Assembly: GCA_016788565.1 (NCBI GenBank) | Contig: JAEUSP010000128.1 | Coordinates: forward strand, 1-56,422 | DNA from: Chlorobiota bacterium | Lineage (GTDB): Bacteria > Bacteroidota > Ignavibacteria > OLB7 | Direction: 5' to 3' | Length of the DNA stretch: 56,422 nt | Program-made: the position numbers and the translations under genes | In this document: positions 1 to 56,422 of the stretch, in pieces | Layout: every line of letters starts with the position of its first letter | Position numbering within the stretch: the first letter of the stretch is position 1 | Notes under the pieces: generated by a model | Database searches by the model: none | Seen by the model: the letters and a program-made list of their open reading frames with translations, nothing else | What the model was told of the DNA's origin: nothing

Positions 1-1
1 A

Positions 2-196
2 GGGAAAGGGATTGAAAGTGCCGACGAACTTCAGCAGGTGATTGATGAGGTCTTCAGCAAGGCGCGCGAATACGTGGCGGGGATTGCCGCCGGGGAGTAT
101 CACGTCACCACGCGGAACGTGAACGAGGTGTGCCGCAACTGCGACTACCACACCACCTGCCGCGTTGGGGAACTGCGTATTGCTGGGCAAGCATAA
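2..196 (+). CDS. C-terminal fragment of a PD-(D/E)XK nuclease-family protein (AddB/RecB/Cas4-like)
   Basis: The open frame is already running at the window edge and stops at TAA 194-196, so only the last 64 residues are present. The visible diagnostic is the cysteine signature VCRNCDYHTTC (C-x2-C-x5-C) about 15 residues before the end. In AddB, Cas4 and related PD-(D/E)XK nucleases the C-terminal cysteines of this pattern join an upstream cysteine to bind a 4Fe-4S cluster. The preceding helix-like stretch (residues about 5-35) fits the helical end of such nuclease domains. By inference it acts in double-strand-break end resection. The nuclease motifs themselves lie outside the window, so the subfamily cannot be fixed. 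Alternative: another Fe-S exonuclease of the same superfamily. Confidence 0.6.
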   Translation, partial: GKGIESADELQQVIDEVFSKAREYVAGIAAGEYHVTTRNVNEVCRNCDYHTTCRVGELRIAGQA

Positions 197-297
197 CCGC
201 ACGGATTTCTCTCCCCGTCAGCAAAGCTCTGTCGGCTCATCTCAAGGTAGGGTGTGAAGGGGAACATGGTAGGTGGGATAGCAGATGTTTCTCGGTT

Positions 298-364
298 CGG
301 TGGCTCCGCTCATACTTCGACGGAGCTCAGCATGAACGGGGATGCTGTTCGGTGGTTTGGATCA
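298..364 (+). repeat. REP-like intergenic palindrome, copy 1
   Basis: Contains GGCTCCGCTCATACTTCGAC, then GAGCTCAGCATGAACGG. The outer arms CCGCTCAT and ATGA(A/G)CGG form an imperfect stem around a TTCGACGGAGCTC core. The same unit occurs at 6.3, 9.6 and 33.5 kb in this orientation and at 50.2, 50.3, 54.1 and 54.3 kb inverted. The similarity with the 9.6 kb copy continues on both sides, from GGCTCATCTCAA upstream to the GGATCAT end. It lies between the nuclease gene and the convergent T9SS gene. Confidence 0.75.
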
Positions 365-417
365 TACTTCGCACACTCTCATGGAAGAGCCGCTTTCTAA
401 AAACTTGGAGGCAAAAA

Positions 418-456
418 AATCGGGGCAACCTCACTGTGATAGAGGCTGCCCCGATT
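418..456 (-). terminator. Rho-independent terminator of the T9SS surface-protein gene at 482-3826
   Basis: The 10-bp arms AATCGGGGCA (418-427) and TGCCCCGATT (447-456) enclose a second small stem, CCTC/GAGG. Read on the minus strand the hairpin is followed by a run of seven T (complement of 413-419). It begins 25 bp after the stop codon of the minus-strand gene. Confidence 0.85.
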
Positions 457-481
457 GTTATCATCCTGCAGATGTTCTGGC

Positions 482-3400
482 TTACTTGGTTACGGTCAGC
501 GTCCGCACCAGCGTTTGGCCGCCGCTCACCAATCGGTAGTGGTAGGTTCCGCTTGCCAGGCTGCTAACGCTGAAGATGGTTCCATGTTCGCCCAGCTCAC
601 GTTCCCCTTCATCCAGCATCATCACCTGCTTGCCGCGTTCGTCGAACAACACCAGTTTCACTTCCCCTTTTTCGGCAATGCTGTACCGAATCTCCACCAA
701 GTCGCGCCCCGGGTTGGGGCGGCTTTGCCACAGTTTCACCCCGGCTGCTTCACTGACTTCGTCGCGGTTTGCCAGCCCTGTTCCGGGGGTTTCTGTTCCA
801 GCAATTTTTGTGGCTGTTCCCCCCAGCTGAACCGTCACCGCGCCGTTGGTGGCGTTGCTGTTCACGGTCAGCACTGCGCTGCTTGTCCCCTTGTTCAGTG
901 GGCGGTATGTCACCTCCATGTACTCCGTCTGGCCCGGTGCCAGGATTGTCCGTGGCACGCGGCCCAGCGTGTAGTCGGTTGCGGTTGGGCCGGTGATGGT
1001 TGTGGTTCCCAGCCGCAGCGCGGTGGTTCCGGTGTTGGTAATCATCACCGTCTGGCGCACGACCTTCCCGACGGCCACCGTCACGTTATCGAACAGCGAT
1101 GCCGGCGCGGCACTAAGGGTTCGCGTTGCGGCTTCGCCAGCGATGTTCACCACCATCGTGTCGCCCCCTTCGGTAATCAGCAACAAGGCTGCGTTGCGTG
1201 GTCCCGGCTGGCTTCCGGTGGCTGGCGTATGGATCACCGACAGATCAACCGACTGCCCCGGGTCAATCGCGAACGGAAGCGCGGGCCACGGCTTCAGCGG
1301 GTTCATCGCAAACTCGGCGGCATCGGCTCCGCTAATCACAATGTCCTTGATGACCACCAATTCATCGGTGGTGTTCTCGGCCATGGCGCTGCTGCTTGGG
1401 TTTTCGCTTGTTGCTCCATCAATCACTGCTGGGCTGATTGCGATGTCGCGCGTTTCAATCCCGATGCTTCCAACGCCAACCAAATCCCAGTAGTAGGCTC
1501 CCCGCTCGATGTTGTTGTTCACCAGCGACGAATCGTTGGTTTGCAGCTGCAGGCTTACCCGGCGCGACCCGCTGCGCGATGGAGTAAAACTGAAGGTGAT
1601 GCTGGCGCAGCTATCTGGCGGAAGCACCCACGTTTCGTTGTTCGGGTTGGCATCCACGGCAATCCCGCCGAAGGCATCCACAATGCTGAACTCCTTCACG
1701 TCGCCGTTGATAATGCGGAATTGCTTCTTCCCAATCCGCAAGTCGCACGCACCGGTGTTGCAGATGCTGACGGTCTTGGTGGTGGTCTTCCCGATCATTG
1801 TTTGCGGGAAGGTCACGGTTTTGGGGAGCGTGTTGTTGTTTTCATCGCTGGCAAACGAGCCAAGCCCGCGGCCAAAAACATCCACCACCAGCAAGCCATC
1901 CACGCTGTTGCCGTCTGGGTCAAGCCCGGTGAAGTTGGCTCCGTTGGTGTAAACAAACATCCGGGCAAATCGCTTGCCGGGAAGCTGCGGCACGAAGTTG
2001 ACGTAGGTGCGCCCCGTTGTCAGATAGGGAATCTGGATTGGGAACTGAGTAGCGTTGGACGCAGTAAACGGCGCGGTGCCGGGGTCCACCGAGAAGGAGT
2101 AGTCATGGATAAGGACAGGGTTGTTGTTCTGGTCGCGCAGCAGCGCGTAGCGTGGAACCCCCTGGGCGTAGATGCTGTCGGTCTGGAAGACATCAATGCG
2201 GGTGATGTTGAAGAAGCCATCGCCAACGTTTTTAATATCCACCGGATAGCTCTGCACGGCCTCGCCAACGCAGATATAATCCTTCTGGAAAATTTGGCTT
2301 GTTGGGCCAATCCGCTCGCTCCCGATGTAGAACTCGCCACCGGCAGCCACCGAGTAAGCGTTCAGGATAAAGAAGCGCGTCTCACCTTCGGCACTGACGG
2401 TGATGGAGCCACGTTGGTAGCCCACCCCTGTTCCCAAAAACCGGAGGTTCGGGCTGAAGGTTGTTCCCTGCGGAACCGAGAAGGTGAAGCTGTTGACCGG
2501 ATTGCCGTTCGGGTCCATCACCTTGTATTGATCCAACCCCGTGGAGTCCACAATGCTGACGGTAACGGGGGCGTTTGGCGCGGTGATGTTGGCAGCAACA
2601 GCAATATCAATCGGCTTAAAGAAGCCGGGGATCAACCGGTCAACACGGCTGTTGTTCAGCAGCGTGTCCTTGTTTGTCACCAACCCAGATGTCCCACCTT
2701 GCGTGGTGTTGCCGGTCCAGGTTAGGCGGGTTGTGCCTTCGCCAACAAGATTGAATGTGCGTGTCACCGTGCCATCGGAGAACGTTAGCACAGCTGAACG
2801 CACACCCGTATTGGTGGGGCGGAAGTTAATTGTTGGCGTTAAAGTCTGCCCAACGCTCAATATGCCTGAGTTTGGAGTAGCGGTGTATTCGGCAGCACTG
2901 GCACCACTAATAGTGATGGTATATTTGGCAGGCAAACAACCACTGTATGGCTTCATGGTAAACGGCGTGAACGGCACTGACAAGTAGCGTTGAACTTTCT
3001 TGCCAGATAACAGGTTGTCCCCGTTCACCATCCCTGTTGTCCCCCCCTGAGCGGTGTTGCCAGAAAGCGAAATACCAGCAGGGGTGAATTTGTATAGTGT
3101 CCCCTTTGTGATGGAGTTCGAACCTAGGCTAATGTTATTATTAGCCTTCGATGCACTGGTTGTTGCTGTGCTGCCATTAGGTGTAACGCTGATAAATGTT
3201 TTACCGCTTGCAATACCAACCGATGCACTGGTAGTAACGCTACCGCCAGCCCATCCTGCTGTATTTCCTGGATCCATGTTGTCGTAGTAAAACTCGATCA
3301 GATTGCACTGCTCATGCAGGCGAATCTGGAAAGTAATTCGCGTCACTACTCCATCCCCTCCTCCTGATAACGCCATGTCTTTGTACTCAACAATAAAAAT

Positions 3401-3826
3401 GCGATTGGGAGCCGATCCTTCGGTGCTATAATTCACTTGTGAACCTGCACGGGAACCTAACCGCATCTGATCCCAAAATGGCGCAAGAATCGGCACGGAT
3501 TCCTGAGCGAGATCATTGGTTGTACCTTCGGACATTGCTGTTGATCCCAACCCTATTACTCCATTGTTTGTAATGCTCACCTCATCATAAGGAACAGCAT
3601 CAAACAAAAAGGTAAATGGCAGAGGAGCAGACACAGCACTAGAAGGAATTGCAAGCCACCCATTTGCACCCGTATAAGTGCTATGGGTTGATATTGGTGA
3701 GGAAAGTGAAGTCAGTGACCCTGTGCTTACTGAGAACACGTAATCAAGCTGGCCCCATACGGGAGCCGATATTGCTATCAGCATGGTAATGATGCCAGAT
3801 AGCCAACGAAGGTGCAATCGTTTCAT
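482..3826 (-). CDS. Secreted ASH/choice-of-anchor D surface protein with T9SS type A sorting domain
   Basis: 1114 residues. The start at 3826 gives a clean signal peptide (residues 1-25, ending APVWG) with GGAG 9 nt upstream; a longer frame to 3895 has none of this. Residues about 30-230 form a nidogen-like entry domain with the motif TNNGVIGLGS. They are followed by several Ig-like ASH repeats (for example VMITNTGTTALRLG and VTYRPLNKGTSSA). The last 85 residues (LWQSRPNPGRDLVEIRYSI to LVRTLTVTK) are a typical T9SS sorting domain. The product is therefore expected on the cell surface or secreted through the type IX system; the ligand is unknown. It is a full-length paralogue of the protein at 45155-48562, closest in the C-terminal half. 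The 5' third is visibly less GC-rich than the rest. It has its own terminator. Confidence 0.85.
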   Translation of the reverse strand: MKRLHLRWLSGIITMLIAISAPVWGQLDYVFSVSTGSLTSLSSPISTHSTYTGANGWLAIPSSAVSAPLPFTFLFDAVPYDEVSITNNGVIGLGSTAMSEGTTNDLAQESVPILAPFWDQMRLGSRAGSQVNYSTEGSAPNRIFIVEYKDMALSGGGDGVVTRITFQIRLHEQCNLIEFYYDNMDPGNTAGWAGGSVTTSASVGIASGKTFISVTPNGSTATTSASKANNNISLGSNSITKGTLYKFTPAGISLSGNTAQGGTTGMVNGDNLLSGKKVQRYLSVPFTPFTMKPYSGCLPAKYTITISGASAAEYTATPNSGILSVGQTLTPTINFRPTNTGVRSAVLTFSDGTVTRTFNLVGEGTTRLTWTGNTTQGGTSGLVTNKDTLLNNSRVDRLIPGFFKPIDIAVAANITAPNAPVTVSIVDSTGLDQYKVMDPNGNPVNSFTFSVPQGTTFSPNLRFLGTGVGYQRGSITVSAEGETRFFILNAYSVAAGGEFYIGSERIGPTSQIFQKDYICVGEAVQSYPVDIKNVGDGFFNITRIDVFQTDSIYAQGVPRYALLRDQNNNPVLIHDYSFSVDPGTAPFTASNATQFPIQIPYLTTGRTYVNFVPQLPGKRFARMFVYTNGANFTGLDPDGNSVDGLLVVDVFGRGLGSFASDENNNTLPKTVTFPQTMIGKTTTKTVSICNTGACDLRIGKKQFRIINGDVKEFSIVDAFGGIAVDANPNNETWVLPPDSCASITFSFTPSRSGSRRVSLQLQTNDSSLVNNNIERGAYYWDLVGVGSIGIETRDIAISPAVIDGATSENPSSSAMAENTTDELVVIKDIVISGADAAEFAMNPLKPWPALPFAIDPGQSVDLSVIHTPATGSQPGPRNAALLLITEGGDTMVVNIAGEAATRTLSAAPASLFDNVTVAVGKVVRQTVMITNTGTTALRLGTTTITGPTATDYTLGRVPRTILAPGQTEYMEVTYRPLNKGTSSAVLTVNSNATNGAVTVQLGGTATKIAGTETPGTGLANRDEVSEAAGVKLWQSRPNPGRDLVEIRYSIAEKGEVKLVLFDERGKQVMMLDEGERELGEHGTIFSVSSLASGTYHYRLVSGGQTLVRTLTVTK

Positions 3827-3835
3827 CTGATGAAA
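3821..3835 (-). promoter_or_regulatory. Palindrome overlapping the start codon of the T9SS gene
   Basis: TTTCAT-CTG-ATGAAA is a perfect 6-bp inverted repeat with a 3-nt spacer, with the ATG inside one arm. In the mRNA it could fold over the start codon just after the GGAG Shine-Dalgarno. The giant gene starting at 44587 has the related start context CATCAGATGA. The function is an inference; it may be chance. Confidence 0.25.
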
Positions 3836-4077
3836 CTCCGGTTTATGGATGTTTTGAACGTTGATAACCCAAAGAAATGAACATTGCGTACGCACCAGTG
3901 CATACGCTGCGACGTTGAGGAGGAATTAGGGGAAGAAGTAACAAGGGGGCTGATTGCGGAGCAATCAGAACACAAACTACAGGGGGGAAGTTTCCATCAG
4001 CAAGCAAGCCGCTTGCAAGCCGACGCAATCTTACTGAAGATTTGCCAGATAACCAAGCAAAGTTTTTGGGGAAGTTT

Positions 4078-4095
4078 ATGTAGTCAAGACTACAT
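4078..4095. other. Perfect palindrome after the WD40 gene
   Basis: ATGTAGTC-AA-GACTACAT (8-bp arms, 2-nt centre) abuts the stop codon of the minus-strand WD40 gene. It lies about 250 bp upstream of the next minus-strand gene. No T run follows, so it is not a classic terminator. An operator-like dimer site or a processing stem are possibilities. Confidence 0.3.
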
Positions 4096-5463
4096 CTATT
4101 CCTTGCTGACGTGCAGCCATCCCGTCCGCCACTGTTGCTTCCCCCCTTCCACCGCCACGTGGTAGATGCCTGCGGGAAGCAACCCCACGGGAATCACCAG
4201 GGCTGACTCACCAACGGCTACTTCTTTCACCATCACGGTTTCCCCCGCCACGGTTGTGACGGCCACCCGCAAGGTTGTTTCGGCTGGCGCGGGAAGCCGC
4301 AGCACCGTTTCCCCAGCTGCAGGGTTCGGCAGCAGTTGCAGCCGGGCAACTCCGTTGGCCGCAGCGGCGTTGGGAGCAGAGCTTGCTGGCGTGAGCTTCC
4401 AAATAATGGCGGTGCGGTCGTCGCTGCAGGTCACCAAGCGGGTGGCATCGGGGTTGAACACTGCGCTGTAGAGTGGAGCCGTATGCCCCAGCAGCAACCG
4501 CACGGTGTCACCGGTCTTGGTGTCCCAAATCAACGCCCCTCCATCGAACCCTGCGCTGGCGGCCAGCTTGCCATCCCGGCTAAAACGGGCATCGCGGACG
4601 CGATCCATGTGCATTGCCAAATTGTGCAGTTGCTCTCCGGTTTTCACATCCCAAATTCGTGCGGTCATGTCGAAACTGGCGGTGATGATTCGGGCATCAT
4701 CGTCGCTGAAATATGCCGTTCGCACGCGGTCGGTGTGGCCGGTTAGCTGGTGCAGCTGCTCGCCAGTTTCAGCATCCCAGATTCTGGCTGTTTTGTCGAA
4801 TCCAGCCGTGACAATCAACCGGCCGTCGTGGCTGAACTCGGCATAATTCAGCGAGCCTTGATGCCCGCGCAAGGTGTGCAGAAGCTGGCCTGTTGTTGCG
4901 TCCCAAATCTGCGCGGTGCTGTCGCGCCCGCGCCCAGCGGTCACGGCTCGTGTTCCGGCTGGGTTAAACTGCGCCGTAAAAAAACCGGGGATGGTATCGG
5001 CCTTCAAGGTCTGAAGCATCGTCCCGTTTGCGGCATCCCAAACCCGTGCGGTTCCATCCTCACCGGTGGTGATAATTCGCTCACCATTATTGCTGAAGAG
5101 TGCCAACCGAACGTTGGCCGTGTGCCCGCGCAGCACCAATTGCTGGTTTCCGGTAGCGGCGTCCCACACGCGGGCGGTGCTGTCCCAACTTGCGGTCACC
5201 ACCCGATCACCAGCCGCGTTGTAGTAGGCCGAGATAATCCTTGAGGTATGCCCTTTCATGGTGATTTGCTTTGCTCCGGTGGCAGCATCCCAGATCACGG
5301 CAGTGCTGTCGTAGCTGCTGGTCAGCAGATGGGCACCATCGGGGCTGAAGACCGCCGAGGTGACCGGCGCGCTGTGCTGCAAAACAGTCTGCGCATTCCC
5401 AGAAAGGGTGAGCAAACAAAGCCCCAGCAGAAGTGCTGGTAGAAATCGTCGGGTTGTTGGCAT
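4096..5463 (-). CDS. Secreted WD40-repeat beta-propeller with T9SS sorting domain
   Basis: 455 residues. The start at 5463 gives the signal peptide MPTTRRFLPALLLGLCLLTL ending near NAQ (residue 25). Residues about 30-355 hold eight WD40 units, seven ending in IWDAATG/VWDAANG/IWDVKTG-type strands and the last in IIWKL. GH dipeptides precede most units (KGHTS, RGHTA, TGHTD). The C-terminal about 85 residues (LQLLPNPAAGETVLRL onward, ending LHVSKE) read as a T9SS type A sorting domain. WD40 propellers are protein-interaction platforms that are usually cytoplasmic; here export to the surface is predicted. The gene starts 38 bp after the TPR gene stop, so the two are probably co-transcribed. The binding partner is unknown. 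Confidence 0.87.
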   Translation of the reverse strand: MPTTRRFLPALLLGLCLLTLSGNAQTVLQHSAPVTSAVFSPDGAHLLTSSYDSTAVIWDAATGAKQITMKGHTSRIISAYYNAAGDRVVTASWDSTARVWDAATGNQQLVLRGHTANVRLALFSNNGERIITTGEDGTARVWDAANGTMLQTLKADTIPGFFTAQFNPAGTRAVTAGRGRDSTAQIWDATTGQLLHTLRGHQGSLNYAEFSHDGRLIVTAGFDKTARIWDAETGEQLHQLTGHTDRVRTAYFSDDDARIITASFDMTARIWDVKTGEQLHNLAMHMDRVRDARFSRDGKLAASAGFDGGALIWDTKTGDTVRLLLGHTAPLYSAVFNPDATRLVTCSDDRTAIIWKLTPASSAPNAAAANGVARLQLLPNPAAGETVLRLPAPAETTLRVAVTTVAGETVMVKEVAVGESALVIPVGLLPAGIYHVAVEGGKQQWRTGWLHVSKE

Positions 5464-5501
5464 AAAAGTCCCGGTAGGAAGGTAGCGTGTTGTTTGTGCG
5501 A

Positions 5502-6239
5502 TTATCGTTCTTCCCTCCGCCGGATGCAATCAATCAGCAACCGCACCCGCTCGGCAAGGAAGGATTCGGGATCAACCCGAAGAAATTGTTGGAAGGTTGA
5601 TTCGGCGGCATGGAATTTTTTGCGCTGGAGTTGAAGCAGCCCCAGGATAAACAGGGGGTCGGAAAATGTGGAGTCTAACCCTGCCGACTGCTGCAAGCAC
5701 TCCTCGGCAATCTGGGCGCGCCCCATGCTCCAGTAGGTCAATCCCAACCCAAAAATTTTGGAAGCTCCATCCGGCTGGCTTCGGTTGTAGGCTCGGTAGC
5801 TCACGATTTCGGAGTCGTGGCGGGCCACCAAATTCTCGTAGTATTCGCTGATGATAATGGCGTAGTGGTAGTTCAGCGCAACCAGCGCGTTGAACCGGGG
5901 AAGGTAGTCGGACGGCAGCCGCGTCCCCTGCAACGCCACATCCAGCGAGCGGTTGAAGTCGGTTGTTTGTAGGTAGGCAAAGGAGAGTTGGAGTAAGGCT
6001 TCGTTGTTGTTGGGATTGTGATCCAGAACGCGGCTGTAGCTGGCAATCGCGCCGGCGTAGTTGAAGCTGTCGCGCAAGGTATTTCCAGCGGCCAGCAGCA
6101 CCGCCGATGAATCTTCATGGATAGAAGAAGAATCCTGTTGCGCCAGCAATGGTAACGCGGCCAGCAGCATAGACACGCCAGCCAGCGCACGAACAATCCC
6201 CAACCGTGCAGAAGATGTGGATAGTTTTGCCATCGCCAT
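5502..6239 (-). CDS. Exported TPR-repeat protein
   Basis: 245 residues from ATG 6239 (a second ATG at 6233 is equally possible; no Shine-Dalgarno helps). Residues 1-34 form a signal peptide (hydrophobic stretch ALAGVSMLLAALPLLAQQ). Then come TPR-like helical pairs: NYAGAIASYSRVLDHNPNN, NEALLQLSFAYLQTTDFNRS and AESTFQQFLRVDPES, characteristic of scaffold or assembly proteins. The protein ends in a charged ERVRLLIDCIRRREER tail. It sits directly upstream of the secreted WD40 gene, suggesting a shared role at the envelope. A longer open frame reaches 6665 but would run through the REP repeat, so it was not used. Confidence 0.75.
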   Translation of the reverse strand: MAMAKLSTSSARLGIVRALAGVSMLLAALPLLAQQDSSSIHEDSSAVLLAAGNTLRDSFNYAGAIASYSRVLDHNPNNNEALLQLSFAYLQTTDFNRSLDVALQGTRLPSDYLPRFNALVALNYHYAIIISEYYENLVARHDSEIVSYRAYNRSQPDGASKIFGLGLTYWSMGRAQIAEECLQQSAGLDSTFSDPLFILGLLQLQRKKFHAAESTFQQFLRVDPESFLAERVRLLIDCIRRREER

Positions 6240-6337
6240 GGGCGAATGTACAAAACTGAGCTTGTTCTCTGAACTTCCGGGCCAGTTGCGCAATCCCGGC
6301 CAACAAGCACTGGGGCGGCGTGCTTGTTGGTGGGGTT

Positions 6338-6446
6338 CGGTGGCTCCACTTATACTTCGACGAAGCTCAGCATGAGCGGAGGGTGAGATTCGGAGGCAAC
6401 TCCAAAATTCGACATTTGACACTCGACATTCGGTGGTTCGAATCAT
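6338..6446 (+). repeat. REP-like intergenic palindrome, copy 2, with TGTCGAAT-type tail
   Basis: Starts CGGTGGCTCCACTTATACTT and continues GACGAAGCTCAGCATGAGCGG, then AATTCGACATTTGACACTCG, and ends GGTTCGAATCAT. The ending matches copies at 33.5 kb (GTTCGAATCAT) and 9.6 kb (CTCGGATCAT). It fills most of the space between the divergent TPR and WYL genes, so their promoters must lie in or beside it. Confidence 0.7.
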
Positions 6447-6588
6447 CTTCCCCCGCACCGGACAAATCACGTCCGGTTTGGCCCGGCCCTTTCCGCAGCT
6501 TTGCACCAAACAAACCGGAGCCTGCTGACGCGCCAGCGATTGTGGCCGCAGCATGTTCCACCAACTCACAGCATTATTTTCCAGCCGT

Positions 6589-7596
6589 ATGAACAACTCC
6601 ATGCCACCATCAACCCGACAGATGTTGCTGCAACTGCTGAACACCGAAGGGGAATTCTCCACCAACCAACTGATGCAACGGCTTCAGATTAGCGAACGCC
6701 AAGTGCGCCGAACCATCGGCGATCTTGAGGCAGCGGGAATTCCGATTGCTCGTCGAACCGACAAACGCCTGAAGTATTTCTCCATTCCAGAAGATCAGCG
6801 GACGCAGAACATCAGGATGGTGGAACTGACCGACCAGCAGATGCTAGCATTATCGGTGGCGGCCCAGGCGGCCACGGCAATCCTGGGCGCAACCCCGCTT
6901 AGCCAACCGCTGAACTCCGGTTTTGGGAAACTGCTGCAAGCACTGGAGTCGCAAACTGACTCGCTGGACCTTCGCGACGAACCCAGAAACTGGCACTTCA
7001 GCGATGCCCCAGAAGTCCCGATTAACACCGAAGTGTTCGGCCTTTTGCGCCAGGGGATTATCGAGCGGAGAAGCGTTCGGATTGAGTACACGGCATCATC
7101 CGGCAAGCAATCATCGGGGCGCAAAATTGACCCGTACTGCTTGGCGTTTCGGCAGGGGTCGTGGCTGCTGGTTGGCTACTGCCACCAACGCCAAGCCATG
7201 CGGAATTTTTCCATTGCCGACATCACCGCCGCACAGATGTGCAACCCCGAAACCGACCAGAACGCCACCTTTGAAATCCCGGAAGAGTTCGACGCTGCCG
7301 AGGCATTCCGCGACACCCTGTACGCCGTTGGCGGCGAGCCGTACATTGTGCGGATTCATGCTGCCGCCGAGCTTGCCCGCGCTTTCCACCGGAAGCATTA
7401 CTCACCCACACAGCAGATTGAGCAGACCCTTCCCGATGGAAGCATCATCGTCAGCATGGAGGTTTCGGGGCTGAAAGAAGTGGCAAACTGGGTGCGTGGC
7501 TGGGGGCCGGGGGTGAAGGTGCTGGAACCACAACAGCTTGCCGAAACCATCCTTCAGGACGCAGTTGGTGTGGTGAAGATGTATGCCGGTGAGTAA
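6589..7596 (+). CDS. WYL-domain transcriptional regulator (HTH + WYL + WCX)
   Basis: About 335 residues from ATG 6589; ATGs at 6553 and 6601 are alternatives. Residues about 5-60 form a winged helix-turn-helix (MLLQLLNTEGEFSTNQLMQR and ISERQVRRTIGDLEAAGIPI). The middle holds the WYL domain: RSVRIEYTA, then DPYCLAFRQGSWLLVGYCHQ, then NFSIADITA. The C-terminal part (VRIHAAAELARAF to VREVANWVRGWG-like) is the WCX extension. WYL domains sense nucleic-acid or nucleotide-like ligands and often control DNA-damage, defence or metabolic genes. The target is not evident; the next gene on the same strand starts 80 bp downstream. Confidence 0.85.
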   Translation: MNNSMPPSTRQMLLQLLNTEGEFSTNQLMQRLQISERQVRRTIGDLEAAGIPIARRTDKRLKYFSIPEDQRTQNIRMVELTDQQMLALSVAAQAATAILGATPLSQPLNSGFGKLLQALESQTDSLDLRDEPRNWHFSDAPEVPINTEVFGLLRQGIIERRSVRIEYTASSGKQSSGRKIDPYCLAFRQGSWLLVGYCHQRQAMRNFSIADITAAQMCNPETDQNATFEIPEEFDAAEAFRDTLYAVGGEPYIVRIHAAAELARAFHRKHYSPTQQIEQTLPDGSIIVSMEVSGLKEVANWVRGWGPGVKVLEPQQLAETILQDAVGVVKMYAGE

Positions 7597-7676
7597 CTTG
7601 CCGCAAGCCGAAACCCGGCGTGCTTCGGCAGCTGGCGGCTTGCTTCACGGGCTTTGCATCTAACTTCCTATCTCTA

Positions 7677-8648
7677 ATGTCACGCTATCCAAAAACGGAT
7701 CTTTCCAACATCTCCCTCATCTCCATTGCTGGCCGCCACAGCAAGGTGTCCGAATCGGAGTGGGCGCGGCCGTTGCCGCTGGGGGGGACTTTTGACCAAT
7801 TCATTGAGACGCTGCCGGACATCCTGGTGGCGCGTGAGCTGAAGGAGTTTGTGGCGAATGCGGCCAACGCCGTTCGGCTTGGGAAACCGTTTATCCTGAT
7901 GATGGGGGCGCACGTGATAAAAGTGGGGCTTGCCCCGCTGATCTGCGACTTGCTGGAACGCCGCATCCTGACCGGCGTGGCGATGAACTCCGCTGCGGCA
8001 ATCCACGACACCGAAAGCTGCTTGTTCGGCGAGACCTCGGAGGACGTAGCCGCAACCATCACCGACGGCACGTTTGGGATGTCGCGGGAAACCGGTGAGT
8101 TCATCAACGGAACGCTGCGCCAGGCTTGGGAAGGGGAGGATCGGGAAATCGGATTTGGAGAGGCGTTGGGCGAGCGGCTGATGAACGCGGAAACTGGCCG
8201 CCCTTCCATCATGGCAACGTGCGTCCGGCTGGGGGTCCCCATTACGATTCACGCCGCGATTGGGACCGACATCGTTCACCAGCAACCCACCATGAGCGGC
8301 GAGGCCACGGGGGAACTGAGTTTCCGCGATTTCCGTGGGCTGTGCCACCAACTGTTTGGGCTTGGCGGCGGCGGGGTGGTGATGAACGCTGGGTCGGCGG
8401 TGATCTTGCCGGAAATTTTCCTGAAAGCGCTCACCGTTGCGCGGAATTTGGGGGCCGATGCCTTCCATTTCACCACAGCAAATTTCGACATGATCCAGCA
8501 CTACCGCCCCCGCGTGAATGTGGTGCAACGCCCCACCCAAGATGGCGGGCGTGGGTTCAGCTTCACCGGGCATCACGAGCTGATGTTGCCGCTAACCTTC
8601 GCCATGATCCGTTCGGCCATTGCCAACAACGGCATTGCCCGGCCATGA
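7677..8648 (+). CDS. Deoxyhypusine-synthase-like protein of unknown function
   Basis: 323 residues from ATG 7677 (MSRYPKTDLSNISLISIAGR). The order of motifs resembles the deoxyhypusine/homospermidine synthase fold: a GAHVIKVGLAPLICDLLER segment, a TGVAMNSAAAIHDTE segment where the family has its T-GG-x-EED stretch, then GVPITIHAAIGTDI and a late GGGVVMNAGSAVILPE. In true deoxyhypusine synthase a catalytic lysine lies in the final SGARPDEAVSWGK-type segment; the corresponding FSFTGHHELMLPL here has none. Bacteria lack eIF5A, so a different substrate is expected. No neighbour reveals it. The family assignment is from motif order only; an unrelated NAD-binding family is possible. Confidence 0.55.
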   Translation: MSRYPKTDLSNISLISIAGRHSKVSESEWARPLPLGGTFDQFIETLPDILVARELKEFVANAANAVRLGKPFILMMGAHVIKVGLAPLICDLLERRILTGVAMNSAAAIHDTESCLFGETSEDVAATITDGTFGMSRETGEFINGTLRQAWEGEDREIGFGEALGERLMNAETGRPSIMATCVRLGVPITIHAAIGTDIVHQQPTMSGEATGELSFRDFRGLCHQLFGLGGGGVVMNAGSAVILPEIFLKALTVARNLGADAFHFTTANFDMIQHYRPRVNVVQRPTQDGGRGFSFTGHHELMLPLTFAMIRSAIANNGIARP

Positions 8649-8712
8649 TGAAACTTCCTTGCCCGGTTGTATTTTGGCCGCTAAACCTTCGTTTGGCTGC
8701 GGCTGTCATGGG

Positions 8713-8728
8713 GCCAACTTCGGTTGGC
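8713..8728. other. UUCG-tetraloop hairpin in the 8649-8822 gap
   Basis: GCCAAC-TTCG-GTTGGC is a 6-bp stem capped by the very stable UUCG tetraloop, 65 bp after a stop codon. No T run follows. It may stabilise the 3' end of the upstream transcript. Confidence 0.35.
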
Positions 8729-8822
8729 AGCCACGGTGAGTAATCGCCGCCTTGACGCGCCAGCATCGTTTTCACGATCAACTCTCACGGTAATTTTCAC
8801 AACGTCCTCCATCCAAATAGCT

Positions 8823-9362
8823 ATGAAGACATTTGCACAACTGCTTCTTGCCATGGCCTTCTTCCTTTGCTGCGCGGTTGCCAGCGCCCAGGAAGGTGAT
8901 GCCCCCCAGCCTTCCACCGATAACCCCCAAGTTGCCGCCGACACCATGGGCACGGCATTGGAGTATGAGTTCACGAAAGATTTCGACGTGGTGTTCAAAG
9001 CGGTGAAGCAGGGGTTGGAGAAAGCGGGATACGAAGTTGCCTACTCCAGCAAGAAACGCCTGCTGATTGAAACGGCCTACAAAAAGTTTGCCACCGAGGA
9101 TGATGATTTCTACGAAGTGATGTCGGTCTATGGCGATGTCCCCTACATCCGCTCGCCGGGATGGACGATTGGGCGGGGCAAAATCAACGTGACATTTGAG
9201 CAGTTCGAGGGGAACCGCGTGGCGGTGCGGGTGCTGGCAGTGCTCAGTGGCTACGAAAAACGGTTCACCAACCAGTGGCACTACTGGAAATCGAACGGCA
9301 AGCTGGAGGAAGAAGCGCTGGCCGCAATTGTGGAAGCTGTTGAGGCAGTGAAGGAGCCGTAA
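8823..9362 (+). CDS. Small exported protein, function unknown
   Basis: 179 residues. The start at 8823 gives a textbook signal peptide, MKTFAQLLLAMAFFLCCAVA then SAQ. The mature part begins acidic (EGDAPQPSTDNPQVAADTMG) and has one compact domain of about 130 residues with alternating strands and helices: YEFTKDFDVVFKAVKQGLEK, then VAYSSKKRLLIETAYKKF, then GKINVTFEQFEGNRVAVRVL. The layout (helix, strand with a turn at R/K, long strands) resembles small lipocalin/DUF4410-like exported proteins, but no family was recognised. It is followed at 9436 by a strong terminator, so it ends a transcription unit. Confidence 0.7.
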   Translation: MKTFAQLLLAMAFFLCCAVASAQEGDAPQPSTDNPQVAADTMGTALEYEFTKDFDVVFKAVKQGLEKAGYEVAYSSKKRLLIETAYKKFATEDDDFYEVMSVYGDVPYIRSPGWTIGRGKINVTFEQFEGNRVAVRVLAVLSGYEKRFTNQWHYWKSNGKLEEEALAAIVEAVEAVKEP

Positions 9363-9435
9363 CCCACGGATTGCACCGGGTGGATGGGAGCCACAATGCT
9401 CCTATCGTTTGCTGAAGAGGATTGACATTTTTTTC

Positions 9436-9519
9436 AACTGCACCGAAGTTTGTTGCCGGGCCATGCCACCGCATGGTGATACCATTGGGTGGTATGGCGG
9501 CTTCGGTGCAGTTTTTTTT
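9436..9519 (+). terminator. Large nested terminator hairpin with alternative inner folds
   Basis: The outer 13-bp arms AACTGCACCGAAG (9436-9448) and CTTCGGTGCAGTT (9501-9513) lead into a T run at 9512-9519. Inside, CCATGCCACC (9461-9470) can pair with GGTGGTATGG (9488-9497), closed by ATGGT-GAT-ACCAT. Alternatively two small hairpins form: CCATGC-CACC-GCATGG and ATACCA-TTGGG-TGGTAT. It begins 74 bp after the stop of the exported-protein gene. Confidence 0.8.
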
Positions 9520-9580
9520 GGCTCATCTCAAATTTCACGTTAGTGTGCGAAGGGGGAAGAAGAGCGTCTGCTTCTCGGTT

Positions 9581-9650
9581 CGGTGGCTCCGCTCATACTT
9601 CGACGGGGCTCAGCACGAGCGGGGACGCTGTTCGGTAGCTCGGATCATAT
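9581..9650 (+). repeat. REP-like intergenic palindrome, copy 3
   Basis: CGGTGGCTCCGCTCATACTT, then CGACGGGGCTCAGCACGAGCG and GGGACGCTGTTCGGTAGCTC, ending GGATCAT. It is nearly the same as copy 1 (298-364), including TTCTCGGTT upstream. The remaining 9651-9966 holds no supported gene; it must contain the promoter of the following giant gene, but no convincing promoter motif was seen. Confidence 0.75.
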
Positions 9651-9966
9651 TCTGCTCGCTAACTGTAGATGAGCCTTTCTTTTTTGTTTGGGCCGTTGGG
9701 TTTCCGCCAGCTGCAGGGCTTTCACTTGGCCGCTCACCGCTTGTTATTCCTTACCATTGGCCAATCACCTTCTTGAGAAACTTTAGCTATTTTGCCCGCC
9801 GATTGTTACGGCAGCGAATGGTATCACGGAGGGGGATAACTCTCCTACGGTTATGGTGTCATGGTGGCGCCGTATGCAGCCGTAGCTTCCGCGGTATTGC
9901 TTTGCGTTGCATCGGCTGCGGTGCACAAACTACGTTGAAGCCTTCTTGCCGAACCGAACTGACTCC

Positions 9967-12900
9967 ATGAGACTTTTCTACCGAATCTTTCTACTTCTTG
10001 CCGGCCTGTTTAGCGCGACCACGTTGCTAACCGCTGGCCCACGGATTGAAGTTCCCCCCTCGCAAGCGCTTGGTTTAGTGCTGTGTGATTCCGTCTTGGT
10101 TGACTCCGTTAAAGTCAAGAATACTGGCGATGCTGATCTTATCATCAGCAGCACAACGCTATCGCCAAGCGGCTCGGATTTCACCATCATCCGCCCTGTG
10201 GGTTCGTTTACGGTGCGCCGTGGCGATAGTATTTATGTGGTGGTTCGCCTGAAACCCAGCGGGCTTGGGCCACGCTCGGCCACCCTAACGGTGAACAGTA
10301 ACGACCCCAGCAACCCGCAACGAACGGTGGTGCTTTCGGGGGAACTGAAAGTTTACACTGCTTCGCTGGACACCACCGAGATTGACTTCGGGGAGATATG
10401 CACCAACACTATCGCCTACGATACCATCCATGTGATCTACGATGGTGGCATTGATGGCAGCATCGGGCAGATCACCCTAAGCAACGGGGCCGATGTTAAA
10501 ACCTTCCAGATTATCCGCCCCGACAGCACCTCCGAATCCCGCGCCCTGAAATCACAACGGGACACGCAGCAGGTCATCGTGGCCTTCAGTCCCATCCAGC
10601 CGGGGGCGTTCAGCAACGTTCTTCAGATTCCTGTGGGCCAGTGCAACCTGATCCTTCGGGTGAATGTTCGCGGAACCGCTATTGATATTGACGCACGGCT
10701 GAACTCGGCAACCAGTGTCAATTTCGGCAAAGTGCCGGTGGGGAGGCCGCCGGCGCAAACCCCTGTCACGTTGCAGCAGTGGGGCCGCTCCAGCGGAAGG
10801 ATTATTGACCTGTTCGTTCGCCCCCCGCAGTACGCCTCGGAGTTCATCCTCCCCATGGGAATTATTGGCCGCGTGTTGGGGCCATCGTTTGTGGAAACGT
10901 TCAACTTCAGCTACCGCCCAACCAAACTGCTGAAAATTGATAGCGCGTTTATGTGCATCGTCTTTGGCGGCGGTAGCTGCTTGGATACCGTCTGCGTGAA
11001 AGTCCAGGGCGAAGGGGTGGCCCCGCTTCTGCTGTTCGACCGCGCCCAGCTCTCCTACTCGGCAGATTCTTGCTCCGAGCCTGTCGAGAAAATTTTCGAC
11101 ACGGTGTATTTGCATAACTACGGGACCTATCCAGCAAACGTCGGGGCAGCCGGCAGTAATAATAGCCGCATCACCATTAAGGAGCCGCTGAACACCAACC
11201 TGATTCAACCCGGCGACTCGCTGCGGGTGGTGATTCAGATTGAGCCAACCAAAGCCGGGGCGACCACCGCAAAAATCACCCTGCCAACCGATGACCCCGA
11301 CTCCACAAAACGGCAAATGGTGATTGATATCACCCTGAAATTGGAAAGCACCGTCATCAAGTTGCTGCTTCCCGATAGCACGCCAGTTCCTTCCGGAATT
11401 GACTTCGGCACGGCCTACGGTTGCGGCCCGCGAACCGATACCTTCCGGCTGAAAAACGCCGGCACATTGCAGGCAGTGGTCAACGGCGGGTTTACGCAGG
11501 GAACAGCCTTCAAACTTTCCCCCCCACCACCCTATCCGCTGCTTGGGAATGCGGACACCGCCATTGCGGTGTTGTTCGATCCGCCAACCCCGGGTGAGTA
11601 CCGCGACACTCTTGTTTTGCAGAACGGAAGTTGCAGCGATCAAGTGATTCGTGTGGCGGTGGCGGGGCGGCGATACCAAGTTTCGCAGCAGGTTACCGGC
11701 ATTGATTTCGGCCCTGCGGTGGTGGGGCAAACCCGCTACGGTTCCTCCACCTTCATCAACACCAGCCAAACTCCGCTGGATACGAAAATGCGTGTGGTGG
11801 ATGCCTTCGTGCGCCCGCCAACGCCAGAGTTCGTGATCCCCTCCAAAGCTCAATTCCCGGTGGAGATTGCGCCGAACGAAGATTTCACGTTCGACCTGAT
11901 GTACCAGCCAAGCGGGCCAACAACCTCCGCTGCCGAACTCTGCTTCGTCACGGAAAACCCTTGCTTGGATACCATCTGCGTACCGATCAGCGGAGCGGGA
12001 GTGCAGTCGGATATTTTCGCCCGCCAAAGCGTGCTGAACTTCGGAACCCGCTTCACCTGCCAGGGGGATACCACGCTTCAATTAGCAATCCTGAACTTGG
12101 GGAACCTGCCGTTGCAGGTGCTGGATTTGGTGCTGGGCGACCCGGGGGCCGTGGCGTTCGAGCAAGTGACCCCGGTGACAAAACCGCACCAGCTTCAGCC
12201 GAAAGATTCATTGATGGTGACCTACCGATTCACCGCCGCAAAAGCCCCGGCGGATGGGATCATCACGGCAACGCTGAAAATTATCTCGGACGATTCCCGC
12301 CAGGACACCATCAACGTGCTGCTGACCGGCCGCCGCCGCAGCTACTCGGTAAGCGCGCCCGTTTCGGTGGATTTTGGACGGACGCTGGCGGGGGTTCCGC
12401 CATCGCCAACCCGCAACGTGACGCTGGTGAACAACTCACCCGACACCGTTCGGATTGACCGATTCGATATCCGCCCACCCTACTCCATCCTGCCACCCAT
12501 CCCATCCAAAATGGGACCCGGCGACACGGTGGTGCTGACAGTGGAGTTCACCCCCGCCGACACGTTGATCTACAACGACACGCTGCGGGTGATTTTTGGC
12601 GGGCTGTGCGTAGATACAACCACAACCCTGCTAACCGGCGAAGGCCGCCCACCAGTGGCCGGCTTCTCGGATATCATCATCCCCACCACCCTGACCGGCG
12701 CGCCGGGGGATACCATCCTGATCCCGATTATCCTGCAAGGCTCCAATCTGCTGGAGGAAGTTGGCGCAACAACCGTGCGGCTACGGCTACGCTACAACCA
12801 CTCCATGCTGGAACCGCTGCGCTTTGCCGACGGAACCGGAAGGTTCGGCAAACAGGAAGCGACCTCCATCGCAAGGGTTTTGAACCGGACGGTGCAGGGG

Positions 12901-13395
12901 GATGATATGCTGTTGACGCTGGAGCTTACCAACAACCCAATCCCCACCGCGCCCGACACGTTGGGGATGATTGAAGCCGCGGTGTTGCTGGGGAACAGCA
13001 CCACCACCCCAATCAGAATTGACTCGCTTGGATGGGCCGATGTGCTGATGAAGAACACTCAATCCGACGGGCTGTTCACCCTGAAAGGCTACTGCGATGC
13101 GGGGGGAAATCGCTTGCTGAAAGTATCCGGGGCGTTTGGGATTATCTCCATCAGCCCGAACCCGTTCAATCCTTCAACCGAGATTGTGTTCGAGACGGTG
13201 GAGCGCGGCCCAACAACGCTTGCCATCTACAACGCCGCAGGGCAACGGGTGGCAACCCTTGTGGACGGCCAGAACTTGCCGGTGCAAGCCCATGTCCGCT
13301 CGTGGAATGCTACTCAGTTCCCAAGCGGCCTGTACTACGCCGAACTAACAACCCCAACCCAACGAAGCCTGCGCCGATTGGTGTTGGCCAAATAA
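9967..13395 (+). CDS. Giant ASH-repeat surface protein with cohesin-like and T9SS sorting domains
   Basis: 1142 residues from ATG 9967 (signal peptide MRLFYRIFLLLAGLFSATTL to TAG). Eight Ig-like ASH units follow, many opening with a [I/V]DFG or LNFG strand (IDFGEICTN, VNFGKVPVG, IDFGTAYGC, IDFGPAVVG, LNFGTRFTC, VDFGRTLAG). Several close with paired cysteines (CLDTVCV, CLDTICV). A cohesin-like module (GAPGDTILIPIILQGSN onward) precedes a C-terminal T9SS domain (ISPNPFNPSTEIVFETV to RRLVLAK). The protein is collinear, unit for unit, with the C-terminal two thirds of 15797-20929. It is expected on the cell surface, where ASH and cohesin modules suggest adhesion or protein-protein assembly. No Shine-Dalgarno is visible. 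Confidence 0.87.
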   Translation: MRLFYRIFLLLAGLFSATTLLTAGPRIEVPPSQALGLVLCDSVLVDSVKVKNTGDADLIISSTTLSPSGSDFTIIRPVGSFTVRRGDSIYVVVRLKPSGLGPRSATLTVNSNDPSNPQRTVVLSGELKVYTASLDTTEIDFGEICTNTIAYDTIHVIYDGGIDGSIGQITLSNGADVKTFQIIRPDSTSESRALKSQRDTQQVIVAFSPIQPGAFSNVLQIPVGQCNLILRVNVRGTAIDIDARLNSATSVNFGKVPVGRPPAQTPVTLQQWGRSSGRIIDLFVRPPQYASEFILPMGIIGRVLGPSFVETFNFSYRPTKLLKIDSAFMCIVFGGGSCLDTVCVKVQGEGVAPLLLFDRAQLSYSADSCSEPVEKIFDTVYLHNYGTYPANVGAAGSNNSRITIKEPLNTNLIQPGDSLRVVIQIEPTKAGATTAKITLPTDDPDSTKRQMVIDITLKLESTVIKLLLPDSTPVPSGIDFGTAYGCGPRTDTFRLKNAGTLQAVVNGGFTQGTAFKLSPPPPYPLLGNADTAIAVLFDPPTPGEYRDTLVLQNGSCSDQVIRVAVAGRRYQVSQQVTGIDFGPAVVGQTRYGSSTFINTSQTPLDTKMRVVDAFVRPPTPEFVIPSKAQFPVEIAPNEDFTFDLMYQPSGPTTSAAELCFVTENPCLDTICVPISGAGVQSDIFARQSVLNFGTRFTCQGDTTLQLAILNLGNLPLQVLDLVLGDPGAVAFEQVTPVTKPHQLQPKDSLMVTYRFTAAKAPADGIITATLKIISDDSRQDTINVLLTGRRRSYSVSAPVSVDFGRTLAGVPPSPTRNVTLVNNSPDTVRIDRFDIRPPYSILPPIPSKMGPGDTVVLTVEFTPADTLIYNDTLRVIFGGLCVDTTTTLLTGEGRPPVAGFSDIIIPTTLTGAPGDTILIPIILQGSNLLEEVGATTVRLRLRYNHSMLEPLRFADGTGRFGKQEATSIARVLNRTVQGDDMLLTLELTNNPIPTAPDTLGMIEAAVLLGNSTTTPIRIDSLGWADVLMKNTQSDGLFTLKGYCDAGGNRLLKVSGAFGIISISPNPFNPSTEIVFETVERGPTTLAIYNAAGQRVATLVDGQNLPVQAHVRSWNATQFPSGLYYAELTTPTQRSLRRLVLAK

Positions 13396-13450
13396 GTGGA
13401 TGAACGTTGGAGTACGTGAGTTCGCCATTGGCCATTTCCATTAACCGACT

Positions 13451-13489
13451 CCCGATCCCCGACAACCAATCCCCGATTCCCGACAACCG
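13451..13489 (+). repeat. Two-unit direct repeat abutting the ompA-like start
   Basis: CCCGATCCCCGACAACCA (13451-13468) and CCCGATTCCCGACAACCG (13472-13489) are 18-nt units with a 21-nt period, ending 8 nt before the ATG at 13498. They leave no room for a Shine-Dalgarno. Similar CCCCGATCCCCGAC debris lies at 50333-50394. Confidence 0.6.
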
Positions 13490-13497
13490 AACCTTTC

Positions 13498-15612
<2,115 letters not shown>

Positions 15613-15690
15613 CATTCGCAATCGCCCCGATTCCCCCCCCTCCTTTTGATCAACGGCAGCCCGGTGAATACTCCGCTGTGCGCGCAACTG

Positions 15691-15716
15691 CTGGCTGGCA
15701 ACAACCTGCCAGCCAG
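15691..15716 (+). terminator. Stem-loop after the OmpA-like gene
   Basis: CTGGCTGGCA-ACAACC-TGCCAGCCAG is a perfect 10-bp stem 78 bp after the stop codon. Only a short weak T stretch follows, so it may terminate inefficiently or stabilise the 3' end. Confidence 0.55.
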
Positions 15717-15796
15717 TTAGGTTTCCCCCCTTCGGCGTGACTTCAGGCTTCGGGGAACATTGATAGATGAACACACTTGACCGACTGGCTACGATT

Positions 15797-18700
15797 ATGA
15801 AAACGGCCACCTTCTTTCTGCTGATGCTTGTCGCGCTGTGCGGCGCGGCAGTTGCCCAACCACAAATCAGCTACATCATTCCCGACATCGGCGCGCCGGG
15901 GATGAACACCTACGTGGAGATTATCGGCCCCACAACCGGAACCGCCAACTTCGGGTCCGATGGCCTGTATCCCAACAACCCCGGCGATGCTGTCCGCATT
16001 GAACCAAACACCGCTGCCGATGCCGCAAAAATTGTTGTTGGCCCTGTGGTGGTAAGCTGGTCGGGGCGGATGATTGCCACACAAGTGTTCGTCAAACCCG
16101 GCGTTGCCAACGGGATCGTTCAGCTGAAAGTGACCACCGGCGCAGGAAGCAGCACGGTGGATTTTGAGATTGTCACCCCGCAAAATCTTGGGTTGATCGG
16201 CAACGGCGTTTTGGATGCCGGCTCACCCACCAACGTCATCACCATCGGCTCGGGCGGAACCGCCGGAACCCGCTCCAAACGTGGGGCGATGATCGTCCAA
16301 AGCCTTACTCTGCAGAACGGAACGTTCACCGTTAGCACCACCGATACCGACCCCAGCACCCCCGGCAATCAAGGATTCCTGCCGTTTATTCTTATCAGCA
16401 AAAAGAACATTGCCATCAACTTCGATGCGACCCTGAAACTTGATGCCACCGGGCTGGACGGAGCCGCTGGCGGCGGCGGCGGCGGCGGAAAAGTGTGCGA
16501 CGGATTAAGCGGCAACAGCGGAACCAACGGCGGAAAAGGCTACACCGGCGGCGGCGGTGGCGGGCAGAACAATGCTTTGGGTGGCGACCAATACAACAAT
16601 CCCGGCGAGTCATCAGGAACCAGCGGAAGCGCGCTGAACCAAGCCAAAGGTGGCGGCGGAAATTCCAGCAACTGCGGCGGCCCAGAAGGGACCGGCGGCG
16701 GAACCGGCCACCCGTTCGGGAAAGGGGGGGATGGAGCCTGCGAAGGGTTGGTGAACGGGCAGTACGGCGGCGGTTCATCCGGCAATCAAACTCAAGCGGG
16801 CGGCGGCGGCGGCTACGGGGGCAGCGGTGCGGCCGGCGGAATAGCAAGCAGCAGTGGGAAGGTGAACGGGAATATCTATGTTGTTCCGGTGGCGGGTGGT
16901 TCCGGAGGTGGGGGAGGCAACCCGCAGTCGGTGAGCGGTTGCGCGGGGGAAGGTGGCGGTGCCGGCGGCGCGGTTGCGTTGTTTGCCAACGACATCATCA
17001 CAAACTCCGGCAGCATCTTTGCTCGCGGCGCAAACGCTACGGCAGGCACACCCGGCGCCGGCGGAGGCTCGGGCGGATACATTGGGCTTGGCTCCAAAAT
17101 TCAAGGGGCGTTTGGCGGGTCGGGAGACACCAAAGGGGGGAACGGAACCAGCGGCGGCGGAGCCGGCGGCCAGGGGCGCGCACGCTACGATGGCTTTGTT
17201 ACCAGCAACCTTACCGTCGCAAACTCCGCCAGCACCTACGTTGGGATTACCACCGACACCTTGACCTCGATGTGGCTGGGGGAACGTGCAATCACCGGAA
17301 CGCGGAACGGGGCAGGGTCGGATCAGATTCGCGTTTATATCCGCAACGACAACCCGAACGCACAATGGGTGCAGTTGCCACCGCCCGCATACAACGGGCG
17401 GTTGTGGTCCATCACCCCAACATTGGCGATGCTTCAGACCGGTTCGGCAACGGGAAATTTTTACGTCTGTGCAATGCAAGGCCCCTACACCGTCACGGCC
17501 GATCCGTTCACGCAGAATCCGCAATGGGTCCTCTCGCAGTCGGCAGCCGACATCGTGAACATCCAACTGATCCCCAAAATTAAAACCGACCAACAGCAGC
17601 TTACCATCGGCCTTGTGGTCTGCAACGAGGTGCTGTTGGATACGCTTGTCGTAACCAACGAAGGGGATGCGCCGCTAACGATCACCCCTTCGATCCTTGG
17701 CCCAAACCAAACTGACTTCACCATCCTTCCCCCCTACAACGCTGGGTTCACGGTTGCGCCGGGGAGCAGTGTGGAGCTTCAAGTTCGATTTGCTCCGGCG
17801 GTGTATGGCAACAAAACCGCAACCTTGCGCCTTGCCAACAACGACCCTCGCGCCGGAAAGAATCCGACCGACATCCCACTTGCCGGATCGCGCCGGCGGA
17901 TTGAGGCTTCGGTGAATAAAACACAGCTTGATTTTGGCCGGGTTTGCTTCGGGAAATGGAAAGAAGACAGTGTTGAGGTAACGTTCATCGGCGACGTAAG
18001 CGACCAGCTTGTTGGAATCCCCGCCGTGTTGGGCGCGCCGCAGCGCTTCAGCGTCACCGCCCCCGACGCAACCTCGCTTGACTTAAACGCCCCAACCGAC
18101 AAGAAATGGGTGCGGATTCGGTTCCAGCCGGATGGGTCGGGCACGTTCAACGACTCGGTCCGGATCAGCGTTGGCCAATGCACCATCCCGCTGATTGTGA
18201 AGCTGCGCGGCGAAGGGGTGGACACCCGTTTGGAGTTCCAACCGCAGCCGGATACGCTTCGGTTCCGGGAAGTGCTGAACACCACCTCCACCCCGCAAAG
18301 CATCACGATTCGTGGCAGGGGGACATCCAGAGGGACCATCACGAAAGTCTATTTGGATCCGCCGAACAGCGATTTCAGCATCCCGACATCGCTGGCCGGA
18401 ACAAACCTTGATCCACTGCAAACCAACGGCGGGGATGTGACATTCCGCCCAACAACAACGGCGGGTTATCCATACGTTGGCAACCTGTGCATTGTATTCG
18501 GAACCGAGTGTCCCGACACCATCTGCGTGCCGGTGACTGGCCAAGTCATCAACGCAAAACTGCTCCTCTCGCGCGATCAATTTCTGCTGGCAGCCGACAC
18601 CTGTTTGGACCCACCGCTTCCGGTGAGCGACACCTTCAAACTTTCCAACCCGGGAACAATTCCGGTGAAAATTTTGAACGTCACCACACAGTTCGGCGTG

Positions 18701-20929
18701 GTGACGGTTGTCCCGCAAGCCGCACCCGGGGGGACTGATTTGCTACCTGGGGATTCCATCACCTTTACCGTTACGTGGCAGCCGGGGACATCAGGAACCG
18801 ATGCCGTGATTATCCGAACCGATGCCACCGACCCTTCGCAGCAAACCCTGCGGATTGGCGTGACGCTGCAACGGCTGTCGTCGCGGATTGTGATCCGCAA
18901 CAAGCAAGGGGGGGCGATACCAACCGAGCTTGATTTTGGCGCAGCCTTCAAATGCACTGTGCCGACGTTGGACACGATTCGGGTTGCTAACACCGGCGAC
19001 TTCGCCGAAACAATCCGCGCACGCTTTGCCGACGGGCGATATTTCACGCTGGGAACCGTTCCCCCAATCACGGTTGCCCAGGGGGCCGAACGCCCGGTTT
19101 CCATCAGCTTCAACACAACGGTTCCCGGGGTGCATACCGACACGCTAATCCTAACCGACGACCGCTGCAAACGGGAAACCCGCGTGGCAGTCCGTGGCGA
19201 ACTGGTGGCGTTGGATTACAGCACAACCGGCATCACCTTCGGCCAAACAAACATTGGATTTTCCAGCGGTGGCTACGCACGGCTAACCAACAACAGCGGT
19301 GTTCCGATCACCGTGGGCCAGACGCTGATCCGCCCTGCCACAGGCTCGGGTTTTATTCTTGCAAAAACCAACACGCCAACGGTGCTAAGCCCGGGAAGCA
19401 GCATCTCCGACAGCATCGTGTTCACGCCGCAGTTGGAGCAGCAGTATGCCGCCGAGTATTGCTTCATCATCACCTCACCCTGCCCCGATACGGTTTGCGT
19501 TTCGCTGGCGGGGGAAGGTATCCAGTCGGCAGTGCGGGTCACGCCAAACCCGCTTGACTTTGGCAGCAACATCCCCTGCGACGACGACACACTGACGCTG
19601 ACGATTGAGAACGTTGGCACGGGGGATTTTGCGCTGAACGGGGTGACGCTTACCAACAACACCGAAAACGTGTTCGAGCAGCTTACGCAGACCTGGAACC
19701 AGACAGTGAAGCCCGGGCAGAAAGTGGAGGTTCGATATCGCTTTATCCGTGGCCGCGCAGCAACCCCGGGGGCCAAGCAAGGGATCATCACCATCTACAC
19801 CAACGATGCCAAGCAACCGGTGATTCAGGTGACGATTCAGGGTGAGGTTGGGGCCGCGATTGTGGCATTGCCCGACCCCTACGATTTCGGAACAGCCGAT
19901 GTCTCGGTTGGGGCGTTTGTGGATGGAAACGTCACGCTGCAAAACCGCTCCAGCAGTGATATCACCCTCACTGGCGTGCAAGCTCCAGTGCCGTTCCAAG
20001 TGGTTGGTTTTGCCCCGCCGCAAACGTTGAAGCCAGGGGAAACGATTACCGTGGCGGTGCGGTTTGCGCCAACGGATACCGGCACATTCCAACTGCCGTT
20101 GTGGATTATCCAAAACCTCCCCTGCGCCGATACCAGCATTGCAATGCTGCATGGGGTTGGCCAACGGATTCCGCAGGGGATTGCCAACATCACCATCCCC
20201 GACACCCTGCGCGGCAAACCGGGCGACCGGATATCAATCCCGCTTGTGTTGGGGAACGGATCGGAACTGACAGGGTCGGGAGCAACCACGCTGCAAGCAA
20301 CGGTGCGGTTCAACGGTTCCATGCTCTACCCCGTTCGCGCCCGAAGCAAAGGGGAAACGGTGGCGGCGGGGAAAGCCGTAACCGGGGAAGCAACGGCAAT
20401 CGGACGAATCACCAGCAGCAGCCTTAGCGGAAACGACCGCGTGGTGACGTTCACGATTGCCAACAACCCAATGCCAACAACCGCCCCCGACACGCTTGGA
20501 TTTTTGGATGTTGTGGTGACACTGGGGAGCTCACTCAGCACACCGGTGACGTTCGACACCGTGTTCTTCAGCGACGGGAAAGCCACCGCCAGCGCAACCA
20601 GCGGGATGTTCCTGCTGGATGGATATTGCGCCGTTGGCGGCAACCGAATCGTGAAAGTCAGCGGCGCGTTCGGCATCAAGGTGGCCACGCCAAACCCGTT
20701 CAATCCCACCACCGATATTCACTTCGAGACAGTGGAGGATGGGCCGACATCGCTGGAAATTTTTGACCTGTACGGGCGGCGCGTTGCGGTGCTGGTGGGC
20801 CACCAGCCACTGCCCACCCAACCGCACATTGCGGCGTGGGATGCAAGCAACGAACCGAGCGGCATCTACTACGCAGTGCTGACCACGCCAACCCAACGAA
20901 GCATCCTGCGGCTGATGCTGCTGCGGTAG
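15797..20929 (+). CDS. Giant glycine-rich/ASH-repeat surface protein with T9SS sorting domain
   Basis: 1710 residues. The start at 15797 gives signal peptide MKTATFFLLMLVALCGAAVA. Residues about 22-110 look like an IPT/TIG-type Ig fold (ISYIIPDIGAPGMNTYVEII). Residues about 224-464 are extremely glycine-rich (GGGGGGGK, GYTGGGGGGQNN, GAGGGSGGYIGLG) with scattered cysteines. Then eight ASH units match those of 9967-13395 in order (LDFGRVCFG, LDFGAAFKC, ITFGQTNIG, LDFGSNIPC, YDFGTADVS). A cohesin-like module (GKPGDRISIPLVLGNGSE) and a C-terminal T9SS domain (ATPNPFNPTTDIHFETVEDG) complete it. It is predicted to be displayed on or released from the cell surface. The glycine region may form an extended or polyglycine-helix-like stalk. 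No Shine-Dalgarno. Confidence 0.87.
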   Translation: MKTATFFLLMLVALCGAAVAQPQISYIIPDIGAPGMNTYVEIIGPTTGTANFGSDGLYPNNPGDAVRIEPNTAADAAKIVVGPVVVSWSGRMIATQVFVKPGVANGIVQLKVTTGAGSSTVDFEIVTPQNLGLIGNGVLDAGSPTNVITIGSGGTAGTRSKRGAMIVQSLTLQNGTFTVSTTDTDPSTPGNQGFLPFILISKKNIAINFDATLKLDATGLDGAAGGGGGGGKVCDGLSGNSGTNGGKGYTGGGGGGQNNALGGDQYNNPGESSGTSGSALNQAKGGGGNSSNCGGPEGTGGGTGHPFGKGGDGACEGLVNGQYGGGSSGNQTQAGGGGGYGGSGAAGGIASSSGKVNGNIYVVPVAGGSGGGGGNPQSVSGCAGEGGGAGGAVALFANDIITNSGSIFARGANATAGTPGAGGGSGGYIGLGSKIQGAFGGSGDTKGGNGTSGGGAGGQGRARYDGFVTSNLTVANSASTYVGITTDTLTSMWLGERAITGTRNGAGSDQIRVYIRNDNPNAQWVQLPPPAYNGRLWSITPTLAMLQTGSATGNFYVCAMQGPYTVTADPFTQNPQWVLSQSAADIVNIQLIPKIKTDQQQLTIGLVVCNEVLLDTLVVTNEGDAPLTITPSILGPNQTDFTILPPYNAGFTVAPGSSVELQVRFAPAVYGNKTATLRLANNDPRAGKNPTDIPLAGSRRRIEASVNKTQLDFGRVCFGKWKEDSVEVTFIGDVSDQLVGIPAVLGAPQRFSVTAPDATSLDLNAPTDKKWVRIRFQPDGSGTFNDSVRISVGQCTIPLIVKLRGEGVDTRLEFQPQPDTLRFREVLNTTSTPQSITIRGRGTSRGTITKVYLDPPNSDFSIPTSLAGTNLDPLQTNGGDVTFRPTTTAGYPYVGNLCIVFGTECPDTICVPVTGQVINAKLLLSRDQFLLAADTCLDPPLPVSDTFKLSNPGTIPVKILNVTTQFGVVTVVPQAAPGGTDLLPGDSITFTVTWQPGTSGTDAVIIRTDATDPSQQTLRIGVTLQRLSSRIVIRNKQGGAIPTELDFGAAFKCTVPTLDTIRVANTGDFAETIRARFADGRYFTLGTVPPITVAQGAERPVSISFNTTVPGVHTDTLILTDDRCKRETRVAVRGELVALDYSTTGITFGQTNIGFSSGGYARLTNNSGVPITVGQTLIRPATGSGFILAKTNTPTVLSPGSSISDSIVFTPQLEQQYAAEYCFIITSPCPDTVCVSLAGEGIQSAVRVTPNPLDFGSNIPCDDDTLTLTIENVGTGDFALNGVTLTNNTENVFEQLTQTWNQTVKPGQKVEVRYRFIRGRAATPGAKQGIITIYTNDAKQPVIQVTIQGEVGAAIVALPDPYDFGTADVSVGAFVDGNVTLQNRSSSDITLTGVQAPVPFQVVGFAPPQTLKPGETITVAVRFAPTDTGTFQLPLWIIQNLPCADTSIAMLHGVGQRIPQGIANITIPDTLRGKPGDRISIPLVLGNGSELTGSGATTLQATVRFNGSMLYPVRARSKGETVAAGKAVTGEATAIGRITSSSLSGNDRVVTFTIANNPMPTTAPDTLGFLDVVVTLGSSLSTPVTFDTVFFSDGKATASATSGMFLLDGYCAVGGNRIVKVSGAFGIKVATPNPFNPTTDIHFETVEDGPTSLEIFDLYGRRVAVLVGHQPLPTQPHIAAWDASNEPSGIYYAVLTTPTQRSILRLMLLR

Positions 20930-20953
20930 TCCCAACTGAACAGATTGGCGAAA

Positions 20954-20990
20954 AACAGCGGCGGGGGAACAGCGTTCCCCCGCCGCTGTT
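20954..20990. terminator. Perfect 17-bp stem-loop after the giant T9SS gene
   Basis: AACAGCGGCGGGGGAAC-AGC-GTTCCCCCGCCGCTGTT. There is no T run on the plus side, but five A precede it (20951-20955), giving T5 on the minus strand. It lies 25 bp after the stop codon and probably ends the plus-strand transcript before ppx. Confidence 0.7.
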
Positions 20991-21089
20991 CATCCGGCTG
21001 GTTATCGTTGCTGTTTAATCTGCTTGCCCAATTCTTGCAACGTCGGTATCGCCGCATAGACTCACACTCCCCCTCTTTACTTTATCACC

Positions 21090-22022
21090 ATGATCCTCTC
21101 AACCATTGACATCGGGACAAACACCATTTTGATGGTGACGGCGGAGGCGCGGCCAGATGGGACAATCCAGATACTTGGCGATGAACACGCGATTGCCCGG
21201 CTGGGGAAAGGGGTGGATGCAAGCCGCACAATCGTGCCGGAAACGTTCAGCCGCATGGCCGATTTCTTGCTCCGCTACCGCCAAATTGCCGAATCGCACA
21301 ACGCCGAGCGAATCATTGCATTTGGAACTAGCGCGATTCGTGATGCCAGCAACCAGCAGGAATTTATTGCCCAGATGACGGAGCGAACCGGAATCACGAT
21401 TGAGGTGCTGAGCGGTAATGATGAAGCCCGCTGGACCTACCGCGGCGCGTTGTTCGGGATTGCTTCGGCGGCAAGCCAATCGCCCGCCGTTGCGGTGCTG
21501 GATATTGGCGGCGGCAGCACCGAAATCGCCGTTGGAAATGGAAGCCAACTTCAGAACAGCATCAGCCTGGATATTGGTGCGGTTCGAGCCGCAGAACGCT
21601 GTTTTTCAGGCTTGCCACCCTCGGCTGCCGAGCTTGCCAACGCCCGCAAGTTTGCTTGCGCAGAGTTAGCAAAGACGTTCGAACTTCCCCCGCAAACCAT
21701 TGCTGTTGGGGTGGCCGGAACGGTGACAACGCTGGGGGCAATGCACGCCGGGATGGAGCAATTCAACGCCGAAGCATTGAACGGGCGGTGGCTTCCCGCT
21801 GGCTTCATCCACTCCACAGCCGAACGGCTTGCCGGACTGACGTTGGCGGAAACCGCCGCAATCCCCCAAATCAACAGCGGACGTGCCGATATTATTCTGG
21901 CGGGGGCAATCATTTTGGATGAGTTTATGAGGCGGTATCAGCTCCCCGCGCTGATGGTCAGCACACGCGGTGTTCGCTACGGGGTGATGCTTCGCGAGTT
22001 TGGCCAGCAATCGCCACAATAG
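21090..22022 (+). CDS. ppx: Ppx/GppA-family exopolyphosphatase
   Basis: 310 residues, the length of the short Ppx/GppA class that lacks the C-terminal HD-like domain. The actin-like ATPase fold is clear: phosphate-1 loop STIDIGTNTILMVTAEA (residues 3-19), AFGTSAIRDASN, the catalytic region EVLSGNDEARWTYRGA, and phosphate-2 loop VLDIGGGSTEIAVG. A late GVAGTVTTLGAM motif is also present. The family hydrolyses inorganic polyphosphate and/or pppGpp in the cytoplasm. No Shine-Dalgarno precedes the ATG. Whether it is polyP- or pppGpp-specific cannot be read from the sequence. Confidence 0.9.
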   Translation: MILSTIDIGTNTILMVTAEARPDGTIQILGDEHAIARLGKGVDASRTIVPETFSRMADFLLRYRQIAESHNAERIIAFGTSAIRDASNQQEFIAQMTERTGITIEVLSGNDEARWTYRGALFGIASAASQSPAVAVLDIGGGSTEIAVGNGSQLQNSISLDIGAVRAAERCFSGLPPSAAELANARKFACAELAKTFELPPQTIAVGVAGTVTTLGAMHAGMEQFNAEALNGRWLPAGFIHSTAERLAGLTLAETAAIPQINSGRADIILAGAIILDEFMRRYQLPALMVSTRGVRYGVMLREFGQQSPQ

Positions 22023-22141
22023 CTTTCCGCTTCTGATCCCCCCACACCCGACAACCCGTTACCGCACGTTGCCTTGCACACTCGGCAAGGGGGGCGTAAG
22101 TTTGGCTCTTTGTTTTTCACACTATCCCTTTTCAGCAGTAA

Positions 22142-22257
22142 TATACTCCAAACAGAGTGGCTTGCGAAAAACTCAATCACTGTCATTCCCGCGAAAGCGG
22201 GAATCCATAGCGCACCTGGCTGAGTAGAGTTTCGCAAACCAATTTGCGCCGAGTATA
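22142..22257 (+). mobile_element. MITE-like element, copy A, containing a TCATTCCCGCGAAAGCGGGA hairpin
   Basis: A 116-bp unit bounded by TATACTC and GAGTATA. Its ends form imperfect terminal inverted repeats of about 27 bp (left ATACTC...GGCTTGCGAAA, right complement ATACTC...GGTTTGCGAAA). The centre carries the widespread bacterial hairpin GATTCCCGCTTTCGCGGGAA (as read on the minus strand). An inverted second copy is at 54508-54663. There is no coding capacity. It sits between ppx and lepA, so lepA transcription may start within it or run through it. Confidence 0.7.
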
Positions 22258-22342
22258 GAAGCTGCGCCAGCCCCCTGATGACCTTCCAAGTAGGAAGCAG
22301 TTGCTGGGGGATGAGCCAGCTTGGTTGCACACTTTTTGCACG

Positions 22343-24157
22343 ATGAACAACATCCGCAATTTCTGCATCATTGCCCACATAGATCATGGCAAATCCACGC
22401 TTGCCGACCGCCTGTTGGAAACCACCGGGCGCGTCACCGCACGCGAGATGACCATGAACCAGATTTTGGACGATAACCCGCTGGAGCAGGAGCGGGGGAT
22501 CACCATCAAGCTGCACGCAATCCAGATGGATTACCGCCGCCCCAACAGCACCGGCGACGCAGCCACCTACAGCCTGAACCTGATTGACACGCCGGGCCAC
22601 GTGGATTTCAGCTACGAAGTCTCCCGCTCGCTGGCCGCGTGCGAAGGTGCGCTGCTGGTTGTGGATGCAACGCAGGGGGTGGAAGCTCAAACCATTGCGA
22701 ATCTTTATCTGGCGATTGATGCTGGGTTGGAGATCATTCCGGTCATCAACAAAATTGATCTTCCTTCGGCCACCACCACGCTGGAAGGGGTGAAGCAGCA
22801 GGTGATTGATCTGCTGGGCTGCAAGGAGGAAGAGATGATCCTTGCTTCGGCAAAAGCCGGGATTGGGATCGAGGAAATTTTGGAGGCGATTGTGCAGCGC
22901 ATCCCGCCGCCACGCGGCAACCCCGATGCGCCGCTGCGTGCGCTGATCTTCGACTCACTGTTCGACAGCTACCGCGGAACCATCACCTACGTCCGTGTGG
23001 TGGATGGGACACTTCGGGAGGATGACAAAATCAAGTTCATGTACACCGGTGCCGAGTTCACGGTGGAGGAAGCGGGGATGCTGCACATCAGCCGCGTCAG
23101 AACAAAGGAGATTCCGTGCGGAGGGGTGGGATATTTCACTGCGGCAATCAAGGATGTGAAGGATACGAAAGTGGGGGACACCGTCACGCTAACCCGTGGC
23201 GGCGCCCAGGACCCCATCCCCGGTTTCCGCGAAGTGAAGCCGATGGTGTTTGCGGGCATCTACCCAGCCATGTCCGACGACTACGAGACGCTTCGCGACT
23301 CCCTCTCGAAACTCACCCTGAACGATTCGGCAATCACCTACGAGCCGGAGACCTCCACCGCGCTTGGGTTCGGTTTCCGCTGCGGTTTTTTGGGGATGCT
23401 TCACATGGAGATTGTGCAGGAGCGGTTGGAGCGTGAGTTCAACCAAACCATCGTCACCACCATTCCCAACGTGGAGTATCAGGTGACAAAAACCAACGGC
23501 GAGCAGGTGCTGGTTGATAACCCGGCGGACCTTCCCCCCCCTGGGCTGATTGATATTGTTGAGGAGCCGTACATCCGGGCGCAGATCATCTGCCCGGCGG
23601 AGTACATCGGCGTTGTCACCAAGCTCTGCATCGAGCGGCGCGGCATTTACAAGAACACCAGCTACCTCTCCTCCACCCGCGTAGATATCACGTTCGAGAT
23701 ACCGCTGGCCGAGGTGATTTTTGATTTTTACGACAAACTAAAATCCGCCTCGCGCGGGTATGCCTCGTTCGATTATGAGGTGATCGGGATGCGGGAAGGG
23801 GATTTGGTGAAGTTGGACATCCTGCTGAGCAACGAGCCGGTAGATGCGCTCTCGATTATTATCCACCGCGACAAGGCATATTTCTACGGGCGGAAACTTT
23901 GCGCAAAACTTCGCGAACTGATCCCGCGCCACATGTTCGAGATTCCGGTGCAGGCGGCGATTGGCGCAAAAGTGATTGCCCGCGAAACCATCAAAGCGCT
24001 TCGCAAGGACGTGCTGGCCAAATGCTACGGCGGCGACATCAGCCGCAAGCGGAAGCTGATTGAGAAGCAGAAAGAAGGGAAGAAGCGAATGAAGCAAGTG
24101 GGCGCGGTGGAAATTCCGCAGGAAGCATTTTTAGCTGTGCTCTCGATGGATGAATAA
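22343..24157 (+). CDS. lepA: Elongation factor 4 (LepA)
   Basis: 604 residues, normal length. Translational GTPase motifs: G1 [16 protein letters not shown]2 region QERGITIK, G3 [13 protein letters not shown]4 NKIDLPSA, G5 [12 protein letters not shown]. The LepA-specific C-terminal domain is present ([19 protein letters not shown]). EF4 binds ribosomes and promotes back-translocation or initiation-related remodelling under stress. ATG 22343 was chosen because it opens directly into the conserved [19 protein letters not shown]-terminus. It lies upstream of the signal peptidase pair, a lepA-lepB arrangement also known from other bacteria. Confidence 0.97.
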
Positions 24158-24214
24158 ACAGAATGGGGGGAATGGAGGTGCCGGGGAATTCTCAGCCTTG
24201 CTCACGCCGTCTCA

Positions 24215-25093
24215 ATGCCTTCTGAACCACTGCTTCCGCGCCGCCGATTTCGGACCCGATACCTTCTGTTGGGGGTTGCGTTGCTGGCTCTGCTCCCCTT
24301 CAGCCCGTTGTTGATCTTTGGAATTATCGGGTTGGTTGTTCCTGGTTTGAATGCCTACTCCATCCCAACCGATGCAATGCAATCGGCCCTGATGTTGGGG
24401 GATTACATTGTTGCGTCCACCAGCGGCGGCGCGCCGGAGCATGGCAAGGTTATCATCTTCGAGTTCCCGGGAAACCGCGATCAGGTTGAACCCGATTTGC
24501 CGCAGAAATATCTGGAGCGTTGCGTTGCCATTGCTGGCGATACCGTCCAGATTATCAACAACGTTGTGTGGGTAAACGGCAAACCGCAGCGGCCCCCGGC
24601 AGCCGTCACCTTCGACTCCGCATTGGCCACGCTACCGGGCGGCGATGCGGTCAGAAGTTTCCCCAAAAGCATCGGCTTCACCCGCGACAACTGGGGGCCG
24701 ATGCGGGTTCCGAAAAAAGGGGATGTGATTCAGCTGGACGCGGGGACGCTGGATGCTTGGCAGATATTCATCCGCCGCGAAGGGCACACAGCGGAGCAGC
24801 GTGGAGCCGAGATCAGCATTGACGGGCGGCCAGCAACATCCTACCAGGTTGAGCACGACTACTGCTTTGGTTTGGGGGATAACCGTTGGAACTCCATGGA
24901 CAGCCGCTACTGGGGGTTCATCCCGTACGATGCCATTGTTGGCAGGCCACTGTTTGTCTATTGGTCCTGGCCAACCGCCGCCGACCGCAACAAGGATGGA
25001 GTTCCCAACCAGTACGACCCCGAAGAAGCGTTATCGCTGTGGGAACGGATTGCGGCAATTCGCTGGGGGCGGATGTTCCAATCAATTGAGTAA
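24215..25093 (+). CDS. Catalytically dead signal peptidase I paralogue
   Basis: 292 residues, with an N-terminal membrane anchor at about 15-45 and a type I signal peptidase fold. Where active enzymes carry the catalytic serine (PTGSM in the next gene) this one has PTDAM (Ala54, codon GCA 24374-24376). Where they carry the general-base lysine (LKRCVA) it has LERCVA (Glu101, GAG 24515-24517). Non-catalytic boxes are conserved, including RDNWGPMR and GDNRWNSMDSRYWGF. Both catalytic residues are therefore lost while the frame and fold are kept. A substrate-binding, chaperone or regulatory partner of the active enzyme 35 bp downstream is a plausible inference. Non-catalytic SipA in streptococcal pilus assembly is a functional precedent. 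Confidence 0.85.
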   Translation: MPSEPLLPRRRFRTRYLLLGVALLALLPFSPLLIFGIIGLVVPGLNAYSIPTDAMQSALMLGDYIVASTSGGAPEHGKVIIFEFPGNRDQVEPDLPQKYLERCVAIAGDTVQIINNVVWVNGKPQRPPAAVTFDSALATLPGGDAVRSFPKSIGFTRDNWGPMRVPKKGDVIQLDAGTLDAWQIFIRREGHTAEQRGAEISIDGRPATSYQVEHDYCFGLGDNRWNSMDSRYWGFIPYDAIVGRPLFVYWSWPTAADRNKDGVPNQYDPEEALSLWERIAAIRWGRMFQSIE

Positions 25094-25128
25094 GCAACCG
25101 AGAGCAAATAACAACTGAGCGCAGATAT

Positions 25129-26142
25129 ATGAACCCAGAGGAACGGAAACAGATTTTGAGCGGGAAGAAAGCAACCGCACGCCCCGGAACTACCAACCAG
25201 AATGCAACGGATTCAGCCGGGAAGCCAGTCCAGCAAAAGCTCACATTCGGGCAAGAGCTGTGGTCCTGGACCAAAACTATCTTCAGTTCGCTGCTGATTG
25301 TGATGGTGATTAACGGCATCCTGATTGCCAGCTTCGTAGTCCCCACCGGCTCGATGGAGAACGAGGTGCTGCCGGGGGATTTTCTGTTCGTCAATCGCTT
25401 CATCTACGGTGGTTCGTCGCCGCAGACGATTCCCTTCTTCAACATTCCCCTCCCCTATTTCACCCTTCCTGGATTGCGCGACCCGCAAAAAGGTGATGTG
25501 ATCGTCTTCATTTTTCCCGGGGGACGCAGTGATGTGAAGGCCCGCGATTTTCAGTACTACCTAAAACGCTGCGTGGCCACCGCCGGCGACACCTTGCAGA
25601 TTATCAACACCAAAATTTATATCAATGGAGTTGAGCAACCGCTGCCGGAGTCGGCAAAATTCGACCCTTTGCTCAGCACACCAAGCTCGGGCGATGCAAG
25701 CCAAACCTTCCCCGACGGCTACGGTTTCACCCGCGACAACTGGGGGCCGATGCGCATCCCCCAAAAAGGGGACATCATTCCGCTGAACGACTCCACCTAC
25801 CGGGCGTGGCGGATTTTTGTGATGCGGGAGGGGCACGAAGTTGAGCGAAATGGAGAGATCATCAACGTTGACGGGAAGCCAGTTACCTCCTACACCGTGG
25901 AGCGGGATTACTGCTTTGGAATGGGGGACAACCGGTGGAACTCGCTGGACAGCCGCTATTGGGGTTTTGTTCCGATGGATGATGTGATTGGAACTCCGCT
26001 CATCGTCTATTGGTCGTGGCCGGTGGCCGTTGACCGTGATGGAGATGGGATTGCCAACACCGAAAATCCCGCCGAGCAAACCAGCTTCTGGGAGAAGCTG
26101 GGATCCATCCGTTGGGGCCGCCTTTTCAATGTGATTGATTAA
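25129..26142 (+). CDS. lepB: Signal peptidase I
   Basis: 337 residues. The N-terminal cytoplasmic segment is followed by one membrane anchor (about 50-71, IFSSLLIVMVINGILIASFV). Then comes box B VPTGSMENEVLPGD with catalytic Ser75, box D YLKRCVATAGD with Lys146 and box E GDNRWNSLDSRYWGF. It removes signal peptides from Sec and Tat substrates on the periplasmic face, which would include the many exported proteins in this window. It is the active half of a tandem pair sharing long near-identical stretches (for example GFTRDNWGPMR). A terminator at 26206 closes the unit. Confidence 0.95.
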   Translation: MNPEERKQILSGKKATARPGTTNQNATDSAGKPVQQKLTFGQELWSWTKTIFSSLLIVMVINGILIASFVVPTGSMENEVLPGDFLFVNRFIYGGSSPQTIPFFNIPLPYFTLPGLRDPQKGDVIVFIFPGGRSDVKARDFQYYLKRCVATAGDTLQIINTKIYINGVEQPLPESAKFDPLLSTPSSGDASQTFPDGYGFTRDNWGPMRIPQKGDIIPLNDSTYRAWRIFVMREGHEVERNGEIINVDGKPVTSYTVERDYCFGMGDNRWNSLDSRYWGFVPMDDVIGTPLIVYWSWPVAVDRDGDGIANTENPAEQTSFWEKLGSIRWGRLFNVID

Positions 26143-26205
26143 CTCGCCGGCACGGTTGTTCCGGGGGGAAGTACAAATCAACTCAACGGTTTCTGCAACG
26201 ATCTT

Positions 26206-26237
26206 TTAGCGGCTGCAGGGCGCGCTAACCTTTTTTT
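26206..26237 (+). terminator. Terminator after the signal peptidase pair
   Basis: TTAGCG (26206-26211) pairs with CGCTAA (26223-26228), followed by CC and seven T (26231-26237). The stem is short, but the U tract is good and it is placed 64 bp after the stop. Confidence 0.5.
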
Positions 26238-26286
26238 CTACACGTTCGTTGTTCGCTTTGGCCGTAAGTTCCTTGCAATCAATACA

Positions 26287-26913
26287 GTGAACATGCGGGG
26301 TCCCTTGTGCGCTTGCAGAAAGACCCCCAATAACTTTCAGAGGGCTTCGGTGCATTCCTTGACAGAACGAAAGCAACACCAGGCATCTATTCCTGATGAT
26401 GAGCTGCTGCGTCAGCTTGTTGCCGGCGATAAATCGGCGTTCGTCATACTGTACGATCGCTATCGCCAGCGGCTGTTCACCTATTGCTGCCGGATGATGG
26501 GTGACCGCGAGTTAGCAAAAGATGCCTTGCAAGAATCATTGTTGAAAGCCTTTCAGAAGGCAGCCATGTACGAGCAGGGAACCAACGTTGCCGCTTGGTT
26601 GTTCAGAATGACCCGCAACACCTGCATTGATATGCTGCGAACCCTGAAAGTGCATGAACCGCTTGATGGCTTGCAAATTCCTATTGAGGAGCAACCACAG
26701 GATGTGATGTTGCAGGAGGTTCTAACAGCCGAGATTGAGAAGCTGCCGGAAATCTACCGGGAAGCGGTTGTCCTGCGCGATGTCCACGGGCATTCCTATG
26801 AGGAGATCGCCCAAATTGTTGGCACGCCCGTTTCCACAATCAAATTCCGCATCTTCAAAGCTCGCGACACGCTTCGCCAACGGCTTGCAGTCTATTTAGA
26901 AGACATGCGATAA
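26287..26913 (+). CDS. ECF-type RNA polymerase sigma factor
   Basis: About 200 residues. Sigma region 2 is clear (DDELLRQLVAGDKSAFVILY, then CRMMGDRELAKDALQESLLK and WLFRMTRNTCIDMLR). Region 4 is clear too (LPEIYREAVVLRDVHGHSYE, then EIAQIVGTPVSTIKFRIFKA), with an acidic linker between. It directs RNA polymerase to a dedicated regulon. The start is uncertain: GTG 26287, ATG 26293 and GTG 26350 (with AGAGGG 5 nt upstream) are all in frame, and the family usually begins just before DDELL. The downstream membrane protein is its likely anti-sigma factor. Confidence 0.92.
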   Translation: MNMRGPLCACRKTPNNFQRASVHSLTERKQHQASIPDDELLRQLVAGDKSAFVILYDRYRQRLFTYCCRMMGDRELAKDALQESLLKAFQKAAMYEQGTNVAAWLFRMTRNTCIDMLRTLKVHEPLDGLQIPIEEQPQDVMLQEVLTAEIEKLPEIYREAVVLRDVHGHSYEEIAQIVGTPVSTIKFRIFKARDTLRQRLAVYLEDMR

Positions 26914-27054
26914 GCAGCCCCCCGGCGGGCACGGAAGGCGGGCACGGAACAGATGACCCATTACTGCTGGATGAAGATGATGCTGCAACCACTCTCTTAC
27001 CTTCCATCAGCCCGATGACAACGAACGTATTCCACAGCAATTTGCTGGACGACG

Positions 27055-27660
27055 ATGAACGAAGATATCTACCTACTACTTGACGACGACTTGTCGGATA
27101 CTGATTCGGCAGTGCTGTTCCGGCAGCTTTCCGAAAACAGCCAAGAGCGATTAGCATTCCGCCAGCAACTTCGGTTGCACAGCGCGCTAAGCAATAACCA
27201 GCATTTTAACGGCCTGACCGCCACCGAAGATGCCGACCTTCTATCACGGCTTGCACCATCTATCGGGTTGGAGCCAGCGGCTCCAGTAGCCGTTACCGCT
27301 GTGCAACCAGCCGCAGGCTTGGCAATAAGCGCACCTTCGGCCGCAGCCAGTTGGTTCACGGGTCGTGCGTTGGTGATGCTGCTGGTTGGGTTTGTGATTG
27401 GCGTGGGAATTGGGATTCCCGCCAGCAAAGCACTCTTCAGCAACAGCAACGAACCCGCCGCAGTGGTGAAGGCCACCACACCGCAGCCGCAGCCAATGCC
27501 AACCGCAACAGCAATCAACCGCGACTCGCTTGTTACTGCCCTGCGCGACTCGATTCGCACAGAAATGGAGCAAGCCGCCGAGCTGCAGAAACAGCAGCCC
27601 CGGAAAAAAGTGAGTCGGCGGAAACTTCTCCACAAAAACCAACCGGTTACCGGGGAATAG
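27055..27660 (+). CDS. Putative zinc-less anti-sigma factor (single-pass membrane protein)
   Basis: 201 residues. Residues 1-50 (MNEDIYLLLDDDLSDTDSAV, then LFRQLSENSQERLAFRQQLR) follow the helical pattern of anti-sigma domains, without the H-x3-C-x2-C zinc motif. There is one transmembrane helix at about 103-122 (ALVMLLVGFVIGVGIGIPAS). A proline/threonine linker and a charged C-terminal tail (KQQPRKKVSRRKLLHKNQ) follow. Its position 141 bp downstream of the ECF sigma gene supports the role. It shares the terminator at 27690. The 26914-27054 gap shows no gene. Confidence 0.6.
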   Translation: MNEDIYLLLDDDLSDTDSAVLFRQLSENSQERLAFRQQLRLHSALSNNQHFNGLTATEDADLLSRLAPSIGLEPAAPVAVTAVQPAAGLAISAPSAAASWFTGRALVMLLVGFVIGVGIGIPASKALFSNSNEPAAVVKATTPQPQPMPTATAINRDSLVTALRDSIRTEMEQAAELQKQQPRKKVSRRKLLHKNQPVTGE

Positions 27661-27689
27661 CGCAACCGAACTTCAACTTCAAGCAACAC

Positions 27690-27728
27690 AAAGCCCGGCG
27701 ATGCCAACGCATCAGCCGGGCTTTCTTT
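27690..27728 (+). terminator. Strong rho-independent terminator of the sigma/anti-sigma unit
   Basis: AAAGCCCGGC (27690-27699) pairs with GCCGGGCTTT (27715-27724), extended by the inner stem GATGC-CAAC-GCATC and followed by CTTTTCTT. It ends a few bases before the ATG of arfB, so arfB must be transcribed from within or by read-through. Confidence 0.9.
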
Positions 27729-27732
27729 TCTT

Positions 27733-28179
27733 ATGTTCGCCACCGTTATGGATGACTTTCACTTGCACCTTATCACCGGGGAAACAATCCCCATTTCTGC
27801 CCTTGAGTTTGCCACCAGCCGAAGCGGTGGGCCGGGGGGGCAAAACGTCAACAAAGTGGAGACGAAAGTTGAGGTCCGCTTTGCCGTTGCCGAAGCCCAC
27901 TGGCTGCGCGAAAGCACACGGCAACGGCTGGCCGAAAAATTAGCCAACCGGTTAGACTCGCTGGGCCGCATCCGCATTGCCAGCAGCACCGAGCGATCCC
28001 AGCTTGGCAACCGCTACCGTGTGTTGGAACGATTGGAACGGCTTATCAACGATGCGCTGGAAATTGAAAAACCCCGCATCGCCACGCGCCCTTCGCGTGC
28101 GGTGGTTGCGCGCCGATTGGAGACGAAGCGCAAAACCTCAGCAAAAAAATCTGACCGGCGATGGAAGCCGGATGAGTAG
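27733..28179 (+). CDS. arfB: Alternative ribosome-rescue factor ArfB (YaeJ-type peptidyl-tRNA hydrolase)
   Basis: 148 residues. The RF-1-like GGQ domain has the signature TSRSGGPGGQNVNKVETKVE, where the GGQ glutamine hydrolyses peptidyl-tRNA. The basic C-terminal tail (RRLETKRKTSAKKSDRRWK) is the element that threads into the mRNA channel of stalled ribosomes. No codon-recognition domain is present, as expected for ArfB. ATG 27733 sits right behind the terminator; ATG 27748 is an alternative. It converges with the aldehyde dehydrogenase gene, whose stop is 10 bp away. Confidence 0.93.
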   Translation: MFATVMDDFHLHLITGETIPISALEFATSRSGGPGGQNVNKVETKVEVRFAVAEAHWLRESTRQRLAEKLANRLDSLGRIRIASSTERSQLGNRYRVLERLERLINDALEIEKPRIATRPSRAVVARRLETKRKTSAKKSDRRWKPDE

Positions 28180-28189
28180 CCGCTCCGGC

Positions 28190-29551
28190 TCACCACTTCA
28201 CCACAACGGATTTCACGTTCACAAACTCGCGGATTCCGAACTCACCTAACTCGCGCCCCATTCCGCTGGCTTTTACTCCACCGAACGGCAATCGTGGGTC
28301 CGATTTCACCATATCGTTGATAAACACCGAACCAACCTCAAGCTCGCGGATGAACCGCTCTTGTTCCCCTTCGTCGGCGGTCCAAGCCGAGGCCCCCAAG
28401 CCAAAGCGGGAGTTGTTGGCAATCGCGATTGCTTCGCTGATGTCGGCAGCGCGGATTAGCACGGCAACCGGCCCAAATGTTTCTTCATCAAACCCCGCCA
28501 TTCCCGGGCGCACATCGCTTAGCAAGGTGGGGGGGTAGAAATATCCACGCCCCTCCATTTTTTTCCCGCCCACAACCAGCCGTGCCCCGGCAGCAACTGA
28601 GTTGGCCACTTGCTTGTGAAGCTCCTCAACAAACTCTGGACGTGCCAGCGGGCCAATATCTACCGAACGCTCCATTGGGTCGCCGATATTTAAGGCCGCC
28701 AGCCCCTGGGCAAACTGCCGTTCCACTTGGTCGAACACTTCGGTGTGAACAATAAACCGCTTTGCAGCAATGCAGCTTTGGCCGTTGTTGATGGTGCGTG
28801 CCGTCACCGCAGTTTTCACTGCCGCGTCAATGTCGGCGCTGGGCATGATGATGAACGGGTCGCTTCCGCCAAGTTCTAACACCACTTTCTTCAGGTTGCG
28901 CCCGGCGGCGGCCCCCACATTTCTTCCGGCCCCTTCGCTTCCGGTTAGCGTGACGGCAGCAACCCTGGGGTCGCCGATGATTTTCTCCACCGCAGGTGAC
29001 TTCACCAACAACGTCTGGAAAGCTCCATCCGGGAAGCCAGCATGAAGGAAAATTTGTTCGATAGCCAATGCCGACATCGGTACGTTCGAGGCATGTTTCA
29101 GCAGCGCGACGTTCCCGGCCATCAACGCCGGCGCGGCAAACCGAAAGACTTGCCAAAAGGGGAAATTCCACGGCATCACCGCCAGCACCGCGCCCAACGG
29201 CTGGAATGCCACGAAGCTGCGGCCAGCGTCGGTGTCAATCGTCTGGTCGCTCAGGAAAAACTCCGCTTGGTCGGCATAAAACTCACAAACCCACGCGCAT
29301 TTTTCCACCTCCGATTCGGCAGCGGCAATGGTTTTTCCCATTTCGCGGGTCATGGTTTCGGCGTAGTTCGTTTTCCGCATTCGCAGCAGCATTGCGGCGC
29401 GGCGCATCCATTCGGCACGCTTGGCAAAGGTGGTGCGGCGGTAGCTGACCGCCGTGCTGGCGGCAAGGCTCAGTTTGGCTTCAAGGTCGCGGTCTTTCAG
29501 TTCGGGATACTCGGCAATCTGCTGGCCGGTGGCAGGATTGATGGAACGCAT
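28190..29551 (-). CDS. sad: NAD(P)-dependent succinate-semialdehyde dehydrogenase (Sad/YneI-type)
   Basis: 453 residues, the length of the short Sad/YneI class. The aldehyde dehydrogenase fold is complete: MPWNFPFWQVFR, TGSEGAGRNVG, the general-base glutamate in VLELGGSDPFI, the catalytic cysteine in NNGQSCIAAKRFI, and EETFGPVAVLIR. The N-terminus SINPATGQQI and the segment LELGGSDPF closely resemble E. coli Sad. It oxidises succinate semialdehyde (or a similar aldehyde) to succinate in the cytoplasm. No GABA transaminase gene is nearby, so the physiological substrate is inferred from family only. Confidence 0.88.
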   Translation of the reverse strand: MRSINPATGQQIAEYPELKDRDLEAKLSLAASTAVSYRRTTFAKRAEWMRRAAMLLRMRKTNYAETMTREMGKTIAAAESEVEKCAWVCEFYADQAEFFLSDQTIDTDAGRSFVAFQPLGAVLAVMPWNFPFWQVFRFAAPALMAGNVALLKHASNVPMSALAIEQIFLHAGFPDGAFQTLLVKSPAVEKIIGDPRVAAVTLTGSEGAGRNVGAAAGRNLKKVVLELGGSDPFIIMPSADIDAAVKTAVTARTINNGQSCIAAKRFIVHTEVFDQVERQFAQGLAALNIGDPMERSVDIGPLARPEFVEELHKQVANSVAAGARLVVGGKKMEGRGYFYPPTLLSDVRPGMAGFDEETFGPVAVLIRAADISEAIAIANNSRFGLGASAWTADEGEQERFIRELEVGSVFINDMVKSDPRLPFGGVKASGMGRELGEFGIREFVNVKSVVVKW

Positions 29552-29680
29552 GGCAGTTGGTTAGAAATGGTTGAACGGATGGTTCTGAAAGGTTGCTTGG
29601 ATAGGGGGGCGGTTGGTTGCAGAAACGAAGCAGAAGTCAGGAAGGTTTGTGCGCAGAAGCGGGAGCGTGACAGCAGCATC

Positions 29681-30799
29681 TTATGCCGTTGGAAGCTGAT
29701 TGCCGTTTGCGTTGGTGCCGGAAGAATCGAGCCTGGTGCGAAGGCGTTGCGGGGCGAAGGCAAGCATCACCAAGCCCACGCCAATCACCACAAACTCCCG
29801 CGCACGTTTCACCACCGCAAGCTGTGCCGACGCGCCAACTGGGTTAGCGATTCCGTGAACCGTCATCAGGCCGGTGATTGCCCAATCTTGCCCGCCAATC
29901 CCAATCGGCAGGATAAAAATCACCATGCGGATCACACAGCTTACAGCATCAATCGCAAAGGCTTGGGTGAAGGTGGCCTCAACGCCCAAGAAGTGGAGAA
30001 TCAAGTAGGCTTCCACCCCGTTCAGCGACCACGAAAGGAAACCGCAGAACACCCCCGCCACCAGTTTCCCCCCTTGCTGCCGTCCGGCGGTGGCAATCAA
30101 CTGCTCGATGCTGTGGGCTTCGGCAACAAGGCGGTTCCAAAGGTGGCCCCAGCGTCCTTCGCGTTCGGTGGGGACCAAAAAACGGAGCATCGGCTGGAAC
30201 CAGATCATGGCCCCAAGCAGCGAGAGCATCAGCAGAAGGATCACCCCAACAACCCCCAACACCAGCAACCCAAAATGTTCGGTTCCAAAAATTGCTTCGC
30301 TGCGGCCGCTCAGCACGGCGTAGCTGAACAACACACCAATCACCACATACAGCACTTGCCCAACGATGATGCAAAACTTTGCCAGAAGGAAGGAGGTTGT
30401 GGCCTCGGCAGCCGTCATGGTGGTGGTGCGAAGCAGGTGCATCACCTTCATCGGTTCGCCAATCACCGCGCCGCCAGGAAGGATATTGGTCAGTGATTCG
30501 CACCGCAACCGGATTGCCGTCAGCGTCCAGAAGGAAGGGCGTTTTGCGCCGCAAACCAGCCACCAACTGAAGGTATCCAGCGAGTAGTTGATGGAGGTAA
30601 GAACCAACAGCACCAACGCCAGCAGCAGCAGTGCGGTTCCGGCATCGGCAACGCCGGCAAAACTGACGTTGCGCGCCAAGTAGGCAAACATTCCAATGCC
30701 CGCGGCCGCCAGCACCCCTTGCAGAATCCGCCCTGCGGTTGGGCGTGGCCACGCCCCCCTTTCAGGAATCGGGTCGGTTGTTGGCAGCGGCTGATTCAT
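29681..30799 (-). CDS. Flippase-like integral membrane protein (UPF0104/LPG synthase TM family)
   Basis: 372 residues. ATG 30799 (MNQPLPTTDPIPERG) opens into about eight hydrophobic helices (for example ALLLLALVLLVLTSINYSLD and LLVLGVVGVILLLMLSLLGA). The motifs RCESLTNILPGGAVIGEP and GGQDWAITGL near the end match the lysylphosphatidylglycerol synthase membrane/flippase-like family. Members move or modify lipids or lipid-linked glycans; the substrate here is unknown. A longer frame to 31030 overlaps the upstream ATPase gene and was rejected. It lies downstream of the ABC ATPase gene on the same strand (109-bp gap). Confidence 0.8.
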   Translation of the reverse strand: MNQPLPTTDPIPERGAWPRPTAGRILQGVLAAAGIGMFAYLARNVSFAGVADAGTALLLLALVLLVLTSINYSLDTFSWWLVCGAKRPSFWTLTAIRLRCESLTNILPGGAVIGEPMKVMHLLRTTTMTAAEATTSFLLAKFCIIVGQVLYVVIGVLFSYAVLSGRSEAIFGTEHFGLLVLGVVGVILLLMLSLLGAMIWFQPMLRFLVPTEREGRWGHLWNRLVAEAHSIEQLIATAGRQQGGKLVAGVFCGFLSWSLNGVEAYLILHFLGVEATFTQAFAIDAVSCVIRMVIFILPIGIGGQDWAITGLMTVHGIANPVGASAQLAVVKRAREFVVIGVGLVMLAFAPQRLRTRLDSSGTNANGNQLPTA

Positions 30800-30908
30800 C
30801 GTGGGGCAAAAAAAGGAGGAACGGAGGGAAATAGAAAGGGAAAAAATGAAGGATAGAGTTGGTTGGAACAGCGTGGAAGAAGCAACCCTCCCTAGCCGGC
30901 GGCTGTGG

Positions 30909-31988
<1,080 letters not shown>

Positions 31989-32119
31989 GAATTGGGGATA
32001 GGAGAAAGGACTTTTTTTGGACGGCGCAATCTAAGCAGAATAGGCCAAACGGTTCCGTGGTTGCGAACTCCTTCCGCGCCTTCCCAGAAACTCCATTGCT
32101 ACTTCCTTTGCGATTCCCA

Positions 32120-33358
32120 TCAGGGTGTCCATTTCTCGGTTTTTGGGTAGAAGGTTTGCCAAGCGTGCCAGTATTGTTGCCATGCCACTACCGGCTGAAG
32201 TTTCTGGCCGGCATACGTTCCTTCAACACACTCACCGTTCCAGTTCCAGACTGAGTTGGTTTCGGTGTCGGTTAGGCGGTGCTGGGCGGAGTCCATTCGG
32301 AAGGTGAGTTGCTGGCCGTTCACGGTGCGGTTCCACGCGGTGAAGGAGAGGGAGTCGGAAGCAACGGCAATCATCACCGGCTGATCCCCCACGGCATCGT
32401 TCACCACACGGGCGGCAACCAAGTTGCTCCAGAGATACGCTTTCGCGGCGGTTCCCGATGCGCTGCCCCCCGAGGTCACACCAACAACCCAGCTATTCGG
32501 ATTCCACCCCTCTTTCTTCGGCTGAAACCGGTCGTAGTTTTCAGTTTGCTTGTAGCCTTCGCGGCTGAATTCGGCTCCATCCGGTTGGGCAATCAAGCTG
32601 GTGGGATGAAGTTCCAGCCAGAGCTTCAGGGTCATCTGCTCCGATGGAACAATCGGAAGCCGTTTCCCTTTCATCGGCCCGGTGGCAGCTTCGCCGGTTG
32701 CTTGATACCACCAGCTTCCGGTGGTCTGATCTTCAAACACAGCGTTGTAGTGGTTGGCCCCCACCAAACGGAACGTCAGCTGCTGGTTATCCACCACCGG
32801 CTGATAGACCGCTCCGGTGCGGCACATGCTGCAGTAGGTGGCCCACAGTTTCAGCGCGCCAATGGAGTCGCTAACGCGGTGGTGGTAGGCAAGGTAATTC
32901 ACGGGATAGGCCTTCGCAACGCCGTTGTGCTGAATGCCAATCACCAACGCATCCAGCGGAACGCGGTTGTCGGCAGCGGGGGCCATTCGCAGCAAGGCAG
33001 GCTCGCGGAAGATGTTGCTGGCCGATGCCGCAAACGTGGTGAAATAAAACACCACAATGCAGAAAACACTGAACATCACGATGCTAACACGGCGCAGGAT
33101 GGTTCCGTTCACAAAGCCCTTCACTACCGGCCCGATAATCAGCAAAAGCCCAAGAATCCGAAGCGGCGTAACCCACGCATGCAACAAGTATGCAACGTCA
33201 ATCGAGTTCAGCTCTTGGCTGCCGGGAAACGGCATCAGCAGGTAGGTTTGCAACATCCCGGGAACCAATAGAAAAATCAGGCCGGGCAGGAACATGTACT
33301 TGTAGAATCGCTCCAGCGGAAAGGAGCGGGCGGCAGTTTCGGTGATTGTTTTGCTCAT
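32120..33358 (-). CDS. DUF3179-family membrane protein
   Basis: 412 residues. Three N-terminal hydrophobic segments (about 22-42, 62-80, 92-112: MFLPGLIFLLVPGMLQTYLL; LRILGLLLIIGPVVKGFV; IVMFSVFCIVVFYFTTFAAS). They are followed by a soluble domain with the DUF3179 hallmark WATYCSMCRTGAVYQPVVD and FRLVGANHYNAVFEDQTTGS. The conserved cysteine pair (CSMC) suggests redox or metal binding, but the biochemical role of the family is not established. The REP repeat copy 4 lies just upstream, between this gene and the CARDB-like gene. Confidence 0.85.
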   Translation of the reverse strand: MSKTITETAARSFPLERFYKYMFLPGLIFLLVPGMLQTYLLMPFPGSQELNSIDVAYLLHAWVTPLRILGLLLIIGPVVKGFVNGTILRRVSIVMFSVFCIVVFYFTTFAASASNIFREPALLRMAPAADNRVPLDALVIGIQHNGVAKAYPVNYLAYHHRVSDSIGALKLWATYCSMCRTGAVYQPVVDNQQLTFRLVGANHYNAVFEDQTTGSWWYQATGEAATGPMKGKRLPIVPSEQMTLKLWLELHPTSLIAQPDGAEFSREGYKQTENYDRFQPKKEGWNPNSWVVGVTSGGSASGTAAKAYLWSNLVAARVVNDAVGDQPVMIAVASDSLSFTAWNRTVNGQQLTFRMDSAQHRLTDTETNSVWNWNGECVEGTYAGQKLQPVVAWQQYWHAWQTFYPKTEKWTP

Positions 33359-33458
33359 AAAGGTTAGTTGAAATTCGCCGCGAAGTTACGAGGTTTGAGC
33401 CTTACCGAAGCGACCACTACATCACAAAACAGAATGGAAGATCGGTGGCTTCAATATC

Positions 33459-33548
33459 CGGTGGCTCCGCTCATACTTCGACTACTTCGACAAGCTCAGC
33501 ATAAGCGGCAGCATGAGCAGGAGCGATATTCGGCAGTTCGAATCATGC
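33459..33548 (+). repeat. REP-like intergenic palindrome, copy 4 (internally duplicated)
   Basis: CGGTGGCTCCGCTCATACTT, then CGACTACTTCGACAAGCTCA, then GCATAAGCGGCAGCATGAGC, ending CAGTTCGAATCAT. Both ACTTCGAC and GCAT(A/G)AGC are doubled relative to the other copies. It occupies most of the 33359-33627 gap. Confidence 0.75.
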
Positions 33549-33627
33549 TTTGCAGGCGAACTCTATCTGGGCCAACGAACCCGGCGGAACGTTGGCCTTG
33601 CTGGCGTTGGTGTTGTTTGGCCGCGAT

Positions 33628-34170
33628 TTACTGCGGCTGGATTGGTGAGTGTAGCGTGTATTCGTTGTTCTGCTCGTTGGTTTCCAACACTTCGTCGCCG
33701 CTGTCCACATACACGCGCGCGCTGAACGGGCGGTAATCAATTCCCGATGGAATCGGAATCTGGTATTGATGCACGCCGCCAGCCGCCAACGTCGGGATGA
33801 TGAGCATCACATCCTTGCTCACGTAGCTTTGTGGCTCCTGGTAGTTCCCATCGCCGTAGCAGCAAGCGTAGTAGCTGATGACCACCTTCAGCGAGCAAAC
33901 CTTCGTTGAATTCCCCTGGCCCAGATTGTAGATTTTCAAGTTGATGGTGCGCCCGGCTCCGCTTCCTCCAACCCATGCAACATTGGTTTTTAGATCCGGC
34001 AACTTCACCTGCAACTTCGGTTGCTGGGCCTGGACCGTTGGCTGGGTTGGAGTTCGGATTGGCCCGATCGCTCCTTTCGGTTGCGGTTGCTGGGCAAGCA
34101 GGGTGCTGGCAAACAGCAGTGTTGTGGCGGCGGTCATCATCGTCGTGGTCATCGTCATTGTCCTAATCAT
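33628..34170 (-). CDS. Exported CARDB-like domain protein
   Basis: 180 residues. ATG 34170 has AGGAG 5 nt upstream. Signal peptide about 1-26 (TTLLFASTLLAQ end), then a glutamine/proline-rich linker (QPQPKGAIGPIRTPTQPTVQ), then one Ig-like CARDB domain. The domain runs from LPDLKTNVAWVGGSGAGRT through INLKIYNLGQGNSTKV to YVDSGDEVLETNEQNNEYTL, where the closing LETNEQNN turn is typical of CARDB. Such domains act as adhesion or spacer modules. No T9SS tail is present, so it is probably periplasmic or outer-membrane associated. It may be co-transcribed with the zinc-ribbon gene 116 bp upstream. Confidence 0.75.
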   Translation of the reverse strand: MIRTMTMTTTMMTAATTLLFASTLLAQQPQPKGAIGPIRTPTQPTVQAQQPKLQVKLPDLKTNVAWVGGSGAGRTINLKIYNLGQGNSTKVCSLKVVISYYACCYGDGNYQEPQSYVSKDVMLIIPTLAAGGVHQYQIPIPSGIDYRPFSARVYVDSGDEVLETNEQNNEYTLHSPIQPQ

Positions 34171-34286
34171 GGTGGCTCCTGTGTGTATGTGGTTACGGAA
34201 TTGGCTTGGTTCTGGCGTGCCCGCTGGGGGCGCGCCAACTTGGTGTTGTGGTCTATTTTCTCACTCTATCTGCTCTCCAGTTTTTT

Positions 34287-34556
34287 TCATTTCTGACGGC
34301 TCTCTTGGCTCAGCTCACTTCCACACTCGGTGCAGAAAAAGGCGATTGGGTGGCGCACCGCTGCACCGCAAGCTGGGCATCGTTGCTGGTCAGGTTTTTG
34401 CTGCGGCTGGCGATCGTGAAATTGGCCGCCACAGCGTGGGCAGAACTGTTCGCCACAATATCCAGCAGTTCCGCAGTTGCCGCAGATGGGAATGCCCAGG
34501 AACTGAACTCGTCCAAGTGTCTGTTCGTCTGGCAATAGGTTGGAGCTGTGCAGCAT
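34287..34556 (-). CDS. Double zinc-ribbon protein
   Basis: 89 residues from ATG 34556; an in-frame TTG at 34667 would add 37 residues and cannot be excluded. It has paired cysteine knuckles: CGNCGTAGYCGEQFCPRCGG and then RCPACGAAV...FFCTECGSEL, enough for two rubredoxin-like zinc sites. These ribbons mediate protein or nucleic-acid contacts in many unrelated proteins, so no function can be assigned. Between the ribbons lies a hydrophilic linker (FHDRQPQQKPDQQ). It is divergent from gmhB. Confidence 0.65.
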   Translation of the reverse strand: MLHSSNLLPDEQTLGRVQFLGIPICGNCGTAGYCGEQFCPRCGGQFHDRQPQQKPDQQRCPACGAAVRHPIAFFCTECGSELSQESRQK

Positions 34557-34718
34557 AGAAATCACTGTTGGCTGGTCTTCCCTGATGTTGATGTTCAAGA
34601 TATCAGCCAACGATAACAGCCGCCCAAGCGGGCGATAACAGTTTCCCCAAAAAAATTCCTGTTGCAAACCACATCACCCCGATTGTGGCAGCATTGCATT
34701 CCACATCTTTGCAGAAGC

Positions 34719-35300
34719 ATGAACCCAGCTCTATTTCTGGACCGCGACGGAATCATCAACCGCCGCCGCGTGGATGACTACGTGAAGCGTTGGGAAGAAT
34801 TTGAATTTCTTCCCGACATCTTCGGGCTGCTTCCAAAAGCGCACGCAGCTGGGTTTGTGGTGATTGTGGTGACAAACCAACGGGGCATTGCACGCGGGTT
34901 GATGACCGAGCAAGACCTTGCCGAAATCCACCGCCAGATGCAGCAGGAACTTCAGCAGCGGACAGGGCACAGGGTGGATGCTATCTACCACTGCCCCCAC
35001 GGCCGCGCCGACGGTTGCGACTGCCGCAAACCAAAGCCCGGAATGCTGTTGCAAGCCGCCGCTGAACACAACATCTCACTTGCCGAATCATGGCTGGTGG
35101 GCGATTCGGAATCGGACGTTCAGGCGGGAATTGCGGCGGGTTGCCGCGCGGTGTTGGTGGATGCAGCCGCCCCCACCTCCACAGTTGCCGAAACCGTTGC
35201 CGAATCGGTGGCGACCACGCTGGCCTCAGCTTGGAAGTACATCAACACACACGCCACCCGTGGCAAATCGCAGAATCTCATCTCTTCCAAACATCAGTAA
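34719..35300 (+). CDS. gmhB: D-glycero-beta-D-manno-heptose 1,7-bisphosphate 7-phosphatase
   Basis: 193 residues from ATG 34719. HAD motif I ALFLDRDGIINRR (two aspartates), motif II VVTNQRGIARG, the zinc-binding loop CPHGRADGCDCRKPKPGM and motif IV VGDSESDVQAG are all present, the standard GmhB set. The enzyme dephosphorylates heptose bisphosphate in ADP-heptose synthesis for LPS inner core, implying a Gram-negative envelope. The C-terminal tail (about 170-193) is long and threonine/alanine-rich. It is followed 11 bp later by the DUF971 gene, probably in one transcript. Confidence 0.9.
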   Translation: MNPALFLDRDGIINRRRVDDYVKRWEEFEFLPDIFGLLPKAHAAGFVVIVVTNQRGIARGLMTEQDLAEIHRQMQQELQQRTGHRVDAIYHCPHGRADGCDCRKPKPGMLLQAAAEHNISLAESWLVGDSESDVQAGIAAGCRAVLVDAAAPTSTVAETVAESVATTLASAWKYINTHATRGKSQNLISSKHQ

Positions 35301-35311
35301 CCTCCATCTTC

Positions 35312-35629
35312 ATGTTTGTCCCCACAGCCATTCAGCAACCAACGCCGCAAGAACTGCAACTCACCTGGTCCGATGACCAGACTTTTACGCTAACGCTTCA
35401 GCAGCTTCGCGATGCCTGCCCGTGCGCCAACTGCAAGGGGGAGACAATTTTGGGTGTGTACTACCCGCCGGTCAAGCTCCCGATGTTCACGCCGGGGATG
35501 TACGAGATTGAAGCCATTGAGCCGGTGGGGAATTACGCCATTCAAGTCCGCTGGCGCGACGGCCACCACACAGGGATTTATAGTTGGGAACAGTTGCGGG
35601 GATTGTGCGAAGCACCGGAGGCGGAGTGA
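35312..35629 (+). CDS. DUF971 (GBBH-like N-terminal domain) protein
   Basis: 105 residues from ATG 35312. It matches the small single-domain DUF971 pattern: LQLTWSDDQTFTLTLQQLRD, then ACPCANCKGE with a cysteine pair, and a closing YAIQVRWRDGHHTGIYSWEQ, where the W-x-D-GH-x-GIY segment is the family hallmark. In other proteins this domain is attached to gamma-butyrobetaine hydroxylase or to the Fe-S carrier ApbC/Mrp, suggesting metal or Fe-S association. Its function as a free protein is unknown. It is co-oriented with and close to gmhB. Confidence 0.88.
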   Translation: MFVPTAIQQPTPQELQLTWSDDQTFTLTLQQLRDACPCANCKGETILGVYYPPVKLPMFTPGMYEIEAIEPVGNYAIQVRWRDGHHTGIYSWEQLRGLCEAPEAE

Positions 35630-35736
35630 AAGGAGGATGAAGACCCATGAGAAGTAGAAGAATGGTTTCCTTACTTCAGAAAAAATTCCCACGTTGAAAA
35701 CCAACCCAGCAAAGCAACTCTAACTTCTTAACCAAG

Positions 35737-36750
35737 ATGACCAACGCTACTTTGGCACTATCGCTGCGGGGGGGGCGCATTGAAGGGTGGCATCGCGGCT
35801 CGGTAGCCATTACCGACCCTGATGGCCGCCTTCTCTTCTCGGCTGGCGATCCCACCATGTCCACCTACCTCCGCTCATCTATCAAGATGATTCAAGCAAT
35901 CCCCGTGGTGCGTAGCGGGGCTGCCGACCGTTTCAGTTTCAGCGATGCAGAGCTTGCTATCTGCTGCGCAAGCCACGACGGCGCGGGCTATCACTTGCAA
36001 ACCGTCAGTGGGATGTTGGCAACATTGGGGCTAACAGAATCTGCACTCCGTTGCGGCGGCCACGATCCCCACGACCGCACCGAGCTTGGCCGCTTGGTCT
36101 GCGACCACCGCAAACCGGGCGCGCTGTACAACAACTGCTCCGGCAAACACACCGGAATGCTGGCCGCTTGTTTGGCAAAAGGGTGGCCAATCGAAAACTA
36201 CCTTGCTGCCGACCACCCACTTCAGCAGTGGATATTGGAGTTGATGGCGGAATACACTGGGGTTCCAACCGAGCAGATCGATACGGCGACTGATGGCTGT
36301 TCGCTGCCAACATTCTACGTCCCGCTTCTGGCCGCAAGCCGCACTGCTGCCCGCTTTGTTGCCGATGCGATTGCTGGCGACCAGGCTTGCAGCCGAATTA
36401 TGCAAGCCGTGGCCGCCCACCCAGAGATGATTAACGCGCATGGTGGATTCGATACCGAGCTGGTGCGGGTGATGGCCGGGGCGGGAATAGCAAAGCGTGG
36501 GGCGATGGCAATTTTTGTGGTAGGGGTCAACAGCCGCAAGCATGGCCCGATTGGGGTGGCCGTGAAATTGGAAGAAGGGGATATGGCCCCAATGCCCCCG
36601 GCGGTGATGCGAGCGTTGGAAATAGCCGAGATATTCACCCCCGAACAGCTTGCCCAACTTGAGCGGTTCCGCCGGATTGAGCTAAAAAACTGGAACGGAA
36701 TCAGCGTGGGGGAGATTCGGGGGGAGTATGAGATGGAGAGGCAGGGATAA
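35737..36750 (+). CDS. L-asparaginase II (Rhizobium ReAII/COG4448 type)
   Basis: 337 residues. Motifs of the serine/lysine-dyad asparaginase family distinct from E. coli AnsA/AnsB: EGWHRGSVAI, YLRSSIKMIQAIP (Ser-x-x-Lys), CCASHDGAGYHLQ, NNCSGKHTGMLAACLAKGW and DGCSLPTFYVPLL. It hydrolyses asparagine to aspartate and ammonia in the cytoplasm. No signal peptide. It converges with the propeller gene, with 26 bp between the stops. Substrate preference cannot be read from the sequence. Confidence 0.88.
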   Translation: MTNATLALSLRGGRIEGWHRGSVAITDPDGRLLFSAGDPTMSTYLRSSIKMIQAIPVVRSGAADRFSFSDAELAICCASHDGAGYHLQTVSGMLATLGLTESALRCGGHDPHDRTELGRLVCDHRKPGALYNNCSGKHTGMLAACLAKGWPIENYLAADHPLQQWILELMAEYTGVPTEQIDTATDGCSLPTFYVPLLAASRTAARFVADAIAGDQACSRIMQAVAAHPEMINAHGGFDTELVRVMAGAGIAKRGAMAIFVVGVNSRKHGPIGVAVKLEEGDMAPMPPAVMRALEIAEIFTPEQLAQLERFRRIELKNWNGISVGEIRGEYEMERQG

Positions 36751-36776
36751 CCATGATTGAGTAGTTCGGCTATGTC

Positions 36777-37979
36777 CTACGGCCCATTTTCCCCTTGCTC
36801 TTCCCCCATCACCCTTACCCAAAAGTTTTTGCTGCTGGGGGCTGTGGTGTCCGGTTTACGACCAGCAACGGCGTAGCCGCCAGTGCGTGTTTGGCGGACG
36901 GTGAATTGTCCTTGATTTTTAAAATCTGGAAACCACTTTTGCCACCGCACCTTTGCATCCGGCCCAAACTTCATCATCCAATAACTCCGCTTAGGGCCGT
37001 AGCCGCCAACCACACAGCCACCATCGTTGGTGACATCAATGGAGGTTGCTCCCTCAACTTCGGGGCTGCCCAAGATTTGGCTCCATTCTATCCAACCCAA
37101 GCCGTTTACTTTGGCTACCCAAACATCACGCTGCCCAGCAAAGCCCGGGGCTTGGGGAGCTTCGGTGTAGCCGGCAATCATGTAGCCGCCATCGTGCGTT
37201 GGCTGGATTTCGTTGAAGTGGCTTGCCCAAGCCAGCCGGTAGTAATCGCGCTCCCACAGCATCTCCCCAGCGCTATCTAACCGCAGAAGGCGGGCGTTAT
37301 CGGTGATAACCAGATATCCACCATCGGGTGTTTGGCAAACCCCCTCTGCAGATTCCCAGCCAATACCACCGTACAATTTCTCCCACTCAGTTTCCCCTTC
37401 CGCATTCAATTTGATAATCCAGTAATCTGCCGAGCGGTGTTGCGTGCGGTCGGGGATTAGGCTATCGGCCGAATTTGAGCATCCCACAGCAATTACTCCA
37501 CCATCGTGTGTTGGCTTTATGTCATACAGAAGATCGTTCCCCAAACCACCGAAAGCTCTAGTCCAAAGTGTTGTGCCGTCGGCACGGAGCCGAGCAATCA
37601 TGGAATTGTGGCCTTTGTAGGTTCCGCTGCTATCATGCAAGATCACATCCCCCGTCACCACAAAGCCGCCATCGGGCATTTGGGCAACGGATTCCGCACG
37701 GGCATTCCCCCATTCACGAAATCGCCGTTTCCATTCCACCTTGCCACCGCTTGATAGTTTGGTAATAAGCCAGTGAAACTGCCCTGCAATAGTGCCATGT
37801 TTGGGGAGCGTATCCAGCTCATCGGTTGTTGCCCGACCAGCAATAATGAATCCGTCGTCGGTGGTTTGTTCCAAGCTCCAAGCCCAATCTCCGGCAAGGG
37901 AGACCTCCCATGTGGTGGTGGATTGCGAACGAAGTGCGATTGGGAAAAGAATCAACAGAACGATGATAGATATTTTCAT
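36777..37979 (-). CDS. Secreted beta-propeller-like repeat protein (downstream paralogue)
   Basis: 400 residues. Signal peptide MKISIIVLLILFPIALRS. Repeats of the form T-x-DGG-[F/Y/V]-x2-G (TTDDGFIIAGRAT, MPDGGFVVTGDV, THDGGVIAVGCSN, TPDGGYLVITDNA, THDGGYMIAGYTE, TNDGGCVVGGYGP, TRTGGYAVAGRKP), about seven blades. W-x-x-K-L/V strands (WLITKLSSGGK, WIIKLNAEGETEW) separate them. It ends without a T9SS domain. Its ATG overlaps the stop of the upstream paralogue by 4 bp (ATGA), so translation is probably coupled. The repeats resemble bacterial surface propellers with no known enzymatic role. Confidence 0.8.
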   Translation of the reverse strand: MKISIIVLLILFPIALRSQSTTTWEVSLAGDWAWSLEQTTDDGFIIAGRATTDELDTLPKHGTIAGQFHWLITKLSSGGKVEWKRRFREWGNARAESVAQMPDGGFVVTGDVILHDSSGTYKGHNSMIARLRADGTTLWTRAFGGLGNDLLYDIKPTHDGGVIAVGCSNSADSLIPDRTQHRSADYWIIKLNAEGETEWEKLYGGIGWESAEGVCQTPDGGYLVITDNARLLRLDSAGEMLWERDYYRLAWASHFNEIQPTHDGGYMIAGYTEAPQAPGFAGQRDVWVAKVNGLGWIEWSQILGSPEVEGATSIDVTNDGGCVVGGYGPKRSYWMMKFGPDAKVRWQKWFPDFKNQGQFTVRQTRTGGYAVAGRKPDTTAPSSKNFWVRVMGEEQGENGP

Positions 37980-39154
37980 GGCCGTAGCTCCGTGCTAAGT
38001 TTTGCAACCCAGAAGTAGCGGTGATCTTCCTGGGTTCTGCCTTTTGCCCCAGCAAGCACAACACAACCATCGCGGGTGTTGCGGACAGAGATACGCCCTT
38101 GCCCAAATTTTTGGAACTGTTTCTTCCACTGCATGGCTCCGGTAGCGGTGATTTTCATAACCCACAAACTGAAGTCAGGGCCATACCCGGTTGCCACAAA
38201 ACTGCCATCGTGGGTTGGGTCAATGGAGGTTGCGGCTTCGACGTTGGATCCCCCCATCACCAATTCCCATTGAATCCACCCCATGTCGGTGAGTTTCACA
38301 ATCCACAGATCGCGCCATCCACCAAAGCCGGGGGCTTTCTCCGATTCGGTATAGCCAGCAACCACGTAACCGCCGTCGTCTGTCAGCTGAATTTCGTTGA
38401 ACGTGTCGTCCCAGTGGCGGTGGTGGTCGCGCTGCCACAAGATGCTTCCGTCTGGCGATAGCCGCACGACTTGCGCCCCTTCGCCCACAACAATGTATCC
38501 GCCGTCGCGTGTTTGCCGCACGCTGTTGCCGCTTTCGTGGTTGCTTCCGCCAACAGTTGTTTGCCACTGAATATCACCATCGGCAGCCAATTTGATAACC
38601 CAGTAATCAGTAGCACGCCGCTCTTGGGGGTTGGGGATTAGGCTGTCTGCAGAGTTAGATGTCCCGGCAGCAATACATCCACCGTCGGTGGTAGCTTCAA
38701 TTGAGTATAGAACCTCATTCCCAACCCCGCCGATTGTTTTCGACCAGACGGTTGCGCCGTTGGCATCCAACTTTACGATCATCGCATCCGCGTTGCGGTA
38801 GCGGCGGGTGATACTATCCACGCAGGAGTTATAGCCAGCAATCAAATATCCACCATCGGAGGTCAGCACCACCGAGTACGGAGAAGCATTCATCGGCCCG
38901 CCAAACCGTTGCTTCCATTCCGTTTCACCTTCTGGGGATAATTTCACCACTAACCAGTGGGTGGTTCCAAGCCCTGGTGGTCGGATTTCGTCGCCATGGA
39001 ACGAGCCATCGCCCACGGCAATACATCCACCATCAGTGGTTTGCTCCACTGCGTGTGCCCACTCACCCACTATCACACGCTCCCAAAGAAGCCGTTGTGA
39101 GTACAGTGGAGTTTGCAGCAAGAATATTATCAGGAGTGTGGTAATCGGTTTCAT
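37976..39154 (-). CDS. Secreted beta-propeller-like repeat protein (upstream paralogue)
   Basis: 392 residues from ATG 39154 (signal peptide MKPITTLLIIFLLQTPLYSQ). It has seven T-x-DGG-type blades (TTDGGCIAVGDGS, TSDGGYLIAGYNS, TTDGGCIAAGTSN, TRDGGYIVVGEGA, TDDGGYVVAGYTE, THDGSFVATGYGP, TRDGCVVLAGAKG) aligned one-to-one with the downstream gene. Shared strings include GVGNEVLYSIEATTDGG versus GLGNDLLYDIKPTHDGG, SNSADSLIP, and EIQ(L/P)T(D/H)DGGY. No T9SS tail. The last blade has lost the second glycine. It starts at a divergent 154-bp gap shared with the membrane protein at 39309. Confidence 0.8.
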   Translation of the reverse strand: MKPITTLLIIFLLQTPLYSQRLLWERVIVGEWAHAVEQTTDGGCIAVGDGSFHGDEIRPPGLGTTHWLVVKLSPEGETEWKQRFGGPMNASPYSVVLTSDGGYLIAGYNSCVDSITRRYRNADAMIVKLDANGATVWSKTIGGVGNEVLYSIEATTDGGCIAAGTSNSADSLIPNPQERRATDYWVIKLAADGDIQWQTTVGGSNHESGNSVRQTRDGGYIVVGEGAQVVRLSPDGSILWQRDHHRHWDDTFNEIQLTDDGGYVVAGYTESEKAPGFGGWRDLWIVKLTDMGWIQWELVMGGSNVEAATSIDPTHDGSFVATGYGPDFSLWVMKITATGAMQWKKQFQKFGQGRISVRNTRDGCVVLAGAKGRTQEDHRYFWVAKLSTELRP

Positions 39155-39308
39155 AGTTGTGGGAAAGATACACGGCAGGCGCACCGATGGATACTTCTAC
39201 CACGCCATGCCACCCCGCACGCGCTCCCGAATGCTGACCGATGCGGCAGCAGTGCGTATGTTGCTGGCCAATTTCAAAAGCCTCATCCAACCAGCACCAA
39301 AACTTTTT

Positions 39309-39743
39309 ATGCAAACTTCCTTGCCCTCCTTGCTGATCCCTGGCCGCCGTTTCCACCGCGCTGTTTTTTTTGCGGCGGGGCTGTACAACATTGGTTGGGG
39401 AGTGTGGTCGGGAATTGACCCAGGATGGTTTTTCCGAATAAGTGGAATTGCTGAGTTAAATCATCCGGCAATTTTTGCTTGCTTGGGGATGGTGATTGGC
39501 CTGTATGGAGTGCTCTACTTGGAAGTAGCGCGCTGCCCGGAACGGGGCTGGCTGATTGCTGCGGTGGGATTGCTTGGTAAAATTCTTGGCCCCATTGGCC
39601 TTGCTGTGCTGATTGCCAGCGGCACGTGGCCGGCTTCGGCCATCATCCTTTGCCTAACCAACGATCTACTCTGGTGGATTCCGTTTGGACTCTATCTCCG
39701 TGATGCCTTCCCAGCGTTTCGGGATGACCTTCGCACCAGCTAA
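39309..39743 (+). CDS. Small integral membrane protein, function unknown
   Basis: 144 residues from ATG 39309. About four hydrophobic helices: FHRAVFFAAGLYNIGWGVWS, FACLGMVIGLYGVLYLEVAR, GWLIAAVGLLGKILGPIGLA and ASAIILCLTNDLLWWIPFGL. Short charged loops separate them, and the tail DAFPAFRDDLRTS is hydrophilic. No catalytic motif was recognised. An in-frame extension reaches 38961 but runs antisense through the propeller gene, so the internal ATG was chosen. Confidence 0.7.
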   Translation: MQTSLPSLLIPGRRFHRAVFFAAGLYNIGWGVWSGIDPGWFFRISGIAELNHPAIFACLGMVIGLYGVLYLEVARCPERGWLIAAVGLLGKILGPIGLAVLIASGTWPASAIILCLTNDLLWWIPFGLYLRDAFPAFRDDLRTS

Positions 39744-39796
39744 CTTTGCCCCGCAGATTTTTCCACAAGCAACACTTCAACAGGAAGCAAACACAC

Positions 39797-40096
39797 ATGA
39801 GCGAACGCCTTTTTATCGTTGATAACAAACGGGTTTGGTGCGTGGATCAACAAACCGGAGAGATTGTCTGGATGGAGTCCATCGGCGGGATGATGAAGGG
39901 AGGAGCAATTGATGCGGTGATGCTGGAAGGGAATCGCTTGTTCGTCTGCGCCGAACGCCGCATGCACTGCCTTGATGCCGACACCGGAATTGAACATTGG
40001 GCGATTGATTTGGAGGGGGTAGCTGATAACAAAGTTCTTCTAACTCGCAGTCATCCCATTGTGAACCGAACGATCAACGCAGCGGGGACTGCGTAG
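39797..40096 (+). CDS. Short PQQ-like beta-propeller protein (probably a remnant or single-blade unit)
   Basis: 99 residues from ATG 39797. Two PQQ/quinoprotein-like repeats: RLFIVDNKRVWCVDQQTGEI with VWMESIG, and NRLFVCAERRMHCLDADTGI with EHWAIDLEG. Functional propellers need six to eight blades, so this is either a truncated gene or a self-associating unit. The last dozen residues (NRTINAAGTA) do not look like propeller, consistent with an old frameshift near 40050. No signal peptide. A bidirectional terminator follows at 40184. Confidence 0.55.
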   Translation: MSERLFIVDNKRVWCVDQQTGEIVWMESIGGMMKGGAIDAVMLEGNRLFVCAERRMHCLDADTGIEHWAIDLEGVADNKVLLTRSHPIVNRTINAAGTA

Positions 40097-40183
40097 GTAG
40101 CTTGCCAAAGCGCAAGGCATTGCAGTAGCGGTGATGGAGCCGCCGGGCAAATTCGCGGGCAGAGTTTGGAAGCAGCAAAAACA

Positions 40184-40221
40184 AGCAAGCCCCTTCAACA
40201 TTGCTGTTGAAGGGGCTTGCT
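40184..40221. terminator. Bidirectional terminator between converging genes
   Basis: AGCAAGCCCCTTCAACA-TTGC-TGTTGAAGGGGCTTGCT is a perfect 17-bp stem with a tetraloop. GTTTTG follows on the plus side and TGTTTTTGC on the minus side, so it can stop both the short PQQ gene and the giant gene ending at 40250. Confidence 0.9.
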
Positions 40222-40249
40222 GTTTTGTCATCGCTGACGTGTGCGGGGA

Positions 40250-43200
40250 TTACCGCGTCACTGTCAGTTTCTTGCTCAGCGTGAAGCCATTGCCGACAAG
40301 CTTATAGACGTAGGTTCCGCTTGGGACCGTTACTCCATTCTCGTCGGTGCCTTCCCATGTGATGCTGTTGGCACCAGCCGTTGCATCAACATCGAACGTG
40401 CGGACGACGCTGCCGAACACGTCCACAATCTCAACTTTCACCTTGCTGCTTTCAACAACGTTGAAGGCGATTTGGGTCAGGTTGCCCATTGGGTTCGGGA
40501 CGTTCTGGCCAAGGCTGTTGGTCAGGCCTGTGGAAGCCGACTCGATGCGGGCTTCGCGGACACCGCTGTAGCTGACCGTTCCATCAAGGTCGGTCTGGCG
40601 CAGGCGGTATTGGTAGGTTGGGCCAACGTTCACTTTGGCATCGGTGTAATCGTACTGCTTGGCTTGGTTGCTGGTTCCATTGCCTTTCACAAAGCCAAGT
40701 TCATTCCAGCTTTCCAGACCTTTTTCGCGGCGTTCCACAAAGAAGCCGTGGTTGTTCAACTCGGTTGCCGTGCTCCAATCAAGGCGAACAGCGTTTGCCA
40801 GCGGTGTGGCCTCGAACGATGCAAGCTCAACTGGGGTAACAAGGCAAACGGTTGTGGCTTTTGGCCCGAAGAATGGCTGGATCATTGGGATCCACGACGC
40901 ACGTTGGTGCGTTGGGAATCCAGCAACGGTGCCCTGCCAGTTCAAGTGTGGATAGCCTGGGTTGCCGGTTGATGTGATCATCGGCACCCACGATCCCGAT
41001 CCCGTTGTTGCTTCGAACCAGAAACGGTTTGCACGCATTTCTGGGTGAGCCGGGATGCTGAAGTTACCCTGGCCTGGGCTAAGGTCTTCGCGGATTGTTG
41101 TCACCTGGCCCATGCGGCTTGCGTCGGCACCAATCTCAAGACCAGTTTGGCCAAGCTGAGCAATGGTTGCGTAGTACAAGCCTGGCTCCACCACCAACGG
41201 TGTATCCAAAACGTAGGTCACGAATTGGCCGAAGTTGAATGGATCGGTGGATGGGCGCGATGGGATGCCTTCGCCACGCAGCGCAAACCGTACCGAACGA
41301 GCGATAATCTGGTTTGGAGGCGTGTTGACGTTGGCACCTGGGCCTTGTTGATAGATGGAGTACTTGATGTAATCCGGCGACTGGTTGGCTTCGCCGAAGT
41401 ACGCACGCCAACCGCGAATGGTATCGCGCGAAAGGATGCGGAACTGCATGGCGAAGGTACCAGCACTGCTACCACCGACTGGGCCGTATGGTGCTGCACC
41501 CGTTGCGTCTGGATATGGCGCAACAAGGTTCAAACCTTTGCCGGTCAGACCAGCGAAGTTCGGAACATCGTTCGAGCCATCGTCATACGCGAACACCGAG
41601 CCGATGGTAAGATCGAAATCCGTGTAGGTGTAGTCGTTGGCGTTGTAGGAGTCATAGCCCGTCGGGAAGATCTGGGCGTTGATCCGATAGCGCGTGGTCT
41701 TGGTTTCGTTCGGGTATGCTGGGCTGCTTGGATTCGGCACGAAATCGCTACCGCACTCCTGAGCGTTCCATGATGGGAACGGCTGGCGGAAGTCACGACC
41801 GGCCTGCACCGATACCACCGTCAAATAACGGTAGTAGTTGTACAATCCTGGTGTTGGTGGGGCAGCGGCGTTCACCACCCACATTGCCACACCAAATGCC
41901 GTTGCTGCTGTGGAGCCGTTGTTCGACACTTTTGTCCAGAGCGGAATGGCGCGTGCTTGCGAACCAGGCGCGATGGTGTATGGCCAATCATAACCAACAG
42001 CAGTTACTTCAACTTCTGGTTTTTGTGGTTCCACCAGCATGATGTTATCCACAAAGAACGGATCGTTGTCGTCACCGGGAGGTCCGGCTGGGTTCTGGTC
42101 GTTCTTGGCCAAAACGCGCAAACGGAAACGGAAGGTTTTGTTGGCGTTCAGTGGCTTGGTCCAGCGTGTTGGAATTGGAATGTATGCACGGTAGAACTCG
42201 AAGTCCTTACCAGCATCAAACTCATCCACAACAATTTTACCCGTGGTATCAAGTGCTGAACCACCACCGCCACCGAACACACCCCAACGTGGTGAGCTTG
42301 CACCCCAGCCTTGGTCGCCGCTAAGTGCTTTGTTCAGTGTGGCATCTTTGTCGTTAAAGCTACCTTCACGCCAGTTTTTTGGGTTGGTCACGTTATCAAT
42401 GCCGTTCGGGCTTGGCTCGGCGAACTCGACCACCAATTGATCTGGGCGTTGGATGAACGCTGATTTCAAGGTGTTGTACACCGATTGCTCAGGGCCAATC
42501 CGCAGGTTATCGCTCCAGCCACGCTGATAGGTCTGGCGACCAGCACGTTGGTAGGAGAAGATGATGACCGGACGGGAAAGAACCGTGCTCAGATTGATCG
42601 GGAAGGAGATCAGCGTATCGCCAACGTACGCGCCTGGGTATGGAGCCAACGACACGTCGTTGCGGTCTAACAATACCACTGGCGAGTTCACACCGCGTGT
42701 TCCGGCTGGACCGCGTGGTGGTGGTGGGTTGTAGCAGTTTGCCTCGCCGTCAACCACTTGTGCACCGATCGAGACCCAACGCTTCACTGGTGGGATCAGA
42801 CCATCTTCTGGTGAGTCGTCGTAATCGCTAAAGGTGGAGATGTACGGCACTTCCTGGCGGCTGATGCCGAACATGCGGATACCGGTGGTATCGTCGAATG
42901 GCCAGCGGTCGCCGTAGATCAACCCTTGTGGGCTGCGATCGGTTGCAATCACTTCTGCTTTGAAGCGGCCAAGCTGCTTCAATAACTGAGCATTCGTCAC
43001 ATACGGATCGAAGACGATCGTATCAATGTTCGGAATACTCTTGTTGGTATTCAGGATACCAGGGATATTCTCGATTGGATAAAGCGACTTGGTAGCACGC
43101 GTTTTCTGATAGACAGGCTGTGCTGTCACGTTCACAAGGTCACGAATGCGGAAGATCACGTTGAAGGCGATAGGCTGGGCGGTGTAGTTTACACCGGTAA

Positions 43201-44587
43201 TCCCTTGCTTATTGCTGGAGACGTTCTCCACAACACCAACCGGACGAACCACACCAAGAATGGCGTTACCGAGCAACAACTCGAAGTTGCCAGCTTCTTG
43301 CCCCTTTGGCAATGGCTCAAAAATGCTCGGATTGTTCCTGTTCGGAATTTGGAAGGTGACGCTTAGCACGCGCACCACGTTCTTCCATTGCTTAAACTGG
43401 ATAGCAAGGTTGGCGTGTGGTGTGGCACCTTTGTCGCCGTTCACATACACCGCACCAGTGTTTGGTGTGTAGTTGGCTAAGTAGTTCGTGTACTCCCAGT
43501 CGTGGCTTTGAACGCCGATGGTGGCGTTCACAGCAAACACCGAAGCCGATGGGAAGGTAAAAATACCTTGTGTTGGGTCAGCCAGCGAACCGCGGAAGTT
43601 CACATAGTTGTACTGCACCGTGCTGTCGCTGCGGTCAATCACTACTTGGAAGCTGGCACCAACCTGCCGACGTGCTGGCGAGGTTTGTGTGCCGATAATT
43701 GGCAGAACGCGGGCACGGTTCATCATCGTCATGTTTACATAGTACACGATGAGCTTGTTCCCTGTCTGGTCGCGCCGCCAATAGACACGCCCGTAGTCGT
43801 CCGGCAAACCGGTCGAGGGGTTGATCTGCAGCAGTTCGTTGTCGTCCCACAGCGGAGCCAACACTGAACGGAGGGAGGTTACCGGGAACGGTGCGTTGCC
43901 ACGGCTGCGGATACCACCTTGTGGGTTCGTTGTGTTGCCGCGAGCAACGAACTGGAATCCGTAATCATCCGCCGTCGGATCGGTCAAAGCGTTTCCGCTT
44001 TTTCCACGGATGTCATCGCTCCAGGGATCGTAATCAATACGGTTGCCGTTCACGTCGTACTGGTAACGGCGGTTGGCCAAGCCAATCAAGCCGTTGGTGG
44101 AAACGTAAAAGCTATCGTACTTACGCCCGTAATAGTAGAACGGGAACCCGATGGCAATCGGACCGGCAAACGCGTCGTCGGTCGAGTCGGTTGCTAAATC
44201 TGGGTTACGGAAGTACTCATAACCATTGCTTCCCGGCTGCTCCCAGAAGCTAATCGGCTGTTGGTTCGGACCCGAAAGAATGCGGCGCCAGCTTTTGGCT
44301 TCCACACCGGTGGTGTCAACGAACGTGTAGCTTGGTGCCCATGGCGCGCCCGATTGTGGCGCGTCGTTGTCGGTCACGTAGTACCCAGTAGCCAGCGGCG
44401 ATTTGCCCACCGGACCCCCTGGATATGATTCTGGATTGCCAGCCGGGTCGGTTGGGTTGCTGTCGTAGGTGCGGCGTAGTGGATCGGGAGAATCATTTTT
44501 CTCCCCCCCATCACCACCCCCTGCAACAACCATCGAGGTCGGCAGAGCAAACATCACAGCGCAGAGAAGCAGTAACAGCTTTCTCAT
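40250..44587 (-). CDS. Giant T9SS-exported surface protein
   Basis: 1445 residues. ATG 44587 has AGGAG 8 nt upstream and opens a signal peptide, MRKLLLLLCAVMFALPTSMV. Residues about 90-300 contain a nidogen-like entry domain (FPFYYYGRKYDSFYVSTNGL), related to those at 3.7 and 48.2 kb. The middle shows no recognised enzyme motif, only long beta-rich stretches. Near the end an FN3-like domain (LDWSTATELNNHGFFVERR) precedes a full T9SS type A sorting domain (NVPNPMGNLTQIAFNVVESS to LSKKLTVTR). Codon choice leans to CGT/GGT/GTT compared with neighbours, and the Shine-Dalgarno is good, hinting at high expression; both are by-eye impressions. A surface-layer-like or adhesin role is possible. Confidence 0.85.
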   Translation of the reverse strand: MRKLLLLLCAVMFALPTSMVVAGGGDGGEKNDSPDPLRRTYDSNPTDPAGNPESYPGGPVGKSPLATGYYVTDNDAPQSGAPWAPSYTFVDTTGVEAKSWRRILSGPNQQPISFWEQPGSNGYEYFRNPDLATDSTDDAFAGPIAIGFPFYYYGRKYDSFYVSTNGLIGLANRRYQYDVNGNRIDYDPWSDDIRGKSGNALTDPTADDYGFQFVARGNTTNPQGGIRSRGNAPFPVTSLRSVLAPLWDDNELLQINPSTGLPDDYGRVYWRRDQTGNKLIVYYVNMTMMNRARVLPIIGTQTSPARRQVGASFQVVIDRSDSTVQYNYVNFRGSLADPTQGIFTFPSASVFAVNATIGVQSHDWEYTNYLANYTPNTGAVYVNGDKGATPHANLAIQFKQWKNVVRVLSVTFQIPNRNNPSIFEPLPKGQEAGNFELLLGNAILGVVRPVGVVENVSSNKQGITGVNYTAQPIAFNVIFRIRDLVNVTAQPVYQKTRATKSLYPIENIPGILNTNKSIPNIDTIVFDPYVTNAQLLKQLGRFKAEVIATDRSPQGLIYGDRWPFDDTTGIRMFGISRQEVPYISTFSDYDDSPEDGLIPPVKRWVSIGAQVVDGEANCYNPPPPRGPAGTRGVNSPVVLLDRNDVSLAPYPGAYVGDTLISFPINLSTVLSRPVIIFSYQRAGRQTYQRGWSDNLRIGPEQSVYNTLKSAFIQRPDQLVVEFAEPSPNGIDNVTNPKNWREGSFNDKDATLNKALSGDQGWGASSPRWGVFGGGGGSALDTTGKIVVDEFDAGKDFEFYRAYIPIPTRWTKPLNANKTFRFRLRVLAKNDQNPAGPPGDDNDPFFVDNIMLVEPQKPEVEVTAVGYDWPYTIAPGSQARAIPLWTKVSNNGSTAATAFGVAMWVVNAAAPPTPGLYNYYRYLTVVSVQAGRDFRQPFPSWNAQECGSDFVPNPSSPAYPNETKTTRYRINAQIFPTGYDSYNANDYTYTDFDLTIGSVFAYDDGSNDVPNFAGLTGKGLNLVAPYPDATGAAPYGPVGGSSAGTFAMQFRILSRDTIRGWRAYFGEANQSPDYIKYSIYQQGPGANVNTPPNQIIARSVRFALRGEGIPSRPSTDPFNFGQFVTYVLDTPLVVEPGLYYATIAQLGQTGLEIGADASRMGQVTTIREDLSPGQGNFSIPAHPEMRANRFWFEATTGSGSWVPMITSTGNPGYPHLNWQGTVAGFPTHQRASWIPMIQPFFGPKATTVCLVTPVELASFEATPLANAVRLDWSTATELNNHGFFVERREKGLESWNELGFVKGNGTSNQAKQYDYTDAKVNVGPTYQYRLRQTDLDGTVSYSGVREARIESASTGLTNSLGQNVPNPMGNLTQIAFNVVESSKVKVEIVDVFGSVVRTFDVDATAGANSITWEGTDENGVTVPSGTYVYKLVGNGFTLSKKLTVTR

Positions 44588-45030
44588 CTGATGCACTCCT
44601 GTTAAATGTGAGTTGAGGAACTGGAAGTTGACTGTATGTAGCGTATGCTTGTTGTTTCCCTGGTAGGTTCCCGCCAATGCTTCCTCTGTTTCATGGAACC
44701 GACTTATTGGCTTGGCGGAGACTGAAAATGCACAGCCGATGATTGATGAATCCAAGCTATTGCTAGAAGTTGATCCCCCCTCCTCGTACCCCCTTCACCC
44801 TCTTCACGGTAAGTATTCCCCGCCCTCTATTATGCTAACACAGGAATTGCCCGTTTTGTTAGTAAGTTTTTTTGTTTGGGGGGGCAAAGATAAAAAAAGA
44901 TGGAATAGAGACGACATCAAGATGCCATTAGCAAGAAAGTAACTGTGAACGGATTGCCGCCCCTTGATCGCCCGAACCATACCTAAAACCGTTTTGAATG
45001 GCGGCACGGTGTGGCGGTGATTAGCCTGAT
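44588..45030. other. Gene-free leader region upstream of the giant T9SS gene
   Basis: No supported gene. It must hold the promoter of the minus-strand gene at 44587. Homopolymer-rich DNA around 44865-44905 (T7, G7 and A7 runs) is AT-rich and could be promoter-proximal, but no box can be defended. No repeats of the families described elsewhere were seen here. Confidence 0.4.
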
Positions 45031-45073
45031 AAAAAAGCGGGCCACACCACAACTGTTGTAAGGTGTGACCCGC
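45031..45073 (-). terminator. Terminator of the ASH/T9SS gene at 45155-48562
   Basis: GCGGGCCACACC (45037-45048) pairs with GGTGTGACCCGC (45062-45073), with one U-G wobble when read on the minus strand. Six T follow (complement of 45031-45036). It is 80 bp past the stop codon. Confidence 0.85.
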
Positions 45074-45154
45074 CCAGCTTCACTTCAGGTTGGCAGTTTC
45101 CCCTGCGTTGCTCCGGTCTTCATCTTCTGCCAAGCCATTCTTTCTACTTCTGGA

Positions 45155-48100
45155 TTACTTCTGAATCGTCATCGCACGGGTCAGCGTTTGGCCGTTGAGC
45201 GTCAGGCGGTAGTGATAGACACCACTTGCCAAACCGCTCACATCCACCGCCACGCGGTGCGTTCCGGCTTCGCTGATGCCGCTGCGGAGTACGCTGATCT
45301 GTTTCCCGTTGGCATCGTACAACGCCAGCACGGCTTCCCCAGCTTCACGCAACTCGTAGGCAATCTCCACTCGGTCGCGTCCCGGGTTTGGCACGTTCTG
45401 CCACAGCTTCATCCCGTAGCTGAACTCCATCGCTTCCACCCCGCTTGTTCCCGAGCTTTCGCCGGTGACAGGCTCCAACTTGGTTGCGGTTCCGCCCAGC
45501 GTCACCGTTTGTGCGCCGTTGGTTGCGTTGCTGGCAATGGTCATCGTCGCGCTGCTGGTCCCCTTGTTCAGTGGACGGTAGGTGACCTCTAAATACTCAG
45601 TCTGTCCCGGTGCCAGCGTGGTCCGTGGGACGCGACCTAATGTGTAGTCAGTTGAGGTTGGGCCGCTGATTGTTGTTGTTCCCAGCTTCAGCGGGATTGT
45701 GCCGCTGTTGGTAATCATCACCGTTTGGCGGGCAACCTTCCCAACCGGAATCGTCACGTTGTCGAACAACGAGGCTGGGCTTACTGCCAGCGTCCGTGTT
45801 CCAGCTTCTCCTGTCAACGGCATCCGGATCACGTCGCCGGTGCTTAGCGTCAGCTCCAACATCGCCGTCCGTGGGCCTGGCTGGCTGGCTGGTGCTGGTG
45901 TGTGCGTCATCCAGAACTCCATTGCCGCGCCTGGCATCACCGCAAACGGGACCGCTGGCCACGGTTTGGCGGTGCTCATGGTGAACTCACCAGCATCGGG
46001 TCCGGTGATCTCAATTTTATTGACATAGATCAGCTCGTGCGTGGTGTTGTTCACCATTGCACTGGCGGTTGATTGGTCGGCAACCGCGCCACCAATAACT
46101 GCTGGCGGGAACATTGCGCCCAGCGATTCCAAGCCCGCCGACCCGACACCGGTCACATCCCAGTAGTAGGCGCCACGCTCGGTTAATCCTGGGGTGACAA
46201 TCGTTGAGTCGTTCGTCTGCATCCAGACTGTCACGCGGCGTGTTCCCGTGCGCGATGGCATGAACATGAACTTCACTTCGGACGAGGTTCCCGGCGGCAG
46301 TATCCACGTGTCGCTGTTCTGATCCACGGTTGCGTTGGCAAACGCCTCCACAATCTTGAACTCTGTTTTATCGCCGCTGCTGATGCGGAATTTTTTTCGG
46401 TCTATCCGAAGGTCGCAGGCTCCGGTATTGTAGATCGTCACGGTCTTCTCCGAGGAAGCTCCAATCATCACCGAGGGCATCGTCACCGGCTTCGGCAGCG
46501 TTGTGCCGTCAACAATGTCGGTTGGGCGCGCGCCAAGCCCGCGGCCGAACAACTCCATCACCAGCAGCCCATCACGTGTCACCCCGTATGGATCAACCCC
46601 AGTGAAGTTTGCCGCGTTGGTGTTCAGGAAGAACCGCGTGAACCGCTTGCCCGGCAGCTGCGGAACGAACGTCAGGTAGAACGTGCTGGTTCCGGCTTCT
46701 GGGGTTTCCAGAGGATACTGCGGGAAGAAGTTCAGCGGACGCGGAGCAACGCCCGGGTCGGTGGTGATGAAGTAATCTACCGTGGCGATTGGGTCGCCAA
46801 ATTGGTCACGCTCCAGCGGATACTTCGGCACACCTTGCCCGTAGGTGGTGTCCATCTCATAAGCACCCGTGACACCGAAAATGCGGAAGGTCCCTTCCCC
46901 CACATTCTTGACGGTGATCGGAATGGTGATCGCAGTCTCGCCAGCGCAGAGGTAGTCTTTCTTGAAGAACTCGCTGTTCGGCCCGATTTTATCGGCGCCA
47001 ACAAAGAACTCAGCACCGGCAGCGCGTGAGAAGGCGTAGAGAGTGTAGCTGCGGGTTCCGTCTTCGGTCGTCACGGTCAGCATTGCTGGCTGATAGCCAA
47101 CACCCAATGGTGAGAAGCGAATAACTGGAGTATAGCTTTGGGTTCCGTTCAGCGTGGTTGAGTAGCTGGTCACCAACTGCGAGGTCATCGGATGGACAAG
47201 GCGATACTGCCCGGTTGGGTCGGTAATCGTCACGGTTGTCATGAATCCCGAGTTGGTGTTGCCGTTGGTGTTCGCCACCATGAACGGGGTGAAGTCATCA
47301 AAGAAGAGGCGATCCACTTTCAGCCCTTTCATTAGGGTATCGCCGCTGGCCATGTTGGTGGTTCCACCTTCAGCAAGGTCGCCGGTGTAGCCCACGCGGG
47401 TGGTCCCCTGGGCAACTAAGGTGTAGCTGCGGGAGAATCCGTTGTTGTCTGTTACCAGCAGAGTAGCAGTACGGATGCCCAAGGCACTTGGAGTAAAATT
47501 AATTGTTGGGGTTAAGGTTTGGCCGTTAGCAATGGTGCCTGTTGACGGAGTAATGGAGTAATCAGCCGCATTGGTTCCGGAGATCGAGTACGTATAGGTG
47601 CGGCTTGCACAAGCAGGATAATTGCCAAGCCCTATGCTAATGTTAAATGGCTGGCGAGTACCGGTGTTGCCCCGCTGTACTTGGTAGCCCTTCAGCAAGC
47701 TATCGTTGTTTGCCATTGCTGCTGTGCCACCTTGCAGCGTGTTTCCGGCCACCGCAATGTTAGGATCGCAGGGGACGAAACGGTATAAGGTGTTTGCTGG
47801 CAACAGATGCTGCGTGGCTGCACCAGTAAGAAGGTTGATATTTGCTGGATCTGTGCCATTAGCAGTTAGGCCTAGCCCCGCTCCTTGAGCCGTTGGGGGT
47901 ATCCAGCGGAGATTATTTGTTGTGCCATTCGTTGTGGCCCCAATCGAAGCACTACGGCTTGCGGTTGTTGGCATGTTGATATAGACGAAATCTATCATAT
48001 CCGTCCTCTCATACAAGCGCACTTGGTACTCGTAAGGGATGACAGAAGTTCCGCTTGGATATGCTCCAATTCTCCACTGCACAGTTAGCACCCGGTTAGG

Positions 48101-48562
48101 AGCTGTACCGGTAACAAGGTAGGAGATTTTAGAGGTAGCGGTGCTGCTGGCATTGAGCGTCATGTGCTGGTCATCCCACCATGCAGCAAGAACTGGATTG
48201 CTGGTTGTGCTTCCAAGGTTGTTGCTGAAAGTTGAGTTGATATTGACGGTTCCGCTGTTTCCAAGCCCCATCATACCATTAACGCCAGCGCGGAATTGGG
48301 TGTAGCTTGTGCCATCCAACTTGAATGTGAAGCCAATATCTTTGATTTGGGAGTACCCATCATCAATGTTCAGGGAGCCACTACCATCCATCGTTAAGGT
48401 AGTGTCCGATGTCATATCGGTCCCAGGGCCAGTACCGAACTGGTAATAGTAGTTGCTGGCGAACGTACTTTTTGCTGCTTGTGTTCCCCCAACAAAAAGC
48501 ATTGCCACCGCAGCCATCATCCATCCAATGTGCTGCAATCGTCGCAGTAGTGTTGTTTGCAT
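45155..48562 (-). CDS. Secreted ASH surface protein with T9SS sorting domain (paralogue of 482-3826)
   Basis: 1135 residues, with the strongest Shine-Dalgarno in the window (AGAGGAGGTG, 4 nt from GGAGG to ATG). Signal peptide about 1-29 (MAAVAMLFVGGTQA end). The nidogen-like entry domain (GVNGMMGLGN) is divergent from the 482-3826 protein. Downstream they align throughout: PGKRFTRFFLNTNAANFTG versus PGKRFARMFVYTNGANFTG, and nearly identical ASH units (ASLFDNVTIPVGKVARQTVM; YTLGRVPRTTLAPGQTEY). The T9SS domain runs from LWQNVPNPGRDRVEIAYEL to TLTRAMTIQK. It is predicted to be surface-exposed. The 5' third is less GC-rich than the rest, as in its paralogue. Confidence 0.88.
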   Translation of the reverse strand: MQTTLLRRLQHIGWMMAAVAMLFVGGTQAAKSTFASNYYYQFGTGPGTDMTSDTTLTMDGSGSLNIDDGYSQIKDIGFTFKLDGTSYTQFRAGVNGMMGLGNSGTVNINSTFSNNLGSTTSNPVLAAWWDDQHMTLNASSTATSKISYLVTGTAPNRVLTVQWRIGAYPSGTSVIPYEYQVRLYERTDMIDFVYINMPTTASRSASIGATTNGTTNNLRWIPPTAQGAGLGLTANGTDPANINLLTGAATQHLLPANTLYRFVPCDPNIAVAGNTLQGGTAAMANNDSLLKGYQVQRGNTGTRQPFNISIGLGNYPACASRTYTYSISGTNAADYSITPSTGTIANGQTLTPTINFTPSALGIRTATLLVTDNNGFSRSYTLVAQGTTRVGYTGDLAEGGTTNMASGDTLMKGLKVDRLFFDDFTPFMVANTNGNTNSGFMTTVTITDPTGQYRLVHPMTSQLVTSYSTTLNGTQSYTPVIRFSPLGVGYQPAMLTVTTEDGTRSYTLYAFSRAAGAEFFVGADKIGPNSEFFKKDYLCAGETAITIPITVKNVGEGTFRIFGVTGAYEMDTTYGQGVPKYPLERDQFGDPIATVDYFITTDPGVAPRPLNFFPQYPLETPEAGTSTFYLTFVPQLPGKRFTRFFLNTNAANFTGVDPYGVTRDGLLVMELFGRGLGARPTDIVDGTTLPKPVTMPSVMIGASSEKTVTIYNTGACDLRIDRKKFRISSGDKTEFKIVEAFANATVDQNSDTWILPPGTSSEVKFMFMPSRTGTRRVTVWMQTNDSTIVTPGLTERGAYYWDVTGVGSAGLESLGAMFPPAVIGGAVADQSTASAMVNNTTHELIYVNKIEITGPDAGEFTMSTAKPWPAVPFAVMPGAAMEFWMTHTPAPASQPGPRTAMLELTLSTGDVIRMPLTGEAGTRTLAVSPASLFDNVTIPVGKVARQTVMITNSGTIPLKLGTTTISGPTSTDYTLGRVPRTTLAPGQTEYLEVTYRPLNKGTSSATMTIASNATNGAQTVTLGGTATKLEPVTGESSGTSGVEAMEFSYGMKLWQNVPNPGRDRVEIAYELREAGEAVLALYDANGKQISVLRSGISEAGTHRVAVDVSGLASGVYHYRLTLNGQTLTRAMTIQK

Positions 48563-48931
48563 ACCACCTCCTCTAAGGTTGAAATGAGTTTATGTGATGT
48601 TTTGGAGATTTCGTTCGTTTCTTGTGCGTTGGGGGGATAAGGAAGGATTGCTTGCAGGAATGCCCAGACCTTAGATACCGCACTCTACTACACAGAATCT
48701 TTGGCAGGAGGCTCCCGGTTTCGCAAATGTTAGCGTACCTGTTTGGGATACCGGCTGCCAAATATAACACGGCACAGATTGTTAGCAATCTTTTCTTTTG
48801 CGGTTATTTCTCCGCCCCCCAGCCTCCCCAACGCCTCCCAATAAACTCCGCCGCGCCGATTGCCCACCGTTGCAATCCCTCCTGAAGAGAAATCGCCATA
48901 TTTGCCCCACACAATTCCACAAGGCAGAACC
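48563..48931. promoter_or_regulatory. Divergent regulatory region between the T9SS gene and transaldolase
   Basis: 369 bp without a supported gene. The Shine-Dalgarno of the minus-strand gene lies at 48565-48572 (AGGAGGTG). An AT-rich stretch, CCAAATATAACACGG near 48769-48783, is a candidate -10-like region for the plus-strand gene, unproven. No REP or MITE copy is present. Confidence 0.4.
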
Positions 48932-50020
48932 ATGAACCCACTTCAGCAACTTCTTGAGCAGGGCCAGTCCATCTGGTATGATTTCATCAGCCGCCAGTTT
49001 ATCGCCAACGGGACTATGCAGCAGTTGGTGGATCAAGGGTTGCGCGGCATGACCAGCAACCCCACCATCTTCGAAAAAGCAATCGCCAGCGGAAGCGATT
49101 ACGACGACCAGATTTCGCAACTCAGCAACGCAGGGCAAACCACCAGTCAGATTGCCTTGCAACTGTTCATGGCCGATGTGCGCAACGCCTGCGACGTGAT
49201 GCGCCCGGTGTATGATTCCAGCAACGGAACCGATGGCTTCATCTCGCTTGAAGTCAGCCCAAAACTTGCCACCGACACCGAGGGGACGATTGCCGAGGCC
49301 GAACGGATTTGGCAGGAGGTGAGCCGCCCCAACCTGATGATTAAAATCCCCGCCACCCCAGAAGGCATCCCTGCGGTGCGCCGCTGCATTGCCGCCGGGA
49401 TCAACATCAACATCACGTTGATGTTCTCCATGGAGCAGTACCAAGCGGTTGCCGAAGCATACATCAGCGGCTTGGAAGATCGCCTGGCCGCCGGCGGCGC
49501 GATTGCCGGAATCGCCTCGGTTGCAAGCGTCTTCGTGAGCCGGATTGATTCGCTGATTGATGCCCAGCTCAACAACATTGGAACCCCAGAAGCCCTTGCC
49601 TTGCAAGGCAAAGCCGCCATTGCCAACACAAAGCTCACCTACCAACTGTTCAAAACAGCATTCAGCGGGCAGCGGTGGGAGCGGCTTGCCGAGCATGGGG
49701 CGCAGCTGCAACGCCCGCTGTGGGCAAGCACCTCGGTGAAAAATCCTGCATTTCCAGACCTGCTGTACGTTGACAACCTGATTGGTCCGCACACCGTCAA
49801 CACCGTCCCGCCGGAAACGCTGGTGGCGATTATGGATCACGCTGTGGTGAAGCCAGCGATTGAGGTTGGGATTCAGGAATCCGAAGCCACACTACGCCAG
49901 CTTACCGAAGCCGGCATTAACATCCCAGCCGTGATGGATCAGCTGCTGGACGAAGGGGTGGAGAAATTTGTGGCATCCTTCGACACGCTGTTTGCAAAGA
50001 TTGAGGCGAAGAAGAAGTAG
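48932..50020 (+). CDS. tal: Transaldolase
   Basis: 362 residues from ATG 48932, the length of the longer bacterial transaldolase class. Motifs: IWYDFISRQFI, RGMTSNPTIFEKAI, and FISLEVSPKLATDTEGT. The catalytic-lysine segment is LMIKIPATPEGIPAVR. INITLMFSMEQY and VASVFVSRIDSLID follow, with RPLWASTSVKNP and YVDNLIGPHTVNTVPPETL later. It transfers dihydroxyacetone between sugar phosphates in the non-oxidative pentose phosphate pathway (cytoplasm). No glucose-6-phosphate isomerase domain is fused. It stands alone between convergent and divergent surface-protein genes. Confidence 0.95.
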   Translation: MNPLQQLLEQGQSIWYDFISRQFIANGTMQQLVDQGLRGMTSNPTIFEKAIASGSDYDDQISQLSNAGQTTSQIALQLFMADVRNACDVMRPVYDSSNGTDGFISLEVSPKLATDTEGTIAEAERIWQEVSRPNLMIKIPATPEGIPAVRRCIAAGININITLMFSMEQYQAVAEAYISGLEDRLAAGGAIAGIASVASVFVSRIDSLIDAQLNNIGTPEALALQGKAAIANTKLTYQLFKTAFSGQRWERLAEHGAQLQRPLWASTSVKNPAFPDLLYVDNLIGPHTVNTVPPETLVAIMDHAVVKPAIEVGIQESEATLRQLTEAGINIPAVMDQLLDEGVEKFVASFDTLFAKIEAKKK

Positions 50021-50044
50021 GAGATAGGAGTTAGGAAATAGGTG

Positions 50045-50082
50045 CAAGAGCGGAGGCCTGCGAATCCAGCCCTCCGCTCTTG
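50045..50082 (+). terminator. Hairpin after transaldolase
   Basis: CAAGAGCGGAGG (50045-50056) and CCTCCGCTCTTG (50071-50082), a 12-bp stem with a 14-nt loop 25 bp after the stop. No T run follows. The AGCGGAGG...CCTCCGCTC sequence also occurs around the 54.3 kb repeat, so it may be a repeat module doubling as terminator. Confidence 0.55.
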
Positions 50083-50110
50083 TCGAATGCCGAATGCCGA
50101 ATGTCGAATG
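50083..50110. repeat. Tandem TGTCGAATGCCGAA-type heptamers
   Basis: Four back-to-back 7-mers of the form (G/T)(T/C)CGAAT. The same words recur at 50194-50226 and, inverted, at 6407-6431 inside REP copy 2, so they accompany the REP family. Confidence 0.6.
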
Positions 50111-50135
50111 GCGGAGTGAAGAATGGTGGGGTTTT

Positions 50136-50193
50136 CAGCGGAGGTAACCCTCCGCTCATGCTGAGCTTCGTCGAAGTATGAGTGGAGCCACCG
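50136..50193 (-). repeat. REP-like intergenic palindrome, copy 5 (inverted)
   Basis: AGCGGAGGTAACCCTCCGCT, then CATGCTGAGCTTCGTCGAAG and TATGAGTGGAGCCACCGG. Reverse complement of the unit at 298, with an extra inner CGGAGG/CCTCCG stem at its end. Confidence 0.75.
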
Positions 50194-50257
50194 GAATGTC
50201 GAATGCCAAATGTCGAATGTCGAATTGAAGAGGGTGATGGCAGTTCCTGCGAATCCC

Positions 50258-50305
50258 GCTCTCCGCTCATGCTGAAGCTCCGTTGAAGTATGAGCGGAGC
50301 CACCG
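50258..50305 (-). repeat. REP-like intergenic palindrome, copy 6 (inverted)
   Basis: CTCTCCGCTCATGCTGAAGC, then CCGTTGAAGTATGAGCGGAGCC. It is 65 bp from copy 5 in the same orientation, forming a REP doublet. Downstream, 50333-50394 is C-rich debris of CCCCGATCCCCG repeats up to the stop of the next gene. Confidence 0.75.
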
Positions 50306-50390
50306 GAACAAGCAAGGTTCAAAACATCCCTCCCCGATCCCCGACGACCCTCCTCCGCCCCCCGCCCCCCGATCCCCGCCCCCCGATCCC

Positions 50391-53300
50391 CTAAAAAAAC
50401 GCCCGCACCTCCGCCTGCCCCAGATGCAGAACCCGGTTGGTTGGCGGTTGCGCCCGCCCTGTGTAGGTCACGGATATTTGGATGTTCCCGCTGATTCGAT
50501 ACTCCAACGTGACCCGTCCCACCCACGTTGTCCCGATCACGTAGCCGTCGGTGAGTTGGTAGGGGAGTGAGTAGATGTCGCCCGGGGGAATGTTCGTTCC
50601 TGCGGCCACCGTCCGCTCAAGCTCGGCACGCAGCCGCCCGCTGGTTTGGATGGAGTACAGCCCACGCAGTTCGTTGGTGCTGACGGTTGTGGTGCGCGGC
50701 GTTGCGGGAAGCACATCCTCCGTTGCGGAAACCTTCAGCCGCCAGCCAAACTCAAGGTCGTTGGTGGGGCGGTAGCTTAGGTCGCTTGCCGCGCTGAGTG
50801 TTGTTACGTCGAACGCCCGCGTGGAGGCGATGTCGGTGGTGCGCAGGAAGCTGCTGTTTCCGGCAAGGTCAAGCTGCAAACCGATGTCGAACGTTGGCTG
50901 CCACCGCGCCCGAAGTGAACGCTCGGTTCCGCCGCTCCGCTCGGTGGCGTTGAATAACTTCGTCAGCCCCGTGCGCTGAAGCCAGCGCAGCCGGAAGGAG
51001 TAATCGGCGTTGTTCTCAAACAGGTTCAGGTCCTGCTGGATTGTCCCGCTTCCCAGCAACGTCGTCGAGTCGTTCTGGAACTTGCTTAGCCGCAGCAGAT
51101 AGATGTCGCTCTCCTTCTCCGCCTGGCTTTTTTCCTCCAGCCGCAGCACCGTCTCGGCAGTGATCGGCGCAAGCCATTTCCCCACGCCTTCTTTTTCATT
51201 CAAGAATGATTTTGGCGCAAGCCGCAGCCGCAGCAAGGTCTGCAGATCAATCACCGGGAACAGTTGCTCGGTCTGCAAGGTGCGGCGGGCATATTCGCCA
51301 TCGCTGGCGTTGGTCAGCCGGAACTCATTCTCGGTCTGCACGCCGTTGCTGTCAAGGTCAATCCACACGTACTCACCCTGCCCAAACGGAACCCGGATGT
51401 ACAGGTACTGAAGCCGCGCCGCCTGCTCGGTCTGAACCTGGTACAACGCATCTACATCCAGGCCACGGTTGAACCCGTTCCAGCGGGTTTGCCAGCGGCC
51501 CAGCACGGTTACGCTGTTCAGCCGCGTGGCCACGCCGGGCAGTGTGTTGTAGCGGCGGGTGCGGTAGGTGAAATCGGCGGTGGAGTTCAGGTTGCTCACC
51601 CCGCGAAGCTCACCACGAAGCGACCAGGTTTCTGCGGTTCCGTCCGGGAGCAGTTGGTGGCGGCGGGTTGCGGTGTCGAACCGTGCGGAATCTTCGTTGC
51701 GGAACCGTGCCGATGCTGTGCCGCTTAAAAATGGAAAGTCTATCCGAAGCTCCGGGCCGAACTCTAAAAATTGGAACGATGCCGGAAGCAAGGAATCCCC
51801 GCGTGGTGTGTTCCGGTCCTGGCGCTGCTCGGCTTGAAACCGGAAGCCTGGGGTGAACCGGCCAACCGCGTAACTCACCCCCCCTCGCTGCCGCAACCAA
51901 CTGCTGGCCGTTTCGCCGCCGATAGTGTCGCGGGTGGCGATGAGTTCGGCGGCGTAGTCGGCACTGGGGAGCGTGGTGTCGCCACGGAACTGCGCGCCGT
52001 ACTGCTGGCGAAGTGAGGTGAAAAGCCCGCCACGATTCAGCCACCCCGCGCTTCCGTTCAGCTCCAACCGGCGCGTCGGTTGCCAGCGCAGCGCACCTTC
52101 CGCCACGAAGTCATCGGTTCCCCCTTCGCCCAGCCGTGTTGCTGTGTTCCACTGGTTGCCGAACTCCACATCCCCCAGCCGTTCCACCGAGCGGAACTCA
52201 CGGTTCACGTAGCGTGCGTTTGCGTCGGCACGGATGCTTCCAACCGCCACGCCGCCAAGCCGGACGGAGTCGCGCAGGATGGAGAGAAACCCCTTGAACG
52301 CGCTCCCCCGCCGATTGGCCGAAGCAAGATTGCTGAAGCGATTGACCGAGCCATCGCTGAATGCAAACTCGCCAGAAAGACTCACCCCCGGCGCAGGGCG
52401 TGCGTTCAGGTTGGCCCCAAAAACCTGGCGCAATTCCGGAAGCGGCAGGAATACCACTGGCATATACCGCCCGGCGTTCTTTCCAACAAAACGGTACTCC
52501 CCAAAGGCCACGCTTTCGTAATCGCCAATGCCGTTCGCCGGAATTGCAAAGGAGACATTGAAGACGGCGCGCGGGTCGGCTGGTGAGTAAATAAAAATGG
52601 AATCGGGCTTGCCATCAATGGTGGTGTCAATCCGGTAGTAGTTGCCGAATGTGGTATCGCTGCGGCCAACAAACCGAACGCCGCTGCGGATTGCCGCCAG
52701 CGGGTCGCCGCCAACCCTGGCAAGCAACTGCCGGTCGGCATCATCAATGGTGAGGTCAATCGGAGCATCCTGGTTATCGGCCTCGCGCAGGAAACCAACG
52801 CCAACGGTCACGGCATTGCCGAACAGCGGGAGGCTGTGATTCAGCGCAAGGAACGAGCGTGAGTAGCGGCGGTCGGCAAGTTCAAAATCAACCGTGATGC
52901 GGCTTTGCGAAGTAATCGGGCGGCGGGTCTGGAAGAAGAGTTCGCCGGTGCTGTAATCAATCACGTAGTCGTTGCTTTCGCCACGGATCATCTCCACTCC
53001 ATCCAGGAACACCCGTTCGGTTCCGGCCACCACCACAATGTTCCGCTCGCCGTTTTGCCCGGTTAATCGGTATGGCCCTTGATCCCGTTCGCGCCCTTGC
53101 AGCGTCTGGGTCAGGAACCGCCCCGGGGCAACCGCCGCCACAACCTCACCCGTTCCAAACTCACCCCCACGGACGCTCCCTTTCACCCCTTGCAGCTTGC
53201 GTGAGTAGGCCAGATACTCACTTCCGGTGGCCGCCGCCACAAACTTGCCCAGCGTGGCCCCGGCAACGGGGGAGCGGACTTCGATGAAGATGTTATCAAC

Positions 53301-53921
53301 CTCACGCAAGGTCTGGGTGTTCCCTTCCGGCTGGATTGGCGTTTGCTCATCGGTGACGGCTCCGGTAACGATGACACTATCGGCGATGGGGCCGCTGAAT
53401 TGAAGCCGCAACCCACTCTGCAGAGTAAGGTCGCGGTTGGACCCCATGGTTAGCCCACGAATCACTGAACCGGAGCGTTGGAAATTTTTCCCGAAAATAT
53501 CTGAGCCTGTCAAGCCGGCGATGGTGCTGCTTTGTTCGGCAACATCGCGGCGGCGGCCAGCGGAATCCACCCGCGTCACTAACCGCCGCAACGCATACTC
53601 CGGGCCAATCCCCAACGGCAAATGGCGATACTGGGCAACAAGGAAATGGCGGGCAAGCGTATCGGCCAGAAGCTGGCGGAGCGCGGCGGAAAGGCTGATG
53701 GAGCCGGAGCGTTCGTCGGCGGTGAAATCGCGTGGGGTTTGCAGCGTGGCGGAATCCAACCGGAGCGTGAGCGAACCACGAACAACAAAGGGAACGGGGA
53801 GCCGAAGCAGGGAATCGGTTGGTGCGATGCGGAGCGTATCAACGCGCCGCGCCCCCTGGCCAACGGCGGCAAGGAGCGGCAGCAGCAACGCAACGATGGT
53901 AAGCGAAAAAAGCCGAAGCAT
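50391..53921 (-). CDS. Large outer-membrane beta-barrel-like protein of unknown function
   Basis: 1176 residues from ATG 53921 (signal peptide MLRLFSLTIVALLLPLLAAV). Residues about 150-330 contain IRGLTMGSNRDLTLQSGLRL, TDEQTPIQPEGNTQTLREVD and RVFLDGVEMIRGESNDYVID with YSTGELFFQTRRPI, resembling a repeat found in the T9SS translocon protein SprA and related barrels. The remaining about 800 residues alternate polar and hydrophobic positions in long strands, and the last residues are RAFF, an aromatic C-terminus typical of BAM substrates. A role in export or adhesion is inferred. It is shorter than SprA (over 2000 residues), so it is not SprA itself. Confidence 0.7.
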   Translation of the reverse strand: MLRLFSLTIVALLLPLLAAVGQGARRVDTLRIAPTDSLLRLPVPFVVRGSLTLRLDSATLQTPRDFTADERSGSISLSAALRQLLADTLARHFLVAQYRHLPLGIGPEYALRRLVTRVDSAGRRRDVAEQSSTIAGLTGSDIFGKNFQRSGSVIRGLTMGSNRDLTLQSGLRLQFSGPIADSVIVTGAVTDEQTPIQPEGNTQTLREVDNIFIEVRSPVAGATLGKFVAAATGSEYLAYSRKLQGVKGSVRGGEFGTGEVVAAVAPGRFLTQTLQGRERDQGPYRLTGQNGERNIVVVAGTERVFLDGVEMIRGESNDYVIDYSTGELFFQTRRPITSQSRITVDFELADRRYSRSFLALNHSLPLFGNAVTVGVGFLREADNQDAPIDLTIDDADRQLLARVGGDPLAAIRSGVRFVGRSDTTFGNYYRIDTTIDGKPDSIFIYSPADPRAVFNVSFAIPANGIGDYESVAFGEYRFVGKNAGRYMPVVFLPLPELRQVFGANLNARPAPGVSLSGEFAFSDGSVNRFSNLASANRRGSAFKGFLSILRDSVRLGGVAVGSIRADANARYVNREFRSVERLGDVEFGNQWNTATRLGEGGTDDFVAEGALRWQPTRRLELNGSAGWLNRGGLFTSLRQQYGAQFRGDTTLPSADYAAELIATRDTIGGETASSWLRQRGGVSYAVGRFTPGFRFQAEQRQDRNTPRGDSLLPASFQFLEFGPELRIDFPFLSGTASARFRNEDSARFDTATRRHQLLPDGTAETWSLRGELRGVSNLNSTADFTYRTRRYNTLPGVATRLNSVTVLGRWQTRWNGFNRGLDVDALYQVQTEQAARLQYLYIRVPFGQGEYVWIDLDSNGVQTENEFRLTNASDGEYARRTLQTEQLFPVIDLQTLLRLRLAPKSFLNEKEGVGKWLAPITAETVLRLEEKSQAEKESDIYLLRLSKFQNDSTTLLGSGTIQQDLNLFENNADYSFRLRWLQRTGLTKLFNATERSGGTERSLRARWQPTFDIGLQLDLAGNSSFLRTTDIASTRAFDVTTLSAASDLSYRPTNDLEFGWRLKVSATEDVLPATPRTTTVSTNELRGLYSIQTSGRLRAELERTVAAGTNIPPGDIYSLPYQLTDGYVIGTTWVGRVTLEYRISGNIQISVTYTGRAQPPTNRVLHLGQAEVRAFF

Positions 53922-54043
53922 CAGGCAAGAATATGCCCGCACAAGATACGGGAGAGCAAGGGGAAAATCTGGTACGTGTGCAAACGCCAACGCAACGGCT
54001 TACGCGGGTGATGAATGTGGCGAAGTAGGGGGGGGGGGAGTTG

Positions 54044-54088
54044 AGGCTGATCTCCACGTAGCGCACGAAGTATGAGCGGAGCCACCGA
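54044..54088 (-). repeat. REP-like palindrome, copy 7 (degenerate, inverted)
   Basis: AGGCTGATCTCCACGTAGCG, then CACGAAGTATGAGCGGAGCC and ACCGA. Only the 3' part (GAAGTATGAGCGGAGCCACCG) is well preserved; the CTCAT arm is lost. Confidence 0.55.
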
Positions 54089-54270
54089 ACCAAGCCAAAG
54101 CGAAGAGTGAAGAGTGAGATGGGAAGAGTGAGATGAAGCCAAAGCCAGAAACTCACTACTGACTACTGACCACCCGTGCCAGCCCTCACTCCCCGCCCTA
54201 TCCCAAGCGAGTGAAAGTGCTGATTGCCTCACATCCGTCCGGTGGGAGAGGGAGCCAAAGCCGGGGAAGG

Positions 54271-54291
54271 AAATAGGAAATAGGAAATAGA
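54271..54291. repeat. AAATAGG tandem repeat
   Basis: Three near-perfect units of about 8 bp (AAATAGGA, AAATAGGA, AAATAGAA). A similar TTAGGAAATAGG occurs just after the transaldolase stop (50031-50042). Confidence 0.6.
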
Positions 54292-54295
54292 AGTG

Positions 54296-54370
54296 AGAGC
54301 GGAGGTCGGCGAACGTCGCCCCCCGCTCATGTTGAAGCTCCATCGAAGTATGAGCGTGAGCTACCGAACC
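54296..54370 (-). repeat. REP-like palindrome, copy 8 (inverted)
   Basis: AGAGCGGAGGTCGGCGAACG, then TCGCCCCCCGCTCATGTTGA, then AGCTCCATCGAAGTATGAGC. The stem CCGCTCAT/ATGAGCG is intact, and it carries the same AGAGCGGAGG start as the hairpin at 50045. Confidence 0.7.
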
Positions 54371-54507
54371 GAGGAGTTGCCACGAATAAGCAAGAACGAA
54401 GAAGCCGACCTCAGCGATGTACAACTTTCTCGCCGCCATTCTTCAAATTCCCTCACCCACTGCTTGGCTTGCAGTGAAATCGGGTGTAGATTGCTTGGGG
54501 GAGTTGA

Positions 54508-54663
54508 TATACTCGGCGCAAATTGGTTTGCGAAATTCTACTCAGCCAGGTGTGCTATGGATACGCTGCGCAGGCCTTCGGCTCCCGCTTTCGCCCCGAC
54601 TGGTCGGGGTAAACAGGGAATGACAGTAACGAGGTTCTTGCAAACCACTTTCATTGGAGTATA
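54508..54663 (-). mobile_element. MITE-like element, copy B (inverted, with two inner insertions)
   Basis: Bounded by TATACTC and GAGTATA like copy A. The 5' 60 bp (CGCAAATTGGTTTGCGAAAT, then TCTACTCAGCCAGGTGTGCT) match the inverse of copy A almost base for base, as does the far end. The central hairpin is interrupted by about 20-bp insertions on each side of TCCCGCTTTCGC, one carrying its own CCCCGACTGGTCGGGG stem. It ends 50 bp upstream of the LamG gene start. Confidence 0.7.
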
Positions 54664-54712
54664 CTAACAACAATGCTCTTCATCAGTTCCTCCCACGCTG
54701 TATAACAACGCT

Positions 54713-56422
54713 ATGAAAGGACTTGCACTTACCATATTGCTCCTTATTACCTGCACACAAGCTCACTATGCTCAAACGTTAGTTGCCTCATGGCCATTTA
54801 CAGGTAATGCCAACGATGCCAGCGGCAACGGCCACAACGGGACGGTGACGGGGGCAACGCTTACCGAAGACCGCTTTGGCAACGCCAATGCCGCCTACAA
54901 TTTCGATGGTGTCAACGATTACATCAGTGTCCCACACGCCGCAGCATTGAACTTCCCCAATACCTACTCCATTTCCCTCTGGGTGAAATACTGTGGACTC
55001 CGCAATCCTGGAGATGGTAGTGGAACCTTGCTCGGTAAAGGACTATCAACAGAAGGGTATAACATAGATCGTAATCCTAATGAAGAAAGAATCGGATTCA
55101 GCCCTTACACAGCGGGTGCTCACGCTATAGTGACGAACACAACAAACCTGAACGATGGCCGCTGGCATCATGTCGTCGCTGTCTATGAGGCAAAGACACG
55201 TAGCCCCACCCGAGACTACTACTCTATCTACCTTGATGGGGTTTTAGATAGAACATCATCAAGGGATTTCATAACACCTATCTACACCAACACTCGTGAC
55301 TTATGGATTGGTCGTTCAAATGCTGTTCCTGGCTACTACTTCAAAGGTGCGGTTGATGACATCAAGCTCTACGACACCATGCTCACCGCTGCCCAGGTTG
55401 CAACGCTCTACCGCCAGAACGGGTGGCCAACTGCCGTGCAACCCAACGTTCTCAACCTCGCAATCTCTGCTTCCGATACCGTCATCTGCCCCGGCAAAAC
55501 CGTCCAACTCTCCCTGCTCGGCAACCCAACACAAGTCGCTTGGAACCCCACGCCAGGGCTGCAAGGAGCTACCTCCATGTTCCCAACGGTCACCCCAGAA
55601 CAAAGCACCACGTACGTGGTCAAAGCCCTAAAAATCGCCGGGGCCGAGCCGTGCCGCGATACGGTTCAGACACTTGACTCCATCCGCATCACCGTCCGCA
55701 GGCAGCCGAAGGTGGAGCTGGGGGCGGGGCAGTATGTGTGTGCTGGCGATTCGCTCACCTTCGGTGCCAACGCTACCGATGGTTCGCCCCCTTACGGCTA
55801 CCAGTGGAACCCCCATCCGCTGATCGCCAACCGCAACCAGCTTCTGCAGAAAATCAAGATTGATCGCTCCACGCAGTTCATCCTTACCGTCACCGACAAG
55901 GAGGGGTGCATCGTGCGCGACACGCTGAATGTGATCATGCTCTCCCCCCCAAAAATGGAGGCCGGACGCGACACAACGATCTGCCGAGGAACCAGCCTGA
56001 TGCTGGGCGGCCTGCTGGAGCAAGGTGTCCCGCCCATCACCTACCACTGGAGCCCCGGCCGCGGCTTGAGCGACACCGCCGCGCGAACCCCAACGGCAAC
56101 CCCCGACAGCACCACCAGATATGTGCTGATGGTGAAAAGCTCCAACGGCTGCATCTGGCGCGACACCGTTACGCTGACAGTGGCCCCGCAACCAACCGTG
56201 GATGCTGGGGCCGAGCTTGCCGTCTGCGCCGATTCCAGCGTGGTGCTCTCGCCGGTGATTGGTGGCCGCCAGCCGGCTTCGATTCTGTGGAGTCCGTCGT
56301 CCGGTTTGTCGTGCGACGATTGCCAGAACCCGACGGCGCGGCCAACCGCAACCACCACCTACCGGGTGACGATCACCGACTCGCTTGGCTGCCGGGCGGA
56401 GGATTCGGTGGTGGTGCGCGTG
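54713..56422 (+). CDS. LamG/ConA-domain surface protein with Ig-like repeats (runs off the window)
   Basis: 570 codons are open from ATG 54713 to the edge without a stop. Signal peptide MKGLALTILLLITCTQAHYA. Residues about 22-235 form a LamG/concanavalin-type jelly roll: GNANDASGNGHNGTVTGATL, FDGVNDYISVPHAAALNF, SISLWVKY, DGRWHHVVAVYE, YLDGVLD and GAVDDIKLYDTMLTAAQV. From about 245 on come repeated Ig-like/PKD-like modules with CxGxSLxLGAxATDGxPP-type openings and CxxxDTVxVxV closings (for example ICPGKTVQL, VCAGDSLTFGANATDG). LamG modules usually bind glycans. A C-terminal T9SS domain is likely but outside the window. The LamG part uses more AT-rich codons (ATA, TTA, AGA) than the rest. Confidence 0.85.
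   Translation, partial: MKGLALTILLLITCTQAHYAQTLVASWPFTGNANDASGNGHNGTVTGATLTEDRFGNANAAYNFDGVNDYISVPHAAALNFPNTYSISLWVKYCGLRNPGDGSGTLLGKGLSTEGYNIDRNPNEERIGFSPYTAGAHAIVTNTTNLNDGRWHHVVAVYEAKTRSPTRDYYSIYLDGVLDRTSSRDFITPIYTNTRDLWIGRSNAVPGYYFKGAVDDIKLYDTMLTAAQVATLYRQNGWPTAVQPNVLNLAISASDTVICPGKTVQLSLLGNPTQVAWNPTPGLQGATSMFPTVTPEQSTTYVVKALKIAGAEPCRDTVQTLDSIRITVRRQPKVELGAGQYVCAGDSLTFGANATDGSPPYGYQWNPHPLIANRNQLLQKIKIDRSTQFILTVTDKEGCIVRDTLNVIMLSPPKMEAGRDTTICRGTSLMLGGLLEQGVPPITYHWSPGRGLSDTAARTPTATPDSTTRYVLMVKSSNGCIWRDTVTLTVAPQPTVDAGAELAVCADSSVVLSPVIGGRQPASILWSPSSGLSCDDCQNPTARPTATTTYRVTITDSLGCRAEDSVVVRV

Follow-up and report, generated by a model that had tools for sequence, protein, structure and literature searches.

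A family of probable IS630/Tc1-type MITEs with a CGTC-1 REP core in a Chlorobiota genome

The window, meaning the whole stretch of DNA analysed here (56,422 nucleotides; contig C65 of a 4.58-Mb genome assembly, G000, in 137 contigs), contains two copies of a short repeated element, each lying in the 5′ region of a gene, as had been proposed from the sequence alone. The ATG of lepA (22343; TIGR01393, E=3e-290) lies 85 bp beyond the end of copy 1, and that of a gene for a Laminin_G_3 protein (54713) lies 49 bp beyond the end of copy 2. The sequence-only reading had described a 116-bp element and an inverted 156-bp copy, and both were recovered where it had placed them. The features are:

22142-22257, + strand: MITE copy 1 with both TA duplications, 116 bp (element proper 22144-22255; empty orthologous site in sister genome G001)
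22142-22169, + strand: left terminal inverted repeat of copy 1, 28 nt including TA
22181-22207, + strand: CGTC-1 type REP core of copy 1 (tag TGTC, 8-bp stem ATTCCCGC, loop GAAA, stem GCGGGAAT, tail CCA)
22230-22257, - strand: right terminal inverted repeat of copy 1, 28-nt end
54508-54663, - strand: MITE copy 2, in opposite orientation, with both TA duplications, 156 bp
54508-54535, + strand: right terminal inverted repeat of copy 2
54558-54625, - strand: REP core of copy 2, split by the nested hairpin modules B (TGTTTACCCCGACCAGTCGGGG) and C (GCCGAAGGCCTGCGCAGCGT)
54636-54663, - strand: left terminal inverted repeat of copy 2

Both copies carry TATACTC...GAGTATA ends at these coordinates. 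The imperfect terminal inverted repeats (TIRs) had been estimated at about 27 bp; the 28-nt ends of the family consensus match each other at 22 of 28 positions. The core had been called a widespread hairpin (GATTCCCGCTTTCGCGGGAA); it does correspond to a CGTC-1 REP, but only copy 1 has an uninterrupted hairpin. On the opposite strand, copy 2 represents the same element, lengthened (156 vs 116 bp) by two additional palindromes of ~20 bp within its hairpin. Copy 1 (22142-22257) is a MITE, from a family that is short (116 bp), lacks a transposase gene and is present in many copies. RNA folding of the copy 1 hairpin is favourable on both strands (z -4.5 and -5.1), as is expected of any element with such repeats. 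An Rfam search of 22000-22400 gave one match, in lepA and far under the gathering score, which was taken as chance, and no terminator-like site was seen in either stretch scanned. Sigma-70-like matches occur at the ends of both copies (9/12, for a consensus that may not be the host's); in copy 2 the left repeat and its flank form TTGCAA-16-TATACT (54638-54665), a consensus match only, directed toward the Laminin_G_3 gene. A promoter reading is not claimed, since the host may use other consensus sequences.

The element is abundant in its own genome. A BLAST search, in which 40 of 182 initial candidates were scored, gave 40 near-full copies of 96-100% identity and one partial copy; among those scored, one near-full copy besides the window's own is 100% identical. 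An exact search for the end pattern TATACTCNNNNNNANNNNGNTTGCGAA gave 119 matches in the genome and none for the reversed control, which excludes chance as the origin of the pattern. Altogether, 112 TIR pairs were found in 104 loci of the genome and in the window, 77 of them exactly 116 bp long, nine of 115 bp and the others of 101-314 bp; one of the 112, the 314-bp pair at L099:3768-4081, encloses another counted pair. The comparison of genomic copies that the sequence-only reading had called for thus yielded at least 100 copies with the same ends. Beyond this genome, the end pattern is restricted to 4 of the 391 genomes of the class (G000, G001, G004 and G218), so that the element comes close to being a speciality of its genus. 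In the class-wide search there were 218 end-pattern matches in G000 and 52 in the sister genome G001, while G004, from another genus of the same family, has one 104-bp element with a different core. The single end match in G218 lies inside an apparent gene and was taken as chance. A search of a plasmid collection gave one weak partial match only, in Photobacterium. As to the host itself, the window encodes a type IX secretion sorting domain at 45158-48562 (TIGR04183, E=2e-8), and the sister MAG (isolate SJ842) is titled Armatimonadetes, which makes the placement of the host worth checking.

Empty counterparts were sought by joining the 18 bases on each side of elements with intact TATAC/GTATA borders, allowing spacers of 0-8 nt and at most 8 mismatches. 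A 2-nt gap fits best in 18 of the 19 elements with a recognisable empty counterpart; the remaining one fits with 1 nt, beside a local indel. The unit that inserts is therefore TACTC...GAGTA, and the TA outside it is target sequence duplicated on insertion. This refines the earlier description of TA/TA as the outermost part of the element: the borders are present, but they belong to the target, and the element proper of copy 1 spans 22144-22255. The two letters in the gap are TA in nine of the 18 empty sites, CA in four, TG in three, TT in one and GT in one; hence nine are not TA, eight of which (CA, TG, TT) are one substitution away from it and one (GT) is not. An orthologous empty site is available for copy 1. 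Upstream of lepA, G001 aligns at 87-89% and lacks the element, reading CAGCAGTGATTGAAGC where the own genome reads CAGCAGTAA[element]TAGAAGC, and the 2-nt target is TT, one substitution from TA. For copy 2, no orthologous flank was found in G001, where its neighbourhood is not conserved. The empty sites that had been suggested as a check are therefore present, both in the 18 of 19 counterparts and before lepA.

A candidate source of transposase lies at the contig edges of the same genome. Contigs C10, C47 and C63 all start with one identical 141-bp sequence, comprising the end TATACTCCAAATAAATTGGAATGCGAAA and then the start of an ORF (MELPLSDELRQ...) that is cut by the contig end. Contigs C35, C36, C78 and C105 start at the opposite IS end (TATACTCAAACCAGATTGG / TATACTCAAACCAGATTGGATTGCAAGG), preceded by the transposase C-terminus KFREAILNFFKNIGNYRTELESLLTLNFHIP; a truncated copy on C30 adds SVNLLERLWKFMRKKVIDAEYYTTKEKFREAILNFF, with a match to NF033545 (transpos_IS630) at 262-298 of 299 (E=8e-5). 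The left and right pieces, none of which spans both ends, are taken as one element by assumption, and the missing interior lies between TACTCCAAATAAATTGG... and ...CCAATCTGGTTTGAGTA. In a profile search, PF13358 (DDE_3) had no match in G000 or G001, and no complete IS630 gene is assembled in G000; the absence of the profile is explained by the contig edges, at which both assemblies break off inside the element and so leave out its interior. The partner is probably intact, DDE catalytic domain included. The search for a full-length transposon with the same ends has thus produced an IS630-family element at contig edges, with its middle unassembled.

The 28-nt MITE ends are 19-23/28 identical to the IS ends of the own genome, an identity reached by 0 or 1 of 20,000 shuffles; the consensus left end matches the IS left end at 23/28 positions and the left end of one MITE (L135) does so at 27/28. 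Past the terminal ~28 bp, the MITE arms have no resemblance to the IS; the MITE is therefore not simply an internally deleted form of the observed IS. The sister genome has the same IS element at three contig edges and a second, related one, with ends TATACTCGAGTGCTTTCAGATTGCGAAA and TATACTCACGTGCTTTGAGTTTGCGAAA, at many more (12 left-end and 17 right-end matches, all at 95-100% identity). The longest piece of the latter encodes an N-terminal half with HTH_29 and HTH_33 (NF033545, E=2e-18). Elements of ~370 bp with ends of this sister-IS type, and with the core palindromes GCCCTGAAGGGGC and CAGGGCAACGCCCTGG, occur in the sister genome at L114 675-1047 and L190 486-854; they constitute another MITE family of this type. 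The IS630 genes of G002-G004 were rejected as partners, as no TATACTC-type end pair surrounds the nine loci examined.

Most MITE copies are intergenic. With a codon-usage score trained on long ORFs of the window, between 0 and 5 of 107 insertion points looked coding-like as the threshold was varied (the flanks of five of the 112 pairs were too short to score); at the setting with 5/107, the same was true of 473/600 random TA sites of the window and 184/228 TA sites of the flanks. Another palindromic dispersed repeat (CTCCGCTCATGCTGAAGC...GAAGTATGAGCGGAGCCACCG) occurs in the window at 50147-50316, 54067-54087 and 54300-54380, and also at 298, 6338, 9581 and 33459. There are seven window matches to its right part and dozens of sister-genome matches to such stretches, and several MITEs are inserted in clusters of this repeat.

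The core of the MITE, TGTC-ATTCCCGC-GAAA-GCGGGAAT-CCA, has every part of the published definition of a CGTC-1 REP, in the part of that report available, namely a CGTC or TGTC tag, an 8-bp stem beginning with AT, a 4-nt loop and a CCA tail (PMC3733652). The same part of the report describes these REPs as occurring mostly in HH dimers and without a dedicated transposase, a tendency rather than a strict criterion (PMC3733652); here the REP departs from it, being single and inside a MITE in 98 of the 100 listed. The REP pattern GTCATTCCCGCNNNNGCGGGAATCC is present in 12 of the 17 genomes searched: it occurs 112 times in G000, three times in G001 and not at all in G002-G004, and 33 times in G049 and 20 times in G031, both without MITE ends. 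For 96 of the 100 listed (of 112 in the own genome), both MITE ends lie within 80 bp; two more have a single end and two have neither. The MITE copies therefore carry nearly all the CGTC-1 REPs of this genome, and carriage by the MITE is probably how the REP was amplified in it, after presumably entering an older MITE of the genus. Two REPs are not part of a MITE and stand in a local tandem array (C80:59201-59351). Elsewhere in the class, the REP stands alone, in inverted pairs or in repeats at five of six loci; at the sixth (L008, genome G008, near 1505) a CGTC-type REP is read in frame as part of an ORF whose tail resembles a sorting domain (...KFDIPMDSRFRGNDNVLLKVYDLLGREV...). REPs in frame in ORFs have been reported for the Rickettsia RPEs.

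The REP is the least variable part of the element. Over it, 29 consecutive columns are free of substitutions in the 77 copies of 116 bp, in which the arms vary widely, and 51 rare alleles fall in the 87 columns outside these; 17 rare alleles were expected in the core and none was observed (P 4e-7), the limits of these 29 columns having been drawn after the invariant columns were seen, with the published 27-nt REP inside them. The 66 copies that are discoverable by their ends alone give a similar picture, with no rare allele in the core vs 33 elsewhere (P 7.5e-5). Among the nine copies of 115 bp, one has a change in the stem and two have a change just past the tail. Altered cores are also found in older related elements (L044, L081, L140, L142 and L117).

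In addition, the modules B and C interrupt the REP core at two fixed places. These mini-hairpins (CCCCGACCAGTCGGGG and GCCGAAGGCCTGCGAAGCG) are seen in the window (54558-54625) and in L038, L080, L097, L102, L046, L048 and L069. Arm and core could be separated in 105 of the 112 pairs, and L038, whose C module is altered, is counted as B+C. On that basis, all three main left-arm families include elements with plain, with C and with B+C cores, and B alone is seen in two of them. It follows that copies either exchange parts or repeatedly acquire the same modules. In an LD test for recombination centred on the REP, four-gamete violations are common everywhere (26/36 left-left, 39/55 right-right and 79/99 left-right). 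Six elements with MITE ends hold a different, longer CGTC-tagged palindrome in place of the REP, and in L004 and L019 this longer palindrome is interrupted by a similar CCCCGAC..GTCGGGG module. Module B had no match in viral contigs.

Taken together, both window copies very probably (about 0.94, judged from sequence comparison) are members of a single non-autonomous MITE family of the IS630/Tc1 type, moved by a resident IS630-family transposase. The IS-like TIRs (15-30 bp), TA duplication, IS630-encoding partner and short multi-copy form that mark membership of this class were all found. A resident IS630-family element with similar ~28-bp ends would supply the transposase, which would excise the MITE at TACTC...GAGTA; the excised MITE would be joined into a TA, thereby duplicating it, and insertions between genes would survive. 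Of this, the copy number, ends, TA duplication, empty sites, ends shared with a multi-copy IS630 element and intergenic location are direct observations. The non-autonomous nature and IS630/Tc1-type mobilisation suggested earlier thus appear well supported by the copies, the empty sites and the IS630 partner. Alternatively, the family could be a hairpin repeat of the REP/BIME type that recombination or a REP-associated tyrosine transposase has spread, with the outer sequence incidental: its core is a canonical CGTC-1 REP, and in other genomes of the class this REP occurs without MITE ends. This is very improbable, given that nearly every listed REP of the own genome is flanked by MITE ends and that the inserted unit is bounded by the TIRs and produces a TA duplication, so that the empty sites largely refute it. 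Mobilisation by another TA-targeting transposase (e.g., of the IS5 family), the likeness to IS630 ends being due to chance, has likewise very little probability. The assembly lacks a complete IS630 gene, as this alternative would have it, but the end similarity is far above that of shuffled sequences, the TATACTC border is common to both elements, and several copies of the IS reside in the same genome.

Whatever moved the MITE, the invariant core can be read in two ways. The REP may be a neutral passenger, free of substitutions simply because the copies arose in a very recent burst; this is possible, if short of an even chance. The copies are indeed young (96-100% identical) and the older related elements have changed cores; on the other side stands the contrast between the core and the remaining 87 columns, despite the history that the core shares with its flanking columns. 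A bolder and rather unlikely reading is that CGTC REPs spread inside IS630-type MITEs and are kept intact copy by copy, in which case the MITE would serve as the vehicle of a maintained module, the REP, and not of a passenger; hairpin-guided gene conversion, an aid to transposition or host selection would then be the routes of maintenance.

Several systems are comparable to the REP-bearing MITE, as far as the available parts of the reports go. It shares with the CGTC-1 REPs, including dRS3 of Neisseria and RPE-6 of Rickettsia, the TGTC/CGTC tag, the AT-starting 8-bp stem, the 4-nt loop and the CCA; unlike those reported, mostly HH dimers, it holds a single REP at a fixed place in an IS630-type MITE (PMC3733652). 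GTAG-15 dimers of Anabaena variabilis lie in TATAGGA...TCCTATA, and CGTC-1 dimers of Halothiobacillus neapolitanus lie inside longer palindromes (PMC3733652). These cases resemble the present one in having a REP within a longer inverted repeat, with TATA borders in A. variabilis, but the available text gives no transposase, target duplication or empty site for them, which are shown or inferred for this MITE (PMC3733652). The open-licence literature searched, including the part of PMC4853749 available, yielded no description of an IS630 MITE with a CGTC REP in it. What is new is therefore that the MITE core is a CGTC-1 REP of the dRS3 kind, a repeat family reported, in the part of the source available, without a dedicated transposase (PMC3733652). 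This offers a concrete vehicle for a hairpin repeat that is found across bacterial phyla and whose mover is, according to that part of the source, an open question (PMC3733652). Moreover, in ~100 young copies the hairpin is free of substitutions, yet it is repeatedly interrupted by two ready-made mini-hairpins in all three main arm families. With this data set, one can test directly whether the REP is maintained by gene conversion, transposition or selection.

MITEs of the IS630 type are an already known kind of element. The mechanism assumed here is that of ISY100, an IS630/Tc1 element of Synechocystis which also targets and duplicates TA but which, unlike the MITE, is autonomous and has been tested in vitro, according to the available part of its description (PMC2170065). 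The nearest parallel is RUP of Streptococcus pneumoniae (~107 bp, 108 copies), for which IS630-Spn1 is the proposed mover; both are intergenic, with ends resembling those of a resident IS630 element and a TA target (PMC2229807). They differ in sequence and host, the CGTC REP core is not mentioned for RUP in the available part of the report (PMC2229807), and nested hairpin modules and shuffling between copies are seen as well in the present family. The MITE family is thus a close counterpart of the pneumococcal RUP/IS630-Spn1 pair, ordinary in kind.
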